A DNA stretch of 64,000 nt from positions 682,001-746,000 of the forward strand of contig NZ_JAAGOY010000004.1 in the NCBI RefSeq assembly GCF_010500215.1. The letters are read 5' to 3'. Shown in pieces: positions 1-64,000 of this stretch; positions within the stretch are counted from its first letter, which is position 1; each line of letters begins with the position of its first letter. A program made the position numbers and the translations under genes. The stretch is from Aliiroseovarius sp. PrR006 (GTDB taxonomy: Bacteria; Pseudomonadota; Alphaproteobacteria; Rhodobacterales; Rhodobacteraceae). A model generated the notes under the pieces. It saw nothing but the letters and a program-made list of their open reading frames with translations, made no database searches and had not been told where the DNA came from.

Positions 1-54
1 AGCGCTGAGCAGGACCCATCCCTGATTGCGTGCGATCGAAACGTGGCCGCTCAT
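1..54 (-). CDS. Start of an unidentified exopolysaccharide gene (partial)
   Basis: An ATG at 54 overlaps the TGA stop of the preceding glycosyltransferase gene in the ATGA arrangement used at most junctions of this operon, and the 18 codons to the window edge are open (MSGHVSIARNQGWVLLSA). The short hydrophobic start would suit a flippase or polymerase of the Wzx/Wzy type, but only the translational coupling is actually visible. The product cannot be assigned. Confidence 0.5.
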   Translation of the reverse strand, partial: MSGHVSIARNQGWVLLSA

Positions 55-1217
55 AATCCGGGCGGCCCCGCGCAAAGCGCTGTGTCGTAGGCGGCGCAAA
101 GACGGTCGAAATGCGCATCCTCGTTGAGGACCGTCTCGACCCGCTTGCGTGCGCCAGCGCCAAGCTCCTGCACAAGCGCATCATCAGTCCACAATCGGGT
201 CATCGCCGCTGCAAGGCCGCTCGCATCGCCGGGTGCAAAATGCAGGCCGGTCTCGTCGCGCACGATCGTATCCCTGAGCGCGCCCAGATCGGAGGCTACA
301 ACCGGGATGCCCTCCGCCATGGCTTCTGCGGCGACAATGGCGAAGGTTTCGAACCAGAGGCTCGGCACCACCAGAAACCGGCAGCGCCGATAAAAGGCAA
401 TCAGATCCGCACGGGATTGCGTGACGGTCAGGATCTCGGGCGGCAAACCAACCCTGGCAATATTAGTGCCTTTCGGCAGGGCGAGCTTGATCGGGATACC
501 CGTAGTTTCCGCCGCCTGCAGCAGAACATCGATACCCTTTTCATGGACGGGCCGGCCCGCAAACCCGGCGAATACACCGCGCGCCGGATCGGCGGGCGGG
601 TTTTCAGTGGCAATGGCGCATTCATTGACGCTGATCCGGTTTGCGGCGACGCCCGCGCGTTCCACCAACCATTTCTTGCTGAACGGTGTGAGGACAATGA
701 AATGGGTGATATTGCGTCGAAACAAATCCCTTTGGCGGGCGAGCGCATACCGCAGCGAAAAGGCGACATTCTCGCCAAGGCTGTCGCGGCATCCCTGCCT
801 GAGAATATTGTGGGCACCTCTGTCTTCGCACCGCGTGCAAACTTCGCGACCATTGTAGTGGGTCGCGACAGGACAGGTGATGCGGTAGTCGTAGACGCTG
901 TGAACCACCGGCACACCGCGCCGGGCCGCAACCTCGAGCACGAACGGCGAGATCAGCGGATATAGCTCATGCGTGTGCACGATGTCCGGCGGGTCGGCCT
1001 CCAGCAGGGCGTCGAAGGCCCGGACAGCTTCGCGCGCATAAAGCCCGCTGGAAAACGCGCGGACCTTACCAGCGAGCCCGGTGCCCAGGTCCTTGCTGTC
1101 GCGCTCAAATATGCGCACGTCCACTCCGCGCTTGCGTGACAGCGCAATCGTCTGGTCCCACGCATTGTCGGAGCCGCCACCACTGCGGTGGCGGTTGTAT
1201 ACGTGCAGGACCTTCAT
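51..1217 (-). CDS. Glycosyltransferase, GT4-type (GT-B fold)
   Basis: Predicted cytoplasmic retaining glycosyltransferase (388 aa) adding a sugar to a lipid-linked exopolysaccharide repeat unit. The N-terminus MKVLHVYNRHRSGGGSDNA is typical of GT4 acceptor domains. The C-terminal half has the donor-domain signature: FRRNITHFIVLTPFSKKWL, then a PSLWFETFAIVAAEAMA motif with the conserved E-x7-E arrangement and GIPVVASDLGALRD. The reading frame is open 61 codons further upstream, but the ATG at 1217 was chosen because it gives the normal family start and overlaps the previous gene's TGA by 4 bases. Sugar and linkage cannot be predicted. Confidence 0.9.
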   Translation of the reverse strand: MKVLHVYNRHRSGGGSDNAWDQTIALSRKRGVDVRIFERDSKDLGTGLAGKVRAFSSGLYAREAVRAFDALLEADPPDIVHTHELYPLISPFVLEVAARRGVPVVHSVYDYRITCPVATHYNGREVCTRCEDRGAHNILRQGCRDSLGENVAFSLRYALARQRDLFRRNITHFIVLTPFSKKWLVERAGVAANRISVNECAIATENPPADPARGVFAGFAGRPVHEKGIDVLLQAAETTGIPIKLALPKGTNIARVGLPPEILTVTQSRADLIAFYRRCRFLVVPSLWFETFAIVAAEAMAEGIPVVASDLGALRDTIVRDETGLHFAPGDASGLAAAMTRLWTDDALVQELGAGARKRVETVLNEDAHFDRLCAAYDTALCAGPPGL

Positions 1218-2413
1218 TCCGGCGGTGTATAATACTGTTCGGGCTTGTACGTCTCGCCAATCAGATCCGTGTCCAACCCCGCCCCCTTGCGCCGCGCCTC
1301 GATCACATTCCTGAAGAGCTCTGCGAAGCCCGCGTTGACCGCGTCCCAGCGGAACAGCCGCCGCTCGCGGTCTTGCGCTTGCGCGCCGAGCCGGGCGCAC
1401 AGGTCCGGATCGCCATCAAGCCGCGTCATGATCGACGCAAGCGCGCCCGGAGCCTTGTCGAAATAGAGCGCATCCTCGCCCACGTTCTGGCGATGAAAGA
1501 TGACATTTATCGGCACGCATGCCGCACCGTGATGCATGGCGCGCAAGAGAGACGGGTTGGTCCCGCCTACCTCGTGGCCATGAAAATACGCGCGACAATT
1601 GGCATAAAGCGCGTTGAGCTTGGCCGATTCAAATATCCCGCCCACGCAGCGGACCTTTGCATCATTCTCCGCCATGACCTTCGCGGAAAACTCCGTCTGG
1701 TACGGGGTGGAGCCGACAACGATCAGCGGGCGCTCCACACCGCTCTTGCGATACTCGTCGATGATGAAGTCAACGTTGTTCTCGGGCTCCATGCGCGCCA
1801 CGACTAGGTAGAACTCGCCCGGCTCGACCCCGAAGTCGTTCAAAATGGCGGCATCGGGCGCATCGCCCACTTCGCCGGAATAGGGGATGTAGGTCGACGG
1901 CGCGCCGTATTCTTCGACGTAGTAATCCTGCATGGCACGCGAGTCCGTGACCAGCCAATTCGCCAGTCGCGCACTGACCTTTTCGGCCCATTTATAGTAC
2001 TTGCGCTGTAACGGGGACCATTTGCGCCGCTGCCAGCCCAGCCCGTCCGTGTGCAGCACGACAGGCGTGCGCACCAGCCGTAAGGGCAAGAGGAACGGTC
2101 CGTTACCCGGATCTACCACGAAGACCAGGTCAAAGTTACGAAAACAGGCATCCAGAATGGCGAGGTTTGAGTGCACGATACTCTCGAAACTCTTGCCGCC
2201 GGGCGCGGGCAGGTACCTGGCGCGCACGCCTTTGTAGTGGCTCGGACGGTCGTCGTAATAGGCGGTGCGACAGTAGACTGTCACATCACAACCATGAGCC
2301 GCCACGAGCCCTACAGCCATTTCTTCGACAAGCGTCGAGAACCCGCTGTATCTCGCCGGGATGCCCCGATCGCCGATGATACCGATGCGCAGAGGTTTTG
2401 GGTCATGGGCCAT
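1214..2413 (-). CDS. Glycosyltransferase with DUF1972-type N-terminus
   Basis: A 399-aa GT-B glycosyltransferase. The N-terminus (IGIIGDRGIPARYSGFSTL, about residues 10-28) matches the DUF1972 domain found on rhamnosyl- and related transferases, and the second half carries the GT4 donor domain (LIVVGSTPY, CVGGIFESAKLNALYANCRAYFHGH, GGTNPSLLRAMHHG). It lies in the polysaccharide operon, 6 bases after the GT2-methyltransferase gene and overlapping the next gene by 4 bases. It most likely extends the repeat unit on the cytoplasmic face of the membrane. A rhamnosyl specificity is possible from the family, but unproven. Confidence 0.88.
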   Translation of the reverse strand: MAHDPKPLRIGIIGDRGIPARYSGFSTLVEEMAVGLVAAHGCDVTVYCRTAYYDDRPSHYKGVRARYLPAPGGKSFESIVHSNLAILDACFRNFDLVFVVDPGNGPFLLPLRLVRTPVVLHTDGLGWQRRKWSPLQRKYYKWAEKVSARLANWLVTDSRAMQDYYVEEYGAPSTYIPYSGEVGDAPDAAILNDFGVEPGEFYLVVARMEPENNVDFIIDEYRKSGVERPLIVVGSTPYQTEFSAKVMAENDAKVRCVGGIFESAKLNALYANCRAYFHGHEVGGTNPSLLRAMHHGAACVPINVIFHRQNVGEDALYFDKAPGALASIMTRLDGDPDLCARLGAQAQDRERRLFRWDAVNAGFAELFRNVIEARRKGAGLDTDLIGETYKPEQYYTPPE

Positions 2414-2419
2414 AAGTTG

Positions 2420-4138
2420 TCATCCTGATTTTCGTGCCAGCCAGACATCCTGCGTGATGCTCCACGGCGCGCCATCCACCCGAACGACATCGTCGAACAT
2501 CGCGAGCAGCTTTTGAGTCACGAACTCATCCGGATGAATGGCGAAAAACCACTTCTTGCCCTCTTCATAGCCGCCTTGAACGACCAGCTTTCCACTCGCG
2601 TGGTCGGCCCGATCCTGTTCGGAGACGATCAAGTGCTCGAAGTCCTTGCCATGCGTCGTCGCAACAAGCAGACCGCCGGGCTTGAGCACACGATGAAGTT
2701 CGGCGATCCATGCCAGCTGCACCTCTTCCGACAAGTGGGTCAGTACTGAAAAGTTGTAGCAGGCGTCAAAATGATTGTCGGGAAAATCAAGCGGTGGGTT
2801 GAACTGGTTCGGCTTGAAAGTGACGCCCTCGATGTTCTCCTGACACCAGGCAATGGAACGATCATTGTAATCGGTGCCAAAGATCTCCGCCCCCGGCAAA
2901 AGTCCCGGCATGTGCTTGATCAGGCGCGCCGGTCCGCACCCCCATTCCAGCACGCGCGGTTTTTCGTCCCCGCTCAACGTGGCCAGATAGGCGCGGATGT
3001 TATGGGCGAACCCCTCTGCCTGTTGTTTTCCGAGCGTGTGGTATTGCTCCAAATCGAATTGGTTATAGGCATCAAACGAAAGGTCCGTCGGCGGGGCACG
3101 AAACCCCGGATTGGCCTCGAGAAATGCACGGTTCCTCTGTACGGTGCGCACCGACTTGAGACGAAGCGACACCTTGTCCCAAGTGTTCAGAAACCCAAGA
3201 TTACGAATTATTTGAAGAATTTGATATCTCATTCTAATCCCTTGCGTGCTGTTTTTCACACGGCGGAAAACGTGCAGCAACTTTCTGAAAACTAAAAATC
3301 CAACCGAACCGTCTCGAGCGAGGCGCTTCAGGCCTTGCCGGACATCCCCGCGCATTATTTCTGTTCGCGCGATCATCGACGCACTGACTTTGCGCCGCTG
3401 TCGTAGGATCGGACCGTGCTCGCTTCCAGCCGCACCGGCGATAATCTCGGCCGCCTCTGCGTGGATTTCGGCCTCGAGAGTTTTAGACATGGATGCGGCA
3501 TGCACCCGGTAACGGCAGCAGACATTCTGCACCACGGCGACCTTGCCGGCCTGCGCAGCAGACAAGGCGATATAGTAGTCAGGACAGTGGCGCACATAGC
3601 ACGGCATGGGCAGCATTCGCTCCGCGATATCGCGGCGGACGACAATGGAGCTCATCGGGACAAAAGACGGTTTGGACAGAATATCCTGAAAGATCGCGCC
3701 TTCGGGCAGTTTTGCCCAGCCATACCAGGTGTCGAAGGGCTTGGGCGTTATCCCCTCTCCAAAGCGCAGCGCGCGCCCGTAGATCATGGTATAGTCTGCA
3801 GGATCCGACGTCAGCGCTATCTGCCGGGACAGTTTGTCCGGCATCCAAAGGTCATCTTGATCCAGAAAAGCGATCCATGTGCCAGTTGCCGCGCGGATTG
3901 CCTCTGTTCGGGCAAGGGCTACAGGCACGTTTTTTTCCAGCTCGATGATCCGAATGCGATCATCGTCGAAGGACCGAACACGTTCGACCGTGTCGTCGGT
4001 TGAGGCATCGTCGACGACCAGCAGCTCGAAGTCCTCGAAGCTTTGCGCCAACACACTTTCAATCGCTGCGCCGATGTAGGCGCCACCATTGTAACTGTTG
4101 ATCACCACAGTAACGGGAAGTATGTGGGTCATCGTCAA
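2420..4138 (-). CDS. GT2 glycosyltransferase fused to a class I SAM methyltransferase
   Basis: A 572-aa two-domain protein. Residues about 8-290 form a GT2 glycosyltransferase: VVINSYNGGAYIGAAIESVL, VVDDASTDDT and the DxD-like FLDQDDLW. Residues about 335-570 form a Rossmann methyltransferase with motif I VLEWGCGPARLI near residue 393, then GTDYNDRSIAWCQENI and an FSVLTHL motif. One polypeptide could add a sugar and O-methylate it or the chain end. Coupled chain capping is one way methylation sets polysaccharide length, but this is inference. The start overlaps the copolymerase stop by 4 bases. No frameshift or internal stop separates the domains, so the fusion appears real. Confidence 0.88.
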   Translation of the reverse strand: MTMTHILPVTVVINSYNGGAYIGAAIESVLAQSFEDFELLVVDDASTDDTVERVRSFDDDRIRIIELEKNVPVALARTEAIRAATGTWIAFLDQDDLWMPDKLSRQIALTSDPADYTMIYGRALRFGEGITPKPFDTWYGWAKLPEGAIFQDILSKPSFVPMSSIVVRRDIAERMLPMPCYVRHCPDYYIALSAAQAGKVAVVQNVCCRYRVHAASMSKTLEAEIHAEAAEIIAGAAGSEHGPILRQRRKVSASMIARTEIMRGDVRQGLKRLARDGSVGFLVFRKLLHVFRRVKNSTQGIRMRYQILQIIRNLGFLNTWDKVSLRLKSVRTVQRNRAFLEANPGFRAPPTDLSFDAYNQFDLEQYHTLGKQQAEGFAHNIRAYLATLSGDEKPRVLEWGCGPARLIKHMPGLLPGAEIFGTDYNDRSIAWCQENIEGVTFKPNQFNPPLDFPDNHFDACYNFSVLTHLSEEVQLAWIAELHRVLKPGGLLVATTHGKDFEHLIVSEQDRADHASGKLVVQGGYEEGKKWFFAIHPDEFVTQKLLAMFDDVVRVDGAPWSITQDVWLARKSG

Positions 4139-5787
4139 CCTCTTGTGAGGATATGGGGTGCGATCGATGCGTTGCTACGAACTGTGGCGTAAATCGTGGC
4201 AAAACCCCGACGCCGGCTCAGCCGCCCGTTGGTGAGGACACCAACCCGAATATCCAGAAGAACAGCCAGCGCCGTACCGGCCAACAGCCCTAGGATTGTC
4301 CCGGCAATAACCAACATCTTCTTGTTCGGCGCGATGGGTTTTTCCGGCGGAACCGCCCATTCGATGATCCGCAACGTTGCCGGTGCCGACGCCGCGGTCG
4401 CCGCCGAAACCGACGCGGTCATCAACCGCTCCAGCAAGAGCAGATACTTGCGCTCAAGCGCCTGGTGCGTGCGGCCCAGATCATGGCTAATCTTCATCTT
4501 TAGCGGGATCTTGTCGATCTCGACCCGTTTTTCCACGATCTCGTCAGCGAGTTGCGCAACTTCGGTTTCCTTGGCCGCGATCTTGACTTGGAGCTCCCTC
4601 TGCCGCGCGGCCAGCGTTTCATATTCGGCAGAGCGAACAACGCTCGACACCGTAGTACGGTCGGCCGTTGTCTCTGCCATCTGCTGCTGCAGTGCGGCCA
4701 GTCGGTTGTCCATGTCCTGAATTTCCGGGCTGCTCTGTTGGTAGCGTTCGGACAGGATCTGCCGGTTGACCATCAGCTCCGCGATCTGCTGTTCGTAGGC
4801 CGCGTACACTGGAGATTTCTGCACCTGCCGGGCGGACAGAACCTCTTGGGACACGGTCGCAAGCAGGACGCCATTCGCCTCCAACTCGGTCTTCATCGCC
4901 GCAAGATCACGGTTTGCCTGTGTGTGCATTGCCTGCAGTGTTTCGAAGTGTCCGATCACGATCTTGTCCTTCTCGAACATCAGAAGCATGTCGTTTTCGG
5001 TGAAGTACTGCTCCATTTGGCGTTCGACCAAGGTCAGCTCTTCATGCGCCTTTTCCACCTCCGTCTTGAGGGACGTATAAGCCTGCATCGCTTCTTCCTT
5101 AAAGGTCTCGCGGCGCTGGCGCAGGTATGTTTCGGCCACAGCATTGGCCATCTCGTGAACGCGCGGGGTCGAGGCGCGCACCACCAGAAGTCCAACATTG
5201 CTGTTTCCGACCTGTTCGACGCTTACCCCATCGCGGAAGTTTTTGACTGCGCGACCGACTTCGATCTCTTGTTCCGAGAGGGCGAACGGCGAAGGTTCAC
5301 TGGGATACACCCAGTCCTTGAAATCGCGCCAAGCTTTACCGAGGGCTGATTCCGACCACAGATACGCCGCATACCGAAGTGGCGGATGGTACACGTCATC
5401 ATAGGTCAGACCGAGGTCCTCGACGACCTCTTTCAATACCGGACCGGAGCCAAAGAGCACGATTTCGTCGTTGATCTGGTTGCGCCGAAACACGGCCCAG
5501 GTGGAATAGAAGTTGTCCCGTTCGGCGTCCCGTTCGGCGGACGCGATCAGAGCCACCTCCGCCTGATATGTCGATGGCCAAACGATGATGTAGGTGGCAA
5601 CCATCGCAAGCGTCGCCACGACAACGGAGAAAACCAGAAGCTTGTAGCGCCGCAGCGCCGACCCAACGACGCGCAGCGTCCCGAGCGGATCGAAGCTCTC
5701 CGCTGCCGGATCGTAGGGAACCGCTTCGGCGTAACCGGGCGGCGTTGTTTTGTTCGGAAGGCCAATATGATCGCGTTTATAATTCAT
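4135..5787 (-). CDS. Polysaccharide copolymerase / chain-length determinant (Wzz/GumC type)
   Basis: Inner-membrane polysaccharide copolymerase (550 aa) that sets chain length and couples polymerisation to export. Transmembrane helices flank a long periplasmic part: TM1 at about residues 50-70 and TM2 near 490-512 (VIAGTILGLLAGTALAVLL). Between them is predominantly coiled-coil sequence rich in Glu, Gln and Arg, with the Wzz-type QAEVALIA start. No C-terminal Walker kinase domain is present, so it is the kinase-less (GumC-like) form, and no BY-kinase gene lies nearby. It is coupled to the upstream export lipoprotein gene by a 4-base overlap. Confidence 0.92.
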   Translation of the reverse strand: MNYKRDHIGLPNKTTPPGYAEAVPYDPAAESFDPLGTLRVVGSALRRYKLLVFSVVVATLAMVATYIIVWPSTYQAEVALIASAERDAERDNFYSTWAVFRRNQINDEIVLFGSGPVLKEVVEDLGLTYDDVYHPPLRYAAYLWSESALGKAWRDFKDWVYPSEPSPFALSEQEIEVGRAVKNFRDGVSVEQVGNSNVGLLVVRASTPRVHEMANAVAETYLRQRRETFKEEAMQAYTSLKTEVEKAHEELTLVERQMEQYFTENDMLLMFEKDKIVIGHFETLQAMHTQANRDLAAMKTELEANGVLLATVSQEVLSARQVQKSPVYAAYEQQIAELMVNRQILSERYQQSSPEIQDMDNRLAALQQQMAETTADRTTVSSVVRSAEYETLAARQRELQVKIAAKETEVAQLADEIVEKRVEIDKIPLKMKISHDLGRTHQALERKYLLLLERLMTASVSAATAASAPATLRIIEWAVPPEKPIAPNKKMLVIAGTILGLLAGTALAVLLDIRVGVLTNGRLSRRRGFATIYATVRSNASIAPHILTRG

Positions 5788-6530
5788 GCCTCTCCCAAAT
5801 TTCTAAGAAGCTCGAGCTGAATAAAAGGAGCAATAATCGCATTGAGCGCAACAAGCGGCGTAGAAACGAAATCTTGAAGGGCGCGCACAAATTGTGAGCG
5901 CTGGCTTTCCGGTGCGACCAATATATCTCCAGGTTCGAGTACGATGCCGCTCAACGACAGGAACAACCCCGTCTGCCCTTCGCCCTGCGCTTCGATGATG
6001 GAGGCGTGCAGAAACCCGTCGTCACCCAGCCGAATCAGTGCCATGCGATCGATCGACGCCGAGCGTTGCAAGCCACCTGCCAAAATCACCGCTTCGGCGG
6101 CCGTTGTCACGTCGCGCAACGGTATGCTTCGCGCACCGCCGACCTCGCCGGTCACGAAAATGCTTGGCACCGGTGGGTTTGTGACAATCACCGTCACCTC
6201 CGGGTCCAGCAACCGGTCACCAAAGGCGCTTTCGATCCGGCGCGCGGCATTGGTCGTGGACACACCCGCCACACTCACGGCACCGGCGCCCGGGATCGTA
6301 ATCACCCCGTCCGGCCGGACTGTCACCGTCCGACTCAGCTCCGGCGCACGATCCACAATGACCTCGAGAACGTCGCCGCTATTTATCAGGTAGGTCGTCG
6401 TGTAGCGCTTCTGGGATTTGATCACCTCGGGACTTGCCTTGAAGGCAAGCCTTTCAGCCGGCACCGGCGCACAGGCCGAGAGCGTGAAGAACAAAAAGAC
6501 AAACGCAATAATTTTCATCAATAACTTCAT
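5784..6530 (-). CDS. Outer-membrane polysaccharide export lipoprotein (Wza/OPX family)
   Basis: A 248-aa secreted lipoprotein of the polysaccharide export (OPX) family. A short hydrophobic leader ends in the lipobox TLSAC, with the lipidated Cys at residue 20. It is followed by the Poly_export domain (YLINSGDVLEVIVDRAPELS, VRPDGVITIPGAG) and an SLBB-like segment (SIFVTGEVGGARSIPLRD). It should form, with the copolymerase next to it, the trans-envelope export channel. The frame extends to a TTG at 6566, but the ATG at 6530 was chosen because it overlaps the previous stop as ATGA and follows a TAAGGAGG Shine-Dalgarno sequence, although the spacing is very short. It is smaller than E. coli Wza, as is common for GumB-type proteins. 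Confidence 0.93.
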   Translation of the reverse strand: MKLLMKIIAFVFLFFTLSACAPVPAERLAFKASPEVIKSQKRYTTTYLINSGDVLEVIVDRAPELSRTVTVRPDGVITIPGAGAVSVAGVSTTNAARRIESAFGDRLLDPEVTVIVTNPPVPSIFVTGEVGGARSIPLRDVTTAAEAVILAGGLQRSASIDRMALIRLGDDGFLHASIIEAQGEGQTGLFLSLSGIVLEPGDILVAPESQRSQFVRALQDFVSTPLVALNAIIAPFIQLELLRNLGEA

Positions 6531-7489
6531 GACCTCCTTAATGACATCAAGAACCTGGTTTTCCAAGCGCTTATTGACTGCGGCCGGGCGCGGCAGGCCA
6601 GACGCGCGTCCTTTTGGGCGCGCGCACGTTCACCTTGTCCAATGGCGATTTCAGCTCGGGCCCGGTAGAGGCGCGACAGGATGATACGCCGCCGCTTTTC
6701 GGCGAAACCGGTGTAGGCGCGACGCTCGAGAAGGGTCAGCATCGTGCCCACCACGGCGGGGTTCTGCATCAGTCCCAGCGTGTTGCGCAAAGAGTCCCGG
6801 TGATAGCGAACGCTGAGTTTCGTTTCCGGCTCGAACCAGCCCCTGAGGCCGAGATCGCCAAGGCGCAACAGGACGTTTAGCTCGAATGGGAAATTGCCGA
6901 AGCAGTCCTCATCGACAAAACCCGACTGCACAAGCGCGGAGCGCCGAAATACCGTGCCTGAGATCGGCGTGAAACCGGTGTCCAGCAAAGGTTCAAGAAT
7001 GGGAAAATACCCCACCTGCCCCGCCATCCGGCCATGATCGCGCAGGTAGGTTTCGGTCATCTCGGCCGATATGGTGCCCGCCTCATCGATCAGTCTCGGA
7101 TTGACGATGTAAAGCGCCGCATCGGGCGCGGCGTCCAGCGCGTTGAGCGCGCCCGTCAGGTAGTCTGGGTCAAGCAGGTCGTCATCATGGAGGATCATGA
7201 AGTACTCCGCCCCCGCCGTTTCGGCCTCGGCAAAGAAGTACCTGCCCTGACCATATTCCCCGCCATTCGCGGGTTGGCGCACGAAGCTGAACCGGTCGTC
7301 GCAAAGCGATTTGACGAAGTCGGCGACGCTATCTGCGGCCTCCGGCGAAGAGGCGTTGTCGCTGACGATCGCGACAAAATCAGTCAGGTCCGACTGCCGG
7401 AGGCTCTCGATGGTCTCGCGCACCATGTCGGGGCGATTGTAGGTGGGGATGCCAACGAACAGACGGCGGACAGGTGCGCTAGGTGTCAC
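6527..7489 (-). CDS. GT2-family glycosyltransferase
   Basis: A 320-aa GT-A fold transferase. The N-terminus FVGIPTYNRPDMVRETIESL and VSDNASS, followed by the DxD-type motif ILHDDDLLDPDY, place it in GT2. The C-terminal part is basic and Arg-rich with no clear membrane helices. It is the second gene of the minus-strand exopolysaccharide operon and overlaps both neighbours by 4 bases. It probably transfers one residue of the repeat unit; donor and acceptor are unknown. Confidence 0.88.
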   Translation of the reverse strand: MTPSAPVRRLFVGIPTYNRPDMVRETIESLRQSDLTDFVAIVSDNASSPEAADSVADFVKSLCDDRFSFVRQPANGGEYGQGRYFFAEAETAGAEYFMILHDDDLLDPDYLTGALNALDAAPDAALYIVNPRLIDEAGTISAEMTETYLRDHGRMAGQVGYFPILEPLLDTGFTPISGTVFRRSALVQSGFVDEDCFGNFPFELNVLLRLGDLGLRGWFEPETKLSVRYHRDSLRNTLGLMQNPAVVGTMLTLLERRAYTGFAEKRRRIILSRLYRARAEIAIGQGERARAQKDARLACRARPQSISAWKTRFLMSLRRS

Positions 7490-8583
7490 TGCGCAGACAA
7501 CGCGGACAAGGGTGCGCGCGCGAGACCGATCCCGAACTCGGGTCCGGAAATGCCGCGCATAATCAGTGGTTGAAGAGCGGAATTCGGAACATGACCGCCG
7601 AACCAGAGCTTGATCTCGTCACCCTCGATCAGGGGGGACGGCGCCAAGACCTCTCCTTCGGTCCAGACGCGATCGGTATAGGACAGCAGTGCCGTCTGAT
7701 CCTGCGAGAAGGCGTTCAAACCGTCCGCGGAACTCGCATGGTGAATGGCGATCTGCGTCCATTCTGGATTACCGCCGGGCAACCAATGGGCCACCGAATA
7801 GAACAGATGCACACGCGCGTTATGGGACAGCGCCGCAGGCGACGAGTAGCCCGCAAACCCTTGTTCTGCAGGGAAAAGATCGCTCTGAGTCAAAATACGC
7901 TCAGGTCTGGAAAACGTTATCCCGTCCGAGGACACCGCCAGCGCCAGTGATTGCGCCGGGGGGCCGCCGCCGGGTCGTCCACCGACCGCAGACATGTAGA
8001 CATGGAGCCTGCCATTGTGAACGACCGCTCCCGGTTCGCCAACAAGATAGGACCGCCACGGTTCACCCGGATCATGCAGAAACAGCTCCCAGGTCTGCAC
8101 TTTCCACTCAACGCCATCCGCAGAGGTCGCGTGGCCAATGCCCATAGGCGTGTCCGCACCACCCGGGTAGATCCCCGTGAAAAACATGTGCCATTCCCCG
8201 CCAAACCGGACGACGCTAGGCGTTTCAACCGACACATAGGGCCCGCCGTCAACGCTGAGGAGTGGCGCGTCGGGCGACAGCTGCCACGTCGACCCGTCTG
8301 AGGACACAGCACGGAACGGCAGAATGGGCGGCTCAAACGGTTTTTCGGTACTTGTGGTCAGATACATCACGTATTGACCCTCCAGTTTCAGGACACTGGG
8401 GTCATTCCAAAGCGCCTGATCGCGCAAGCTTCCTGCCTGAAGGACAGGCGCGTCGCCAACCATTTGCCACTGCGGAGATGAAGTGATTTCAGGACGTTCG
8501 CCACTGCCGCCACTGACTTGGGTCCAGTACCACCAAACCAGAGGCACCGAAGTCAGCAACACAAGTTTCGCTTTCCAGCCCAT
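7486..8583 (-). CDS. Membrane-anchored five-bladed beta-propeller protein (GH43/GH32-like)
   Basis: A 365-aa protein with an N-terminal hydrophobic segment (about residues 6-20, LVLLTSVPLVWWYW) that looks like an uncleaved anchor or signal. After it come repeated blades of the five-bladed propeller fold used by GH32, GH43, GH68 and GH130 enzymes: ALWNDPSVLKLEGQYVMYLT, TPSVVRFGGEWHMFFTG, GEPGAVVHNGRLHVYMSA and SSPAALSHNARVHLFYS. The aspartate in WNDPSV fits the propeller's first catalytic aspartate. It heads the export operon, so trimming or modifying the polymer in the periplasm is likely. A non-catalytic sugar-binding role is equally possible. Confidence 0.75.
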   Translation of the reverse strand: MGWKAKLVLLTSVPLVWWYWTQVSGGSGERPEITSSPQWQMVGDAPVLQAGSLRDQALWNDPSVLKLEGQYVMYLTTSTEKPFEPPILPFRAVSSDGSTWQLSPDAPLLSVDGGPYVSVETPSVVRFGGEWHMFFTGIYPGGADTPMGIGHATSADGVEWKVQTWELFLHDPGEPWRSYLVGEPGAVVHNGRLHVYMSAVGGRPGGGPPAQSLALAVSSDGITFSRPERILTQSDLFPAEQGFAGYSSPAALSHNARVHLFYSVAHWLPGGNPEWTQIAIHHASSADGLNAFSQDQTALLSYTDRVWTEGEVLAPSPLIEGDEIKLWFGGHVPNSALQPLIMRGISGPEFGIGLARAPLSALSAQ

Positions 8584-8878
8584 GTCTTACCGCCTCTACA
8601 CGCTGCGCTGCGGCGACGCCCGCAAATTCTCGCGGAATGTAAACATGATTCTTCAAATCAGTACAAGAAAATCGGCCCAGCGATGCGTGCGCGCTGCACA
8701 AAAGAGCAGAAACTAGCTTTGGAACCGCCCACGGGCGCTCAAACACGACCGCCGCGCCGTGCGAAACCGTTAATGTGAAACAAGCTCTCGACTCTCGCCA
8801 TCGTGTCGTGAATATTGGTAGTGATAAAACTGTTAGGTGTTTGACCACAACATATATTTGCTTTTGGAGGCTATTTTT
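8584..8878. promoter_or_regulatory. Divergent promoter region of the exopolysaccharide locus
   Basis: A 295-base AT-richer gap lies between the divergent polysaccharide operon (start 8583) and the CDP-sugar genes (start 8879). It contains no convincing reading frame and must hold both promoters. The rightward start has a good Shine-Dalgarno sequence (TTGGAGG, 8 bases before ATG). No clear palindromic operator was found. Confidence 0.6.
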
Positions 8879-9589
8879 ATGCGTACGGTATTGCTCGCCG
8901 GCGGGTTTGGCACACGTGCTTATCCCTATACCGCATCACAACCCAAACCGATGATGCCCGTTGCGGGAAAGCCGATCATCCGCCATGTGATGGATATTTA
9001 TGCACGCCAGGGTTTTACCGACTTCGTATTGTCGGTCGGATATCTCAAGGAAGTCGTCATCGACTATTTCGAAAACCGCGATCTGGGGTACACGGTCGAG
9101 ATTGTGGACACGGGCGAAGACGCGGACACCGGCGACCGGATCGGACGGTTGAGAGATCTGCTGACAGAGCCGTTCATGGCCACGTATTCAGACGGGGTCT
9201 GCGATGTTGACCTCGGCGCGCTCAAGGCGTTTCATGAAGCGCATTCCGGCGATGTCACCCTCACATCCGTACCTCTCAAGTCGCAATACGGTACAGTCGA
9301 CCTCGACGGCACGGGTTGCGTGCAGGCATTCCACGAAAAACCGATTCTACCACAGCACCGGATCAACGCCGGATATTTCGTCATGAGCCCGTCCGTCTTC
9401 GACGACTGGCCCGACGGCAGTCTTGAGCAAACGGTCCTGCCTCATCTGGCCAAGGCGAACCGCGTCTTCGCCTATTCTCACACCGGCTTCTTCAAATCGA
9501 TGGACACAATGAAAGACCAGCGGGAACTCGACAAACTGATCTCGTCCGGTCAAGCCACCTGGATGCACACCGCAAAGGCGCTCGCATGA
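8879..9589 (+). CDS. rfbF: Nucleotidyltransferase, probable glucose-1-phosphate cytidylyltransferase
   Basis: Transfers CMP from CTP to glucose-1-phosphate, giving CDP-glucose. The 236-aa protein opens with the nucleotidyltransferase signature VLLAGGFGTRAYPYT and SQPKPMMPVAGKPI, where RfbF proteins usually read LAGGLGTRLSEET. The assignment leans on the neighbour: the next gene overlaps by 4 bases and encodes an RfbG-like dehydratase, the usual partner. The ATG at 8879 was preferred over an upstream one at 8837 because it has the Shine-Dalgarno sequence GGAGG at the right spacing and starts at the family N-terminus. A dTTP- or UTP-dependent relative cannot be excluded. Confidence 0.78.
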   Translation: MRTVLLAGGFGTRAYPYTASQPKPMMPVAGKPIIRHVMDIYARQGFTDFVLSVGYLKEVVIDYFENRDLGYTVEIVDTGEDADTGDRIGRLRDLLTEPFMATYSDGVCDVDLGALKAFHEAHSGDVTLTSVPLKSQYGTVDLDGTGCVQAFHEKPILPQHRINAGYFVMSPSVFDDWPDGSLEQTVLPHLAKANRVFAYSHTGFFKSMDTMKDQRELDKLISSGQATWMHTAKALA

Positions 9590-10575
9590 GTACGGGCGCA
9601 CAAGACGGATTCTGGCAAGGCAAAACGGTTCTGGTCACCGGAGCATCGGGATTTCTCGGTTCCTGGACGATCAAGGCGTTGCGCGACAAGGGCGCCGAAA
9701 CGGTCGGGCTAGTTCGCGATATGCGCCAGAACTTCAACACCCTCGGCGACGCGCTCTCCGAGCCTGAGCAGATCGTCTACGGCTCGCTGTCGGATCCGGA
9801 TCTGCTGCGCCGGGCCATCGCGGAATACGAAGTGGACACCGTGCTGCATCTCGCGGCCCAGCCGATTGTCGGCGTCGCGCTCAAGGATCCCGTGGGCACG
9901 TTCGAGGCAAATATCCGCGGGACCTGGAATCTGCTGGATGCCTGCCGCCAGACCGGCGGGGTCGATCGCATCGTGGTCGCATCTTCAGACAAGGCATATG
10001 GGCATCCCGACGTGCTGCCTTACACCGAAGACATGCCACTCAAGGGCAGCCACCCGTACGACGTCTCGAAAAGCTGCACCGATCTGATTTGTCGCACATA
10101 TTTCGAAACATACGGTCTGCCGGTCTGCATCACGCGTGCCGGGAACTTCTATGGCGGTGGTGACTTGAATTTCTCGCGCATCGTGCCGGGAACGGTGCGC
10201 CTCGCGCTGCAGGGCAAGGCGCCCGAGATCCGGTCGGACGGAACGATGATCCGCGACTATATTTATGTACGCGACGTGGCCGATGGCTATTTGGCGATCG
10301 CCTCGCAGATGCATCGCGCAGATGTCGCAGGCGAAGCGTTCAATCTGTCCTCGGAGCGTCCCATGAACGTGTTGGACCTTACCCGGGAAATTCTCGCGGC
10401 GACCGGTCGCGACGATCTGGAACCGAACATTCTCAACATCGCGAAATCCGAAATCCAGGAACAGACCGTTTCAGGGGCCAAGGCAGAACGTATTCTCGGC
10501 TGGCGCCCCAACCACACCCTAGCCGAAGCCTTGTCGGAAACGGTGGATTGGTATCGCGGTTATCTAGGCGCTTAG
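9586..10575 (+). CDS. rfbG: CDP-glucose 4,6-dehydratase-like extended SDR
   Basis: Extended short-chain dehydrogenase (329 aa) expected to convert CDP-glucose to CDP-4-keto-6-deoxyglucose, the branch point for 6-deoxy and 3,6-dideoxy sugars. Visible motifs are the NAD-binding GASGFLG (residues 19-25), LHLAAQPIVG, ASSDKAYG (the Ser-Asp-Lys typical of RfbG) and the catalytic YDVSK. The WQGKTVLVTG start also resembles RfbG. It overlaps rfbF as ATGA. No gene for the next enzymes (RfbH type) is present, so the final sugar is unknown. Confidence 0.82.
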   Translation: MSTGAQDGFWQGKTVLVTGASGFLGSWTIKALRDKGAETVGLVRDMRQNFNTLGDALSEPEQIVYGSLSDPDLLRRAIAEYEVDTVLHLAAQPIVGVALKDPVGTFEANIRGTWNLLDACRQTGGVDRIVVASSDKAYGHPDVLPYTEDMPLKGSHPYDVSKSCTDLICRTYFETYGLPVCITRAGNFYGGGDLNFSRIVPGTVRLALQGKAPEIRSDGTMIRDYIYVRDVADGYLAIASQMHRADVAGEAFNLSSERPMNVLDLTREILAATGRDDLEPNILNIAKSEIQEQTVSGAKAERILGWRPNHTLAEALSETVDWYRGYLGA

Positions 10576-10620
10576 CGCAGCGTTGCCGTCTGGCGTTGCA
10601 GCATAGCTGCGCCGCCCATT
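10575..10620 (+). terminator. Weak hairpin followed by ATTTTT
   Basis: GCGCAGC (10575-10581) pairs with GCTGCGC (10606-10612), and an ATTTTT run follows closely. The 24-base loop makes it a weak candidate for attenuation between rfbG and the uxs gene, which starts at 10628. Confidence 0.3.
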
Positions 10621-10627
10621 TTTCAGC

Positions 10628-11605
10628 ATGAATTCGAAAGCAAATATGATGCCAAGACGTTATGATAGTCGAAAACGGGTTCTTGTAACGGGAGGCGCAG
10701 GCTTCATCGGCTCGCATCTCTGCGACCGTTTGCTGGCGCTCGGACATGAGGTTTTGTGCCTCGACAACCTCTTTACCGGATCAAAACGCAACATTGATCA
10801 CCTGCATGGCAACCCGTTCTTCGAGTTCATACGCCACGACATTACTTTCCCGCTCTATGTGGAAGTGGACGAAATCTACAACCTCGCTTGTCCGGCCTCC
10901 CCGTTTCACTATCAATACGACCCGGTTCAAACGACCAAGACCTCCGTCCATGGCGCTATTAATGTGCTCGGGCTCGCCAAACGCCTCCAGTGCCCGATCT
11001 TCCAGGCCTCGACGAGCGAAGTGTACGGCGATCCCAGCGTGCATCCCCAAACCGAAGACTACTGGGGGAACGTGAACCCGATCGGGCCGCGGTCTTGCTA
11101 TGATGAAGGAAAACGCTGCGCGGAGACCCTGTTTTTCGATTATCACCGCCAACATGATCTGGACATCAAGGTGGCCCGGATTTTCAACACCTACGGGCCG
11201 CGCATGCATCCTGCCGACGGACGCGTCGTGTCCAACTTCGTCGTTCAGGCGCTCTCTGGTGCGCCCATCACGATCTACGGCGAAGGAAACCAGACACGGT
11301 CATTCTGCTACGTGGACGACCTAGTCGAAGGTATCTTGAAGTTCATGGCATCAGGGCCAGATGTGACCGGGCCGATCAACTTCGGCAATCCGCGCGAAAT
11401 GACGATCCGGGAACTGGCGGAAACAGTGATTGAAATGACTGGCGCAAAATCGGAGCTGATCTTCGAAGACCTGCCGCATGATGACCCAAAGCAACGCCGC
11501 CCTGACATCTCGCGGGCCAAGGCACAACTGAACTGGGAGCCTCAGGTCACTCTGGAGCATGGTCTCGAACGTACGGTAGGATATTTTCGGGACCTATTGC
11601 CGTAA
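10628..11605 (+). CDS. uxs: UDP-glucuronate decarboxylase (UDP-xylose synthase)
   Basis: NAD-dependent extended SDR (325 aa) converting UDP-glucuronate to UDP-xylose, a donor for polysaccharide. The Rossmann motif GGAGFIGSH lies at residues 22-30. The family-specific [12 protein letters not shown] follows at about 85-96, then STSEVYGDP near 129 and the catalytic YDEGK with Y158 and K162. The late [16 protein letters not shown] stretch is also typical of UXS. No strong ribosome-binding site precedes the ATG at 10628; an inner ATG at 10646 is possible. It is 52 bases after rfbG and is followed by the IS30 element. Confidence 0.9.
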
Positions 11606-11687
11606 CTGGTCGAGGCTTAACAAAACGTTACAAACCGCCATCTCAATCCACCGTCTGGCTGACGGTGCTGTGAGCGATACCCGAACC

Positions 11688-12770
11688 GCGACTCCTATTG
11701 CCTTCGAGGGTGGGCTGCTTGGCCCATCTCTTCCATCATCTTTTCGCGGAAAAATTCGGCAGGTGTCTTCCACCCGAGGCATTTTCGGGGCGTGTTGTTG
11801 AGGCGATCGCAGATCACCCTCATATCGTGATCTGTGTATCGTCGGATGTCGTGCTTGCGCGGGAGCCATCGTCTTAGTCGCCAATTGGTGTTTTCCACTG
11901 TCCCTTTCTGCCAAGGGATCGACGGATCGCAAAACCAGGTTTGTGCCCCGATCTCCGCTTGCAGATGCGGCCAGCTGACGAACTCGGTGCCGCGATCGAA
12001 GGTGATGGATTTCCGAGCAAGGTGCGGCAGATCGCGGATCGCTTTCATGATTTTTCCCATCACTGGCTTGCTGCGCTTGTTCGGGTTCTTCAGCAGAACT
12101 GTGAACCGGCTGACACGCTCGACCAGGGATGTGACATTCGACTGTCCAAGCTTCTGTTTGAACAGTATAAGATCAGCCTCCCAGTGGCCGAACTGGCGGT
12201 GGTGCGCGACATCGTCGGGGCGGAACAGGATGCTGACATCGCGGTCAAACTTCGGGGCCTGGCGCTTTCTGACGCTCCGCGGACGACGGGCCTTGCGGTG
12301 TTCAGGGAGATACCACCAGAGTTCCTGGTCCATGCCTTCCTTCGAATAGATGTAGCGATATATCGTCTCCTAGCAGACGCGCAGCTTCGCGCCTTCATAG
12401 ATCATGCGATTACCGATCTGCTCAGGCGTCCAGCCAAGCTTGATCTTCGCCACAACAGTCTTGCACAGCTCAGGATACCGGATCAGTTTGCGCTGCACAG
12501 GCCGACGCTTGTTCGTCTGTAACTGAGCCGCATGCCCGAAATAGCCCGCATACTTCTTTGGGAACGTATCATCGGCCCAGAAATTGCGTTTTATCTCGCG
12601 AAAGATCGTCGATTTGTGGCGCTTCAAGACCCGCGCCATCTCTCTGACGGGCACTTTTGCATGCCACCAGCTCTCAATCTTGCGGCGTTCTTGCAGTGAT
12701 AGTTGCGTATAAACGGCTCCCATACCATGACTTCCCATTAGATAACTCATTGTTTTCTAATAGGAGTCGC
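11688..12770 (-). mobile_element. IS30-family insertion sequence
   Basis: A 1083-base element bounded by perfect 12-base inverted repeats, GCGACTCCTATT at 11688-11699 and AATAGGAGTCGC at 12759-12770. One long transposase frame on the minus strand fills it, which fits IS30 size and layout. The flanking bases are ACC on the left and ACT on the right, so at most two bases of target duplication are visible and the exact tips are uncertain by a few bases. It sits between uxs and the sugar transferase gene without obviously breaking a gene. Confidence 0.85.
11695..12750 (-). pseudogene. IS30 transposase interrupted by one in-frame amber codon
   Basis: The N-terminal half (12750-12370, 126 aa) carries the IS30 helix-turn-helix (LSLQERRKIESWW, VREMARVLKRHKSTIFREI). 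A TAG at 12372-12370 then stops the frame, and the same frame continues as ETIYRYIYSKEGMDQELWWY. The C-terminal half holds the whole DDE domain: GHWEADLI, TFDRGTEF and QKGTVENTNW, followed by the NNTPRKCLGWKTPAE IS30 hallmark. IS30 relatives usually have Gln or His just before ETIYRY, so a CAG-to-TAG change is the simplest explanation. The ATG within the second half is not a likely natural start. Amber readthrough would restore a 351-aa enzyme, but nothing seen supports suppression. Confidence 0.85.
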
Positions 12771-13139
12771 ACTTCAGGGTAGCGCGCTCCGCGCACATTT
12801 TTGTCGGCGCATAATTTCCGCAAGAGCCTGCACACCAGTTACTTTCACCCCTCGCGCCCCAAAATGGTTGTTAAGCTTAACAAAACAAAGGTTAAAACGA
12901 TATTTCGTTTACTTGGCGTTAGGATTGTGTTAACCACGTCTTGTGGGGGTGTCTGATCGGTTGTCTGCCCGGTCGACGCGGGGAACCATGACCGAAAAAC
13001 AAATACTTGGGAAACGCGTAGGTCATTAACGGCCTGACAAAACGCTACACTCCGTCGGATTACCCTGCACGATATTGAATAATGCGTCGGGACGCTGTCT
13101 CGACAACTACCAGTATTAATCTGGAATGGGGATTTTCGT
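12771..13139. promoter_or_regulatory. Upstream region of the initiating sugar transferase, with a 16-bp palindrome
   Basis: No gene is seen here. The stretch is AT-rich and contains a perfect palindrome, TTGTTAAGCTTAACAA, at 12868-12883, followed by further TTAAC/GTTAA-like half sites (GGTTAAAAC, GTGTTAACC). The 12-mer GCTTAACAAAAC here also occurs on the other side of the IS30 element near 11616-11627. These are plausible regulator sites for the exopolysaccharide genes; the protein is unknown. Confidence 0.45.
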
Positions 13140-13820
13140 ATGAAACGTTTTGCACCCGAGGGCTCCGACCCGTTCGCAATTTCAAGCTTTGATACATCCG
13201 ATCAGCCGGCGGTCGAACCATCGACACGGTTTGTAAAACGCGCTTTCGATGTATCTGCGGCTATTATCTTGCTCATTCTGTTGTCTCCGGTTCTGCTCGT
13301 GATCGCCGTGGCGGTGCGCCTTGATTCACCGGGTCCAATCCTGTTCCGGCAACCGCGCCACGGTCTCGGCGGTCAGACGATCACAGTTTCCAAGTTCCGC
13401 ACCATGCGGACCGATCAGACGGACCGTTCGGGTGCCAAGCAGGCCACGCAAGGAGATGCCCGGGTGACGAAGGTCGGACAGTTCCTGCGCCGGACCTGCC
13501 TGGATGAACTGCCGCAGCTTTGGGATGTGCTCGCGGGTAAGATGTCACTGGTCGGTCCGCGCCCCCACCCGCTCGGTATGGAAGTGGAGGGGGTTCCCTT
13601 CACCCAGATCGCACCGGGCAGTCAACTCCGTTTGCGGGTGCGTCCCGGGCTGACAGGCCTTGCACAGGTGTCCGGCAACCGCGGCCCGGTTCACGACTTC
13701 GAAATGGCGCGTGCACGTGTGGCCTATGACAATAAATACATCGATCGGTGGAGCTTCTGGCTGGATGTCCGCATCCTGCTGCGCACCGTGACGTTGCCGT
13801 TCAAGAAGGGCTGCTACTAG
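13140..13820 (+). CDS. Undecaprenyl-phosphate sugar-phosphate transferase (initiating, ExoY/WcaJ type)
   Basis: A 226-aa membrane enzyme of the bacterial sugar transferase family that starts a repeat unit by moving hexose-1-phosphate to undecaprenyl phosphate. One hydrophobic helix (about residues 38-60, [18 protein letters not shown]) precedes the catalytic part: [29 protein letters not shown] and [14 protein letters not shown]. The short length, lacking the N-terminal multi-helix domain, matches ExoY rather than full WcaJ. It is transcribed separately from the operon at 1-8583 but supplies the first step for it. Galactose or glucose are the usual substrates in this family. Confidence 0.93.
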
Positions 13821-13968
13821 AACCCGGATGCCAGGATGTCGCCCCTGCCGTGGCTGCTGCCAGACAAGTTCGAACTAGCATGGGAATGCTTGGTGACAGG
13901 TCTACCAGTACAGTTTAATCTGACAACGTCGTATTTGGTATCCTCTGCTACCCACAATCCGCATCTCC

Positions 13969-14346
13969 TCAAGAATTTGTTCCCCACAGCGTTGTATAGC
14001 GTGGATGGTCATACCAGGTAAGGAACTGAGACCGACTATCAACCTGATCATCGTGCCTACCAGAACCGGCTTCCTCAATCAGGACCTGATTAGCCCTCAT
14101 GCGATCTGCCTCGAATTCTATTTGTCGCCGCAGGTCCGGAAGTTCGAGTTTTGCCCTGAAGACATCGATCAGCCAGACTGAAGTGCCACGAACTAACCAC
14201 GTCGTGCAGACCGAGAAATCATTGACCTCCTCTGCCTTACTGGCCGTATCCCAGCTCTGAACCACCTGATCACTCGGCAACCTGACCGGCACTTTATCAT
14301 AAGTCTGGAACCAATCCCATTTTATCAATCCTCCCCCTATCCCACA
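13969..14346 (-). pseudogene. Remnant of a phage terminase large subunit (C-terminal part)
   Basis: The minus-strand frame reads GGGLIKWDWFQTYDKVP, VVQSWDTASKAEEVNDFSV, VWLIDVFRAKLELPDLRR and finally HDDQVDSRSQFLTW. These are in the order expected of the nuclease end of large terminases. In intact relatives roughly 50 residues separate the LIEEAGSG segment from the HDDQVDS motif; here they are adjacent, so an internal deletion is likely. There is no ATPase domain upstream. It is best read as prophage debris. Confidence 0.7.
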
Positions 14347-14580
14347 TCGCAGTCTGGCGGTGCTGAGAGACCAATGCGAACCAGTAGAGATCGCGCTTGC
14401 GCCACCGTCAGACGAGATCACAGGTCATGAACTTGTCTGGGCGACGAACGGCGATCGATCTGTCCAGAAACTGGTAGAGGGCATTTCAAACGGGCGAACG
14501 CACTCGTCATCACCGGATACCAAGATTTCCTTTCCGCGATGTCGATCACTCTTAGCTTTCGGCCGAGCATTGTATCCGAG

Positions 14581-14738
14581 TGACCTGCCCCCACTAAAGT
14601 GGTCCACCAACTGGGATAAGATAGCCCCGCTTGGAGTTCACCCCGTTTTTGGTCCGGACTTGAGGCGACCTTTCGGGTGTTCTTCAGTTGGGCCGCAAAT
14701 TCGCTCGGCGTCAAGTTTCCGAGCGAGGAATGTGGCCT
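14581..14738 (-). mobile_element. 3' end of an IS3-type element
   Basis: The minus strand encodes RPHSSLGNLTPSEFAAQLKN, the C-terminal signature of IS3-family OrfB integrases, ending close to the sequence TGACCTGCCCCCACTAAAG (plus strand from 14581), which looks like the terminal inverted repeat. The catalytic core and first reading frame of this element are absent, so only the terminal fragment remains. Confidence 0.65.
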
Positions 14739-14764
14739 TTTTTAAATAAGTCAGATGTTACCAA

Positions 14765-14905
14765 AAGGTTACCGTTTCTTCGCCAGAGACATAGCTGGAC
14801 CCGTTATCGCTCAGCAGGAGTGGTTTGTGGGCGACATGAACCTAATCACAGCCGGATGATGTCTTTGACGATCTTCTCGCCTGGGCTCTTCGTTGCCTCT
14901 CTCAT
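14765..14905 (-). mobile_element. Second IS3-type remnant (OrfA start and OrfB fragment)
   Basis: An ATG at 14905 begins MREATKSPGEKIVKDIIRL and then a stop. The SPGEKIVKDI string is the usual start of one group of IS3 OrfA proteins. Directly after it, in another frame, comes LLLSDNGSSYVSGE, which contains the middle DDE aspartate of OrfB. Nearly everything between has been deleted. It abuts the truncated integrase and probably marks the insertion that cut it. Confidence 0.6.
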
Positions 14906-14922
14906 CGCTCACCCCTCAGTGG

Positions 14923-15339
14923 TTACGATGAGCCAAACCACTCTCTTAGTAAATTGCCCCGTTTGGACCCATAGGCGCTGACGTCAGACACTTTCAGGTC
15001 AGGCACCCCCTTGTGGACCGGCACGGCGTCAATTCTGGCCAACAGCTCTTCGGTGGGGAGTTTGGCCACCTTTTCGACACGCATATAGCGGAAACCACGG
15101 GCCTCGGCGAGCTCACGGGCTGTCTCGAAGCGCTGTTCTGCATCGGATGAGTCGCCGGCCAGTTTGGCTTCCCAGCCAGCAACCAACTGCGCGCACACCG
15201 GACCTGCTTTTGCTTCAGCTTCGGACATGCTGTCTGTATGCAGGGCCTGCCAGATGAACTTGCGTGGCTCGACCGTTTCATATCGTTTGGGCACCCTTTT
15301 ATAGAGGGAGAGCTTCTTGCTTCGGGTTTTAATCGCCAT
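14923..15339 (-). pseudogene. Truncated phage integrase (N-terminal DUF6538-type part)
   Basis: The first ~115 residues (MAIKTRSKKLSLYKRVPKRY, then EPRKFIWQALHTDS and the ELAEARGFRYMRVEKVAKLP region) resemble the N-terminal arm of tyrosine recombinases common in Rhodobacteraceae prophages. The catalytic domain with the R-H-R-Y residues is missing. The frame runs into unrelated sequence (SDVSAYGSKRGNLLREWFGSS) just before the IS3 remnant. ATG 15339 was chosen because of a GTGAGGTGAA Shine-Dalgarno sequence in front; a GTG two codons upstream is also possible. It cannot be an active recombinase. Confidence 0.65.
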
Positions 15340-15670
15340 TTTCACCTCACTGCTTCACATGCAATGTAACGCAAAATGTATAGCGAGTTGTTTAGAAAAT
15401 CTGAGGGAAGCCACCCAGTACGAAGGGGTATGATTCGAAAATATTATTCAAGAACAATGCATTGTGAGATTTTATCAAAAAGTAAAATGGCGGAGCTGGC
15501 AGACTAATTCAAACTAGTCTCAGCTAAGCCAGTGTCTTCGCTCTTTCTCACGCAGCAAAAGTGGTGCGTGGCATACCCCTCCCAACCAGCGCAGGCAAAC
15601 ATGAAAAGGCGAAGCTTCGCAGCTCCGCCTCTCTTTCTGAATACAGGCCGAATGAAACAGCCATCAAACC
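15340..15670. other. Intergenic region between phage debris and the ABC transporter operon
   Basis: About 330 bases of AT-rich sequence without a supported gene. The only structure noted is the terminator hairpin at 15607-15630. Confidence 0.5.
15602..15630 (-). terminator. Rho-independent terminator of the sugar ABC operon
   Basis: Read on the minus strand, AGGCGGAGCT and AGCTTCGCCT form a 10-bp stem with one mismatch and a 4-base loop (GCGA), followed at once by TTTTC. It lies about 40 bases after the stop of the ATPase gene, the last gene of the operon. Confidence 0.65.
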
Positions 15671-16459
15671 TTACACGGTGCCACCCAGGCTACCTTCCAA
15701 GGCGACAAGTTCCTGACCGCCTGCCATCAGATCTTGCAACTCTTCCGGCGTAATCTGCCCGCGCTGTGCTGTGCCCAGCGTCTGACCGCGATTAAGCACC
15801 GTGAACCGGTCCCCAACTGCAAGCGCATGGCGCACGTTGTGTGTGATAAAGACCACCGCGATCCCTTGCTTACGGACCTTGTCGATCGTCGCCAGAACAT
15901 TAGCAGTCTGACGCACACCCAAAGCCGAGGTCGGTTCGTCCAAGATCAGCACCTTGGCACCGAAATGCACAGCACGCGCAATGGCAACCGTTTGGCGCTC
16001 GCCGCCCGAGAGGGTGCCCACGGCCTGATCTGGTCCACGCAGATTGATGCCCATCTTGCGCATTTCATCCATGGTGACCTGATTGGCATAGTCATGGTCG
16101 AAGAAGTTGAGCGGGCCGATCTTCCTTACTGGCTCATTGCCCATGAAGAAATTTCGGCTGACCGACATCAAGGGGATCATGGCAAGGTGCTGGTGCACCG
16201 TTGCAATGCCAGCCGTGATCGCATCACGCGGGTCGCCGAAGCTCATCGGTTTGCCTTCGAAGTAGATCTCACCATGGGTGGGCTGATGGACGCCAGACAT
16301 GGTTTTGATGAAGGTCGACTTCCCGGCACCGTTGTCACCCAACAGGCAGTGACATTCCCCGGGGAAGACCTCGAGCGAAACGCCGGCCAGCGCGATGACG
16401 CTGCCAAAATGCTTCTCGATATTCTTCATCTGGATGATTGGAGCTTTTTCCGGATTCAT
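15671..16459 (-). CDS. Sugar ABC transporter ATP-binding protein (single ATPase domain)
   Basis: Cytoplasmic ATPase (262 aa) powering sugar uptake. Walker A GDNGAGKST is at residues 41-49, the Q-loop glutamine at 90, signature LSGGE at 150-154, Walker B LILDEP at 171-176 and the switch histidine at 207 (FITHN). It has one ATPase domain, like FrcA-type proteins, rather than the two fused domains of RbsA or MglA. It is the last gene of a three-gene operon (binding protein, permease, ATPase) with a 1-base gap after the permease. Given the catabolic genes next door, inositol or a stereoisomer is the likely substrate. Confidence 0.93.
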   Translation of the reverse strand: MNPEKAPIIQMKNIEKHFGSVIALAGVSLEVFPGECHCLLGDNGAGKSTFIKTMSGVHQPTHGEIYFEGKPMSFGDPRDAITAGIATVHQHLAMIPLMSVSRNFFMGNEPVRKIGPLNFFDHDYANQVTMDEMRKMGINLRGPDQAVGTLSGGERQTVAIARAVHFGAKVLILDEPTSALGVRQTANVLATIDKVRKQGIAVVFITHNVRHALAVGDRFTVLNRGQTLGTAQRGQITPEELQDLMAGGQELVALEGSLGGTV

Positions 16460-16460
16460 A

Positions 16461-17582
16461 TCAACGCTCCCCCGTAATGATGCGACGAATATAAGTGTTC
16501 AGGATCACCGCGCCCAACAGGATCACGCCCATGAACACGCGGAACAGTGATGGTTCGACGTTCAGGAAGAACAAGCCCTGCTGCACGACACCGAAGATCA
16601 GCGCACCTAGGGCCGCCCCCAGTACCGATCCATAACCGCCGGTCAAAAGCGCGCCGCCGATAACCACAGCGATGATGGCCTCGAACTCTTTCAACAAGCC
16701 ACGGTCTGCCGCGGCCGAACCGAATTCCATCACCTGACAGGTCGCGAAGACCGTCGCGCAGAACGCAGTGAACATGAACATCAGGATCTTGACCTTGTTC
16801 ACCGGCACACCCGAGTTGCGAGCCGCCTCGGCGTCACCACCACTGGCGTAGATCCAGTTGCCGAACTTGGTCTTGGTCAGCAGCACATGACCAAAGATGA
16901 TCAGCCCGATAGCCCAAACAATCAGCATCGGAATACCGTCGACCACTGGTTGCCCTTCGCGGGTTCCGCGCGTGAATGTAGCAATCAGCCCCGCGTCGCC
17001 CAACCACTGGAACACACCCGTCAGGATTTTGCCGCCAAACAGGAAGGCCAACCAATCGCCTTCAGCCACGTCCTTGATGCCGCCGATGATGGTCTTGCGC
17101 TCGATCACCTGCGGCAGGAAGATCGCAAAACCACGCAGAATAAACCAAAACGCAAGGGTCACGATAAAGCTGGGCAGGCCTGTGCGGATCACGATGAACC
17201 CATTCAGCGCGCCGATGGACACAGCCAAAGCAAAGGTCGTCAGAATTGCCAGCCAGACCGGCCATCCCAGCGTGACGCTGAAGATCGCGATCATCATGCC
17301 GGTAAATCCGATCATCGAGCCGACGGACAAGTCGAACTCGCCCGAGATCATCAACAGGCAGGCGCCGACGGCAATGATCATGAATTGTGCCGAGACGATC
17401 GACCAGTTCATCATGCCCTGAGAGTTGAACATGCCACTGTCGAAGGCAAACAGCAGGAAGAACGTGAAGACGGCGACGGTGCCGACCATGCCGCCCAGCT
17501 CGGGGCGGATCAGGGCTTCGCGGAAACGGGAGCGGGATTTGACCCGTTCATCAACCGCTGTTTCGGTGGGTGCATTGGACAT
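16461..17582 (-). CDS. Sugar ABC transporter permease (RbsC/FrcC type)
   Basis: A 373-aa inner-membrane permease with about ten hydrophobic segments, beginning around residue 33 (GTVAVFTFFLLFAF). It carries the family motif GEFDLSVGSM near residue 81 and the EAA-type cytoplasmic loop GNWIYASGGDAEAARNSGV near 250. The N-terminal 30 residues are hydrophilic. It forms the channel between the binding protein (upstream) and the ATPase (1 base downstream). Confidence 0.93.
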   Translation of the reverse strand: MSNAPTETAVDERVKSRSRFREALIRPELGGMVGTVAVFTFFLLFAFDSGMFNSQGMMNWSIVSAQFMIIAVGACLLMISGEFDLSVGSMIGFTGMMIAIFSVTLGWPVWLAILTTFALAVSIGALNGFIVIRTGLPSFIVTLAFWFILRGFAIFLPQVIERKTIIGGIKDVAEGDWLAFLFGGKILTGVFQWLGDAGLIATFTRGTREGQPVVDGIPMLIVWAIGLIIFGHVLLTKTKFGNWIYASGGDAEAARNSGVPVNKVKILMFMFTAFCATVFATCQVMEFGSAAADRGLLKEFEAIIAVVIGGALLTGGYGSVLGAALGALIFGVVQQGLFFLNVEPSLFRVFMGVILLGAVILNTYIRRIITGER

Positions 17583-17615
17583 GGTAAGCCTCTGTGTCCT
17601 TATTCAGGATGGAAT

Positions 17616-17645
17616 AAGGGCGGCCAAACTGCTCCGGCCGCCCTT
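17616..17645 (-). terminator. Hairpin between binding-protein and permease genes
   Basis: AAGGGCGGCC (17616-17625) and GGCCGCCCTT (17636-17645) form a perfect 10-bp stem with a 10-base loop, just after the stop of the binding-protein gene. Such hairpins in ABC operons commonly stabilise the 5' message or attenuate readthrough, so the binding protein is made in excess. Confidence 0.6.
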
Positions 17646-17655
17646 TGGGAGAATA

Positions 17656-18606
17656 TCAGCGGTATTCGCCTGCAAACATCTCGATCTTCTCAAGACCGTC
17701 AGCGGTTACGAAACCGGGGCCCGAGTTGATGTTGTTGCCAGGCAGAACACCATAGCGATGGTAGTTAGTCATCACGACAACGGGAAGGTAGGCCTGCAGG
17801 AAGGGCTGCTGGTCGATGCCCCACTGGATCACGCCGGCCTTAATGCCTTTGACGATCTCGCCGCCTAGGTCGAAGGTACCGAAATAGATGTCACCAGCCA
17901 TGCCGTTCTCTTCCAGCGCAAGGATGGTCGGATCGGCACTCGTCGGCCCAAGTGTCAGAACGGCGTCCGTGTCCGGGTTGGCCGACAGATAAGCCAGCAC
18001 ACGGTTTTTGATCTCGGCCGGGTCTTGGCCCGCATCGATCATCTGGGTGCCAAGTTCGACTCCCAGACCGTCAGCAAAGCCTTGGCAACGCTCTTGCGAG
18101 GAGGGCTGCACGATATAGTGGTTTACACACAGGAAGCTGCCGACACCGTCGCCCTTGGCGCGCAGACCGGCTGCATAACCAGCGTCATATTCCGGCTGCC
18201 CCACATACATCAGGGCGCCAACTTCGCGGGCCTGATCGGGGGAGCCCGTGTTCATGATGATCACATCAACACCGCTGTCCACGGCCGATTTGATTGGGCC
18301 AGAGAGGACGTCATAATCCGCCAGCGTGGTGATGATGCCGTTGGGGCCGGAAGCAGTTGCCTGTTCGATGATACGGGCCATGTCGGCCAGATCGCCCGAC
18401 GGCGGGTTGCGGTATTCAACGTCCACACCCATCTGTTCGCCAGCGAGTGCGATGCCGTTCTTGATGGTGTTCCACCAGCTATCGCTGTCCGGTGCGTGGC
18501 TCACAAGGATGTATTTCTCACCCTCGGCCGAGGCAGTGGTCGCCGCCATCAAGGGCGTCGCAGCCACGGCTGCTGCAAGCGCGAGTTTCTTCGTAAGTGA
18601 AGTCAT
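17656..18606 (-). CDS. Periplasmic sugar-binding protein of the ABC transporter
   Basis: A 316-aa type I periplasmic binding protein. The Sec signal peptide (MTSLTKKLALAAAVAATPLM, cleavage near ATTASA-EG) is followed by YILVSHAPDSDSWWNTIKNG, NPPSGDLADMARIIEQA, VDVIIMNTGSPD and VLTLGPTSADPTIL, which match ribose/inositol-type binding proteins. ATG 18606 was chosen over an upstream frame extension because it gives the signal peptide and has a GGGAGGAAATC ribosome-binding site. It is the first and probably most expressed gene of the operon and is preceded by the LacI-type palindrome at 18693-18712. Confidence 0.92.
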   Translation of the reverse strand: MTSLTKKLALAAAVAATPLMAATTASAEGEKYILVSHAPDSDSWWNTIKNGIALAGEQMGVDVEYRNPPSGDLADMARIIEQATASGPNGIITTLADYDVLSGPIKSAVDSGVDVIIMNTGSPDQAREVGALMYVGQPEYDAGYAAGLRAKGDGVGSFLCVNHYIVQPSSQERCQGFADGLGVELGTQMIDAGQDPAEIKNRVLAYLSANPDTDAVLTLGPTSADPTILALEENGMAGDIYFGTFDLGGEIVKGIKAGVIQWGIDQQPFLQAYLPVVVMTNYHRYGVLPGNNINSGPGFVTADGLEKIEMFAGEYR

Positions 18607-18692
18607 GATTTCCTCCCAAAAATTCACCTTGTTTACGGTGCGAGCGCGGTCCTCCCCGCCTCTCCGACTCGAATTAAGCACATTCGACTTCT

Positions 18693-18712
18693 TTTTGCAA
18701 CCGGTTGCAAAA
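18693..18712. promoter_or_regulatory. LacI-type operator, perfect 20-bp palindrome
   Basis: TTTTGCAACCGGTTGCAAAA lies in the divergent promoter between the ABC operon (start 18606) and the LacI gene (start 18795). The central CpG-symmetric form is typical of LacI-family operators. The inner 18 bases recur exactly at 22986-23003. Confidence 0.85.
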
Positions 18713-18794
18713 TGTTGAGGTCCATTTCATACTGCAGAGACCACAGAAACCCGTTAAAAAGATCACAGAGGCAAGTTAAGAAGGCAAACAAAGC

Positions 18795-19793
18795 ATGGCC
18801 GTTACGTTGAAAGAGGTTGCAGAACGCGCAGGCGTATCCCGCTCTGCCGTATCTCGCACCTTTACCGATGGCGCCTCAGTATCCGACAAGATGCGTCGCA
18901 AGGTCGAAAAGGCCGCGCGTGACCTCGGGTACAGCCCGAATGCCTTGGCTTCTTCCCTGACCACGGGACGTACAAAGCTGATCGGTCTTGTATCGAACAA
19001 CTTTCACAACCCGATCTTCCTTGAAGTGTTTGACCTGTTCACACGCGGCCTGCAGGATCGTGGCTTGCGCCCCCTTCTGGTTAACCTGACCGACGAAACG
19101 GACCCCGAGAACTCGGTACGGATGTTGCGTCAGTATTCCGTTGATGGCGTGGTCGTCGCGTCGTCCACATTGCCTCCGGGCTTTGCCAAGGCCTTCCGCG
19201 ACGCAGGTGTACCGGTTGTCCACAGCTTCGGTCGTTCCTCATCCGCCCCGCAGGTTCATGTGGTTGGAATCGACAACGTGGAATGCGGACGCATGGCCGC
19301 ACAGGCGCTGATCGCGCGCGGCTATACCCATGTGGCCTTCATGGGCGGACCCGAGGACGCTACCTCGACCCAAGACCGTTTTGCCGGCTTCAAGTCAGAG
19401 ATAATCAAGCACCCGGACATCCAGGCCAGTCATTCTTTCGCCGAGGCTTACTCGTTCGAAGCCGGGCGGAAAGAGATGCTAAGGCTGATCGACGCCAATC
19501 CCGCGCAAGCCTATTTTTGCGGCGATGACGTGCTGTCGATCGGCGCCCTATCTGCTATCGAAGACAGCAATCTGCGCGTCCCCGAGGACATCGGCATCAT
19601 CGGCCTGAACGATATGGAAATGGCGCGCTGGGAAAACATCGACCTGACCACGATCCACCAGCCCATCCGGCAGATCGTAACCTCGTCGATCGAACTGATG
19701 GTTGCCATGCTGGATGAACCGGATCGCTATCCCGAAGCACGGATATTCCCCTGCTCGATCGTCGAGCGGGGCACGTTGCGCCCCGCCCCGTAA
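18795..19793 (+). CDS. LacI-family transcriptional regulator
   Basis: A 332-aa repressor-type regulator. The N-terminal helix-turn-helix is VTLKEVAERAGVSRSAVSRTF with hinge helix SPNALASSL; the ligand domain starts LIGLVSNNFHNPIFLEVFD and contains IGIIGLNDMEMARW. Its gene faces the ABC operon, with the perfect palindrome between them and a second copy before iolD, so control of both inositol operons and of itself is likely. The inducer is probably an inositol or a pathway intermediate (inference). It ends 2 bases from the convergent Gfo/Idh gene. Confidence 0.92.
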   Translation: MAVTLKEVAERAGVSRSAVSRTFTDGASVSDKMRRKVEKAARDLGYSPNALASSLTTGRTKLIGLVSNNFHNPIFLEVFDLFTRGLQDRGLRPLLVNLTDETDPENSVRMLRQYSVDGVVVASSTLPPGFAKAFRDAGVPVVHSFGRSSSAPQVHVVGIDNVECGRMAAQALIARGYTHVAFMGGPEDATSTQDRFAGFKSEIIKHPDIQASHSFAEAYSFEAGRKEMLRLIDANPAQAYFCGDDVLSIGALSAIEDSNLRVPEDIGIIGLNDMEMARWENIDLTTIHQPIRQIVTSSIELMVAMLDEPDRYPEARIFPCSIVERGTLRPAP

Positions 19794-19795
19794 AC

Positions 19796-20929
19796 TTATC
19801 GGAACATCGGCGGACGCGCGTCCATCCAGGTGCCGCCACCCTTGGCAGACGCCACTGCCGTGTGAACCGCCGCCATCGACCGCACACCGTCCGCCGCATT
19901 AGGCAACCCGTCGCGATCCGCACCGGAAATGGCATCGGCCAGATCACAATAGATATTGGCAACGGCCAGCGGAAAGCCCTCGGGATGGGCGATCGCCACC
20001 CGGCTCAGGCGCTGTGCGTCCTCATGCAGACCGCCCTCGCCCTTCTCGATGATCTGGGTGCGCCCGCCGACCGGAGTATAGACCAACTGGTTGGGTTGCT
20101 CGGACGCCCAGCGAAGGCCGCCGGTCTCGCCAAACACCTGAATGTCGAACCCGTGCTGGCGACCGATGGCTACGGAAGACGTCCAAAGCCGCCCGACCGT
20201 GCCGCCTTCCATGCGGAAATTGACCATCGCATCATCTTCAAGAACACGTGACGGAATGGTCGAGGCAAAGTCCGCCGAGAGGCGTTGTACCTCGTCGTCA
20301 CAAATGAAGCTCGCCATGTGCAGGGCATGGATGCCGCAATCGGCAAATTGCCCGGAAACCCCAGCCATTTCAGGATCATAGCGCCAACGCACACGTGGAT
20401 TATCCGCGTCTGTCGCGTCGCCGTGATGCCCATGGCTGAAGCTGGTGACGACCAAACGGATCTTGCCAATCTCGCCCGCACGCACCATCGCACGCGCCTG
20501 CCGCACCATCGGGTAAGCCGAATAGCAGTAGTTCACCGCACAGATCTTCCCCGACTTCTCGGCGATCTTAACGATTTCCTCACCTTCCTCGACCGTCATG
20601 GTCATCGGCTTTTCGCACAGCACGTTGAAGCCAGCTTCCAGAAAGTTCTTGGTGATCTCGAAATGCGTGGCGTTGGGCGTGGCGACTGTGACCAGATCGA
20701 TTTTGTCGTCGCGCCCCCTTTCGCCTGCCAGCATCTCTTCCCAATCGCCATATGCACGGTCCGCCGCGATGCCCAGACGCTGCGCATAGTCGCGCCCCAC
20801 ATCGGGACGGTGATCCAAGGCACCAGCTGTGAATTCAAAGCGTCCATCTGCAAGCGCGCCAAGGCGGTGCGCTGGACCAATCTGGCTGCCTTCACCGCCA
20901 CCGATCATGCCCCATTTCAATTTCGCCAT
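19796..20929 (-). CDS. Gfo/Idh/MocA-family oxidoreductase
   Basis: NAD(P)-dependent dehydrogenase (377 aa) of the glucose-fructose oxidoreductase/inositol dehydrogenase family. The dinucleotide motif GMIGGGEGSQIG is at residues 7-18, VTVATPNATHF and the catalytic-lysine motif CEKPMTMT follow, and the second half is the alpha/beta GFO domain with GQFADCGIHALHMASF. It lies 12 bases downstream of the IolE-like gene in the operon starting at 22958. It may oxidise or epimerise an inositol isomer (scyllo- or chiro-), or an intermediate; specificity cannot be read from the sequence. Confidence 0.9.
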   Translation of the reverse strand: MAKLKWGMIGGGEGSQIGPAHRLGALADGRFEFTAGALDHRPDVGRDYAQRLGIAADRAYGDWEEMLAGERGRDDKIDLVTVATPNATHFEITKNFLEAGFNVLCEKPMTMTVEEGEEIVKIAEKSGKICAVNYCYSAYPMVRQARAMVRAGEIGKIRLVVTSFSHGHHGDATDADNPRVRWRYDPEMAGVSGQFADCGIHALHMASFICDDEVQRLSADFASTIPSRVLEDDAMVNFRMEGGTVGRLWTSSVAIGRQHGFDIQVFGETGGLRWASEQPNQLVYTPVGGRTQIIEKGEGGLHEDAQRLSRVAIAHPEGFPLAVANIYCDLADAISGADRDGLPNAADGVRSMAAVHTAVASAKGGGTWMDARPPMFR

Positions 20930-20941
20930 GATGGTCCCTCC

Positions 20942-21835
20942 TTACTTAAAACCGATGGATTCCAGATATTCGCGGTTCTTGCGGGCATCGCCCACCGGAT
21001 CCGGATCAAGCGTTGGGTCACAGTCTTGCTCGACCGTGCACCAGCCTTCGAAACCGGCATCCAACAGCACCTGACGCACAGCAGGGAAGTCCACGTCGCC
21101 TTCACCCAGATTGCAGAAGATCCCCTGCCCACAGGCGTCATAAAATCCGGTACGCTTCTCGATCACATCGGCTTTCACTTTCGGGTCGATGTCCTTGAAA
21201 TGCATATAGGAAATCCGTCCGACATGGCGCTTCATGAAGGCCACAGGGTCGAACCCGGCATAGGAGTGGTGGCCGGTGTCAAAGCAGATCTTCAGAAGGT
21301 TTTCGTCGACCTCATCCAGCAGACGCTCAAGCTCAGGCTCGAAATCCATGAAGCCGGCAGCGTGGGCATGGATGCCTACGATCAGGCCATATTCCTCGGC
21401 CCCGATCCGAGCGCTTTCGGCGATCCGGTCGCGATAGGCCACCCACTCGGCCTTGTCCATCTGCTCGGCTTCGGCGGCCCGACCAGCGGTCGGCGCGCGA
21501 CGGGGCGAGATTGAATCGATCAGTACAAGATGCCGTGCGCCATGTGCCTTCAACGCCCGCGCCGTGCGGTGTGTGGCGTCCAAAACGTCGTCCCATGCGT
21601 TTGGGTCATGATAAGCGCGGAACACAACGCCGCCGATCAGCTCCAGATCGTGCTCGGCCAATGCCTCACCCAGCTCGGCCGGGTCTTCGGGCATGAACCC
21701 CACAGGGCCCAATTCGATGCCCTTATAGCCCGCCTCGGCGCAGTCCTTCAGGACAGATCGCCAGGTCGGGTTGCGCGGATCATCCGCAAACTCAACACCC
21801 CAGGAACAGGGCGCGTTGCCAATTCTGATACTCAT
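20942..21835 (-). CDS. iolE: Sugar phosphate isomerase/epimerase family, probable inosose dehydratase or inosose isomerase
   Basis: A 297-aa TIM-barrel protein. The start MSIRIGNAPCSWGVEFADDP is the hallmark of IolE and of inosose isomerase. Metal-ligand-type motifs follow: IELGPVGF, GIHAHAAGFMD, CFDTGHHSYAG and YMHFKDID. As IolE it would dehydrate 2-keto-myo-inositol to the trihydroxycyclohexane-1,2-dione used by IolD. As an isomerase (IolI/IolO type) it would convert inososes. It is the only IolE candidate here, which favours the dehydratase. ATG 21835 was chosen by family start over a longer open frame. Confidence 0.78.
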   Translation of the reverse strand: MSIRIGNAPCSWGVEFADDPRNPTWRSVLKDCAEAGYKGIELGPVGFMPEDPAELGEALAEHDLELIGGVVFRAYHDPNAWDDVLDATHRTARALKAHGARHLVLIDSISPRRAPTAGRAAEAEQMDKAEWVAYRDRIAESARIGAEEYGLIVGIHAHAAGFMDFEPELERLLDEVDENLLKICFDTGHHSYAGFDPVAFMKRHVGRISYMHFKDIDPKVKADVIEKRTGFYDACGQGIFCNLGEGDVDFPAVRQVLLDAGFEGWCTVEQDCDPTLDPDPVGDARKNREYLESIGFK

Positions 21836-21854
21836 CTTTTCGTGTCTCCGATGC

Positions 21855-22958
21855 TCAGAAGTCTTTGATATCTTTCCAGGATTGACTGTCGGACGATGCA
21901 AGCCCCGCCGCAATCACCCGGTTTACTTCATGCCCGTCGCGGAAAGTGGGCCACACATCCGCGCCGGTTTCGATGGTACGCAGAAAGTCGCGTGCCTCGA
22001 TAATGATCTGGTCCTGATATCCGGTGCCGTGCCCCGGTCCCTGACAGAACGGTGCATAGTCAGGATGGGCGGGACCGGTCAGGATTTTGCGAAAGCCGCG
22101 CTGGGGTTCGGGATCGCCCATCCGGTACAGCCACAGCGCATTCTGATCTTCCTGATCAAAGCGGATCGCGCCTTTGGTGCCGGTGATTTCATAAGCATAG
22201 CCCATCTTGCGCCCGGTCGCGATGCGGCTGAAATACATCTGCCCCATCGCGCCATTTTCAAAGCGGCACATCATCTGAGCGTGATCGTCATTGGTAACGC
22301 GCCCGCCCGGCCTGTCAGTGTGAACGGTTTCAACCTCGGCCATGACACGCGCAATCGGCCCCAACAGGGCGAGCGCCGCGTTCACCATATGGGGTGCAAG
22401 ATCCCCCATTGTCCCGTTTGCCATACCGCTGGTGCGCCAGCTGGCCGGGGCGTGGGGGTCTGCATAGAAGTCTTCTGTGTGTTCGCCGCGAAACCACGTG
22501 ATCTCGCCGATCTCGCCTGCGGCGATCAAGGCGCGCGCATATTGGCTGGCTGGGGTACGGATATAGTTGAACCCTACCATATTCGTCACGCCCGAGGCTT
22601 CGGCCGCGGCGACCATGGCCGCACTGTCCTCGAGCGATGCCCCCAAGGGTTTTTCGCAGAAAACTGGCTTACCCAAAGCGAAGGCGGCCTCAGCGATCTG
22701 CCGGTGGGTTTCCTGTGGGGTCGCAATGACGATCGCGTCCACGGCGTCATCCTCGACCAAGGCGCGCCAATTGTCGGTTGCACGTGCGAATCCATAGGCT
22801 TGGCGATAGCGCTCAGCGCTTTCCGAGGATGAGGCACAGACCATCTCCAAGCGCGGGCGTAACGTGGTTCCAAACACCGCGCCGACGGCGGACATGGCCA
22901 CCGCATGGGCCTTGCCCATATAGCCGCCACCAAGGATGCCAATGCCGATCTGAGTCAC
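21855..22958 (-). CDS. Gfo/Idh/MocA-family oxidoreductase
   Basis: A 367-aa NAD(P)-dependent dehydrogenase with GIGILGGGYMGKAHA at the N-terminus, IVIATPQETH, CEKPLGAS and the conserved GDLAPHMVNAAL segment. It starts at GTG 22958, preceded by AAAGGGG; no in-frame ATG fits better. It is the first gene of a three-gene operon with the IolE-like protein and another Gfo/Idh enzyme. It is divergent from iolD, and the shared palindrome lies between them. Oxidation of an inositol or inosose is likely. Confidence 0.88.
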   Translation of the reverse strand: MTQIGIGILGGGYMGKAHAVAMSAVGAVFGTTLRPRLEMVCASSSESAERYRQAYGFARATDNWRALVEDDAVDAIVIATPQETHRQIAEAAFALGKPVFCEKPLGASLEDSAAMVAAAEASGVTNMVGFNYIRTPASQYARALIAAGEIGEITWFRGEHTEDFYADPHAPASWRTSGMANGTMGDLAPHMVNAALALLGPIARVMAEVETVHTDRPGGRVTNDDHAQMMCRFENGAMGQMYFSRIATGRKMGYAYEITGTKGAIRFDQEDQNALWLYRMGDPEPQRGFRKILTGPAHPDYAPFCQGPGHGTGYQDQIIIEARDFLRTIETGADVWPTFRDGHEVNRVIAAGLASSDSQSWKDIKDF

Positions 22959-22985
22959 GTGGATGCCCCTTTCATTTGAAAACAA

Positions 22986-23003
22986 TTTGCAACCGGTTGC
23001 AAA
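22986..23003. promoter_or_regulatory. LacI-type operator, second copy (18-bp palindrome)
   Basis: TTTGCAACCGGTTGCAAA matches the site at 18693-18712 base for base. It lies in the 122-base gap between the leftward dehydrogenase-iolE operon (start 22958) and iolD (start 23081), placed to control both directions. Confidence 0.85.
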
Positions 23004-23080
23004 AACTGTATCCTGAGAATCGAAACCCCGCAAGCCGCATTCGGCACCGCACTGATTTTTCCCGTGGGAGATACGCTGAC

Positions 23081-24949
23081 ATGTCTGCGCAAGACGACAC
23101 CATCCGCCTGACAACCGCTCAGGCGATCATTCGCTGGCTTTCCAACCAGTTCATCGAAATCGACGGAGAAGAAATGCGCCTGTGTGGCGGCGGCTTCGGC
23201 ATCTTTGGACATGGCAATGTGACCTGTCTGGGCGAGGCCCTGAATACCGTGCATGACGAGCTGCCGCTGTATCGCGGACAGAACGAGCAAAGCATGGGAT
23301 TCGCCGCCGCAGGCTATGCCAAGGCATGGCTACGTCAGCGCTTTATGTTCTGCGCGGCAAGTGCTGGCCCCGGCACCGCGAACCTTCTTACGGCCGCCGG
23401 TTTGGCCCATGCCAACCGCCTGCCCATGCTGCTTCTATGTGGCGACACGTTCCTGACCCGCCTGCCCGACCCCGTATTGCAGCAGATGGAAAACTTCTAT
23501 GATCCGACCTTCGGCGTGAACGACGCGTTCAAACCTGTCAGCCGATATTGGGATCGCATCAGCCACCCCGCACAGGTGATCCAGTCTCTGCCCGCTGCGA
23601 TTGCGACCCTGCTGGACCCTGCCGATTGCGGTCCGGCCTTCCTCGGCCTTCCGCAAGATGTGCAGGGCTGGACCTATGACTATCCAGTCAAGTTCTTCGA
23701 CAAGAAAGTGCATCGCATTCGTCGCCAATCTCCGGATGAAGCCGAGATCGCCGACGCGGTCGCAGCCCTCTCCGGCGCTGAACGCCCCATGATCATCGCA
23801 GGTGGCGGGGTTCAGTACTCGCGCGCGGTTGACGAGCTGACTGCCTTCGCCGAAGCCCACAACATTCCCGTGGTCGAGACCATCGCCGGGCGCGCTAACA
23901 TGCTGGCAGAGCACCCACTAAACATCGGCCCCATCGGCGTCACCGGATCGGACAGCGCCAACGCGATAGCCGAGAAAGCAGACGTGATCGTCGCCGTTGG
24001 CACCCGCCTGCAGGACTTTACCACCGGGTCTTGGACCGCCTTTGACAAGGACGCGCAGTTCATCTCGATCAACGCGGCGCGGCATGACGCGGGCAAGCAT
24101 ATGTCGCTCCCGGTCGTGGGGGACGCCAAGCAGAGCCTTGCGACCCTGAATGCGGCAAGTGACTATAAAGCCCCTGCAGACTGGGTGGCATTCGCACAGG
24201 CGGAGCGGAAAAGCTGGGACAATTACGTTGCCAAGAACGTCTCGTATGGCAACCGTCCGAACTCCTACGCGCAGGCCATCGGTGTTGTGAACGCGTTGTG
24301 TGACAAGCGTGACCGCGTGATTGCCGCTGCCGGAGGTCTTCCCGCAGAAGTCACGGCCAACTGGCGAACATTGGACATCGGAACCGTCGATGTCGAATTC
24401 GGATTCTCCTGCATGGGCTACGAGATCGCAGGCGCTTGGGGTGCCCGCATCGCGCAGGCCCAGATGGAGCCCGATCAGGACGTGATCACCTTCTGCGGCG
24501 ACGGCTCGTACATGATGCTGAACTCGGACATCTACTCCAGCGTCCTGTCGGACAAGAAGATGATCGTCATGGTGCTGGACAATGGCGGCTTCGCGGTCAT
24601 CAACAAGCTTCAGAACAACACCGGGAATGAAAGCTTCAACAACCTGCTGGAAGACTGCCCGACGATCCCGCAACCCTTCGGCGTCGACTTCGTGGCGCAT
24701 GCGTCTTCGATGGGGGCAACGGCCGAGAAGGTCTCGAACCCTGCCGAGCTTGGCGAGGCGTTCAAACGTGCAAAGGCGTCGGACAAAACCTATGTGATCG
24801 TGATGGATGTGGATCCCTATGAGGGCTGGACCACCGAAGGCCACGCCTGGTGGGAGGTCGGCACCCCGCACATCACCGAAGATGACAGCGTGCGCGCCGC
24901 GCATATCGACTGGGAAGCCTCCCGCACTAAACAGCGTCGAGGCGTATGA
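23081..24949 (+). CDS. iolD: 3D-(3,5/4)-trihydroxycyclohexane-1,2-dione hydrolase
   Basis: ThDP-dependent ring-opening enzyme of myo-inositol catabolism, giving 5-deoxy-glucuronate; 622 aa, the family's normal size. The N-terminal catalytic glutamate lies in YRGQNEQSMG (about residue 69). The ThDP/Mg motif begins GDGSYMMLNSDIYSS near residue 471 and ends with VLDNGGF. FGIFGHGNVTCLGEAL and the C-terminal WWEVGTPHI are IolD-specific. The frame is open about 100 codons upstream, but ATG 23081 follows GGGAG and matches the family start. It heads iolD-iolC-iolB-aldolase-iolG. Confidence 0.95.
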   Translation: MSAQDDTIRLTTAQAIIRWLSNQFIEIDGEEMRLCGGGFGIFGHGNVTCLGEALNTVHDELPLYRGQNEQSMGFAAAGYAKAWLRQRFMFCAASAGPGTANLLTAAGLAHANRLPMLLLCGDTFLTRLPDPVLQQMENFYDPTFGVNDAFKPVSRYWDRISHPAQVIQSLPAAIATLLDPADCGPAFLGLPQDVQGWTYDYPVKFFDKKVHRIRRQSPDEAEIADAVAALSGAERPMIIAGGGVQYSRAVDELTAFAEAHNIPVVETIAGRANMLAEHPLNIGPIGVTGSDSANAIAEKADVIVAVGTRLQDFTTGSWTAFDKDAQFISINAARHDAGKHMSLPVVGDAKQSLATLNAASDYKAPADWVAFAQAERKSWDNYVAKNVSYGNRPNSYAQAIGVVNALCDKRDRVIAAAGGLPAEVTANWRTLDIGTVDVEFGFSCMGYEIAGAWGARIAQAQMEPDQDVITFCGDGSYMMLNSDIYSSVLSDKKMIVMVLDNGGFAVINKLQNNTGNESFNNLLEDCPTIPQPFGVDFVAHASSMGATAEKVSNPAELGEAFKRAKASDKTYVIVMDVDPYEGWTTEGHAWWEVGTPHITEDDSVRAAHIDWEASRTKQRRGV

Positions 24950-25923
24950 TGGCGTTGATCGAAGGTATCAAGGGCAGTCGCTTTGCCGTTTTCGGGCGTG
25001 CGGGCATGGATATGTTCGCCGACCCGATTGGCACCAAAAGCGAAGACGCGACCACGTTCCGCGCCGATCTGGGCGGTTCGTCGGCCAATATCTGCGCGGG
25101 ACTGGTGAAACTTGGGGCGGAAGCGGCCTTGGTGACGTCGGTCTCGGATGACGCGGTCGGGCGCTTCTGTGTGAACCGTCTGAAAGACTACGGTGTCGAA
25201 ACGCGTTATGTCCGGGCGGTCGGTGGCGAGGCCCGCACATCGCTCGCAGTCTATGAAAGCTGCATCGAGGATTTCCAGAACGTCATCTATCGCAATGGCG
25301 CTGCCGACTTCCAAGTCACCGAAGCGGATATGGATGCGGTCGATTACTCGGCCTTCACCGCGCTGATCACAGCAGGCACAGTTTTTGCCGCGGAACCGTC
25401 ACGCTCGGCCACTTTCCGGGCCTTCGACAAGGCCCGGAAAGCCGGACTGCCGGTGATCTTCGACATCGATTACCGCCCCTATAGCTGGCCCTCGCCAGAA
25501 GTGGCCGCCGATATTCTGTCACGCGCGGGCGAAGCCAGTGACCTGATCGTCGGCAATGACGAGGAATTCGGGTTCATGGCGGGCGGTATCGACAAAGGGC
25601 TCGACAAGGCGCGCGCCCTCGCCGCCGAGGGGCGCATGGTGGTCTACAAGATGGGGCACGAAGGCGCGATTACCTTGGTCGATGGGGAAGAAATCCGCAC
25701 CGGAATTTATCCTGTCACCGCCGTCAAACCCAATGGCGCGGGCGACAGCTTCATGGCGGGGCTGCTGGCCTCGATCGCCGCGGGCCACAGCCTGCGCGAC
25801 GCCGTGCTGCGCGGCTCGGCCTGCGCATCCATCGTCGTCTCGAAACCCGGCTGCGCCAATGCCATGCCTACAACTGCCGAGCTTGAGGCCTTCTTGGCCT
25901 CGCACCCCGGCCCAACGGAATGA
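24946..25923 (+). CDS. iolC: 5-dehydro-2-deoxygluconokinase
   Basis: PfkB-family kinase (325 aa) phosphorylating 2-deoxy-5-keto-gluconate. FRADLGGSSANICAGLVKLG is the N-terminal substrate motif and KPNGAGDSFMAGLL the ATP/anion-hole motif with the catalytic Asp. It starts at the tandem ATGATG overlapping the iolD stop; either ATG is possible. Some alphaproteobacterial IolC proteins carry a C-terminal DUF2090 aldolase-like domain. This one does not, and a separate class II aldolase gene follows iolB. Confidence 0.93.
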   Translation: MMALIEGIKGSRFAVFGRAGMDMFADPIGTKSEDATTFRADLGGSSANICAGLVKLGAEAALVTSVSDDAVGRFCVNRLKDYGVETRYVRAVGGEARTSLAVYESCIEDFQNVIYRNGAADFQVTEADMDAVDYSAFTALITAGTVFAAEPSRSATFRAFDKARKAGLPVIFDIDYRPYSWPSPEVAADILSRAGEASDLIVGNDEEFGFMAGGIDKGLDKARALAAEGRMVVYKMGHEGAITLVDGEEIRTGIYPVTAVKPNGAGDSFMAGLLASIAAGHSLRDAVLRGSACASIVVSKPGCANAMPTTAELEAFLASHPGPTE

Positions 25924-25935
25924 AAGGAGAGCCCA

Positions 25936-26793
25936 ATGCACATTGCGCCTCATGACAACCAGAACAAACCCATCGTGGATGCGGATAACGCGCTGGTCCC
26001 GCTGAACTATTTTAACATCGTAAAGCTGAAGAAGGGCGAGGTGTTCGAATACGCCGTGCCCGGCTATGAAACTTGCGTGGTGCCTGCGACAGGCACGGTC
26101 GATGTGGATGTCGAGGGGGCCGTCTATCCGGATCTCGGCAACCGCACCGAAGACGTGTGGGACGGCGAGCCTGAAGGCGTCTACGTTCCCGTCGGCTCCA
26201 AGGTCCGTATCACCTGCAAGACCGACGCGACCGAAACCTTCATCGCCGGTGCGAAATACGACAAGGTGCTGGAGCCGTTCGACGTGCGCGAGGCCGAGCT
26301 GGACGTGGTGCAATACGGGTCGGACGACACCAAGACCCACCGCAAGATCAAGCACATCCTTGGCGCGAACCACCATGACCGCGTGGGACGCCTTTTGGTC
26401 AGCGAACTTTACACCGTGGGTGAAGGCGGCTGGTCTGGCTTTCCGTCGCACAAGCACGACACCGACCGGCCCGACCCCAATGGCGGAATGATCGAAACCC
26501 GCCATGACGAGACCTACAATTTCCGCTTCAAGCCGAGCTACGGCTCGGGCGTGCAGATGTTGCAGCGCGAAGACAACAAGCCCGGCGACGCCTATCACAT
26601 CATGGATGGGTCCACGATCATGTTGGACAAAGGTTATCATCCCTGCGCGGTTCTACCCGGTTACCAGATGTACTACTTCACCATTCTGGGCGGTCTAAGC
26701 CAGCGCAGCTTGAAGCAGTATTTCCAGCCGACGCATGAGGAACAGCTTCACACCATTCCCGGCATCATGGACATGGTGGCGAAGTTCAAATGA
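25936..26793 (+). CDS. iolB: 5-deoxy-glucuronate isomerase
   Basis: Cupin-fold isomerase (285 aa) converting 5-deoxy-glucuronate to 2-deoxy-5-keto-gluconate between the IolD and IolC steps. Metal-binding cupin residues are seen in GGWSGFPSHKHDTDR and in the RHDETYNFRF stretch; GYHPCAVLPGYQMYYF is a family hallmark. A clear AAAGGAGAG ribosome-binding site precedes the ATG 12 bases after iolC. Confidence 0.95.
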   Translation: MHIAPHDNQNKPIVDADNALVPLNYFNIVKLKKGEVFEYAVPGYETCVVPATGTVDVDVEGAVYPDLGNRTEDVWDGEPEGVYVPVGSKVRITCKTDATETFIAGAKYDKVLEPFDVREAELDVVQYGSDDTKTHRKIKHILGANHHDRVGRLLVSELYTVGEGGWSGFPSHKHDTDRPDPNGGMIETRHDETYNFRFKPSYGSGVQMLQREDNKPGDAYHIMDGSTIMLDKGYHPCAVLPGYQMYYFTILGGLSQRSLKQYFQPTHEEQLHTIPGIMDMVAKFK

Positions 26794-27620
26794 CCCTTGT
26801 GACGCTAAAAGATGTCCTTCAGCCCGCGCTGAAGGAAGGCTACGCTGTGGCCGGTCTGGTCACGCTGGGCTGGGAAGAAATGCGCGCCTATGTGGCGGCG
26901 GCCGAGGCCGAGGGTGTCTCGGTCATCCTGCAGGCAGGCCCGTCCTGTCGCGAACACACGCCCCTGCCGGTGCTCGGCAAGATGTTTCGCCACTTGGCCG
27001 AGGCCGCCTCGGTTCCGGTCGTGGCACATCTTGACCACGGGTACACGTTCGATGAATGCCGCGAGGCGATCGACAGCGGGTTTACCTCGGTGATGTTCGA
27101 CGGGTCGCGCAAGCCGCTCCAGCAAAACATAGACGAGACCGCCGCAATTGCCGAAATGGCGCATGCAGCGGGTGTTTCCTGTGAAGGCGAGATCGGCTTT
27201 GTCGGCTATTCCGGTGGCGAAGGCTCTGCAGGAACGGACCCTGAGGAAGCAGCAGCCTTCGCCCGTAACAGCGGCGTGGATGCGATGGCGATCTCGGTCG
27301 GGAATGTGCATTTGCAGCAGGACAAGGAGGGCGGTCTGGACGTTGACCGCATCCGCGCAATCGAAGCCGTGACCGAGGTTCCGTTGGTGATCCATGGCGG
27401 GTCCGGAGTGCCGGTCGACCAGCGCACCGCCCTCGCTCGCGGATCAAAAATCTGCAAATTCAACATCGGGACCGAGCTGCGCATGGCGTTCGGACATGCC
27501 CTGCGCGACGCCGTCAATGCCGACCCAGCGCGGTTTGACCGTGTGCAGATCCTGAAAGAAACTCACGACCCGGTGGTGGCCGCAACCCGCCGAGTCTTAC
27601 AAGCGTTCAAAGGAGCCTAA
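26790..27620 (+). CDS. iolJ: Class II aldolase, probable 6-phospho-5-dehydro-2-deoxy-D-gluconate aldolase
   Basis: Zn-dependent aldolase (276 aa) of the fructose-bisphosphate/tagatose type. Zn ligand regions are AHLDHGYTFDE, GEIGFVGYSGGEG, the histidine of ISVGNVHLQQ and IHGGSGVP; NIGTELRMAF closes the phosphate site. In the inositol pathway it would split phospho-2-deoxy-5-keto-gluconate into dihydroxyacetone phosphate and malonic semialdehyde. The assignment to IolJ rests mainly on context, with a 4-base overlap with iolB. Confidence 0.8.
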   Translation: MTLVTLKDVLQPALKEGYAVAGLVTLGWEEMRAYVAAAEAEGVSVILQAGPSCREHTPLPVLGKMFRHLAEAASVPVVAHLDHGYTFDECREAIDSGFTSVMFDGSRKPLQQNIDETAAIAEMAHAAGVSCEGEIGFVGYSGGEGSAGTDPEEAAAFARNSGVDAMAISVGNVHLQQDKEGGLDVDRIRAIEAVTEVPLVIHGGSGVPVDQRTALARGSKICKFNIGTELRMAFGHALRDAVNADPARFDRVQILKETHDPVVAATRRVLQAFKGA

Positions 27621-27621
27621 G

Positions 27622-28611
27622 ATGACACGGATCGGACTTCTGGGCTGTGGCCGGATTGGCCAAGTACACGCCCGCTCGGTCAGCCAGATCGACGACACCA
27701 CTGTGACCGCCGTCGCGGATGCATTCGCCGAACCGGCCCAAGCTTTGGCGGACCGCACCGGGGCCAAGGTGCTGGAGCCCCTGGCGTTAATCGAAAGCGC
27801 GGACGTGGACGCGGTGGTGATCGGCACCCCGACGGATACCCATTACGACCTGATCCATGCTGCTGCCCGCGCCGGCAAGGCCATTTTCTGCGAGAAACCG
27901 GTGGACCTGTCGTCAGATCGCATTCGCGACTGCATGCAGGTTGTGGAAGACGCAGGCGTGCCATTCCTGACCGCCTTCAATCGACGTTTCGATCCCAATT
28001 TCGCAGACCTGCAAGCCCGCCTGCGCCAAGGACAGATTGGCGAGGTCGAGATCGTGACGATCCAGTCGCGCGACCCGTCCCCTCCCCCGGTCAGCTATAT
28101 CGAAAGTTCGGGCGGGCTGTTTCGTGACATGATGATTCACGATCTGGATATGGCGCGGTTCCTGCTGGGCGAGGAACTGGTGCGTGTCTACGCCGTCGGA
28201 TCGTCGCTAGTGGATCCCGAGATCGGCAAGGCTGGTGACGTCGACACCGCCGCCGTCACACTGACGACCGCCAGTGGCAAGATCTGCCAGATCACCAACT
28301 CGCGCCGCGCCAGTTACGGCTATGATCAGAGGATCGAGGTGCACGGGTCAGGTGGCATGCTGCGTGCGGACAACGTGCACGAGACCACAGTGGAAATGGC
28401 AACGGCCTCGGGCTTCACACGCGCGCCCGCACAACATTTCTTCCTGGAACGCTATGAAGCCGCCTATCGGGCTGAAATGCGCCATTTCATCGACGCGATC
28501 GCGACGGGACGCACGCCGTCCCCAAACTTGTTCGACGGCCTGCAGGCGCAGCTTTTGGCCGATGCCGCCGCACAATCGCTTGCTGAGGGCGCACCGGTTG
28601 ATCTGACCTGA
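27622..28611 (+). CDS. iolG: Inositol 2-dehydrogenase
   Basis: NAD-dependent Gfo/Idh/MocA dehydrogenase (329 aa) catalysing the first step, myo-inositol to 2-keto-myo-inositol. Motifs are GLLGCGRIGQVHA (dinucleotide), CEKPVDLS (catalytic Lys), TAFNRRFDPNF and the His-Asp pair in MMIHDLDMARFLLG; these match IolG closely. It ends the operon and is followed by a strong hairpin. The last catabolic gene, iolA, is not in the window and must be elsewhere. Confidence 0.92.
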   Translation: MTRIGLLGCGRIGQVHARSVSQIDDTTVTAVADAFAEPAQALADRTGAKVLEPLALIESADVDAVVIGTPTDTHYDLIHAAARAGKAIFCEKPVDLSSDRIRDCMQVVEDAGVPFLTAFNRRFDPNFADLQARLRQGQIGEVEIVTIQSRDPSPPPVSYIESSGGLFRDMMIHDLDMARFLLGEELVRVYAVGSSLVDPEIGKAGDVDTAAVTLTTASGKICQITNSRRASYGYDQRIEVHGSGGMLRADNVHETTVEMATASGFTRAPAQHFFLERYEAAYRAEMRHFIDAIATGRTPSPNLFDGLQAQLLADAAAQSLAEGAPVDLT

Positions 28612-28618
28612 TCTTGAG

Positions 28619-28647
28619 GGCTGAAGGCAGCGCCTATGCCTTCAGCC
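28619..28647. terminator. Hairpin between convergent iolG and LacI genes
   Basis: GGCTGAAGGCA (28619-28629) and TGCCTTCAGCC (28637-28647) form a perfect 11-bp stem with a 7-base loop. It overlaps the stop codon of the convergent LacI gene. No long T run follows, so it may act in both directions or as a 3' stabiliser. Confidence 0.6.
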
Positions 28648-29670
28648 AACCAGCCCAGGAATATTGTACGGCGCGATGATCTGCACGTCGCTCAATTGGG
28701 ACATCTCGGCCGGTGGAGACAGCCCGTGACGCGCCGAAATAGCGCGGAAGGCTTGGCGCATGTCGTGATGCAAATCGTGATGTAAAACAAACCCGATATC
28801 ACCTTGCCTGAGCAACGACAGGTTATCTGCATCAAGGTCATGGGCGATAAAATGCCGTGGAGCCAAACCGGTGTCTTTGAGCGCATCAAGGATCGCGCGG
28901 TTGCCGCCGCCCATAGAATAGACGGCATCCACGGAAGACACCTGTTCCAATCCGGTGACGATCCGACGCTTTGTCTTGGCGGACAGCCCGGCCCCTCCGG
29001 ATATTTCCAAAACTTTGTAGTCCGGGCGCAAAGCCAAAAACCGCTCTCGGAAGCTCAGAAACCTCTCCGCTTCACCCTGAAAGGCCTCCTGACTGCGCGA
29101 GGTCAGGACCGTTCCGGTCGATTCTGGAAGCAGGTTGGCCAACATATAGGCGGCAGTGAACCCGGCCTTGGCATTGTCGATCCCCACATAAGCCGAGCGA
29201 TCGGACTGCGGAATATCCGTTACCAAGGTGACGACAGGTATGCCTGCGGTCTCTAGGTCATTCAGCGCATCGGCCACGGTTGAAACATCCCGCGCCTTCA
29301 GAATTACTCCCTGACTGCCGCGCTTCTTGATGCGCTCAAGGGCAGCGACGATCTCGTCTTCTGCCATCACTTCCTGAAACACGAAACGCGGGCGAAACAC
29401 CGCCTCGGACAGGTACGGCAACACCGCCTCGCAAGCGGCGCGAACTTGACGGCTGAACCGCTGCGGCGCCTCGACGACCACGTCCACGAACATCCGCCGC
29501 CCCCGCGCGGAAAGCTGACGCTCCTGCGCCTCCAACTCGGCCACGGAGGCCTCGACCCGTGCGCGGGTCTGTGGACTGACGTGAGCGCGATTGTTCAGCA
29601 CCCGATCTACCGTGGCCGTACCAAGCCCAGCTTGTCGCGCGATTTCCTTTATGGGGAAGCGATGTGTCAT
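28642..29670 (-). CDS. LacI-family transcriptional regulator (second)
   Basis: A 342-aa regulator. The helix-turn-helix FPIKEIARQAGLGTATVDRVL differs from classic LacI (GLGTATV in the recognition helix) and resembles sugar-responsive members of the periplasmic-binding type. The ligand domain contains FVDVVVEAP, GVILKARDV and YVGIDNAKAGFTAAYM. ATG 29670 gives the normal start; a longer frame exists upstream. It is divergent from the PhyH-type dioxygenase with only 80 bases between, and so may control that gene. No clean palindrome was found there. Confidence 0.88.
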   Translation of the reverse strand: MTHRFPIKEIARQAGLGTATVDRVLNNRAHVSPQTRARVEASVAELEAQERQLSARGRRMFVDVVVEAPQRFSRQVRAACEAVLPYLSEAVFRPRFVFQEVMAEDEIVAALERIKKRGSQGVILKARDVSTVADALNDLETAGIPVVTLVTDIPQSDRSAYVGIDNAKAGFTAAYMLANLLPESTGTVLTSRSQEAFQGEAERFLSFRERFLALRPDYKVLEISGGAGLSAKTKRRIVTGLEQVSSVDAVYSMGGGNRAILDALKDTGLAPRHFIAHDLDADNLSLLRQGDIGFVLHHDLHHDMRQAFRAISARHGLSPPAEMSQLSDVQIIAPYNIPGLVG

Positions 29671-29750
29671 TTGATGGTTTATTGATGTGTTTTCGACCAC
29701 AATCAAGTGCGGGTGCTTGTATTTTAACTGTGACGAACAGGAGGACCCCG

Positions 29751-30932
29751 ATGAACACCGCAACGCTGACTGAAACTGGCTTCTATTCCGCTGACACCTG
29801 TAACTTGGACGAATTCGCGGCGCTGACCGCTCGCGAGCTTCTTCCTGCACAGGTACCTCTCGCCAAAGCGATCAAGAAGAATATCCCGATCTACGATGTC
29901 CCCGCCCTGACAGAGCATCTTGAAAATGCCGACGCACGTCGAACCATGATGGCGGAGTGGGCGACGATCCTGAAGGCTGGCGCTGGCGTATTCGTGCTTA
30001 AGCAGGCGCAACCAGACCACGACGCAATCGACGCCGCTTCGTTGACCTATGAGCAGATCATCAAGGATGAAAAGACAAACAGTGGAGACGCTGCAGACCA
30101 TTTCGCGCCCGCAGGTAGCAACGATCGGATCTGGAACTCGCTGCAAAAGCTCTGCTTTGCAGCACCCGAGGTCTTTATCCGCTATTTCGCCGCGCCTGCC
30201 ATCGATGCGGCCGCCGAAAGCTGGCTTGGCCCGAATTATCAAATGACGGCTCAAGTCAATCTTGTCCACCCCGGGGGCCAAGCCCAGCAGGCCCATCGCG
30301 ACTATCACCTTGGGTTCCAGACGGCCGAGGTCAGCGCCACCTACCCGGCCCATGTTCACGAGTTGTCGCCGCTGATGACACTGCAGGGCGGGGTCGCGCA
30401 TTGTGACGTACCAATCGAAGGCGGACCAACAAAGCTGCTTCCGTTTTCGCAGCTCTACAAACCGGGCTATGCAGCTTGGCGCCGAGAGGATTTCCGCGCT
30501 TATTTCGAAGAGCATCACGTCCAGCTCCCCCTAGAAAAGGGCGATGCGATCTTCTTTAATCCAGCATTGTTCCACGCTGCTGGCGAGAACTACAGCACTA
30601 ATGTGCACCGGATGGTCAATCTGCTTCAGATTTCCTCGGCCTTCGGGCGTGCCATGGAAAGCGTAGACCGGTTGGGCATGTGCAAGAAACTGTATGGCCC
30701 GCTATCTGAAATCTGGCGTGACGGGCAGTTGTCGGCGCCTGAACTGGATGCCGTGATCGCGGCGTCGGCGGAAGGTTACTCTTTCCCGACGAATCTCGAC
30801 ACTGATCCGCCTAGTGGAGGCTTGGCGCCTGCAACGCAGGCGGCATTGGTTAGAAAATCTATCGCAAAGCAGGTCCCAGAAGATTACGTTATTGACCATC
30901 TTGACGCACAGAAGGCGCGTAAAACCGCCTAA
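29751..30932 (+). CDS. Phytanoyl-CoA dioxygenase (PhyH) family protein
   Basis: A 393-aa non-haem iron, 2-oxoglutarate-dependent oxygenase by fold. The iron facial triad appears as H182-x-D184 in QAHRDYHLG and H275 in NPALFHAAGEN, with R287 (NVHRMVN) suited to 2-oxoglutarate. The ATG at 29751 follows AGGAGG. It stands alone, divergent from the second LacI gene and between two carbohydrate gene clusters, so hydroxylation of a polyol-derived or ether-linked compound is possible. The substrate is unknown. Confidence 0.82.
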   Translation: MNTATLTETGFYSADTCNLDEFAALTARELLPAQVPLAKAIKKNIPIYDVPALTEHLENADARRTMMAEWATILKAGAGVFVLKQAQPDHDAIDAASLTYEQIIKDEKTNSGDAADHFAPAGSNDRIWNSLQKLCFAAPEVFIRYFAAPAIDAAAESWLGPNYQMTAQVNLVHPGGQAQQAHRDYHLGFQTAEVSATYPAHVHELSPLMTLQGGVAHCDVPIEGGPTKLLPFSQLYKPGYAAWRREDFRAYFEEHHVQLPLEKGDAIFFNPALFHAAGENYSTNVHRMVNLLQISSAFGRAMESVDRLGMCKKLYGPLSEIWRDGQLSAPELDAVIAASAEGYSFPTNLDTDPPSGGLAPATQAALVRKSIAKQVPEDYVIDHLDAQKARKTA

Positions 30933-30954
30933 TAACAGTCACCAAGCCGACAGG

Positions 30955-31365
30955 TCACCTAATCACGAGCACCGAGCATGGCGCACGTCTTGCCAGCCGT
31001 GACGCGGTTGACCCGAGCGCATAGCCCTCACTTCCGGGGCGGCTTGCGCCGGCGACGATCAGGTCCGCGCCGATCTCTTCGGCGTAGTTCGCAAGCACCA
31101 CGCCGGGCTTGCCGGCAAGGATCACGCGCTCGACATCGTCCTGACCGGTCAACGCGTCCTCGAAGGCTTTCCTGACTTCTTGAACCATCTTCTTCCGGTC
31201 GGGCTTCACCATGGCGTATTCGGCAACGTAAGAGGGAATATCTTCGAGAACCGAAACCGCAATGATACGGCCTTCTGGCCCCCGCAATTGTCGGGCGATG
31301 TCCAGTTTCCGCGCAAGTGTTTCGGTGTGGTCCAAAGCGACCGGAACGAGGATGGTGTTGAACAT
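30955..31365 (-). CDS. Universal stress protein (UspA family)
   Basis: A 136-aa single-domain Usp. MFNTILVPVALD opens it, and GASRPGSEGYALGSTASRLA with PCSVLVIR gives the ATP-binding G-x2-G-x9-G-S/T pattern. It is the last gene of the operon starting at 35511, 48 bases after the ThDP enzyme gene and beyond a hairpin. Its role there is unclear; many Roseobacter transport or catabolic operons end in a Usp gene. Confidence 0.92.
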   Translation of the reverse strand: MFNTILVPVALDHTETLARKLDIARQLRGPEGRIIAVSVLEDIPSYVAEYAMVKPDRKKMVQEVRKAFEDALTGQDDVERVILAGKPGVVLANYAEEIGADLIVAGASRPGSEGYALGSTASRLARRAPCSVLVIR

Positions 31366-31384
31366 GGTGATCCCCCAATAAATG

Positions 31385-31405
31385 GCCGGGGCACGAGGCC
31401 CCGGC
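31385..31405 (-). terminator. Hairpin between ThDP enzyme and Usp genes
   Basis: GCCGGGGC and GCCCCGGC form a perfect 8-bp stem with a 5-base loop, 9 bases after the ThDP gene's stop. On the minus strand it is followed by CATTTATTGG, not a full T tract. It may lower Usp expression relative to the upstream genes. Confidence 0.5.
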
Positions 31406-31413
31406 TGTTGGTC

Positions 31414-33207
31414 TTAGGTTGCGACGTGAGACACGTCTTTGTCCGGCGAATAGATATCAAGGATGTTCCAATGCCCCGTCGTCGGCGTCGGGTTGTTGAT
31501 CATCGGAACGTCCAGAACCGTGGGTTTACCACTGGCAATCGCCGCCTCAAGCGCAGGAAGCAATTCGTCCGCAGACGTAATCCGCACCCCGACTGCGCCA
31601 TAGGCCTGCGCGATCTCGGCATAGCCCGGCCCGTTGGTAGGCGCGGCGGCGGTGCCGGGGAAGGTCGTGCCATAGGTCAGCCCGTAATGGGCTTTTTGCA
31701 GCCCCGCGATAGTGCCGAAAGCGTTGTTGTTCATCACCAGCCAGATGATGCCCAAATCCAGCTCGACGGCAGTGGCCAACATGGATGGGTTCTGACCAAA
31801 GCCGCCATCGCCCACAAGGCTGATCACCACGCGATCCGGCGCGGCCAGTTTAGCTCCAATCGTCGCCGGGGGGCCAAAGCCCATCGTGGCAAAGCCGCCG
31901 GGGGTCAAGATCGAGCCGGGGGTGAGGATATCGAACTGCTGCCCGACCCCGTTTTTGTTCCAGCCTACATCGGTGGTGATGATCGCATCATCGGGCAAGG
32001 CCTTGCGGGCATCCGCCAGAATGCGTTCAGGCATCATCGGGAACGCGGACGACGTCTGCATCTCGGTGTTTGACGCTTTGAACTTGGTGCGGAACTTGGC
32101 AATCTCGGCCTTCTTTTTCGCGCGCGGGAAGCCGTCGGGGTACATCTCCTTTGCAACCCGTGTCAGCACGCGCAACGCGGCTTTGGCATCGGCAACCACG
32201 CCGATTTCAGTCGGATAGTTGCGCCCAATTTCCTGCGGTTCGATGTCAATATGGATGACCTTGGTTGTGTCATCCTTCCCGCCGATATTGAACGTGTAGC
32301 CGGGATACCAGCTAGAGCAATCGGCTTCCTTGAAGCGTGTCCCGACGGCGAAGACATAGTCCGCATTCAGGCAGGATTGGTTCACCAATTCGGTGCCCCA
32401 GAACCCGGTCATGCCCATGACCAACGGGTGATCATCGCGCAATGCACCCTTGCCCATCAGGGAATGCGCGACCGGCAGGCCCATATACTCGACGAATTCA
32501 CGCAGCTCTTCGCTGGCCTGCGCCAACAAAATGCCGCCGCCCACATAGGCCACAGGACTGTCTGCTTTTGCCAGAGTCTCGACAATCTCGCGCGCGGTTT
32601 CGTCGTCGATCGACGGCTTCTTCAGCGCGCGGGTGTTGCCCAAGATGCGGTCAAACGTGTCCGACGGGATCACTTCCGAGAAAATGTCCATCGGCACATT
32701 GACCAGAACCGGACCGGGCTGACCACTTTCAGCCAAGTGGAACGCCTTTTCCAGAATCTCGGCCATCAGGTCCGCCCGATCCACGCGCCAAGCGCGTTTC
32801 ACGAAAGGTCGATAGATTTCCCACTGGGCGGCATCTGCATGCAGGTTCACCTCTTGGTGCGGGTGCTTGCCATAATAATGGGTCGGAATGTCGCCCGCGA
32901 TCACCACCATCGGGATGCAATCCAGCGCCGCATTTGCGACCCCGGTGGCGCAGTTCGTCAAACCGGGAGAGAGGTGCGACAACACCACCGAGGCCTTACC
33001 CGTCACGCGCGCATAAGCGTCCGCCGCGTGACTGGCGATCTGTTCATGGCGCACGGTGATGAAGTCAATCGGGCTTTCAGCGAGCGCCGCCAGAACGGCG
33101 ATGTTCGTGTGACCACACAGGCCAAACACGTGTTCGACCTCGCGCCGTTCCAGAAAGTCGACGATATGTTCGGCAACCGTTTTGCCTGTTACGTTCGATC
33201 CATCCAT
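31414..33207 (-). CDS. ThDP-dependent enzyme of the acetolactate synthase superfamily, substrate unknown
   Basis: A 597-aa three-domain protein: N-terminal PYR domain with the catalytic glutamate E55 (TVRHEQIASHAADAYAR), a central Rossmann domain (PVAYVGGGILLA, ADYVFAVGTRF), and the C-terminal PP domain whose ThDP/Mg motif starts GDGGFGQNPS near residue 465 and ends in VMNNNAFG. It should make or break a C-C bond next to a carbonyl. It is coupled (TGATG) to the CoA-acylating aldehyde dehydrogenase, suggesting that its product or a by-product is an aldehyde. Annotation as acetolactate synthase would probably be wrong: there is no small subunit and no ilv context. Confidence 0.85.
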   Translation of the reverse strand: MDGSNVTGKTVAEHIVDFLERREVEHVFGLCGHTNIAVLAALAESPIDFITVRHEQIASHAADAYARVTGKASVVLSHLSPGLTNCATGVANAALDCIPMVVIAGDIPTHYYGKHPHQEVNLHADAAQWEIYRPFVKRAWRVDRADLMAEILEKAFHLAESGQPGPVLVNVPMDIFSEVIPSDTFDRILGNTRALKKPSIDDETAREIVETLAKADSPVAYVGGGILLAQASEELREFVEYMGLPVAHSLMGKGALRDDHPLVMGMTGFWGTELVNQSCLNADYVFAVGTRFKEADCSSWYPGYTFNIGGKDDTTKVIHIDIEPQEIGRNYPTEIGVVADAKAALRVLTRVAKEMYPDGFPRAKKKAEIAKFRTKFKASNTEMQTSSAFPMMPERILADARKALPDDAIITTDVGWNKNGVGQQFDILTPGSILTPGGFATMGFGPPATIGAKLAAPDRVVISLVGDGGFGQNPSMLATAVELDLGIIWLVMNNNAFGTIAGLQKAHYGLTYGTTFPGTAAAPTNGPGYAEIAQAYGAVGVRITSADELLPALEAAIASGKPTVLDVPMINNPTPTTGHWNILDIYSPDKDVSHVAT

Positions 33208-34616
33208 CACGCGATCTCCTGTCCGTAGAACTCGCCAAACAGCTCCTCTTCCGAGGGGCGGTCTTCGGCAATGGGCCGCGAGACCCATGTGTAGTTCATC
33301 ATGTGTTTCATGGTGACGTTTTCATTGGTGATGTTGCCACCCCAGATGCCGCAGCCCAGCGAGCTGGTCATCGGCATGCCGTTTGTCCAAGCGCCTGCAT
33401 TGGCCTTGGATTGCGGCTGGCGCACCATCATGCGGCTGACCGGGGCGAGGCGTGCCAAGCGGTCGATGTTCTCGTCATTATGCGAGTAGATGCCGCACGA
33501 ATGGCCTTTGCCGCCGGTGGCGTAGATTTGGCTGACCGTGTCCAGCGCATCATCGAAGGTCTCGAAGTGATAGAGCGCCATCAGCGTGGTCAGCTTCTCT
33601 TTTGAGAACTTGTGCTCTGGCCCGATCTGCCCTTGGTTTTCCACCATCAGGAACTTGCGATCTTCGGGGATCGAGAAGCCAGCGACCTCGGCGGTTTGCT
33701 GCGGGCGGCAGGCGATGGTCGGGAAGGTGCGGTTGCCCTTCTCGTCCCACATCGCGGCCTCAAGCATCGCTTTTTCTTCGGCGCTACACAGATAGCCACC
33801 TTCGGCCTCAAGCGCCTTGACCATATCGTCATAGATCGACTTCTGAATGATGATATTGCCATCCGCCGAACAGCCCGACCCGAAATCCGAGGTTTTGGAA
33901 ATGCGAGTATTCATCGCGGCGATGTCCAGATCGGCAGTTTCATCGATGACAATCGAGCTGTTGCCCGCGCCCACGCCGTAAGCCGGGCGACCCGAGCTAT
34001 AGGCCGCTTTCACCATCGGCTTGCCGCCGGTGGCTAGGGTCAGATCACAGATCTCCATCAGGTGCTGGGTCAGCGGGATTGACGGCTTGCGGATCGCTTG
34101 GAACAGGTCTTCAGGAGCCCCAACGGCACGACACGCCGCGCGCATCACTTCGGTCATTTCCCATGTGGTTTGCGCCGTGCGCGGGTGCGGAGAGAAGATA
34201 ACCGCGTTGCGTGCATTGGCGGAAGATACACCGGTTACGGGCGGGGTCATCGCGGGGTTGGTCATCGGGATCAGCGAGGCGATCACACCTGCCGGTTTGG
34301 CATATTTCACCAGGCCCTTTTCTTCGTCCACTTCAACGATGCCGGTCGACGGGGTGCGCAGCACATCGCGCAGCACCATCTGGATCTTGAAACGTTTGGC
34401 AGGGCGGCCTGCGCGGTCGCCAATGCCGCTTTCATCCACGCCCTGTTCCGCCAGACGGGTGAAGGTTTTCTCGTTGCCCGCATACCAAGCAATCGCTTGG
34501 CTCAGACGGTCCAGTTGCTCCTGCGACCAGTCTTCGATTTCAGCCATGGCCGCGCGCGCACGCGCCAGCATGTCGGCCGCCAGCTGGCGGTCCGCGTCAG
34601 TGAGCTCTTTGCTCAT
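33207..34616 (-). CDS. CoA-acylating aldehyde dehydrogenase (SauS-like)
   Basis: A 469-aa enzyme that should oxidise an aldehyde to an acyl-CoA with NAD(P). The acylating subgroup is marked by IPMTNP, PAYGVGAGNSSIVID (residues 211-225) and the nucleophile C249 in KTSDFGSGCSADGN. It resembles sulfoacetaldehyde dehydrogenase (acylating) and the N-terminal domain of AdhE. ATG 34616 was chosen for its TGAGGATC ribosome-binding site and MSKELTD start. It overlaps the isomerase gene by 20 bases and the ThDP gene by one. The aldehyde is unknown; sulfoacetaldehyde is one option by family only. Confidence 0.87.
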   Translation of the reverse strand: MSKELTDADRQLAADMLARARAAMAEIEDWSQEQLDRLSQAIAWYAGNEKTFTRLAEQGVDESGIGDRAGRPAKRFKIQMVLRDVLRTPSTGIVEVDEEKGLVKYAKPAGVIASLIPMTNPAMTPPVTGVSSANARNAVIFSPHPRTAQTTWEMTEVMRAACRAVGAPEDLFQAIRKPSIPLTQHLMEICDLTLATGGKPMVKAAYSSGRPAYGVGAGNSSIVIDETADLDIAAMNTRISKTSDFGSGCSADGNIIIQKSIYDDMVKALEAEGGYLCSAEEKAMLEAAMWDEKGNRTFPTIACRPQQTAEVAGFSIPEDRKFLMVENQGQIGPEHKFSKEKLTTLMALYHFETFDDALDTVSQIYATGGKGHSCGIYSHNDENIDRLARLAPVSRMMVRQPQSKANAGAWTNGMPMTSSLGCGIWGGNITNENVTMKHMMNYTWVSRPIAEDRPSEEELFGEFYGQEIA

Positions 34617-35511
34617 GATGATCCTCATTGTGTTGGAGAGTAGCTGCATCCGGCATCCGGCGCTGAGAGCGCGCCTCGCCGAAGGTTCGTTTCGCGTGTT
34701 GCAAGCAACGCCGCGCATGTTCTTCGTATCCCAGTTCGGCCACGCGGCTCTGGTTGGGTAGTTCGATGGAGTAATCGACCGGGGGCATCCGTTCGATGAT
34801 GCCAGCAAAGTCAATCCAGCCTTCGCCCGGATAGAGGCGTGCATCACGTGCCAGCTGGATCATCCCCTCGCGGGTGTCCGCGATGCCGGGCAGGCAGTCC
34901 GAGATGTGGAGGAAGTGGAACAGCTCGGACGGGACGTGCAGAAGTTCACCCAGATCGACGCGGCTGAGGTGCAGATAGAGCGTGTCCACAAGAATGCCGC
35001 CATTTGGGCGGTCCGCTGCACGCACGATATCCAGCGTCTCGTCCAAGGTGCGTAGGCGCGAGAAGGACGGGAATTCAAGATCAACAGAGATGCCATAGGG
35101 CGCGGCCAGATCGCAGGTCTCGCCATAGACATCGACAAGGAAGTTGCGGTCATCTCGGGTCGGTGTCCAGGCAGACATGATCATCCGCTTGGCGCCCAAT
35201 TCGCCGCCCAACTCCAAGGCACGTTCAAAACTGCGCGGATCCACGTCCTCGGTGATGCGGGCCAGTTCCACGTCCAGCACCTTCAATCCAGTCGAGGCCA
35301 GCGCCGTCTTCGTAGCCTGCACCTGCGCCTTGTCCACGGGGGCTTCCGTGAACTCCCCCGGGACTTTCATCGGGATAAAGCGCGGGCTGACGGCATCATA
35401 GCCCGCACGCGCAGCGATATAGACCAGTTCGGGCGGTGACGCCCCAATCAGGGTCAGATGCGCCAATGAATACAGCGGTGTGTCATCGGCCAATTGGGCA
35501 GTGTCGGGCAT
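34597..35511 (-). CDS. Sugar phosphate isomerase/epimerase-family TIM-barrel protein
   Basis: A 304-aa AP-endonuclease-2-like barrel. YSLAHLTLIGASPPELVYIAA begins it, and metal-site segments VLDVELARI, GISVDLEFPSF, ILVDTLYLHLSR, FLHISDCLPG and DYSIELPN follow. This superfamily holds isomerases, epimerases and dehydratases of sugars and cyclitols. It heads the operon with the acylating dehydrogenase, ThDP enzyme and Usp, 53 bases downstream of the GntR-type palindrome at 35564. The C-terminus past RRCLQHAKRTFGEARS is unusual and overlaps the next gene. Confidence 0.85.
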   Translation of the reverse strand: MPDTAQLADDTPLYSLAHLTLIGASPPELVYIAARAGYDAVSPRFIPMKVPGEFTEAPVDKAQVQATKTALASTGLKVLDVELARITEDVDPRSFERALELGGELGAKRMIMSAWTPTRDDRNFLVDVYGETCDLAAPYGISVDLEFPSFSRLRTLDETLDIVRAADRPNGGILVDTLYLHLSRVDLGELLHVPSELFHFLHISDCLPGIADTREGMIQLARDARLYPGEGWIDFAGIIERMPPVDYSIELPNQSRVAELGYEEHARRCLQHAKRTFGEARSQRRMPDAATLQHNEDHHEQRAH

Positions 35512-35563
35512 GAAATGGGCTCCGGACGAAATCAGCGAGTCGCAGGTTTATCCTACGCAATCT

Positions 35564-35590
35564 AAAATATCTGATATTTTTTAAAATATC
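35564..35590. promoter_or_regulatory. GntR-type operator, copy a
   Basis: AAAATATCTGATATTTT (35564-35580) is a perfect 17-base palindrome around a central T. It is followed by TT and another AAAATATC (35583-35590), giving a third half-site. It lies before the isomerase operon (start 35511). The identical 17-mer recurs at 45202-45218 and its 13-base core at 46408-46420. Confidence 0.8.
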
Positions 35591-35630
35591 AATTACTGAT
35601 TTCGCACCCGGGTCCCCTGCCCGGTTTGGG

Positions 35631-36821
35631 TCAGATCGCGACCCACTCCCCGCCTTTCTCGTTTGACCGCACCGAGGCCGCGATGAACTGCACCCCGGCG
35701 GCACCCTCGGCCACTTTGGGAAAGCTCACCCAGCCGTCGGGAAGGTCCACGCCGTCGCGTCGTGCTGCCACAGCCATGGCAAACTCTGTATAGAGATTGG
35801 CCCATGCTTCGATGAACCCCTCTGGAAAGCCGCGCCCCGTGCGCACCAGACGTTCGGTGGCCGCACTGACACCGTGACCATGACCCCGGCTGATCACCTG
35901 ATCCGATTCACCATAGCGATAGAATTTCAGCTGTTCGGGGTGTTCCAGATCCCATTCCAGACCGCCCTCGGACCCGTAAATCCGAAGCCGCAATCCGCCG
36001 CGATTGCCCGGTGCAAGACGGGTCGCCATCAGCGTGCCGGGCACATCGTTTTGGAAACGCGTGAACATGAACACCGTATCTTCAAGCGGTTTTGGCGCGC
36101 CGCAGACGTGGAACTCTGCCCGCAGGTCCGTCATTTCAAGCCCGCTGACAAAGCTTGCCAGATGCGCAGCGTGGGTGCCGATGTCGCCCACACAGCTTGT
36201 CGGACCCGAGATTTTTGGGTCGAGCCGCCATTTCACATGCGGCGCGTCGGCCGCATCATCGGGCGTCATCCAGTCCTGCAGGAACTCCACATGGATCTGG
36301 TTGATGTTGCCAATGCGCCGCTCGGCCACGATTTCGCGGGCCTGACGGATCATCGGGAAACAGGACATGACGTAGCTAACGCCGAACACCTGCCCGGTCT
36401 TGGCCGTCAGGTCGACCAGGGATTTGGCCTCGGCGACCTCATTTGTCAGGGGCTTGTCACAGATCACATCAATCCCTGCATCCAGAAACACCTTGGCGGC
36501 AGGAAAATGCAAATTGTTGGGCGTGGTGATCATCACCGCGTCGACCCCATCAGGTCGAGCGGCTTCGGCCTGCGCCATGTCGTCAAACGAAGCATAGCAG
36601 CGGTGGGGGTCCAGGAACCACTCCGCGCCCCGCGCGCGGGCGCGTTCCGGGTCCGAAGACAGCGCCCCCGCGACCACTTCCCATCGGTCGGTCATGCGCG
36701 CAGCCGTGGCCTGCATAACGGAAATACGCCCACCCCCAACCACGCCGAGGCGAAGCCGCCGTGAAAGGTTGGGAAAAGCCCCATTGAAGTCCAAAGTTTC
36801 GGGCAGAAGTCTCTCGGTCAT
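35631..36821 (-). CDS. Gfo/Idh/MocA-family oxidoreductase
   Basis: A 396-aa dehydrogenase with LRLGVVGGGRISVMQA near residue 24, VMITTPNNLHFPAAK, CDKPLTNEVAEAK (catalytic Lys) and TSCVGDIGTHAAHLASF in the substrate domain. It resembles the enzyme at 19796-20929 in its middle part (PMIRQARE, WRLDP), suggesting a related substrate. ATG 36821 has a GGGAGGATAAA ribosome-binding site and lies 1 base after the previous gene. It is the last gene of the ten-gene operon beginning at 45121. Confidence 0.9.
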   Translation of the reverse strand: MTERLLPETLDFNGAFPNLSRRLRLGVVGGGRISVMQATAARMTDRWEVVAGALSSDPERARARGAEWFLDPHRCYASFDDMAQAEAARPDGVDAVMITTPNNLHFPAAKVFLDAGIDVICDKPLTNEVAEAKSLVDLTAKTGQVFGVSYVMSCFPMIRQAREIVAERRIGNINQIHVEFLQDWMTPDDAADAPHVKWRLDPKISGPTSCVGDIGTHAAHLASFVSGLEMTDLRAEFHVCGAPKPLEDTVFMFTRFQNDVPGTLMATRLAPGNRGGLRLRIYGSEGGLEWDLEHPEQLKFYRYGESDQVISRGHGHGVSAATERLVRTGRGFPEGFIEAWANLYTEFAMAVAARRDGVDLPDGWVSFPKVAEGAAGVQFIAASVRSNEKGGEWVAI

Positions 36822-36822
36822 T

Positions 36823-37488
36823 TTATCCTCCCAGTTTCGGGATCTCTGCCCCCTCGGGCAGAATTTCCAGCGCCATGAAGATGCTGGGCGTGGTCGTTTC
36901 ATATTGGTGCCAAGGATAGTTGCCTTGGGCGTCATACATCGGACGATGCGTCATGCCCGGCGCCATGGGTTCTTCCAGATACAGCGTAGCCGGGTCGCGT
37001 TCGCGGCATTGCTGCATCTTGCCGAACCCGACAATCTGGGTGTGCACCTCGCGAAATCCCGGAACCGGACAGAACGGGTGGTCCTTGTGCAGGCCGACAT
37101 TCAGCGGCACCGAGGCCGAATGATACATGGTCAGACCGATATTGCCGACGAAAACCTTGGGCGACATGTAGTGTTCAACCCCGCGCAGCCGTTCTTCGCC
37201 GCGCAACTCAAACGCCGTCGGCCACGTCGCGCGCACGTCAGAGCAAAGGGCGGCGTCATCCGTGTAGGCGTCGAACCGCTCCACCGCGATGGCGCGTCCC
37301 ACATCGTGCAAGGTGACATTGGCAAAGATCGCTGATTGCAGCGGGGCGAGTGACTGGCCCTCGATGTATATTGGCCGGTCAGCGACGTTTACCACAATCG
37401 CGCGGTCGGCGACATCATACTGGGCCTCGTCCGTGACGTGGCGTATGCCGAAAAACGGCTCGGCTATGGTGAGGGTTTCAATGGGCAT
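36823..37488 (-). CDS. Unrecognised protein, cupin-like by residue pattern
   Basis: A 221-aa soluble protein that I do not recognise. The spacing H134-x2-H137, E147, H149 and a later YPWHQYE resembles a cupin metal site, with beta-rich sequence around it, and no signal peptide or membrane helix is present. It overlaps the upstream dehydrogenase gene by 11 bases and is 1 base from the downstream one, so it is co-translated with two Gfo/Idh/MocA enzymes. An isomerase, lactonase or epimerase would fit the neighbourhood, but this is inference. Confidence 0.8.
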   Translation of the reverse strand: MPIETLTIAEPFFGIRHVTDEAQYDVADRAIVVNVADRPIYIEGQSLAPLQSAIFANVTLHDVGRAIAVERFDAYTDDAALCSDVRATWPTAFELRGEERLRGVEHYMSPKVFVGNIGLTMYHSASVPLNVGLHKDHPFCPVPGFREVHTQIVGFGKMQQCRERDPATLYLEEPMAPGMTHRPMYDAQGNYPWHQYETTTPSIFMALEILPEGAEIPKLGG

Positions 37489-38674
37489 TGGCGGTCTCTT
37501 TTGTTTGGGTGGCTTCACTGGCGGGGAAGGTTTCGGGCAGCGGTTCCGGTACCGGGCATGTGCTGGCGATACGCTGGTAAAGCCCTTCCTGTGGGGCGCG
37601 GGCGATAGCATCCATCACCTCGAACACATGGAAGGAAAGCTCGCCGCTCGCCCGAACGGGCCGATCGTCGCGCACGGCCAAAGCCAGATCGAGCAGGCCC
37701 AGACCCCGGCAGTTTTCGTTGAAGCCGTGGTGGTTTTCGACCACCTGCCAGTCTTCACGTCCCGTGGGCCGGGGTTGATGTGACCAGCGCGAAGTTTCGC
37801 GCGTGCGCAGCCAAACCGGGCCGTGGAAATCATTCGCACCATGCACCGGATCGGGATCGGGGATCGAGATCACGCCGTCCTCGCCATAGATTTCGAACCG
37901 AGGGGTTTCGCTGTCCCAAATGTCGAAGCTCATGGTCATGGACCCAACGGCCCCGGTTTCGAACTCGATCAGGCTGAGGGAATGCGTGTCGACCTGCACA
38001 TCGATCCACGCGCCATTGCGGGGGCCATTTTCGATCCGGCGCTGGGTGAAGGCACGGTTTGCCATGCCCGCCACACGCGCGATGGGGCCAAGGCAGAACA
38101 CCATGGCGGTCAGGTAGTAGGGGCCAAGGTCCAAAAGCGGCCCGCCCCCTGCCTGATAGTAAAAGTCTGGGTTCGGATGGTGCCGTTCGGTGCCATGGGT
38201 GCCCACATGGGCAAACACCCCGGTCGGACGGCCAATCGCGCCCTCGTCGATCAAGCGGCGCACGGTTTGCCAACGCCCGCCCAGAAACGTATCAGGCGCG
38301 TTGCCCAGCTTCAGCCCACGTGCCTCGGCCAACGCCAACAACTCACGGCCCTCGTCCATATCCGTGACGAAAGGCTTCTCGGAATAAACATGCTTGCCCG
38401 CCAAAAGCGCCCGCCGCGTAATGTCGGCATGGGCTGCCGGAATGGTCAGGTTGAGGATACAGTCGATCTGGGGATCGGCAATCACCTCGTCGACCAGACA
38501 GGCACGCGCAATCCCGTGCTGCGCGGCCTTTGCCCGGCTTTCCTTAAGATCAAGGCTGGCACAGGCCACGACCTCGACCTCGGAAAATTTCGCAAGTGTC
38601 GTCAGATAGATGTCACTTATACGGCCACATCCAACAAGGCCGACCCGGAAGGTTTTCGGTGCATCACCGGTCAT
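37478..38674 (-). CDS. Gfo/Idh/MocA-family oxidoreductase
   Basis: A 398-aa dehydrogenase. FRVGLVGCGRISDIYLTTL is the dinucleotide motif, YSEKPFVTDMDEGR carries the catalytic lysine, and GPLLDLGPYYLTAMVFCLGP resembles the substrate domain of scyllo-inositol/4-keto-sugar dehydrogenases. ATG 38674 was preferred over one at 38689; both are open. It overlaps its neighbours by 11 bases on each side, within the shikimate-like operon. Confidence 0.88.
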   Translation of the reverse strand: MTGDAPKTFRVGLVGCGRISDIYLTTLAKFSEVEVVACASLDLKESRAKAAQHGIARACLVDEVIADPQIDCILNLTIPAAHADITRRALLAGKHVYSEKPFVTDMDEGRELLALAEARGLKLGNAPDTFLGGRWQTVRRLIDEGAIGRPTGVFAHVGTHGTERHHPNPDFYYQAGGGPLLDLGPYYLTAMVFCLGPIARVAGMANRAFTQRRIENGPRNGAWIDVQVDTHSLSLIEFETGAVGSMTMSFDIWDSETPRFEIYGEDGVISIPDPDPVHGANDFHGPVWLRTRETSRWSHQPRPTGREDWQVVENHHGFNENCRGLGLLDLALAVRDDRPVRASGELSFHVFEVMDAIARAPQEGLYQRIASTCPVPEPLPETFPASEATQTKETANAH

Positions 38675-39488
38675 CTTCTTTCGCTTCATAAAGTGGTAAA
38701 TAGCTGGGCGGCATCGGACCTTTGTTCCGACCACCCTGGTTCATTTGCTCCCACGCATGGGACAGCACGCCGACGGATCGGGACAGGCAGAATAGCCCGC
38801 GTGACAGAGGCGCAGGGAAGCCAAGTTCGCAGAAGATCACTGCGGTCGCGCCATCAATGTTCATCGCGATTGGGCGCCCGCCGCGCTGACGGCCGAGCTC
38901 GGCCTGAACCTCTTCGCCGATATCTGCAAACAGGCCAGAAACCGTGCCCTTGGCGGCAGCATCGCGCACCAATTGCATCAGCCGCGGCGCCCGCGGATCG
39001 ACCGGTTTGTGGAACCTATGCCCAAACCCAGAGACAATCTTGCCATACTGCGCGCGCCAGTCGTCCAGCCCACTGGTGACCGCCTCGTTCAGCCCCAACC
39101 CGTCGCGCAATTTGTCCGAGATGCCATAGTAAAGCTCGGCGCATTGTTCGCCCGCGCCGCCATGTACATCGCCCAGCATATTCACAGCCGTTGCCATGGC
39201 GTTGTTCAGCCCGACACCGCAGGTCGCCGCCATGCGCGCAGCGGCGATCGAAGGCGCTTGCGGTCCGTGATCCACCCCGGCCACCAAAGCGGCCTCGAAC
39301 AGTGCGGCTTCGTCGGCGCTTGGCATGTCACCACGCACCATCAGCCAGATCATCTGCGGAAAGGACACATTGCCAATCAGGTCCTGAATTGGGTGGCCGC
39401 GGAACGCGATCTTACCCGGCTCCATGTCGATGATCGATGTGCGCCACCAATGGCGAATGGCGTCTGCATCTGAAACTTGGACGGTCAT
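38664..39488 (-). CDS. Citrate synthase-like protein, probable citryl-CoA lyase family
   Basis: A 274-aa single-domain member of the citrate synthase superfamily, much shorter than citrate synthase (about 430 aa) and closer in size to the citryl-CoA lyase group. The catalytic residues appear as His in LGDVHGGAGEQ, His in VSGFGHRFHKPVDPRAPRL and Asp in MNIDGATAV. It should make or cleave a bond between an acyl-CoA and a 2-oxo acid. An acyl-CoA product of the acylating dehydrogenase in the partner operon is a possible substrate (inference). It overlaps aroE by 4 bases. Confidence 0.82.
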   Translation of the reverse strand: MTVQVSDADAIRHWWRTSIIDMEPGKIAFRGHPIQDLIGNVSFPQMIWLMVRGDMPSADEAALFEAALVAGVDHGPQAPSIAAARMAATCGVGLNNAMATAVNMLGDVHGGAGEQCAELYYGISDKLRDGLGLNEAVTSGLDDWRAQYGKIVSGFGHRFHKPVDPRAPRLMQLVRDAAAKGTVSGLFADIGEEVQAELGRQRGGRPIAMNIDGATAVIFCELGFPAPLSRGLFCLSRSVGVLSHAWEQMNQGGRNKGPMPPSYLPLYEAKEDDR

Positions 39489-40345
39489 GCCACTACCTCC
39501 CGCTCCAGAGATACAAGTTGCTTGAACTGCTCGGACATCCGTTGCGGCGAGGCTGTCTTTCCAGTCATCAGGTGAAACGCAGCGGCGGCCTGAAAGATCG
39601 CCATGCCGGACCCATCCATAGTGCGCAGACGCCGCGACGCGGCCTGCTTAAGCAGCTCAGTTTCACGCGGGAAATAGATGATGTCGGCAACCCAGCAGGC
39701 CGGGGCAAGCTGGGTTGGATCAAAGGCCACGCCCGGGTGCGCATCCATCCCGATGGGGGTCGCGTTGACCACGCCGCTCAGGCTGGTGGAATCGGCATTT
39801 TCAAAGCTGCGCGCGACCTGAATCTGCGCCCGCGGTCGCGCCGCTTGCAGTCGTGCAGCAAGGGCTTCGGCGCGGTCGACGGACGTGTCAGTCACGCAAA
39901 GAGCACCGCATCCCTGATCGATCAACGCAAGCGCAACAGCGCCTCCTGCGCCCCCTGCCCCAACCAACAGAACTTTCGCAATCGAAGCCATCGGCATCTC
40001 GCTGCGCAGCGCCGAGCGGAACCCAACGTAATCCGTGTTGTGCCCGACCCAGAGACCGTTTTTGAACAGGACTGTGTTCACAGCGCCCAACGCCTGCGCA
40101 GTCTCGGATAGCTCGTGCATCAAGCTGGCAGCGTCTGCTTTGAAAGGATGGGTTACGTTTACGCCGACCATGCCGTCTGCCTCGGCCCGGTGCAGGATGT
40201 CCTTCAAGGTCATCCCGTCAAACGGAGGCGTCGCGGTGTCAAACCGTTGATAGTCATAGGCAAAGCCTTGAGCCTTAGCCTCGGCCACATGCATGTCCGG
40301 GGTCAGTGACCCCCCGATATTATGTCCAATCAGCGCGGCTTTCAT
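39485..40345 (-). CDS. Shikimate/quinate dehydrogenase family (AroE-like), probably catabolic
   Basis: A 286-aa AroE-fold enzyme. GHNIGGSLTPDMH stands where biosynthetic AroE has a Ser-rich SxSxSP motif. The catalytic Lys is in GVNVTHPFKAD, Asp in GHNTDYVGF, the nucleotide loop is VGAGGAGGAVALAL, and NATPIGM is conserved. The context (TRAP importer, 3-dehydroshikimate dehydratase) points to oxidising imported shikimate or a relative to 3-dehydroshikimate rather than to aromatic biosynthesis. The altered SxS region supports a different substrate. Confidence 0.85.
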   Translation of the reverse strand: MKAALIGHNIGGSLTPDMHVAEAKAQGFAYDYQRFDTATPPFDGMTLKDILHRAEADGMVGVNVTHPFKADAASLMHELSETAQALGAVNTVLFKNGLWVGHNTDYVGFRSALRSEMPMASIAKVLLVGAGGAGGAVALALIDQGCGALCVTDTSVDRAEALAARLQAARPRAQIQVARSFENADSTSLSGVVNATPIGMDAHPGVAFDPTQLAPACWVADIIYFPRETELLKQAASRRLRTMDGSGMAIFQAAAAFHLMTGKTASPQRMSEQFKQLVSLEREVVA

Positions 40346-42225
40346 GTGCGCGGTATCCCTGCTGGTCGTTGGTGTTTCATTTGCGCAGCCAGACGGGCGG
40401 ACGCGTTGCGGGCGCCATAACCGGCGTAGCTACGGGTGCGCTGGACGATCTCGAAGAAGAAGCCTTGGAAGATCGGCTGGCTGTAAATCTGGTAATAGGC
40501 GGTGTCGCCCTGCTGGTCGTAGAGGATGTTACCTGCGCGCAGCCGTGCGATCAGGTTGTCGTCTAGACCGAACTGCGCCTGCAGATCATCGAAGTAGTTG
40601 GGCGAGATCTCCAACCTTGGGAAACCATGCGCGGCGAGCTGCGCAGAGGTCTCAAAGATGTCGTCGCTTAGGAAGGCGATATGCTGCACCCCTGCGCCGA
40701 ACTTGTCAGCCAAGAACGAGGCCGCGAAGGTGCGATGGCCTTCGGCCCCGTTCAGGTTCAGGCGGACTTCGCCCTCCGGGCTTTCGATGGCTTGGCTGTG
40801 CACCACACCTGCCGGGTCTGCCACATCGACGATCGGAGACTTCGCCATCTCGAAGGTCGAGGTGTAGTACAAGAGCCAGCTTTGCATCTCCTCGTAGCGC
40901 ATGGTCTGGGCCACGTGGTCGATACGGCGCAGACCGGCCGGTTGGGTGGCTTCCGTTTTGGCCACGGGTTCGAACTCGATATCCCAGACCCGATGCAGGT
41001 CGGATTTCTCGTCGATGAAATGCACGACATTGCCGCCGACACCGCGAATGGCCGGGATGTCCAGTTCGCCCGTGCCAACAGGTTGCGAGAACTTCGGTGT
41101 GCCAAGTGCAGTGGCGCGCGCGACGGTCTGGTCCGCGTCCTTCACCCGTAGCCCCATGTCACAGACCGACGGGCCGTGGCCGATGAAGGCGGAATGCGCG
41201 AAACCCTCTTTTTCCGTGTTCACGACAATGTTGATCGCGCCCTGTCGCCACAGTTCGACAGATTTCGAGACGTGTTTGCGTTCCATCCGGAAACACATGG
41301 CCGACAGCATATCGGTCAGGTCTTTGCCGCTGCTTGTATCCGCCGCGAACTCGATGAACTCAAACCCTGACGTGTAAACGCGCGGCGGAAGGTCGGGAAT
41401 GTCGAATGTCAGATCGGGATCGCTGCGGGACACCTCGTCCAGCAGGTTCACCAGTGCCCGATAGCCATCTTGCGCCAATGTGCGCCCGCCGGGACGCGGG
41501 CTGTGTTCGTTCACGCGCGCAACCGACCACGCACCCTTATATCCAGCACGCGACAGGACCTTCACGAACCCCGCAAGGTTCAATGACCCCAAGCCGGGCA
41601 ACATGCCGAAATGCCGCTTGAGGCTGCGAATGGCCCCCTGCGTGCGCGGCGCGTCGGACAGCTGAACATGGAACACACGTTCGCCCGGCAGGTCACGCAA
41701 CTGGGCAGGTTTGGCACCATCCGCGAGCGAGAAGTAGCTGTTCAGCGCAAGGCCCAGATTAGGATTATCGATCTGCCGGATCAGGTCCAGTGCCTGTGCA
41801 TCGGTTTGAACCGATCCCGCCCACGGCAGCGCAAGATAGGCCAGACGCATCCCGCGCGCTTTGGCCCGGGCAGCGGCATCTGCAAGGTCTGCGGTGGCTT
41901 GTTCAATTGGCATCTCGCGGCTGGAGGCGCCAATCAGCAGCATGTCCGTGCCCAGCGCCCCCATCAGGTCAAACTTGCGCTCGAGCCGGTCAAAAGCGCG
42001 GGCGCGATCTTCGCCCTCCCAACCTTCCAGATCGTTGAAAGGTTTCAAAAGGTTGATTGAAAGCCCAAGCCCTTGCGCCATCTGCGCGACGTCCTCGGCG
42101 GATCCGTGAAACCCGGTGAAATCCGGCTCGTGCAGTTCCACAGCGGCAAATCCCGCATCCGCGATGACCGAGAGTTTTTCTTCAAGATCACCGGGGATGG
42201 ACGTGGTCGAAATTGCAAGTGACAT
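40342..42225 (-). CDS. quiC1: 3-dehydroshikimate dehydratase, QuiC1-type fusion
   Basis: A 627-aa two-domain protein. Residues 1-280 form a sugar isomerase-like TIM barrel (MSLAISTTSIPGDLEEKL, VELHEPDFTGF, FHVQLSD) that dehydrates 3-dehydroshikimate to protocatechuate in known homologues. Residues about 285-610 form a glyoxalase/4-hydroxyphenylpyruvate-dioxygenase-like part (FEFIEFAAD, LRRIDHVAQTM, GVQHIAFLSDDIF, FFFEIVQRT). This fusion is characteristic of QuiC1. It is coupled to the TRAP large permease gene by TAATG and to aroE by ATGA. No protocatechuate ring-cleavage genes lie in the window. Confidence 0.88.
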   Translation of the reverse strand: MSLAISTTSIPGDLEEKLSVIADAGFAAVELHEPDFTGFHGSAEDVAQMAQGLGLSINLLKPFNDLEGWEGEDRARAFDRLERKFDLMGALGTDMLLIGASSREMPIEQATADLADAAARAKARGMRLAYLALPWAGSVQTDAQALDLIRQIDNPNLGLALNSYFSLADGAKPAQLRDLPGERVFHVQLSDAPRTQGAIRSLKRHFGMLPGLGSLNLAGFVKVLSRAGYKGAWSVARVNEHSPRPGGRTLAQDGYRALVNLLDEVSRSDPDLTFDIPDLPPRVYTSGFEFIEFAADTSSGKDLTDMLSAMCFRMERKHVSKSVELWRQGAINIVVNTEKEGFAHSAFIGHGPSVCDMGLRVKDADQTVARATALGTPKFSQPVGTGELDIPAIRGVGGNVVHFIDEKSDLHRVWDIEFEPVAKTEATQPAGLRRIDHVAQTMRYEEMQSWLLYYTSTFEMAKSPIVDVADPAGVVHSQAIESPEGEVRLNLNGAEGHRTFAASFLADKFGAGVQHIAFLSDDIFETSAQLAAHGFPRLEISPNYFDDLQAQFGLDDNLIARLRAGNILYDQQGDTAYYQIYSQPIFQGFFFEIVQRTRSYAGYGARNASARLAAQMKHQRPAGIPRT

Positions 42226-43520
42226 TAGCCTTGGTATCCAAAGAGCCTCGGCAGCCACAGGATCATGTCGGGCAACAACATCATCGCGATCAGCGCCAGA
42301 ACCAGCACAATCAGGAAAGCCCAGATTTCAGAGATGATCTCGCGCAGCGGGATGTCGGTGACCGCGTTGATCACGAAAAGCAGGATCCCATAGGGCGGCG
42401 TAATCAATCCGATCATCGAGTTCACAACCACCAGCACACCGAAGTGGACGAGGTCGATGCCCAAAGCCTCGCAGGTTGGGATGAACAGTGGGACAATAAC
42501 CAAGATGATGGTGGTCGCATCCAAGACACAACCCAGCGCCAAGATCAGGACGTTCACCAAGATCAAGAACATGATCGGGCTGATCTCTGACCCTTCCAGC
42601 ATGGACGAGATCGCCTGCGGGATCTGTTCCTGGATCACGATGAAGTTCAGGATGAACGCGCCGCCAATCACGATCCCGACGGATGCCGACGACCGGGCGC
42701 TATCCACGAACACCTGATAAAGCTTACCCAGTGAAATGGCGCGGTAGAACATGAAGGCCAGCATCAGCGCATAGAATGCAGCAACAGCGGCAGCTTCCGT
42801 TGGCGTGGTAACGCCGCCATAGATGCCGTAGAGCAGGATCGCGGGCATCAGAAGCGCCGGGAAGGCATTCGCCGTTTTCCGCGGCAGTTCGCGCAGCGGA
42901 ATAGGCTCTTCCAGCGCAAAATCGCGCTTGCGTGCCAAATAGCCGTTAATGCCCATCAGCACCGCGCCCATGATCAGCCCCGGCAGGATGCCAGCCAAGA
43001 ACAGCGACCCGATGGAGGCCTTGGACACGAGCGCATAGAGCACCATGGGGATCGACGGTGGAATGATCGGGCCAATCGTGGCGGTGGCGGCAGTGATCGC
43101 CGCCGCATAACCACGCGGGTAGCGGTCGCCCTTGGTCATCATCTCGATGATGATTTTGCCGATCCCGGCCGCATCCGCGACAGCAGATCCCGACATGCCC
43201 GAGAAGATAAGGGACGCGACCACGTTCACATGCCCTAGGCCACCCTTAAAGCGCCCAACAGCCGCGACACAGAAATTCAGAAGTCGGTCGGTGATCGACC
43301 CGGCATTCATGATATTGGCGGCGACGATAAACAGCGGAACGGCCAGCAGGATGGTGCTGCGATAGAAGCCCTGCAGGATCTTCTCGCCCGCCAAAGCCAC
43401 GTCCAGCCCAGCGACACCCAGATAGACAACCGATGCCAGCAAGATCGAATACCCGATCGGCGTGCCAATCCCTGCCAAGAAGAAGAGGGTGACAAGAAGG
43501 GAAATCAGCTCAAAGCTCAT
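42225..43520 (-). CDS. TRAP transporter large permease subunit (DctM type)
   Basis: A 431-aa integral membrane protein with about 12 hydrophobic segments. It has the DctM signature GGLGHVNVVASLIFSGMSGS and GPIIPPSIPMVLYA. With the small subunit and binding protein it imports an organic acid using the sodium gradient. It overlaps the small-subunit gene as ATGA and its stop overlaps the quiC1 start by one base. Confidence 0.95.
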   Translation of the reverse strand: MSFELISLLVTLFFLAGIGTPIGYSILLASVVYLGVAGLDVALAGEKILQGFYRSTILLAVPLFIVAANIMNAGSITDRLLNFCVAAVGRFKGGLGHVNVVASLIFSGMSGSAVADAAGIGKIIIEMMTKGDRYPRGYAAAITAATATIGPIIPPSIPMVLYALVSKASIGSLFLAGILPGLIMGAVLMGINGYLARKRDFALEEPIPLRELPRKTANAFPALLMPAILLYGIYGGVTTPTEAAAVAAFYALMLAFMFYRAISLGKLYQVFVDSARSSASVGIVIGGAFILNFIVIQEQIPQAISSMLEGSEISPIMFLILVNVLILALGCVLDATTIILVIVPLFIPTCEALGIDLVHFGVLVVVNSMIGLITPPYGILLFVINAVTDIPLREIISEIWAFLIVLVLALIAMMLLPDMILWLPRLFGYQG

Positions 43521-44083
43521 TTGTTTGCATCCTCTTCGGAATTCTCTGCGGCTTCAGCTTCGTGAAGCGCCTCGACGGCCAGTTCCAGCTCGGTTTTGGG
43601 CGGTCCGTTCCGAAGGGTGTCGACGAACTGCCACGCATACCGTACGGCGATCGCAACGATGAAGACGCCGTAGATTGAGAAGACATCGCGTAGGGGGATC
43701 TTGTTGCCCGTAAACGGATTGCGCACCGTCGCAGTTTTGCGGATCTTCATCCAGTCGATGTAATCCAGCGTCGGAAGAAGCGTGTAGAGCATCCCAACGA
43801 CCAGTGCGACAGCCGAGATAAGCGCGAAGATCCGACGGACCGGTCTGCTGACCGATAGATAGATAATGTCAAATTTTACTTGATCCTGTTCGCGCACCAC
43901 GAAGGCGCAACTGAAGAAGATCACCCAGACCCACAGGATACCGATCAACTCCAACGTCCATCCAGCGGGCGTGAACAGGTATCTCAGCGCGATCTGTAGA
44001 AGAAAGGTCAGGAAGATTGCCGCCAGCAAGCCGCCGGCAATCGCTTCTGCAAGACGGGAGAACCACTTGAAGGCTTTCTCCAT
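43517..44083 (-). CDS. TRAP transporter small permease subunit (DctQ type)
   Basis: A 188-aa protein with four hydrophobic segments (about residues 15-35, 45-65, 85-110 and 140-160) and the DctQ-type LIGILWVWVIFFSCAFVVRE. The C-terminal tail is acidic and soluble. It follows the binding protein gene by 27 bases and overlaps the large subunit by 4. Confidence 0.92.
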   Translation of the reverse strand: MEKAFKWFSRLAEAIAGGLLAAIFLTFLLQIALRYLFTPAGWTLELIGILWVWVIFFSCAFVVREQDQVKFDIIYLSVSRPVRRIFALISAVALVVGMLYTLLPTLDYIDWMKIRKTATVRNPFTGNKIPLRDVFSIYGVFIVAIAVRYAWQFVDTLRNGPPKTELELAVEALHEAEAAENSEEDANK

Positions 44084-44110
44084 TGTCGTTCTCCCTCTTG
44101 TCAGTTTGAC

Positions 44111-45121
44111 TTAGTTGCCCAGTGCGTTGATCTTCTCAAGCACGCCTTCAGGCCAGCTGGCTGCGAACTCGGACCCAACATACTGTGCCTGCACGTGGGT
44201 ACGGAAGGCTTCCAGATCAGGTTCGTAAACCGACATGCCCTGTTCTTCCAAGAAGGACACAAGGCTTCCTTCCAGTTCAAGCTGCTTGGCGCGGCCGCTT
44301 TCGGCGGCAGCATCGGCGGCTTTCTGAACAGTGGCCTGCTGGTCAGCCGACATGCCATCCCAGACAGCTTTCGACATCGCGATGTAGTTGAGGTCAACAA
44401 GGTGCGACGTCAGAACGATCTGCTTGGTCACCTCGTAGAACTTCTTGTCCACAACGGTCGGCAACGGGTTGTCCTGCCCATCCACGGCGCCGGTCGACAG
44501 ACCGGTATAGACTTCCGAGAACGCCATCGGGGTCGGCGCTGCACCTAGGGCGGCACCCAGGAACTGCCATGCATCCGTACCCGGCATACGCAAGTTAACG
44601 CCTGCAAGGTCAGCGGGGGTCATGACGGTCAGCTCATCTTTCGACTGGCGCAAGTTCACCTGACGACGGCCCAGATACATGACTGACAGCAGCTTGATAC
44701 CCAGCTCGTCTTCCACCTTGGCTTTGAACGGATCCATCAGCGGATCGTTGAACACGGCAACCTGGTGGGCAGCGTCCTGATGGACATAGCCGGTCGCAAA
44801 GATCGAGAACTCGGGAAAGAACTGTGCCAGTTCCTGCGCCGAAGCGATCGACATTTCAAGGTTCCCGCGCGAGATGGCGTCAAGCTCGGTGCCCTGTGCG
44901 AAGATGGTGCCGTTATAGCTGGGCTGATAGTCCACGAAGTCCGCAACCATCGGGCCAAAGACCTCGGCCATCGCAACCGAACGCTGGTCCGTTTCCGAAC
45001 CCGAGGTTGCCAGACGCAGTTGAATTTTATCGGCCGCGAAGCTGGCACCCGATGTGCCCGCAACAACGCCTGCCGCTACGATGGCAGAAATCGCCGCGCG
45101 GCGTGTAAGTTTGGTGATCAT
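44111..45121 (-). CDS. TRAP transporter solute-binding protein (DctP type)
   Basis: A 336-aa periplasmic protein. A Sec/Tat-like signal (MITKLTRRAAISAIVAAGVV, cleaved near SFAAD) precedes KIQLRLATSGSETDQ. The ligand arginine region GVNLRMPGTDAW and GAVDGQDNPLPTV are typical of C4-dicarboxylate/sugar-acid binding TRAP proteins. ATG 45121 has a GGGAGGAAAATC ribosome-binding site. It is the first gene of a ten-gene operon running to 35631. A shikimate- or sugar-acid-like ligand is likely from context. Confidence 0.93.
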   Translation of the reverse strand: MITKLTRRAAISAIVAAGVVAGTSGASFAADKIQLRLATSGSETDQRSVAMAEVFGPMVADFVDYQPSYNGTIFAQGTELDAISRGNLEMSIASAQELAQFFPEFSIFATGYVHQDAAHQVAVFNDPLMDPFKAKVEDELGIKLLSVMYLGRRQVNLRQSKDELTVMTPADLAGVNLRMPGTDAWQFLGAALGAAPTPMAFSEVYTGLSTGAVDGQDNPLPTVVDKKFYEVTKQIVLTSHLVDLNYIAMSKAVWDGMSADQQATVQKAADAAAESGRAKQLELEGSLVSFLEEQGMSVYEPDLEAFRTHVQAQYVGSEFAASWPEGVLEKINALGN

Positions 45122-45180
45122 GATTTTCCTCCCTGAATATCGCATTGATCAGCTCGATAGCAAGTTTTGCCTGATTTTGG

Positions 45181-45218
45181 ATATTTTGCAATATTTTTTG
45201 CAAAATATCTGATATTTT
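45181..45218. promoter_or_regulatory. GntR-type operator, copy b, with adjoining inverted repeat
   Basis: AAAATATCTGATATTTT at 45202-45218 is identical to copy a. It overlaps a second inverted repeat, ATATTTTGCAA (45181-45191) with TTGCAAAATAT (45198-45208). Both lie upstream of the TRAP operon (start 45121) and at the stop of the preceding dehydrogenase gene. Confidence 0.8.
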
Positions 45219-46302
45219 ATCCTGTAACAGAGTATTCTCGTTCGATTTCAATATCTTGCCCGGGATGAATTTCGACGATATTGCCGGTTTTGCAGGCCGC
45301 TTGGATGGCTTCCAGCACTTTAAGGGTACGCAAACCCTCGCGTCCGGACACCAGCGGCGCGGCCATTCCGGCGATGACATCTGCAAAATGGTGCATCTGG
45401 TTGACCAGCGGATCCGAAGCCTCTCGGATCAGCGTCGTCGCCGCAATCGGCGTCCACCAGTCGCGCTTTCCATCCTGATGTTTCCATAGGCGAAGATCGG
45501 GGACAGACAGCGATCCATGCGCACCACCAATCATATAGCAGCTCTCGGGCGTCGGCGGGTAAATCGGGTACTCGTTCGAGGTCAACTCCCAGCTCCAAGG
45601 CGCCACAATGCTGTCGGACACCGTGATGGTTCCAATGGCACCGTTTTCAAACTGCAGGACTGCTGCTGCGACGTCCTCGTTCTCGAACCCACGCATTGAC
45701 GGCGCAGACTGCGCCTGAACGCTTTGAACTTCGCCGCACAGATGGCGGATCAAATCCACATCATGTGCCAGATTGACCGAGATCGGCCCGGCTCCGGCCT
45801 TCTTGCGCCACGGCGCTTCATCGAAATAGTGGTCAGGCTTGTAGAACCAGCAATTGACATGCACCGCGCGCACCTCACCGATCCCGCCTGTCGAGACAAC
45901 CTCGTGCGCCTTGCGGATCAGCGGGTTGTGACGTCGGTGATGGCCGACAAGAATGGGCACATCCTTTTCTTCTGCCTGCTCAACAAGCGTCCGCGCTTCG
46001 CGGGCCGAGGTCGCCAAAGGCTTTTCGATCAATACCGGGCAACCGTGGCCAACAGCTTCAAGCCCCTGCGCCACATGAAGCGGCGTGGGCGTTGCCAGAA
46101 CAAGCCCATCTGGCGTTTGCGCAGCAAACAGCTCTTCCAGCGTGTCAAAGCACGGTACGCCCCTGTCTTGCGCGAAGGCGCGCCCTTCGTCGCTAGGATC
46201 CACCACACCGGACAGGGTCACGTGCTTCAGTTGATTGATGGCATCCGCATGGCGTCGCCCAACAAGACCCACTCCAGCGATTGCAATTTGAACAGTCTCC
46301 AC
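45217..46302 (-). CDS. Gfo/Idh/MocA-family oxidoreductase
   Basis: A 361-aa dehydrogenase starting at GTG 46302 behind a GGGGGGA ribosome-binding site. IAIAGVGLVGRRHADAI is the dinucleotide motif, LIEKPLATSAREAR the catalytic-lysine motif, and HDVDLIRHLCGEV the His-Asp pair of the substrate domain. It lies between copies b and c of the GntR-type palindrome and is divergent from the GntR gene. It probably oxidises the substrate or an early intermediate of the regulon. Confidence 0.9.
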   Translation of the reverse strand: METVQIAIAGVGLVGRRHADAINQLKHVTLSGVVDPSDEGRAFAQDRGVPCFDTLEELFAAQTPDGLVLATPTPLHVAQGLEAVGHGCPVLIEKPLATSAREARTLVEQAEEKDVPILVGHHRRHNPLIRKAHEVVSTGGIGEVRAVHVNCWFYKPDHYFDEAPWRKKAGAGPISVNLAHDVDLIRHLCGEVQSVQAQSAPSMRGFENEDVAAAVLQFENGAIGTITVSDSIVAPWSWELTSNEYPIYPPTPESCYMIGGAHGSLSVPDLRLWKHQDGKRDWWTPIAATTLIREASDPLVNQMHHFADVIAGMAAPLVSGREGLRTLKVLEAIQAACKTGNIVEIHPGQDIEIEREYSVTG

Positions 46303-46407
46303 CGGGACAGTCCCCCCTAGAGGCGCAGTCGCGCCTGAATTTCATTAACCGGACAGAGTCGCCGGCGTCGTCACATCACCCTAGGGGGCGTCGGCGCGAT
46401 TTGCAAT

Positions 46408-46420
46408 AATATCTGATATT
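46408..46420. promoter_or_regulatory. GntR-type operator, copy c
   Basis: AATATCTGATATT is the core of the sites at 35564 and 45202. It lies in the divergent gap between the dehydrogenase (start 46302) and the GntR gene (start 46467). TTTGCAA precedes it by one base, as it also adjoins copy b. Placement suggests autoregulation. Confidence 0.75.
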
Positions 46421-46466
46421 TTTTGTTTTAACGGATTTATTGAGTTATTGTGACCATATCCTCAAA

Positions 46467-47162
46467 ATGGTATTAAAAATGGAAAAGCAGAAAAAACCGG
46501 ACAAAAAGATGAACAAACCGATCGCCACCGTCGGATCGAGCACCTATCAGCGCATCAAGCACGACATCATCTTTGGCGAGCTGAACCCAGGCGCTAAATT
46601 GAAGCTCGAGGCACTGAAGCAGCGCTACTCGGCGAGTTCATCGACCTTGCGCGAAACCTTGAACCGCCTCGCCAGCGAAGGGTTCGTTGAAGCTCCCGAA
46701 CAACGCGGCTTCTTTGTAACCCCCGTGTCCCGCGAAGATCTGATCGAAATCACCGAGCTGCGCGTTCTTCTGGAATGTCACGCGCTGGAACAATCGATCA
46801 AGAACGGAGACACCGACTGGGAAGGCAATCTGGTCGCCGCCCATCACAAGCTACACCTGATGGAACAACGTATGCTCGCGGGTGACCATTCCGAGAAAGA
46901 GATGTGGAAGCGCTATGACTGGGAATTCCACTTGGCCATGATCGAGGCCTGCAACTCCAAAAACCTGCTCTCGCTCCACTCGACACTCTACGACAAATAC
47001 CTGCGATACCAGATGCTGGTCCTGACCTATCGCGGCGAAGAAGCGGTAGTCGAACACAAGGCGATGTTTGACGCGGCGCTGGCCCGGGACGCGAGCAAAG
47101 CCAAACAGCTTCTCGAAGAGCATATTCGCAACGGCTTGGAGCATACATTGGCGGCTATGTGA
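46467..47162 (+). CDS. GntR-family transcriptional regulator (FCD type)
   Basis: A regulator of about 231 aa. The winged helix is STYQRIKHDIIFGELNPGAK, LEALKQRYSASSSTLRETLN and GFVEAPEQRGFFV. The FCD ligand domain follows, with metal-site residues in RYDWEFHLAMIEA and LRYQMLV and an AAVEEHxA-type helix (EEAVVEHKAM). The start is uncertain: ATG at 46467, 46479 and 46509 all fit, and no strong ribosome-binding site marks one. It is the natural candidate to bind the three palindromes at 35564, 45202 and 46408. Confidence 0.88.
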   Translation: MVLKMEKQKKPDKKMNKPIATVGSSTYQRIKHDIIFGELNPGAKLKLEALKQRYSASSSTLRETLNRLASEGFVEAPEQRGFFVTPVSREDLIEITELRVLLECHALEQSIKNGDTDWEGNLVAAHHKLHLMEQRMLAGDHSEKEMWKRYDWEFHLAMIEACNSKNLLSLHSTLYDKYLRYQMLVLTYRGEEAVVEHKAMFDAALARDASKAKQLLEEHIRNGLEHTLAAM

Positions 47163-47561
47163 GAGCGATAGCATCCATGGCAATTTACTAACGTCCACCA
47201 ACTCGGGAACGGTTCAAGGCCGTGCACACGCAGCGAACAACCGCATCCTGCCCTTTTGGATCGCCCTCCCCTACACGGCGACCTCATACCGAGGCAATGC
47301 CTCAATTGCAGCCCTGTGACTAATCGACTGGACTTGCCCCTCATTCCGAGCGGCACTGCCCGCATGACCGACACAGACCGCGCGCAGATTAGTTTGGCCT
47401 TTGCAGAGACAACCATGGTGCTGGAAGAATGCGGGTCACTGGCCTCCCTTGGGCAAAGGGGGACTGCCTTTTGACATCATCGCATACGTTGACGCGCAGA
47501 ACGGCTTCGGGGCGGTCATTCGCACCCACTATGAGGCTCAGATCAAAAGGATCACCATCCG

Positions 47562-47724
47562 GCGACGTGGCGCCGGGATGAAGAGTGGCATATCCATCCG
47601 AGCGGTGGCCACCAAGGTTTCCATGTCAGAAAGCTATGTCGCCCGTATTCTGCCTCTGGCCCTCGTGCGCACCACGCTTCCCTTAGATTGGTCCGCCCAG
47701 GAACGCTTGCTCGGATTCGCCTGA
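47562..47724 (+). pseudogene. C-terminal remnant of a serine recombinase
   Basis: The frame reads RRRGAGMKSGISIRAVATKV, SESYVARILPLAL and ends LPLDWSAQERLLGFA. A helix-turn-helix followed by LPLDW-x2-Q-x-LLGF is the tail of recombinases common in Rhodobacteraceae. The catalytic resolvase domain is absent. It lies 370 bases from a tRNA gene, which suits a lost integrative element. Confidence 0.5.
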
Positions 47725-47733
47725 AATCCCCGC

Positions 47734-47902
47734 TCCCTGATACCGCGCCAGGCTTCCCTGTTCCTAGCCCACACTTTCCCTGATATTGAATTCGAATTCC
47801 CTGTTCCGACGTTTAGGGAATTTGGTGCGTAATCCATTGTTATCCCTGCAGTTAAATCGCCACCATTAGTTCCAAATCACCGATTACTTACAAAATTCCC
47901 TG
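47734..47902. repeat. Cluster of TCCCTG motifs
   Basis: Six TCCCTG copies start at 47734, 47755, 47777, 47798, 47843 and 47897; four of them are TTCCCTG. The spacing of the first four is about 21 bases, close to two helical turns. They follow the recombinase remnant and may be part of that element's end or binding sites. Confidence 0.4.
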
Positions 47903-48090
47903 TAAATCCCCCCCTGTCAGAGAAACTCCTGTCCATTCCCCACCGTCACATTTGGGGCTCTGAGACTTCTGAGAATGAACAGGGGAATTCCGATCGACGG
48001 TGAGTCTCAAAGGCCCCCCCACACACAACTGCCTGAATTGACGGCAGCAATCAAAACCAATTCTTCAGGGAAACCTGAGGCAGGGGTGGG

Positions 48091-48180
48091 TGGCGGAGCG
48101 GAAGGGATTCGAACCCTCGAGACGGTTCCCCGCCTACACACTTTCCAGGCGTGCGCCTTCGACCACTCGGCCACCGCTCC
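48091..48180 (-). tRNA. tRNA-Ser (anticodon GGA)
   Basis: The minus strand folds as a 90-base type II tRNA. The acceptor GGAGCGG pairs with CCGCTCC, discriminator G and genome-encoded CCA follow. The anticodon loop CTGGAAAG carries GGA, a long variable arm is present, and GGTTCGAATCC forms the T arm. Confidence 0.96.
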
Positions 48181-48395
48181 GCCGACGTTGTTATTCGGAA
48201 GTGCTTCAAGGTTCAAGCGGTCTTTGTCACTTTTCACTGCTGGTGACGCGAATAACTACACCCTACCCAATGAGGCCTCGCTCGAGGCATTTTCTTGCCA
48301 GAAATATCCCCGCCGGAGGCCTGGAATCTGCCGCAGCTTGCTACGGCCATCGCCAAGCGGGTGCGGCCCGTCAGGGCCAATCCCGCGCGGCAGAA

Positions 48396-49115
48396 CTAGC
48401 TGTCCAGATGCAAGGCGACACGCCGATTCACGCGACCCTTTTTCTCGACCTTTCCAAGACGGACGCGACCAATCTCGGTCGTGCGCAGGACATGCGTGCC
48501 ACCACAGGGTTGTAGGTCCACTTGCTCGTCCTTGGTTCCGATCCGCACTAACCGGACCTGCCCCGCCCCTTTCGGAGGCTGCACCGACATGGTCTTGACC
48601 AGACCGGGATTGGCCTCAAGCTCGGCATCGGAAATCCAGCGGGTGGTGACCTCAAGATCGCGGGCGATCAGGTCGTTCAGCATATCCTCGACCGCCTGTT
48701 TGTCCTCCAGCGGATGCTCCATCGCGAAATCAAGGCGCGACTTCTCGGCCCCGATCTGACCACCCGTCACCGGCAGCGGGATCACGACCGACAACAGATG
48801 CAGCGCTGTGTGCATGCGCATATGGCGCAGACGCAGATCCCAATCGAGCTGTTGGGTAACATCCGCCCCGACAGGCGGCAGCCCCTGCCCATCTGTGGGC
48901 ACCAGAACAATCGCGCCGCCCTCGCCTTTTACGGTAGTGGCAACGCCCATCTGCCCGCCGTCCCATGTCAATTGCCCCCGGTCCCCGGGTTGTCCGCCGC
49001 CGGTCGCATAGAACAGGCTTTGATCCAGAACCACGCCACCTTGATCTGTGTGAGACAGAACGCACCCCTGTGCCTCGGTCATGTACGCGTCTTCTTGAAA
49101 CAGCGGCTTACTCAT
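48396..49115 (-). CDS. Alanyl-tRNA editing protein (AlaX family)
   Basis: A free-standing editing protein (239 aa) that removes Ser or Gly from mischarged tRNA-Ala. The zinc site is complete: H102-x3-H106 in MHTALHLL and C204-x3-H208 in [20 protein letters not shown] near residue 35 is the N-terminal AlaX-M/L motif. It overlaps the channel gene by 8 bases (ATGAGTAA). The alternative ATG six codons upstream is less likely, since GGGAAGGAG precedes 49115. Confidence 0.93.
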
Positions 49116-51591
49116 CGCCTTCTCCTTCCCCATCCAGATCCTCGACGGTCATGGCATCTCGGTTCAGTTTTTGTGCAGGTTCTGCCGCCGTCACCACCGG
49201 CGCTGTTGCAGCCCCAGTCAGCGCCTCGGGATTGCGCAGCCAAATGTCGCGCTGCGCAAAGGGGATCTCGATCCCGTCTTCGACGAAGCGGCGGGCGATC
49301 TCGTGGTTGATCTCGCTTTTCACGGACAGCATGAAGTTCACGTCCGACAGAATGGCGCGGATCTCGAAGTCAAGGCTGTCTGCGCCAAACCCCTGAAACA
49401 CCACGGACGGGGCTGGATTGACCGTCACCATCGGATGCGCCTCGGCGATCTCGCGCAGAATGGTTTCCACGCGCCGCGTATCCGTGCCATAGGCCACGCC
49501 CACCGGGATGATCACCCGCCCGATCGAGTTGCCACGTGTGTAGTTCGTGACGACGCCTGACACGAGGTCCGAGTTGGGTAAGATCACGTCCGACCGGTCG
49601 AACGTCTCGATCCGGGTGGCGCGGACCGAGATGTCGCGCACATAGCCCATCTGTCCGTTCACCTCGATCCAATCCCCTTCGGAAATGGGGCGCTCAATCA
49701 GTAGGATGATGCCCGACACGAAATTCGACACGATGGTTTGCAGGCCAAAGCCGATACCAACGGACAGCGCACCCGCAATAATCGCGATCGAGCTGAGGTC
49801 GATCCCCGCCCCCGTAATTGCGATGACAGCTGCCAGAAAAATCCCGACATAGCCCGTGCCCACGGCAATCGCGTTCTGTCCACCCTTGTCCAGTTTGGTT
49901 TTGGGCAGGATGGTGCTGCGCAGGGCCGATTGAAGTGCGCGAGTCGCGCCGTAGCCCACAAGGAAAATCGCCGCGAAGATCATAAAGGCGCGCGGGGTGA
50001 TCCGGGCATCCCCCATCTGGAACCCGTTCAAGAAACGTGTCCAAAGCTCCAGCAGATCCGTCGACCGCGCGCCCCAGATCAAGGCCAGCAAGGGGATCGC
50101 CCCCAGAAGCAGACAGAAGCTGATGATTACAGGCAGCAACGCTTGATCCGCCGTCTCGTTATCCGCGCGGAAGACCGTGGCATAAACAGCCTTGATGAAG
50201 GCATTCAGGATCTCGAGCACCGCCAGAACACCCAGCGTCAGGATGGTCGGGATCAGCAGGGCCTCGGACAGTTTGGAATACCCGACAGCGGTGGCTATGG
50301 GCGCTACGAAACCAACAAGCTCGCAAATCCGGCCAATGGTCGCGATGGTCCGCGTTCTAAACGCGCTCTGCGTGCTTGACGCGTGTGCGCCAAGCTGACG
50401 GCGCAGCAGACGTCCCAGTCGCACCAAAAGGACACCGGCCCCTACGAGGAAAGGGAAAGCCAGAACCGCATTGGTGCTGCTTGAATAGCTCTCGGCGGCG
50501 CCAATGTCGCGCAGCACGGACAGAACGCCCAGCAGCAAACCCAGCAGCGTGACGTCGATGCGCGCCTCTGCCCGTAAGGCCGGGGTCGGCAGGTAAAGCG
50601 AGGCATGTGCTGGCTCTGCGCCGAAAATCCGGGTGCCGATCCACAGCGCGACGAAGAACAGCAGACCCGCCGCTGGCAGCGCATCCGCGATCACCTGTCC
50701 ACGCAAGCCAAGCACGCCCGCAAGGTTCAGTGCGATTAGGAAGGCAAACAGCCCCAACATCGGCGCGATCACCTGCCCCAGCGAAATGACAAAGCCAACC
50801 ACTCCGCGCGATGGCCCCTTACGCATCTGACGCAGGCGGTTGCCCACCCGGATCAACCAACTCCGCGAGCGCGACAGCAACACCAAACCGACGGCCAACA
50901 GGACCAGCGTCAGTGGCAAATCTGCCTGCAAATCGCGCCGCTGAGCATCACTGCCCCAAGCATTGCGCATCTCGGACAGTGCGGTCGAGAAGGTCTGTTT
51001 CAACGACGCCAGCGCCGAGGGCCACGCCGCCGGGTTCAAGGGCGTCGGACCGAGTTCCAACAGCTGATCGGTCTGGCGCGTGCGCAAAACGCTGTCGATC
51101 TCACGGATCAAAAGGTCAGCGCGGGCATAGGCCTCTTCGGCTTCCTTTACGGGCGCCTGTGCCTTGCTCAACTCTTCGGACAGCTCTGCCCGGCGTTGGG
51201 TCAGCACTGCCCCTTCGGTACCGGGATCTTCCGGCTCGGGACCCAATGTGGCCAACTGCGTCTTTAGCGTGTCGATGCGGATCGAGTTCTCGTCCTGCGC
51301 GGATTTAAACAGCCCGCGCCATTGGTCGATTTCACCGCGCAACTCACTCAGCGCCTGATCCGAGGCGCGCCCGATTTCCAGCACGCGTTCGCCCCGCTCG
51401 GCCACGCGCGACCACGCCAGATAATCTGGTGCGCCGCTTTTGGTCAGGACATAGCTGGGTGCGTCCGTGCTGGTCTCTGCGTCTTGCGCGCTGGCACCAA
51501 GGGGTACCAACAGCAGCGCGGCGCACAGCCACACCCGCATCAGCCAAAGGAACCGGGTGGGCAGCGTCGAACGGCGCAGATCAGAGGTCAT
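49108..51591 (-). CDS. Mechanosensitive ion channel, MscK/DUF3772-type
   Basis: An 827-aa inner-membrane protein. A signal peptide (about residues 16-36) leads a periplasmic coiled-coil domain of the DUF3772 type (residues about 60-190). Some ten membrane helices follow. The MscS pore and beta domain come last: GALSVGIGFGLQTIVSNFVSG, ERPISEGDWIEV and SVRATRIETFDRSDVILPNS. It should release solutes on hypo-osmotic shock. It is coupled to cysK (TAATG) and alaX, an unusual operon for a channel. Confidence 0.92.
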   Translation of the reverse strand: MTSDLRRSTLPTRFLWLMRVWLCAALLLVPLGASAQDAETSTDAPSYVLTKSGAPDYLAWSRVAERGERVLEIGRASDQALSELRGEIDQWRGLFKSAQDENSIRIDTLKTQLATLGPEPEDPGTEGAVLTQRRAELSEELSKAQAPVKEAEEAYARADLLIREIDSVLRTRQTDQLLELGPTPLNPAAWPSALASLKQTFSTALSEMRNAWGSDAQRRDLQADLPLTLVLLAVGLVLLSRSRSWLIRVGNRLRQMRKGPSRGVVGFVISLGQVIAPMLGLFAFLIALNLAGVLGLRGQVIADALPAAGLLFFVALWIGTRIFGAEPAHASLYLPTPALRAEARIDVTLLGLLLGVLSVLRDIGAAESYSSSTNAVLAFPFLVGAGVLLVRLGRLLRRQLGAHASSTQSAFRTRTIATIGRICELVGFVAPIATAVGYSKLSEALLIPTILTLGVLAVLEILNAFIKAVYATVFRADNETADQALLPVIISFCLLLGAIPLLALIWGARSTDLLELWTRFLNGFQMGDARITPRAFMIFAAIFLVGYGATRALQSALRSTILPKTKLDKGGQNAIAVGTGYVGIFLAAVIAITGAGIDLSSIAIIAGALSVGIGFGLQTIVSNFVSGIILLIERPISEGDWIEVNGQMGYVRDISVRATRIETFDRSDVILPNSDLVSGVVTNYTRGNSIGRVIIPVGVAYGTDTRRVETILREIAEAHPMVTVNPAPSVVFQGFGADSLDFEIRAILSDVNFMLSVKSEINHEIARRFVEDGIEIPFAQRDIWLRNPEALTGAATAPVVTAAEPAQKLNRDAMTVEDLDGEGEGDE

Positions 51592-52625
51592 TAGCTATCC
51601 TCGAACACCTCAGGCATGAAGGCGGGTTCACGATCCAGCCAAGTGGGGATCGGAAGGCCTTTCTCACGCAGGAAGTCCGGGTTGAACAGTTTCGACTGAT
51701 AGCGCGTGCCATAGTCGCACAGAACGGTCACAATCGTGTGGCCCGGCCCCATTTCACGCGCCATGCGCATGGCGCCGGCCACGTTGATGCCGGACGAGCC
51801 ACCAAGGCACAGGCCTTCATCCTGCAGCAGGTCGAAAATCACCGGCAGCGCTTCGTCGTCAGGGATCTGGAACCGCATGTCGGGCGTGAAGCCCTCAAGG
51901 TTCGCGGTGATGCGCCCCTGCCCGATCCCTTCCGTGATCGAACCACCTTCGGGTGCGGCGGTGCCGGTTTCATAGAGCGAAAAGAGGCCCGAACCCATTG
52001 GATCGCTCAGCGCGACTTTCACGCCTTTGGGCTGCAGCGCCATGCCGACACCAGCCAGCGTGCCGCCCGAGCCGACCGCACAGGTGAAGCCATCCACCTT
52101 ACCATCGGTCTGTGTCCAGATCTCGGGGCCGGTGCCTTCGATATGCGCCTGACGGTTGGCGACGTTGTCAAACTGGTTGGCCCAGATCGCGCCCGCCGGT
52201 TCGCTTTCGTTCAGCTTTTCGGCCAGACGGCGCGAGTAGTGCACGTAGTTGTTGGGGTTCTTGTAAGGAACAGCAGGCACCTGAACCAGTTCGGCCCCAG
52301 CAAGACGGATCATGTCTTTCTTTTCCTCGGACTGGGTTTCCGGGATCACGATAACCGTTTTGAAACCCATCGAAGCGCCGACCAACGCAAGGCCGATCCC
52401 GGTGTTGCCAGCCGTGCCTTCGACGATCGTCCCGCCCGGTTTCAGCGCGCCACGCGCCACCGCATCACGGATGATGAACAGTGCTGCGCGGTCCTTAACG
52501 GACTGGCCCGGGTTCATAAATTCGGCCTTGCCCAGAATTTCGCAGCCCGTCGCGTCAGAGGCTGCATTCAGCCGGATCAGGGGCGTGTTGCCCACGGTTG
52601 CTTCGAGATCGCGTTTGATGTCCAT
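51591..52625 (-). CDS. cysK: Cysteine synthase A (O-acetylserine sulfhydrylase)
   Basis: PLP enzyme (344 aa) making cysteine from O-acetylserine and sulfide. The PLP lysine is K44 in NPGQSVKDRAA, the substrate loop is GTAGNTGIG (TSGNTG in most CysK) and the phosphate loop is AVGSGGTLAG. It is about 30 residues longer than E. coli CysK at the C-terminus. It follows trgB by 72 bases; CysK contributes to tellurite resistance in Rhodobacter. Confidence 0.94.
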   Translation of the reverse strand: MDIKRDLEATVGNTPLIRLNAASDATGCEILGKAEFMNPGQSVKDRAALFIIRDAVARGALKPGGTIVEGTAGNTGIGLALVGASMGFKTVIVIPETQSEEKKDMIRLAGAELVQVPAVPYKNPNNYVHYSRRLAEKLNESEPAGAIWANQFDNVANRQAHIEGTGPEIWTQTDGKVDGFTCAVGSGGTLAGVGMALQPKGVKVALSDPMGSGLFSLYETGTAAPEGGSITEGIGQGRITANLEGFTPDMRFQIPDDEALPVIFDLLQDEGLCLGGSSGINVAGAMRMAREMGPGHTIVTVLCDYGTRYQSKLFNPDFLREKGLPIPTWLDREPAFMPEVFEDS

Positions 52626-52697
52626 TTTTCAGCCCTTTATCGCGCGTCGTTTCTACCATCTGTATGACCTGACAATAGGCGGTTCAAGGGCCGAGCA

Positions 52698-53834
52698 TCA
52701 CGAATGCGTGCGCAAGTCCTGCCGATTTGCCGCCAGCCAGAAGGCTGCAAGGATCAGCGGACCCACGTTTGCCTCGCCCGAAGTGATCAGTTCCATCAGG
52801 CGATCAAAAGGGATGACGTGGCTGCGGATGTCCTCGACCTCGCTCTCGACACCTCCGATACCGCCTGCGTCATCGGGTAGATCACACAAGGCAATAAAGG
52901 GATAAAAGAATTCAGTATTCGCGCCGGGGCTTGGGTAATGCGGGGTCAACGGGATCAGGCGTTTCAGCGTAAGCCCGGCCTCCTCCATCGCTTCACGGCG
53001 CGCGCAGTCTTCGGGCACCTCGCCCCCGTCGATCCGCCCTGCGATGGGTTCCAGAATCCACGGATGCACGTCCCCGCGAACCTGTGGGCCAATGCGGAAC
53101 TGCTCGATCACCAACACGCGGTCGCGTACGGGATCATAGGGCAGCACGATCACCGCGTCCCCGCCGACGAAGGCGGCTCGGTCGACAACCGGGCTCATCT
53201 CGCCCGAGTATTTGCGAAAGGACAGCTCCTGCTCTTCCAAGGTGAAGAACTTGGCATAGGGGTGGCTTTGGTTTCTAACGTCAACATCCTGCGCCCCGTA
53301 ATCCGCGCGCAAGGTCGTCGGGGCCGGTTCGGCCCGCGCACGCACCCGGCTGGCCGCTCGAGTCCGGATCATCGGGAACCGTCGTGCGATTTCCTCCGGC
53401 GAGACATGCCCAAAACCGTCCATGACTTCTTTCGCCGCTTCGACCGTCATGACGCCAAACTGCGCTTCCCAGTCGCTCAGGTTCCAAACGGCTCCGGGTG
53501 TCCACAAACCGGGCGTCGGGAAGTAAACCTGCGTCTGGACCTGCGTGCCGTTCGGCGCAACCTGCACCACGACATCTTCCAGAGCATAGTCAAACCCGCC
53601 CTCGTAAAAGTTCAGCCGCGCCACGTCTTGATCCGAAAGGTTTTGCACCAACAGGCCGCTTAACCGCGCCGTTTCATCACTTTCAGAAATCATCGGAAAG
53701 GGCTGATTTTTAACCCAATTTGCGACATGGCCTGATAACGTCGCAGGACTGATGCGGCAGGTGCTTTCGCCCCCCAACACCAAATCCAAGAGCGGGTGAT
53801 AGCACAAAGTGCCATAGAAAAACAACGAGTTCAC
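52698..53834 (-). CDS. trgB: TrgB-like protein: gamma-glutamylcyclotransferase-like plus NUDIX domain
   Basis: A 378-aa two-domain protein starting at GTG 53834 (AAAGGGAT in front). Residues 1-150 are GGCT-like (FFYGTLCYHPLLDLVLG, LNFYEGGFDY). Residues about 200-370 form an ADP-ribose-pyrophosphatase-type NUDIX domain with the box GRIDGGEVPEDCARREAMEE near 266-285 completed by AGL. The name follows position: trgA upstream and cysK downstream, as in Rhodobacter sphaeroides, where this locus affects tellurite resistance. The enzymatic link to tellurite is not understood. Confidence 0.85.
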   Translation of the reverse strand: MNSLFFYGTLCYHPLLDLVLGGESTCRISPATLSGHVANWVKNQPFPMISESDETARLSGLLVQNLSDQDVARLNFYEGGFDYALEDVVVQVAPNGTQVQTQVYFPTPGLWTPGAVWNLSDWEAQFGVMTVEAAKEVMDGFGHVSPEEIARRFPMIRTRAASRVRARAEPAPTTLRADYGAQDVDVRNQSHPYAKFFTLEEQELSFRKYSGEMSPVVDRAAFVGGDAVIVLPYDPVRDRVLVIEQFRIGPQVRGDVHPWILEPIAGRIDGGEVPEDCARREAMEEAGLTLKRLIPLTPHYPSPGANTEFFYPFIALCDLPDDAGGIGGVESEVEDIRSHVIPFDRLMELITSGEANVGPLILAAFWLAANRQDLRTHS

Positions 53835-53879
53835 AGAATCCCTTTCACATCTGTATGCGGAACGTCACATACAAAGGCA

Positions 53880-54320
53880 CTATCCCCATTTACGGGCCGC
53901 GTAAAAGGCAGAAGATGAGGCAACAAAAGTACCGAGGATTGCGACCGCCGCGATCTCGGCGGTTGTGTACTCGACCACCATATCAAAACCGATGATGAAA
54001 ATATCCTGCAATGCCTCAATCGGCCCTTCATACCGTTTGCGCAGTGAGTTGCTGATCATCTGGGAAAATGAGAACGCGAACAGGGTAACAAAGACCTGCA
54101 CAAACAGCGTCGTCCCGGCGTTCGCTCCTGACGAACCAAGCCCCTTATCCGCGCGCGGTCCCAAGTAGAACCACCCAACAATCAACCCAGAAATAGCTGT
54201 CGTGGGCGACAGATAGGACAGGTCCCTGCCCTCGGGCATCAGGGGTTTGACCAGCTCCCCGCACATCCACCCGACAGCAGCCAAAATAAGTGCAGAGATT
54301 AGTTTTGCAGCTGTGGGCAT
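53880..54320 (-). CDS. trgA: TrgA-like membrane protein
   Basis: A 146-aa integral membrane protein with about four hydrophobic helices: MPTAAKLISALILAAVGWM, YLSPTTAISGLIVGWFYLG, TTLFVQVFVTLFAFSF and TAEIAAVAILGTFVASSSAF. It matches the short TrgA proteins of Rhodobacterales and precedes trgB by 45 bases. Its molecular function is not known. Confidence 0.82.
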   Translation of the reverse strand: MPTAAKLISALILAAVGWMCGELVKPLMPEGRDLSYLSPTTAISGLIVGWFYLGPRADKGLGSSGANAGTTLFVQVFVTLFAFSFSQMISNSLRKRYEGPIEALQDIFIIGFDMVVEYTTAEIAAVAILGTFVASSSAFYAARKWG

Positions 54321-54416
54321 AGGCTTTCCATATTCAAGGTGAGTGGTCGTTCTTACCAAATCGTTAAGATCTGCTTATGGCCATATTAGGGCGTAAAGCA
54401 TGACAGTAAAACAGAA

Positions 54417-55625
54417 TTATCCAGACCGTCGCGCAACGGTCAACTGAACCACATCACAGCTTCCGGCATGAAATGCCGCAGCACAGGATGTCAGATAGAA
54501 ATTCCACATCCGGCGAAACTTGTCATCAAATCCCATCGGTGCGATTTTACCCCAGCTGTCATTGAAACGGTCAAACCAACGGCGCAAGGTGACCGAGTAG
54601 CTTTCGCCAAATTCGATCCGGTTTTCTGTGTCCAGCCCAGCGCGTGCCACTTCGTCCTGAAGCACAGTTTTCGAGGGCAACATGCCGCCCGGGAAGATGT
54701 ATTTCTGTATGAAATCAACGCCCTTTCGATAGTCGTCGAACCTGCGCTCGGCGATGGTGATGATCTGAAGCGTCGCCTTCGCGCCAGGCTTCAGGCAGGA
54801 TTTCACCGTCTCGAAATAGATCGGCCAGTATTTCTCGCCGACCGCCTCGAACATCTCGATCGAGGCGATGCCGTCATATTGGCCGGTCTCATCGCGGTAA
54901 TCCTGCATCTTGATGTCGACCATGTCGGACAGCCCCGCACGCCTTAGGCGCTCGACCGCGAAATCATGTTGCTCTTGGCTGATGGTCAGCCCGGTCACGC
55001 GGATCCCTTTGCGCGCGGCATGTTCGGCAAAGCCGCCCCAGCCGCAGCCGATCTCCAGCACGTGATCCCCCGGCCCCACGCCCATCTCGTCGATCATGGA
55101 CGCATATTTTTTCTCCTGAGCACGCTCAAGACTTTCCTGCCCCGTGCGGAACAAAGCCGAGGAATAGGTCATCGTGTCATCCAGCCACGCCTGATAGAAA
55201 TCGTTGCCCAAATCGTAATGGGCCGAGATGTTCTTTTTTGCCTGTTTCTTGGTGTTGGCGCGCATCAGATGGCGCAGACGCTCATACGCGCGCAGGAAGA
55301 TCTGACCGGGAAACCCGTCATAGATCATGTCATTGTCGTCCTGCACCAGATCCAAAAAGGCCTGCAGGTCTGGCGTCGACCAGCCACCCTCGATGTAGGA
55401 ATCGCAAAAACCAAGGTCACCTTCGCGGATCAGGCGGGCGAAAACATCCGGGTCATGGACGCGAAGCTCGGCCACATAACCGGGCAGCGCCGCTTCCGCC
55501 CGAAACCGACGTCCGTCGGGCATGACGAAGTCCAGTCGCCCTTTATTCATTCGTTTGGCGATCGCAAACACTTGCGCGAAATAGCGCGGCAGATCGCTTT
55601 GGTCTTTGGTCTCGGTCAGGATCAT
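54417..55625 (-). CDS. cfa: Cyclopropane-fatty-acyl-phospholipid synthase
   Basis: A 402-aa SAM-dependent enzyme that methylenates unsaturated acyl chains of membrane lipids. After an N-terminal lipid-binding domain come KKNISAHYDLGNDFYQAWLD and TYSSALF, motif I VLEIGCGWGGFAEHAARKG and SIEMFEAVGEKYWPIYF, all diagnostic of Cfa. ATG 55625 is preferred to 55643 because CAGGGG lies 6 bases before it. It is a single gene. Confidence 0.93.
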   Translation of the reverse strand: MILTETKDQSDLPRYFAQVFAIAKRMNKGRLDFVMPDGRRFRAEAALPGYVAELRVHDPDVFARLIREGDLGFCDSYIEGGWSTPDLQAFLDLVQDDNDMIYDGFPGQIFLRAYERLRHLMRANTKKQAKKNISAHYDLGNDFYQAWLDDTMTYSSALFRTGQESLERAQEKKYASMIDEMGVGPGDHVLEIGCGWGGFAEHAARKGIRVTGLTISQEQHDFAVERLRRAGLSDMVDIKMQDYRDETGQYDGIASIEMFEAVGEKYWPIYFETVKSCLKPGAKATLQIITIAERRFDDYRKGVDFIQKYIFPGGMLPSKTVLQDEVARAGLDTENRIEFGESYSVTLRRWFDRFNDSWGKIAPMGFDDKFRRMWNFYLTSCAAAFHAGSCDVVQLTVARRSG

Positions 55626-55740
55626 GTCACACCCCTGAAGCATCGAAAAACTGCTAAAAGGCTATGTCGGGCATGGGTGAGCTGGCAAGAGTGCTGCTGT
55701 GCAGCTGCGGAATAGTGCTTTGCAATTGCAGTATTAAAGG

Positions 55741-55767
55741 CAAAGCCCCGGCCGGTACGACCGGGGC
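55741..55767 (-). terminator. Rho-independent terminator
   Basis: GCCCCGG and CCGGGGC form a stem (55745-55767), extended by inner CGG/ACCG pairing. On the minus strand TTTG and then TTTAA follow. It lies 15 bases after the class V aminotransferase gene's stop. Confidence 0.7.
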
Positions 55768-55781
55768 AGCCCAATGATGTT

Positions 55782-57008
55782 TCAGAGCACTTGATCTAGA
55801 GCGTCGATCAGCTTGGCGACCTCATCGGCGGTTGTGTAATGCGTGAAGCTGACGCGCAGGACACCGTGCGCAGGATCAACACTCTGTGCCTCAAGCGCCC
55901 GCACAGCATAGAAGTCACCGCCGCCCGCCATGATACCTTTCGGGGCCAGCGCGGCAGCCAGATCCTCGCCCGGAATGGCCGAGGCCAGTGATACGGTCGG
56001 TGCCCGTTTAGCCGCCACCGACGGACCCAGCAATCGGACCGAGTTCTTGGCTGTGGCGTAGTCCAGAAGCGGTTGCAGCAGTGTCACCTCATGATCGCGC
56101 ATCAGAGTGTGGGCCGCGGCGGCCAGCTCTGCCGGGGTTCCAGCCGCCCCATGATGCGTCGCCAGTGCCTCCATATAATCCGCCATCCCGGCCGAGGCCG
56201 CGACCTGAGCGTGGTCCGGGCCAGCGGGGGTAAAGCGCTTATACAAACTGTCCGCGTTGAAATAATGCGCCTGATTGGGCAGAACCTCGCCCAACGCGCG
56301 GCGGATCACCATGATGCCCTGATGCGGGCCATAGGTTTTGTAGGCCGAGAACAGATAGATATCTGCACCCAGATCATCCACGTTCACAAAGCCATGCGGG
56401 GCATAACTGACGCCATCAACGCAGCTATAGGCTCCTGCCGCACGGGCCTTGGCGCATATCGCTTTCACATCATTGATCTCGCCCACCACGTTCGAGCAAT
56501 GCGGGAAGCAGACCAGCTTCACTTTCCCGTCGCCCAATAGATCATCAAGCGCCGCCAGATCCAGATGGCCAGTTTCGGGGTCGATCTGCCATTCGCGGAC
56601 CTCGAACCCCTCGTCGTCCAGACGCCTCCACGGGCCAGAGTTTGCCTCGTGATCCTGATTGGTGACCACAATCGCATCCCCCGGCGAGAGATGCTGGCGG
56701 AACGCTTGTGCCAATACATAAGTGTTCTGCGTGGTCGACGGCCCAAAGGACAGCTCGTCGGTGTCCACACCCATCATGGCCGCGAGGCGGGCACGCGCCT
56801 CGTCCATTTCCTCGCCCGCCAGACGTGATGCCTCGTAAGGTGCATAGGGCTGAACCTTGCGCTGCGTGTAATATCGGGTCAGGCGGTCAATCACGGGCTT
56901 GCAGGTATACGACCCGCCGGCGTTCTCGAAAAACGCCTGTCCCTGCAACGACGGTTCGGAAAAGGCGGGAAATTGCGCGCGCACCCAGTTGATGTCCAGT
57001 TCGGCCAT
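55782..57008 (-). CDS. Aminotransferase class V-fold PLP protein (cysteine desulfurase-like)
   Basis: A 408-aa PLP protein. FFENAGGSYTCKPVIDRL opens it, QDHEANSGPWRRL is the cofactor His region, CVDGVSYAPHG holds the PLP aspartate, and the Schiff-base lysine is in SAYKTYGPHQG (about residue 223). It resembles the CsdA-like group found alone rather than in suf or isc operons. No active-site cysteine loop typical of NifS/IscS is evident, so desulfurase activity is doubtful. Confidence 0.85.
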   Translation of the reverse strand: MAELDINWVRAQFPAFSEPSLQGQAFFENAGGSYTCKPVIDRLTRYYTQRKVQPYAPYEASRLAGEEMDEARARLAAMMGVDTDELSFGPSTTQNTYVLAQAFRQHLSPGDAIVVTNQDHEANSGPWRRLDDEGFEVREWQIDPETGHLDLAALDDLLGDGKVKLVCFPHCSNVVGEINDVKAICAKARAAGAYSCVDGVSYAPHGFVNVDDLGADIYLFSAYKTYGPHQGIMVIRRALGEVLPNQAHYFNADSLYKRFTPAGPDHAQVAASAGMADYMEALATHHGAAGTPAELAAAAHTLMRDHEVTLLQPLLDYATAKNSVRLLGPSVAAKRAPTVSLASAIPGEDLAAALAPKGIMAGGGDFYAVRALEAQSVDPAHGVLRVSFTHYTTADEVAKLIDALDQVL

Positions 57009-57359
57009 TGTCGGCTCCTTTAGTCATGTTTGGGGGGTGCCTATCAGATCAGAGCCACCCCGGATCTGGCAGGTCTTCCAGCCAGCCCGAGGCCTTACCA
57101 ACACCACGGGCAGCCCATATGCGAACACGGACAAGATCTGGCTAAACTGATAGAATTTGGGCGTCAAGAACACCAGAATTGGCATACAATAGCACACCGA
57201 AAATCCGACTCCTTAACGTGTTAAAAAACGACATTTTGTCGCATCTGAACACTATCCTGTCCATTTTGACGAATGTCGCTCAAACCACGTCCTTCAGGCT
57301 CACAAGATGCCATTCGGTCCGTCCGAGTGTGCTAGGTTAAACAACCAAGGACAGGGATT
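57009..57359. promoter_or_regulatory. Divergent promoter region of the BCCT gene
   Basis: A 351-base gap with no supported gene. It holds a short inverted repeat, CGACA-TTT-TGTCG, at 57229-57241, and AAGGACAGGG before the BCCT start serves as ribosome-binding site. Confidence 0.5.
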
Positions 57360-59186
57360 ATGAGTATCAAACCACCCTTCACGGAGCTTCACATTCCGAA
57401 GGCACCGTCAGGATTTTACGAGGGCAACAGCCTTCCGATTGCGCTGATTTCAAAAGGGATCATGGTCGCATTGGTGATCTGGGCACTGGTTTTCCCAGCA
57501 AACGCAAATTCCACCCTCGGCAGCCTGAACTGGCGCCTTCTTGAAGGGTTCAACAGTTTTTACATTATCATCGTAGGCATGTTCCTTTTCTTCCTGGCCA
57601 TCGTGGCCATTCTGCCATCCACCGGCAAACGCAAGATGGGCCTTCCGGGTGAGCAGCCGGAGTTTTCGAACTTTTCGTGGTTCTCGATGATGTTTGGTGC
57701 CGGTCTGGGCGTGGGCCTGATGGTCTTCGCCACCGCCGAGCCGCTGGGCCTGTGGGGATCAAACCCCGTCATCTTGACCGGAGATGTCGCGCCCAACACG
57801 CCGGAAAGCCTGCAGTCGGGATATCGCTATACCTTCCTGCACTACGGGTTCCACGCTTGGGCCATCTACGTGATGACCGGCCTGTCGCTTGCTTACTACG
57901 CCTATACGCGTGACATGCCGCTGACCATCCGCTCGGCTTTGACCCCGCTATTCGGCAAATACGTAAACGGCTTCTTTGGCCATATCGTAGACGTTCTGGG
58001 CGTTGTCGCCACCATTCTGGGTGTGTCGGTGACCATCGGCTTCGGTGTCAGCCAGTTCATTGACGGCCTGTATGCCATCACTGGCATGGAGTGGATGATG
58101 GATATGTCGGGCGACGCGCCTGCACCTGCCAAGGTTGGTCTAGTGACCGGTCTAGTCTGCATCATGGGCCTGTCGATCATCTCGGCGGTCTCGGGTGTTG
58201 GACGTGGGGTGAAGTACCTGTCGAACCTGAACCTGGTTCTGTCGCTGATACTGCTTCTGACCTTCGTGGTCTTTGGTTCGTTCTTCTTTGCGATGTCCAC
58301 CTATGGCGCAGCACTGATCGACTATATCCTGCACATCGTGCAACTGTCCTTCGGCGCCTATGGCCCGCAGGCCGCTGGCGATTTCGCGGCGAACCTGCCC
58401 GAAGCAGCCGCACCGCTGGCAGACACCCTGAAAGGTGGCGCAACCAACGCATGGGGCAGCTATGGCGGCTTCGTGTCGGGTCTGGAAGGCGACGCAGCCG
58501 CCCTGCCCGCAGACGTTCTGCGTGAGGTCTATGCCGCAGGTGAACCCGCCCGTCAGTTCGGCTGGCAGGCTGGCTGGACCACATTCTACTGGGCTTGGTG
58601 GATCGCGTTCTCGCCCTTCGTAGGCCTTTTCCTGGCCCGCATCTCGAAGGGTCGTTCGGTGCGCGAGTTCATCGTGGGCTGTGTATTCGCTCCGGCTCTG
58701 GTCTGCTTTGCCTGGATGACCATCCTTGGCGGCACTGCCATTGATCTGGAGCTGAGCGGCGCAGCGGAAGGTGCCATCATCGGTGCCTCGAACACCTCGA
58801 AGCTTTTCGTCACTCTGGGCGAAATGATCTCGGGACCGTTCCTGTCGATCATCACCGTCATGTGCGTTGTGTTGATCCTGACCTTCCTTGTGACTTCGGC
58901 TGACAGTGGCATCCTTGTGATGAACACCATCATGTCGGGCGGCGAGCAGGAAACCGGCATCAAGCACCGCATCGTCTGGGGTGTCGTATTGACCGCCGTG
59001 ATCGGCACGCTGCTTCTGGCGGCGGGGGAAAACAACCCGATGGACGCGCTGAAAAACGCGATGATCATCGGAGCGCTTCCCTTTACGGCTGTCATGGGGC
59101 TGATGATGGTGTCGCTGACCAAGGCGCTCTACCGCGATGGGCTGCGTGACAAACACGCAAGCACTCAGGCAGAACCGGCTGAGTAA
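57360..59186 (+). CDS. BCCT-family betaine/choline/DMSP-type transporter
   Basis: A 608-aa membrane transporter with about 12 helices. The BCCT hallmarks are FSMMFGAGLGVGLMVFATAE and, near residue 405, TTFYWAWWIAFSPFVGLFLA with the aromatic cage WAWW. An unusual insertion rich in Ala and Glu (residues about 335-385) lies between helices. The N-terminal tail is about 25 residues. It imports quaternary or sulfonium compounds; with dmdA 1.4 kb away, DMSP is a reasonable substrate, but glycine betaine or choline are equally possible. Confidence 0.93.
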   Translation: MSIKPPFTELHIPKAPSGFYEGNSLPIALISKGIMVALVIWALVFPANANSTLGSLNWRLLEGFNSFYIIIVGMFLFFLAIVAILPSTGKRKMGLPGEQPEFSNFSWFSMMFGAGLGVGLMVFATAEPLGLWGSNPVILTGDVAPNTPESLQSGYRYTFLHYGFHAWAIYVMTGLSLAYYAYTRDMPLTIRSALTPLFGKYVNGFFGHIVDVLGVVATILGVSVTIGFGVSQFIDGLYAITGMEWMMDMSGDAPAPAKVGLVTGLVCIMGLSIISAVSGVGRGVKYLSNLNLVLSLILLLTFVVFGSFFFAMSTYGAALIDYILHIVQLSFGAYGPQAAGDFAANLPEAAAPLADTLKGGATNAWGSYGGFVSGLEGDAAALPADVLREVYAAGEPARQFGWQAGWTTFYWAWWIAFSPFVGLFLARISKGRSVREFIVGCVFAPALVCFAWMTILGGTAIDLELSGAAEGAIIGASNTSKLFVTLGEMISGPFLSIITVMCVVLILTFLVTSADSGILVMNTIMSGGEQETGIKHRIVWGVVLTAVIGTLLLAAGENNPMDALKNAMIIGALPFTAVMGLMMVSLTKALYRDGLRDKHASTQAEPAE

Positions 59187-59214
59187 CGTCTCACGCAGAA
59201 TATGAAAACAAAAA

Positions 59215-59248
59215 GCGGCGTCGGATCATTCCGGCGCCGTTTCCTATT
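59215..59248. terminator. Terminator after the BCCT gene, usable both ways
   Basis: CGGCGTCGGA and TCCGGCGCCG (59216-59239) form a 10-bp stem with one G-U pair and a TCAT loop. TTTCC follows on the plus strand and an A run precedes it, giving a T run on the minus strand. It separates convergent transcripts. Confidence 0.7.
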
Positions 59249-59573
59249 TCAGGGCTTGAAGCTCGGCATCATCCGGCCAGCGCTTACGCGCTGCTTCCAG
59301 CAGATCACCGGGATAATAATCGCCCTCGGCCATCGGGTCTTCTCGCAGGACCGCAAGCACAAAGGGCTTCAGCACATCCGCACCGATATCCTGCGCGATC
59401 ATGATGCGCAGGTCTTCGGGGGTAAATTGTCCTAGGGGTTTCTTACGCAGCGACGTCGTCGTCGCCTCGATATAGGACACGCAACAGGCGACCGGCCAGC
59501 GCTGCCCATCTATTTCTTCCAGCGTTTTGTTGGCGAGGGACGCGAGATCGCGCCCCTCATCTTTGTTAGGCAT
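59244..59573 (-). CDS. CdiI_2-like immunity-family protein
   Basis: A 109-aa soluble protein. KKPLGQFTPEDLRIMIAQDI and GDYYPGDLLEA are the conserved core of the contact-dependent-inhibition immunity family CdiI_2. No CdiA or other toxin gene lies nearby. It overlaps the acuI stop by 8 bases and so is co-translated with the DMSP genes. It may be an orphan immunity gene or a protein of the same fold with another role. Confidence 0.7.
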   Translation of the reverse strand: MPNKDEGRDLASLANKTLEEIDGQRWPVACCVSYIEATTTSLRKKPLGQFTPEDLRIMIAQDIGADVLKPFVLAVLREDPMAEGDYYPGDLLEAARKRWPDDAELQALK

Positions 59574-60558
59574 TTACATCCACCACGACACGACCTTTGA
59601 CACCCCCTTTTAGGATATCTGCCCCCAGTCCGGGAAGGTCTTCCAGTGTCGCAGGGGTGATCATGGCGTCCAGCTTGTCCATCGGCAGGTCACTGGCAAT
59701 GCGTTGCCATGCGCGCACACGGTTGTCATAGGGCTGCATGACGCTGTCGATACCAAGAAGGTTCACACCACGCAGCAGGAACGGAATGACGGTCGCGGGC
59801 AGATGCGCGCCACCAGCCAGACCAACAGCCGAGACCGACGCGCCATATTTCATCTGCCCCAGTACACGCGCCAGCATGTCGCCGCCCACGGCATCTACGC
59901 AGCCGGCCCATGTCTCGGCTTCAAGCGGGCGTTTGGTGGTCTCGTTCAGCTCTTCACGGGCAACGATGGTGGTGGCGCCCAGCGACTTCAGATAGTCCGC
60001 CTGATCGGCACGTCCGGTCACTGCGGCAACCTCGTAGCCCAGATTGGCCAAAATGGCAGTGGCAACCGAACCAACGCCGCCGGCAGCCCCGGTCACCAGC
60101 ACCGGCCCCTGCCCCGGCTTCAGACCGTGGTCCTCCAATGCCATCACAGCCAGCATCGAGGTGAAGCCCGCCGTGCCAACCGCCATTGCCTGACGGGTGG
60201 TCAGACCTTCGGGAAGCGGCACCAACTTGCCCGCGTCGATGCGGGCCTTCTGAGAGTAGCCACCCCACGATACTTCGCCCACACGCCAACCGGTCAGCAC
60301 GACCTTGTCGCCGGGCTTGTAGCGGTCGTCATCCGATGCTTCCACGGTGCCCGCATAGTCGATCCCCGGTACGTGAGGATAGTTGCGCACCAGTCCACCG
60401 CCCTTGGCCGACAGGCACAGCCCGTCCTTGTAGTTCACGGTCGAGTATTCCACGGCGACGGTCACATTGCCCTCGGGCAGCGCATCTTCACCGATTTCCT
60501 TGATCGACGCGGATGCCAGCCCCTCGTCGTTCTGTTCCATCACAAGTGCCTTGAACAT
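59566..60558 (-). CDS. acuI: Acrylyl-CoA reductase (AcuI, MDR superfamily)
   Basis: NADPH-dependent zinc-free medium-chain reductase (330 aa, the usual AcuI length) that turns toxic acrylyl-CoA into propionyl-CoA. VEYSTVNYKDGL, YPHVPGIDYAGTVE, GTAGFTSMLAVMALE and the nucleotide motif VTGAAGGVGSVA match the YhdH/AcuI group. It lies 10 bases after dmdA with an AAGGAGACGACG ribosome-binding site. The dmdA-acuI order is the Roseobacter DMSP pattern. Confidence 0.93.
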   Translation of the reverse strand: MFKALVMEQNDEGLASASIKEIGEDALPEGNVTVAVEYSTVNYKDGLCLSAKGGGLVRNYPHVPGIDYAGTVEASDDDRYKPGDKVVLTGWRVGEVSWGGYSQKARIDAGKLVPLPEGLTTRQAMAVGTAGFTSMLAVMALEDHGLKPGQGPVLVTGAAGGVGSVATAILANLGYEVAAVTGRADQADYLKSLGATTIVAREELNETTKRPLEAETWAGCVDAVGGDMLARVLGQMKYGASVSAVGLAGGAHLPATVIPFLLRGVNLLGIDSVMQPYDNRVRAWQRIASDLPMDKLDAMITPATLEDLPGLGADILKGGVKGRVVVDVNA

Positions 60559-60568
60559 CGTCGTCTCC

Positions 60569-61669
60569 TTAAATCCAAAAAGTGTCATAGACGGTCGCCG
60601 CACGCGGCCCGTCAGGTGTCATCACATCAAGCTCGGTGCCCGTGTCCCAATGGGTCATCCGCACCATGCCGATCGCGACACCGGTATTGAAATCAGGCGA
60701 GTTCGCGGCCGAGGTCACCTGACCCACTTGCCGATCCCCGTCCATCAAGGGCCACGCCCGATCACATGGCGGCACACCACCCAAAATCTCGATCGCGCGC
60801 ACTTGCTGCACGGGGCCTTCTTTGGCCACGCGCAACAACGCATCACGCCCCACGCAGCCAAGGGCGCTTTGGGTTGAACAGAACCGCCCCAACCCAGCTT
60901 CATGCGGAGTGTTTTCGCGGGTCATGTCGTTGCCATAGGACAGAAGCCCGCCTTCGACGCGCTCGATCCCGTTGGGGCAGCCGGCATGCACATCCATGCT
61001 CTTGCCCGCCTCCATCAGAGCATTCCACAGCGGCATACCAATATCGGATCCTTCGACGTAGATCTCGAACCCGCCCTGTTTGGAATAGCCCGAGCGCGCC
61101 ACGACCAGGTTGCGCCCTTGAAACTCCAGCCGCTTATAGCGGAAGAACCGGATGTCGCGCACGGCATCGCCAAAGACCGCCGCGGCCAGATCGTCCGATT
61201 TCGGCCCCTGAATGGCCAAGGGCGAGACGTCTGGTTCATCCACCAGAACGTCCAACCGGAACCCATAGGCCAGCCCTTTCACCCACATGATCAGGTCGCT
61301 GTCTGCAATCGAAATCCAGAAGCGGTCCTCGTCCAGTTTCACCGCCACCGGGTCGTTCAGCATCCCACCGGTCTCGTCGACCATGGGGACATAGAAACAC
61401 TGCCCATCCTGCATCTTTGACAGATCACGCGGGGTGAGCATCTGGATTAAACGGGCCGCATCCGGGCCGCGCACCTCGACCTGACGTTCGCAGGCAACGT
61501 CCCAGACTTGCACTGCGTCTTTGAGGTGGCGATAGTCTTCCTCTACCGACCGAAAGACGGTCGGTAGCAGCATGTGATTGTACACCGTGTACCCTTTGAC
61601 CCCAGCGGCTTCGACGCCGTCTGAGAAAGGGGTGCGCCGCAGGCGGCGGGACGGAGAGATCAGGGCCAT
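60569..61669 (-). CDS. dmdA: Dimethylsulfoniopropionate demethylase
   Basis: GcvT-fold enzyme (366 aa) moving a methyl group from DMSP to tetrahydrofolate and giving methylmercaptopropionate. RTPFSDGVEAAGVKGYTVYNHM, VWDVACERQVEV and GCPNGIERVEGGLLSYGNDM with TPHEAGLGRF distinguish DmdA from glycine-cleavage GcvT. ATG 61669 is the family start. It is preceded by DUF1326 and DUF2182 genes and followed by acuI, probably in one transcript from the promoter at 63116-63204. Confidence 0.94.
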   Translation of the reverse strand: MALISPSRRLRRTPFSDGVEAAGVKGYTVYNHMLLPTVFRSVEEDYRHLKDAVQVWDVACERQVEVRGPDAARLIQMLTPRDLSKMQDGQCFYVPMVDETGGMLNDPVAVKLDEDRFWISIADSDLIMWVKGLAYGFRLDVLVDEPDVSPLAIQGPKSDDLAAAVFGDAVRDIRFFRYKRLEFQGRNLVVARSGYSKQGGFEIYVEGSDIGMPLWNALMEAGKSMDVHAGCPNGIERVEGGLLSYGNDMTRENTPHEAGLGRFCSTQSALGCVGRDALLRVAKEGPVQQVRAIEILGGVPPCDRAWPLMDGDRQVGQVTSAANSPDFNTGVAIGMVRMTHWDTGTELDVMTPDGPRAATVYDTFWI

Positions 61670-61701
61670 GGATCGCGCTCCTGTGGGGTCCTCCGGCCGC
61701 C

Positions 61702-62334
61702 TTAGCGACCGGGGCCTTTCCAATCGATCTGGCAGATCTCGGCAGATTTGCCGTCGAAATCCCAGACGCGACCAAAGGCGCGCACGCGGGCCTCGTCAGC
61801 TTTGGCGACGGTGATGTCCGGTCCCATCCAGTAGTTGGTGTTGGTGATTACCTGATCCGCACCGCCCTTACCCGGCACCGGCGTGACCGAGCCGCGAATG
61901 GCTTTGCCAACGATCAGACGGCGGGTGTTGCCTTCGGTTTCGAACGACACGGGTGCGCGCTCGGCACCCAGGAATTCGCTGACCAGCATCTTGAACAAAC
62001 CGGTGGTGCCTTTGGCCGCGCCGGTGAAGATGTGGCACAGCGCTTCGAACGCCTCGTCCGAGGCGCGCTCGTCGATATAGGCCGCTGCTTTCCAGTTGCC
62101 ACGCGCCATGCGACCCGGGATCTCCAGCAGCAGACCGACGTTCAGACCCGCAAGGTCCACGTCACCATACTGGCCACTGTCGATGCGAATGCCCGCCCAG
62201 CCCATGCAGTAGCCTTCGGTCGGCGGGTGATCGCCCAGGCTGACCACGCAGGGGCAAAACACCGTACAGTTACAGTTGAGGATCAGCTCCCCTTTGATGG
62301 TCCATTCGACCGTGCCAATTTGCGATCCGTCCAT
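61702..62334 (-). CDS. DUF1326-family protein
   Basis: A 210-aa soluble protein of unknown function. The cysteine cluster LILNCNCTVFCPCVVSLGDHP (about residues 17-37, CNC then CPC) suggests metal or thiol binding, and YCMGWAGIRIDSG follows. DUF1326 genes are usually paired with DUF2182, as here (1-base gap). Placed before dmdA, it could serve a methanethiol-, sulfide- or copper-related function; this is inference. Confidence 0.88.
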   Translation of the reverse strand: MDGSQIGTVEWTIKGELILNCNCTVFCPCVVSLGDHPPTEGYCMGWAGIRIDSGQYGDVDLAGLNVGLLLEIPGRMARGNWKAAAYIDERASDEAFEALCHIFTGAAKGTTGLFKMLVSEFLGAERAPVSFETEGNTRRLIVGKAIRGSVTPVPGKGGADQVITNTNYWMGPDITVAKADEARVRAFGRVWDFDGKSAEICQIDWKGPGR

Positions 62335-62335
62335 G

Positions 62336-63115
62336 TTATCCTCCCTGGACAAGCGCCACGATCCCGCCCGCGATCAGCGCCCAGCCCAAGGGGCGGGTCA
62401 GATAGCGGCCCAGATCGGGCAGTTTTTCAAAAATCATGATGAGTGTGGCGAGCCCCATGAAGGCAAGGTTCATCACCCCGCCGACGAAGCCCAGAAGCAT
62501 CAACGCCCAGCAGCAGCCAAGGCAGATTGCGCCCAGTCGCAGGCCCAGCGCGACCGCGTTCCAACGTGTTTCGCGCCAGTATTGCATGAAGAACGTCATC
62601 GGCAGACGGCATTGGCTGAGGCAGCTGTCCTTCAGAGACGAGAATTGATACACCCCTGCCCCGATCAGCAATCCGCCCGTCAGCCACGGCGAAACACTCT
62701 GGCCCAGCGGCGATAGAAGCCCAGCGCGGAACAGCACAAGCTGTCCGGCAGCGGCGATGGCTGCAAACCCCAGCCAGATGGCCAGATAGCCCGCGACCAA
62801 TTCGGCAAACCCTTGGCGCGTTCCGGCGCCCGAGGCGATCATGTCGTCATAGGTGGCAAAGGTCGGCAGGGCCGTGGGGGCCATCATCGCGGCGGACATC
62901 ACCGCCCACATGGCAAACAGCCCCAGGAACCCAGCCTTGTCAGGCTCCACCACGCAGAGCGAGCGCCAGAAGTCCGCGCCATAGATGCGCGACAGTTCCA
63001 ATGCGTCGGGCGGCAACGCCATCGTGTAAAGGGCAACCCATCCCACAAGGATCAGGGCAAACAGCGCCAGCCAATGTGGTGCCCCCATCGTTCTGATCCT
63101 TGACGCGACCGACAT
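62336..63115 (-). CDS. DUF2182-family membrane protein
   Basis: A 259-aa membrane protein with about seven helices. FAMWAVMSAAMMAPTALP is the DUF2182 signature (methionines lining a helix), and SSLKDSCLSQCRLPM with CLGCCWALMLLGFVGGVMN adds conserved cysteines, all hinting at metal handling. It heads the operon DUF2182-DUF1326-dmdA-acuI. ATG 63115 follows ATGGAGGCAAC. Confidence 0.88.
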   Translation of the reverse strand: MSVASRIRTMGAPHWLALFALILVGWVALYTMALPPDALELSRIYGADFWRSLCVVEPDKAGFLGLFAMWAVMSAAMMAPTALPTFATYDDMIASGAGTRQGFAELVAGYLAIWLGFAAIAAAGQLVLFRAGLLSPLGQSVSPWLTGGLLIGAGVYQFSSLKDSCLSQCRLPMTFFMQYWRETRWNAVALGLRLGAICLGCCWALMLLGFVGGVMNLAFMGLATLIMIFEKLPDLGRYLTRPLGWALIAGGIVALVQGG

Positions 63116-63145
63116 GTTGCCTCCATCTTGCGAGTCGGGATTGAT

Positions 63146-63190
63146 AATGTCTGACAATTGCCGACAGGGCAAGTAAATGTCTGACAATTG
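63146..63190. promoter_or_regulatory. Two identical GntR-type sites in the dmdA operon promoter
   Basis: AATGTCTGACAATTG occurs at 63146-63160 and again at 63176-63190, exactly 30 bases apart. Each contains the palindrome TGTC-T-GACA. They lie between the divergent DUF2182 gene (start 63115) and GntR gene (start 63205). Same-face spacing fits a pair of bound dimers. Confidence 0.8.
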
Positions 63191-63204
63191 GAAAGTGACG
63201 CGGC

Positions 63205-63927
63205 GTGAAAACAGACCTGAACGAAAACGAAGACCTCTCGACCCAGATCGCGGAAGCCATTCGCGATGCCATTATCGAAGGCAGCCTGATCGTCGATCAA
63301 CGCCTGCCGTCTGAGGCAGAACTGTGCGAGAAATTCGACGTGGGCCGGTCTACCGTACGTGAAGCCCTGAAACGACTGGCCGCGCAAAACCTGATCCGCA
63401 CCCAGCGCGGAGCGGCAGGCGGGGCGTTCGTCAACCGCATGTCCTTTGAAGAGGCCTATGATCAGCAGATCACCACCTCGACCCTGCTTCTGTCGATGAA
63501 CCGCGTGGATTTCGAGACGGCGTGCGAGGCCCGCTACGCCCTAGAACGCTCCTGCGCGCCACTCTCGGCCCAGCGCCGCACCCCCGACCAACTGGCCACC
63601 ATGCGGGCAGAAATCCACCGCCAATCGCAGCCCGGCCTGACCGACGAGGCATTCTGCGCCTCAGACGTGGCCTTCCACCGCGCGCTGGTCGATGGCGCGC
63701 GCAATCCGGTGCTGTCCTATCAGCTGGCGGGGGCCGTCGAGGCGATGCAGCCCTTGATGAACATGATCACCTATACGCAGAGGGATCGGGACAGGATCAT
63801 CGCGCTGCACAGTCAGATCGCAGATGCACTGGAAGCGAAGGACGCCGCAGCCGCCAATGCACGTCTGATCGATCTAGAAACCGAAACCTTAAAGCTTGCC
63901 AAAAGCGCCTTCGCGGCCCGCCGCTGA
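63205..63927 (+). CDS. GntR-family regulator, FCD subfamily, probable regulator of the dmdA operon
   Basis: A 240-aa regulator starting at GTG 63205. The winged helix is LSTQIAEAIRDAIIEGSLI, RLPSEAELCEKFDVGRSTVR and RTQRGAAGGAFV. The FCD ligand domain has metal-type residues in SDVAFHRALVDGARNPVL and a late RDRIIALHSQIADAL. It is divergent from the operon that ends with dmdA-acuI, with twin sites between. Acrylate or a DMSP product as inducer would fit known DMSP control, but this is inference. Confidence 0.9.
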   Translation: MKTDLNENEDLSTQIAEAIRDAIIEGSLIVDQRLPSEAELCEKFDVGRSTVREALKRLAAQNLIRTQRGAAGGAFVNRMSFEEAYDQQITTSTLLLSMNRVDFETACEARYALERSCAPLSAQRRTPDQLATMRAEIHRQSQPGLTDEAFCASDVAFHRALVDGARNPVLSYQLAGAVEAMQPLMNMITYTQRDRDRIIALHSQIADALEAKDAAAANARLIDLETETLKLAKSAFAARR

Positions 63928-64000
63928 CCGACCTAACAGCATTTTGCGCGCATTTGTGATATGCTGACGGCATTACACAATATGCATTGCGAGGGATCAT
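63928..64000. other. Right-edge sequence
   Basis: No gene is seen in the last 73 bases. The window ends in GCGAGGGATCAT, which could be a ribosome-binding site and the first bases of an ATG continuing past the edge. Confidence 0.3.

Follow-up and report, generated by a model that had tools for sequence, protein, structure and literature searches.

Within the window, i.e., the whole stretch of 64,000 nucleotides from Aliiroseovarius sp. PrR006 that was analysed, family annotation covered positions 55782-63927, where five genes follow one another head to tail and face a divergent gene for a GntR regulator of the FCD type. The features of the locus are the following:

59244..59573, - strand: CdiI_3-family small protein, 109 aa (PF18616, 85 bits, cut-off 28), overlapping acuI by 8 bp
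59566..60558, - strand: acuI, acrylyl-CoA reductase, 330 aa (TIGR02823; PDB 5gxf AcuI, E 1.3e-170)
60569..61669, - strand: dmdA, DMSP demethylase, 366 aa (NCBIfam NF009133; PDB 3tfh, E 4.8e-105)
61702..62334, - strand: DUF1326 protein, 210 aa, with a CxCxxxCPC...C motif (PF07040, 178 bits) and a predicted acetoacetate-decarboxylase-like fold
62336..63115, - strand: DUF2182/PpoB2-family membrane protein, 259 aa (PF09948, 208 bits), with invariant columns
63132..63137, strand not given: GAGTCG element between operator and DUF2182, conserved, inverted with respect to most relatives
63146..63160, strand not given: candidate operator 1, 15-mer AATGTCTGACAATTG with core TGTCTGACA, the core being kept in relatives
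63176..63190, strand not given: candidate operator 2, identical 15-mer AATGTCTGACAATTG, 30 bp from operator 1, the core likewise kept
63205..63927, + strand: regulator of the GntR family, 240 aa from a GTG start, carrying an FCD ligand domain (Pfam PF00392 and PF07729)

Gene order and spacing, when checked, read gntR, 89 bp, DUF2182, 1 bp, DUF1326, 32 bp, dmdA, 10 bp, acuI and, after an 8-bp overlap, CdiI_3. As such, the 89-bp intergenic region separates the regulator gene from DUF2182 and the widest gap further on is 32 bp, which bears out a sequence-only reading of this DNA that had noted no gap above 33 bases from DUF2182 to the last gene; its proposal of one operon agrees with both packing and conservation. 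The last gene, there called CdiI_2-like, is to be corrected to CdiI_3 (Pfam PF18616), a family of CDI immunity proteins. By its family profile, the product of 60569..61669 is the DMSP demethylase DmdA, with 663 bits against the cut-off of 410 for the equivalog NF009133. AcuI exceeds the cut-off of the YhdH/AcuI acrylyl-CoA reductase family TIGR02823 (437 against 297 bits) and lies narrowly below that of the AcuI equivalog NF051456 (421 against 440 bits), its best match of solved structure being entitled “Acrylyl-CoA reductase AcuI” (PDB 5gxf). The regulator belongs to the GntR/FCD proteins (PF00392, 67 bits, cut-off 27; PF07729, 72 bits, cut-off 24.3) and has the same domain make-up as the NanR, LldR and PdhR models, but attains no NCBIfam cut-off among the matches listed, the best being PRK03837 NanR with 104 bits against 260.

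The two 15-mers AATGTCTGACAATTG, starting at 63146 and 63176, are indeed identical and 30 bases apart, and both include the palindromic core TGTCNGACA. No other 15-mer recurs within 200 bp on the + strand of the window; with up to two mismatches allowed, the pattern is matched twice in its 64 kb where 0.09 matches would be expected, a number reached in only 1 of 100 shuffles. Conservation of the sites was counted in a pool made of the best 80 of 581 dmdA relatives and 40 chosen stretches (from a 120-genome sample and the additional genome G397), where DmdA or AcuI had to exceed 300 bits; 10 of the 120 failed and 2 were removed as cut off (upstream of L025, the contig ends). This pool is not limited to one genome per genus, unlike the 120-genome sample, and shared ancestry means that its counts are not independent. 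Since L023 and L024 are identical in sequence, distinct regions were tallied on the GntR side: 75 of 83 have the exact TGTCNGACA ahead of the GntR gene and all 83 a copy with at most one mismatch; at least two such sites lie near GntR in 77 of 83. A putative operator of palindromic form, adjoining its own regulator gene and conserved with it, as is characteristic of the FCD subfamily, was thus found for this GntR.

On the operon side, the sites go with the regulator gene. Where a divergent GntR is present, the exact core occurs in 70 of 84 loci against 0.25 expected from shuffles (78 of 84 with up to one mismatch, shuffles 6.0), whereas it occurs in 1 of 24 loci devoid of GntR (2 of 24 with up to one mismatch, shuffles 1.7), and this sole locus, L051, retains an N-terminal GntR remnant. 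The exact core is absent within 200 bp of the operon in 14 of the 84 GntR loci; in L084, L150, L156, L158, L176 and L179, the sites lie near gntR at greater distance from the operon, and L154 and L155, with GntR relatives 50-57% identical, have a single site with one mismatch. The commonest spacing of twin sites in relatives is 15 bp, the others being mainly 30-37 bp; helical phasing is discarded, as spacings of 15, 30, 31, 33 and 35 bp do not match whole turns. The strict pattern WWTGTCWGACAWW has exactly one copy per genome in five members of one genus (G397 included) and two copies in the window's congener G373, all of them in the gntR-operon intergenic region. With 1-4 copies of the strict pattern in the ten genomes scanned and 0-4 of its backward control, site frequency by itself is no evidence, and what counts is the location of the copies. 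Counting against the proposed link, two further strict sites in the window's genome precede an MFS transporter and an ABC transporter, respectively, and palindromes of this kind are typical of GntR/FCD proteins generally. Both further sites are absent from G373, whose only strict sites are the two at the operon, and a regulon beyond the operon is not retained.

The closest link to published experiments comes from Ruegeria pomeroyi DSS-3. The AcuI of genome G397 is 100% identical to PDB 5gxf, which we take to be R. pomeroyi DSS-3 AcuI, and G397 is for this reason taken as DSS-3. Its locus comprises GntR, two palindromes, dmdA and acuI: like the window, it has dmdA followed by acuI, with a divergent GntR and TGTCNGACA palindromes upstream, but unlike the window, this locus lacks DUF2182, DUF1326 and CdiI_3, and the two DmdA are 65% identical. 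According to the available excerpts of Todd et al. (2012, PMC3338564), a 350-bp DSS-3 fragment ending at a PstI site in dmdA has a promoter inducible by DMSP and acrylate. It maps to about positions 4757-5106 of locus L149 and contains both palindromes, the one at 4814 being exact and the one at 4829 having one mismatch. The same excerpts describe another acrylate-responsive operon with its regulator beside acuI, as in the window, yet this regulator, AcuR, is of the TetR family and its operon includes a DMSP lyase, where the window has a GntR/FCD protein and a demethylase. The regulator of the DSS-3 dmdA-acuI operon is not named in these excerpts, nor is a dmdA regulator in those of PMC12366255 and PMC8163506; PMC4334477, PMC7876524 and PMC4770636, in the portions available, mention GntR, dmdA and DMSP with GntR in unrelated connections. 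More broadly, the excerpts of the open-access literature searched yielded no regulator of dmdA-acuI, and that of a paper on dmdA evolution (PMC7487153) credits Gonzalez et al. (2019) with a conserved dmdA operon. Since the candidate operators come and go with the GntR gene, five relatives have their only strict site at this locus and the cores lie within the published inducible fragment, it is very probable that this GntR controls dmdA-acuI in response to acrylate/DMSP. From the claim that it is the DMSP regulator, the role as regulator is thus well supported by comparison; for the ligand, acrylate or acryloyl-CoA would be a better guess than DMSP.

Gene neighbourhoods were surveyed in 120 genomes of 120 genera, one per genus, with thresholds of E <= 1e-120 for AcuI and E <= 1e-30 for GntR. 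Relatives of the GntR lie within 6 kb of acuI in 43 of 51 places and near dmdA alone in 3 more, i.e., 46 of 51 in all; three of the remaining five are only 37-47% identical. DUF1326 is present in 57 of the 120 genomes and has DUF2182 within 1.5 kb in 66 of its 67 places, 44 of which are near acuI and 37 near dmdA. In 11 of the 67 places, the pair stands beside acuI with no dmdA adjoining, although in one of them (G014) pieces of a broken DmdA-like gene lie between; GntR and the pair often remain with acuI where the cluster is without dmdA. In 19 of the 67 places, none of dmdA, acuI or GntR is nearby and the pair thus has a life of its own. Such a GntR is lacking near 6 of the 37 dmdA places that include the pair, so that another regulator can serve.

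The pair itself looks like a module for a metal, perhaps copper. The DUF2182 protein, with 208 bits against a cut-off of 28.7, belongs to the PpoB2/COG5486 family, now Pfam PF09948 “PpoB2, Copper chaperone,” and has invariant Met and Cys residues at M69, M73, M77, M78, C165, C169, C198, C201, C202 and M206, while DUF1326 has five invariant cysteines near its N-terminus (63 sequences). The family is named after PpoB2 of Marinomonas mediterranea (COG5486), which, in the excerpts of PMC2855505, shares an operon with the tyrosinase PpoB1 and takes part in supplying it with copper; in the window, by contrast, the partner of DUF2182 is DUF1326 and the operon includes no tyrosinase, nor does any family match of its genes correspond to a known cuproenzyme. 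On solved structures, the DUF2182 profile gave only two weak matches to a V-ATPase subunit among PDB sequences and the structure comparison nothing usable (best Foldseek E 0.73, best Z 5.8), which does not imply a new fold; the DUF1326 profile had no match among PDB sequences. Under those numbers, DUF2182 and DUF1326 appear in no paper of the open-access literature searched. Metal handling, as proposed in the sequence-only reading, is still the best account of the pair, drawn as it is from motifs and one relative.

The regulator might govern only itself and the DUF pair, with dmdA-acuI under a promoter and regulator of their own and the neighbourhood accidental, as the pair without GntR in 6 of 54 dmdA places and an interval above 500 bp between DUF1326 and dmdA in 46 of 69 relatives would suggest. 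However, among the 8 of these 46 intervals whose ORFs were listed, 7 are occupied by a DinB-like gene (four tested, all four PF05163) and one, in L061, by an acyl-CoA-ligase-like gene, and where the pair does not intervene, GntR and its operators precede other first genes, namely dmdA (DSS-3, the genome being taken as such, G394 and G038), dinB-dmdA (G100), acuI (G044 and G075), or an acyl-CoA-dehydrogenase-like gene followed by dinB and acuI (G003). The acrylate-inducible DSS-3 fragment, moreover, carries the palindromes and no DUF gene, and in the window dmdA begins 32 bp past DUF1326, where a scan for consensus promoters, of the sigma-70 type only and as such weak evidence in this group, found none of the separate promoters that would have spoken against a common one. 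Independent control of dmdA-acuI is on this balance very unlikely.

For the job of the pair, the fold of DUF1326 offers another possibility, i.e., an acetoacetate-decarboxylase-like enzyme acting on an acrylate- or acyl-derived molecule, its cysteines being catalytic rather than metal-binding and DUF2182 serving as its partner in the membrane or as a transporter. The structure model (pLDDT 95) matches acetoacetate decarboxylases at a Foldseek E of 1.7e-5, with predicted-structure alignments of Z about 10-11 over 158-166 residues at 3.7-4.3 A (for 3bgt_D, Z 10.8, rmsd 3.8, 159 residues, TM-score about 0.4), and the pair is often by acuI. With an identity of 6-11% and TM-scores near 0.4, though, the match indicates a fold class at best; acetoacetate decarboxylase works via a Schiff-base lysine and no invariant or near-invariant lysine exists among the 63 DUF1326 sequences, while the five N-terminal invariant cysteines and the partner's Met/Cys motifs suit a metal, so that the enzyme would seem unlikely. 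The pair could also serve methanethiol, as the sequence-only reading had it, by loading copper into the methanethiol oxidase MtoX, a copper enzyme, or by handling methanethiol-bound metal. Indeed, the MtoX family PF05694, which also catches distant members so that MtoX is overcounted, occurs in 28 of 48 genomes with a cassette pair against 13 of 72 without (p = 1e-5), and reading by eye placed a member beside cassette genes in three of the genomes: it follows gntR by 156 bp in G043 and dmdA by 72 bp in G066, and lies 1.8 kb from gntR in G003. Yet of the 49 dmdA genomes, 38 have the pair and 24 of these the family, against 6 of the 11 that lack the pair (p = 0.73, small numbers), and the association is thus explained by dmdA itself. 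PF05694 has no match in the window's genome and is found in 4 of the 10 cassette-pair genomes devoid of dmdA above cut-off; the pair stands by acuI without adjacent dmdA in the 11 places mentioned; and it is missing at the DSS-3 dmdA locus (locus only), although DSS-3 has mtoX according to the available excerpts of PMC9769926. The methanethiol claim is not supported on these grounds and appears quite improbable, and copper loading of MtoX as the main job finds no support in the distribution of PF05694.

The locus is probably a dmdA-acuI operon of a Rhodobacteraceae type, with a putative two-gene metal module at its head and one divergent promoter, where GntR would repress at the twin TGTCNGACA sites, acrylate or acryloyl-CoA would release it and the pair would be an accessory of the acrylate branch. 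We infer the following course: (i) GntR would bind both TGTCNGACA palindromes and repress itself and the operon, (ii) a DMSP cleavage product, acrylate or acryloyl-CoA, would release it, (iii) DmdA would then divert DMSP into demethylation, (iv) AcuI would convert acryloyl-CoA to propionyl-CoA, and (v) DUF2182 and DUF1326 would jointly act at the inner membrane on a metal, for which Cu(I) is the likeliest candidate, assisting the acrylate/acryloyl-CoA branch and not methanethiol chemistry. A more speculative and rather doubtful extension is that the pair is a module of a new kind, made of a membrane Met/Cys protein and a cytosolic barrel, acetoacetate-decarboxylase-like in fold, with a CxCxxxCPC-C metal site, which guards the cell or an enzyme against acrylate or acryloyl-CoA and is co-induced with acuI by a GntR sensing acryloyl-CoA, DMSP demethylation having joined later.

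It is the balance between demethylation and cleavage that decides if DMSP sulfur is kept in the food web or lost as DMS. The acrylate response of R. pomeroyi dmdA-acuI is already known; a dedicated GntR, with a strict site once per genome in the genus, would make the switch directly testable, and the DUF2182-DUF1326 pair, which almost half of the genera sampled possess (57 of 120 for DUF1326), gains a physiological setting with acuI. PADLOC gave no match for CdiI_3, DUF1326 or DUF2182, and the CdiI_3 gene, found immediately 3' of acuI in 6 of 80 relatives and also in L193, is probably a local addition.

The dmdA-acuI pair is a known enzyme core, encountered here in a less ordinary setting, namely together with the DUF pair (DUF2182 and DUF1326) and a divergent gntR:

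62336-63115, minus strand, DUF2182 gene (PF09948, PpoB2, the new name of DUF2182)
61702-62334, minus strand, DUF1326 gene (PF07040)
60569-61669, minus strand, dmdA (DmdA equivalog NF009133, 663 bits for a cut-off of 410)
59566-60558, minus strand, acuI (acrylyl-CoA reductase, TIGR02823)
59244-59573, minus strand, CdiI_3-family gene (PF18616)
63205-63927, plus strand, gntR (GntR plus FCD domains)
63132-63137, GAGTC(G) element, inverted orientation

From DUF2182 to the CdiI_3-family gene, successive gaps are of 1, 32, 10, and -8 bp, and 89 bp separate DUF2182 from gntR. As such, the tight packing claimed by the sequence-only reading (no gap over 33 bases) holds with a largest gap of 32 bp, and its twin 15-mers are indeed an exact match, no other 15-mer of the window recurring within 200 bp; the last gene, on the other hand, had been called CdiI_2-like and its family match is PF18616 CdiI_3. 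AcuI narrowly misses its own equivalog cut-off (421 bits vs 440); among solved structures, AcuI 5gxf comes nearest to it. Convergent to the operon, a BCCT transporter gene (608 aa; 57360-59186) may encode a DMSP importer. In the open-access literature searched, no paper was found naming a dmdA regulator of the GntR type or dealing with DUF2182 or DUF1326 under those numbers.

The core TGTCNGACA is located in the GntR/operon intergenic region. Among 83 distinct GntR-proximal regions, the exact core is present in 75, a core with at most one mismatch in all 83 and at least two such sites in 77. Between neighbouring sites, the spacing is 15 bp in 52 pairs and mainly 30-37 bp in the others, the window being among the latter. 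Within 200 bp of the first operon gene, the exact core occurs at 70 of the 84 loci with a divergent GntR (shuffles 0.25) and at 1 of the 24 loci without GntR (shuffles 0.0), namely L051, where the beginning of a GntR reading frame is retained; allowing one mismatch, the figures become 78/84 (shuffles 6.0) vs 2/24 (shuffles 1.7). The bare core is frequent in the window's genome (123 copies vs 36 for the backward control), and the stricter pattern WWTGTCWGACAWW has 4 copies there, two of them at the operon (control 0). In ten other genomes, strict copies number 1, 1, 1, 1, 1, 1, 2, 2, 3, and 4; since the control likewise gives 0 to 4, this number is unremarkable and it is position that counts. 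In five genomes of the genus of Ruegeria pomeroyi and in the congener G373, all strict copies lie in the gntR/operon intergenic region. Judging from these sites, the operon has a dedicated GntR with a predicted site private to it in several genomes. Past the last operator core, a GAGTC(G) element stands at 16-18 bp in 44 of 89 distinct regions and within 45 bp in 53 (expectation from composition shuffles, 3.9), and may belong to the promoter or be bound by a second regulator. Elsewhere in the window's genome, one strict copy (L085:7001-7013; G000:C4:1689000-1689012) lies just before an MFS transporter gene with a divergent AFG1-like ATPase gene (both named by eye), a site not found in G373; another (L086:7049-7061; G000:C7:73348-73360) lies upstream of ABC transporter genes, with a creatinase-like M24 gene adjoining (by eye).

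AcuI of G397, one of these five genomes and the one taken as R. pomeroyi DSS-3, is identical across 330 residues to 5gxf, an AcuI from that strain. The PstI and NsiI sites of G397 fit the 350-bp and 1.4-kb fragments of DSS-3 described in PMC3338564. According to that paper, fragment reporters of DSS-3 dmdA and acuI were induced ~10- to 14-fold by 5 mM DMSP or acrylate, with no induction by MMPA (PMC3338564). So described, the 350-bp fragment maps to ~4757-5106 of L149, the dmdA locus of this genome, and includes the two palindromes, an exact one at 4814 and one with a single mismatch at 4829, without a whole gntR, which starts at ~4760. As both palindromes are on this inducible fragment, GntR letting go of its sites would be one way to explain how DSS-3 responds to acrylate; a ligand such as acrylate or acryloyl-CoA would fit the companion acuI, DMSP itself being less likely.

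Gene partnerships were counted in a sample of 120 genomes, each representing a different genus of the family (neighbour radius 6 kb; dmdA counted over cut-off). Around the 51 GntR places, acuI is found at 43, dmdA at 35, and DUF1326 at 35; around the 67 DUF1326 places, acuI at 44, dmdA at 37, GntR at 35, and none of the three at 19. From these counts, acuI is the commonest partner of both the regulator and the DUF pair, ahead of dmdA, and it adjoins 11 DUF1326 places and 11 GntR places without dmdA. In one DUF1326 and acuI place (G014), a DmdA-like gene lies in broken pieces between them. Eight GntR places have no nearby acuI: dmdA is beside three, three others are merely 37-47% identical, one (G098) is at an apparent contig end with a DUF2182 fragment, and one (G088) has a DinB gene opposite. 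Conversely, 44 of 99 acuI places lack the other three, and the 54 dmdA places have the DUF pair at 37, GntR at 35, acuI at 37, and none of these at 12. In G003 (L150:4028-7499), a cluster without dmdA, GntR is opposite an acyl-CoA-dehydrogenase-like gene (by eye), followed by DinB and acuI. Within the genus of R. pomeroyi, the DUF pair is present at 3 of 5 dmdA loci (L190-L192; DmdA 76-77% identical to the window's) and missing at L149 and L189 (DmdA 65% identical); the gntR-to-acuI segment may have been exchanged within this genus.

A DmdA scan of public genomes gave 581 relatives, of which the best 80 were kept, some loci being clipped by contig ends; the nearest are Aliiroseovarius. Among these best 80 of 581, DUF1326 is upstream of dmdA in 69 loci, GntR is present in 68, acuI in 72, and CdiI_3 directly 3' of acuI in 6. 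More than 500 bp lie between DUF1326 and dmdA in 46 of these 69 loci, and the ORFs listed for eight of the 46 comprise, by eye, a DinB-like gene in seven and an acyl-CoA-ligase-like gene in L061; all 4 DinB candidates tested match PF05163 (e.g., L044:5498-6001). The window has no DinB gene in this interval. DinB-family proteins include thiol transferases, and such a role would, by analogy, suit acrylate chemistry. BCCT-like matches are recurrent near dmdA-acuI of relatives.

As judged from conservation, the DUF pair is a putative metal-like module of two genes, often tied to acuI: DUF2182 lies within 1.5 kb of DUF1326 in 66 of its 67 places. Invariant residues are C21, C23, C27, C29, and C43 in DUF1326 (63 sequences, with no conserved lysine) and M69, M73, M77, M78, C165, C169, C198, C201, C202, and M206 in DUF2182 (70 sequences). 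The confident DUF1326 model (pLDDT 95) is similar to acetoacetate decarboxylases and to MppR (E 1.7e-5; highest Z 11.2, at an rmsd of 4.2 over 166 residues); that of DUF2182 (pLDDT 89), nearly all helix, has no usable match among solved structures. The sequence-only reading proposed methanethiol or metal handling. Metal handling is the best guess, the metal probably being Cu(I). For methanethiol, the MtoX family PF05694 is found in 41 of the 120 genomes and tracks dmdA (30/49 genomes with dmdA vs 11/71 without), and among dmdA genomes it occurs in 24/38 with the DUF pair vs 6/11 without (p = 0.73); it thus goes with dmdA, not with the DUF pair once dmdA is fixed. In favour of a methanethiol link, PF05694 genes lie close to the cassette in G043, G003 (1.8 kb from gntR), and G066; against it, PF05694 shows no association with the pair among dmdA genomes and has no match in the window's genome, so this part of the proposal is not borne out. 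At the dmdA locus itself, the DUF pair is absent in G397 and G394. A second DUF pair of the window's genome (C7:500882-502301), whose DUF1326 is 26% identical to the first, has no dmdA, acuI or operon-type GntR around it, so the pair is able to stand alone. This second DUF1326-DUF2182 pair (L169:4847-6335) follows a gene whose large product looks like a regulator and is SARP-like in its N-terminal part (by eye).
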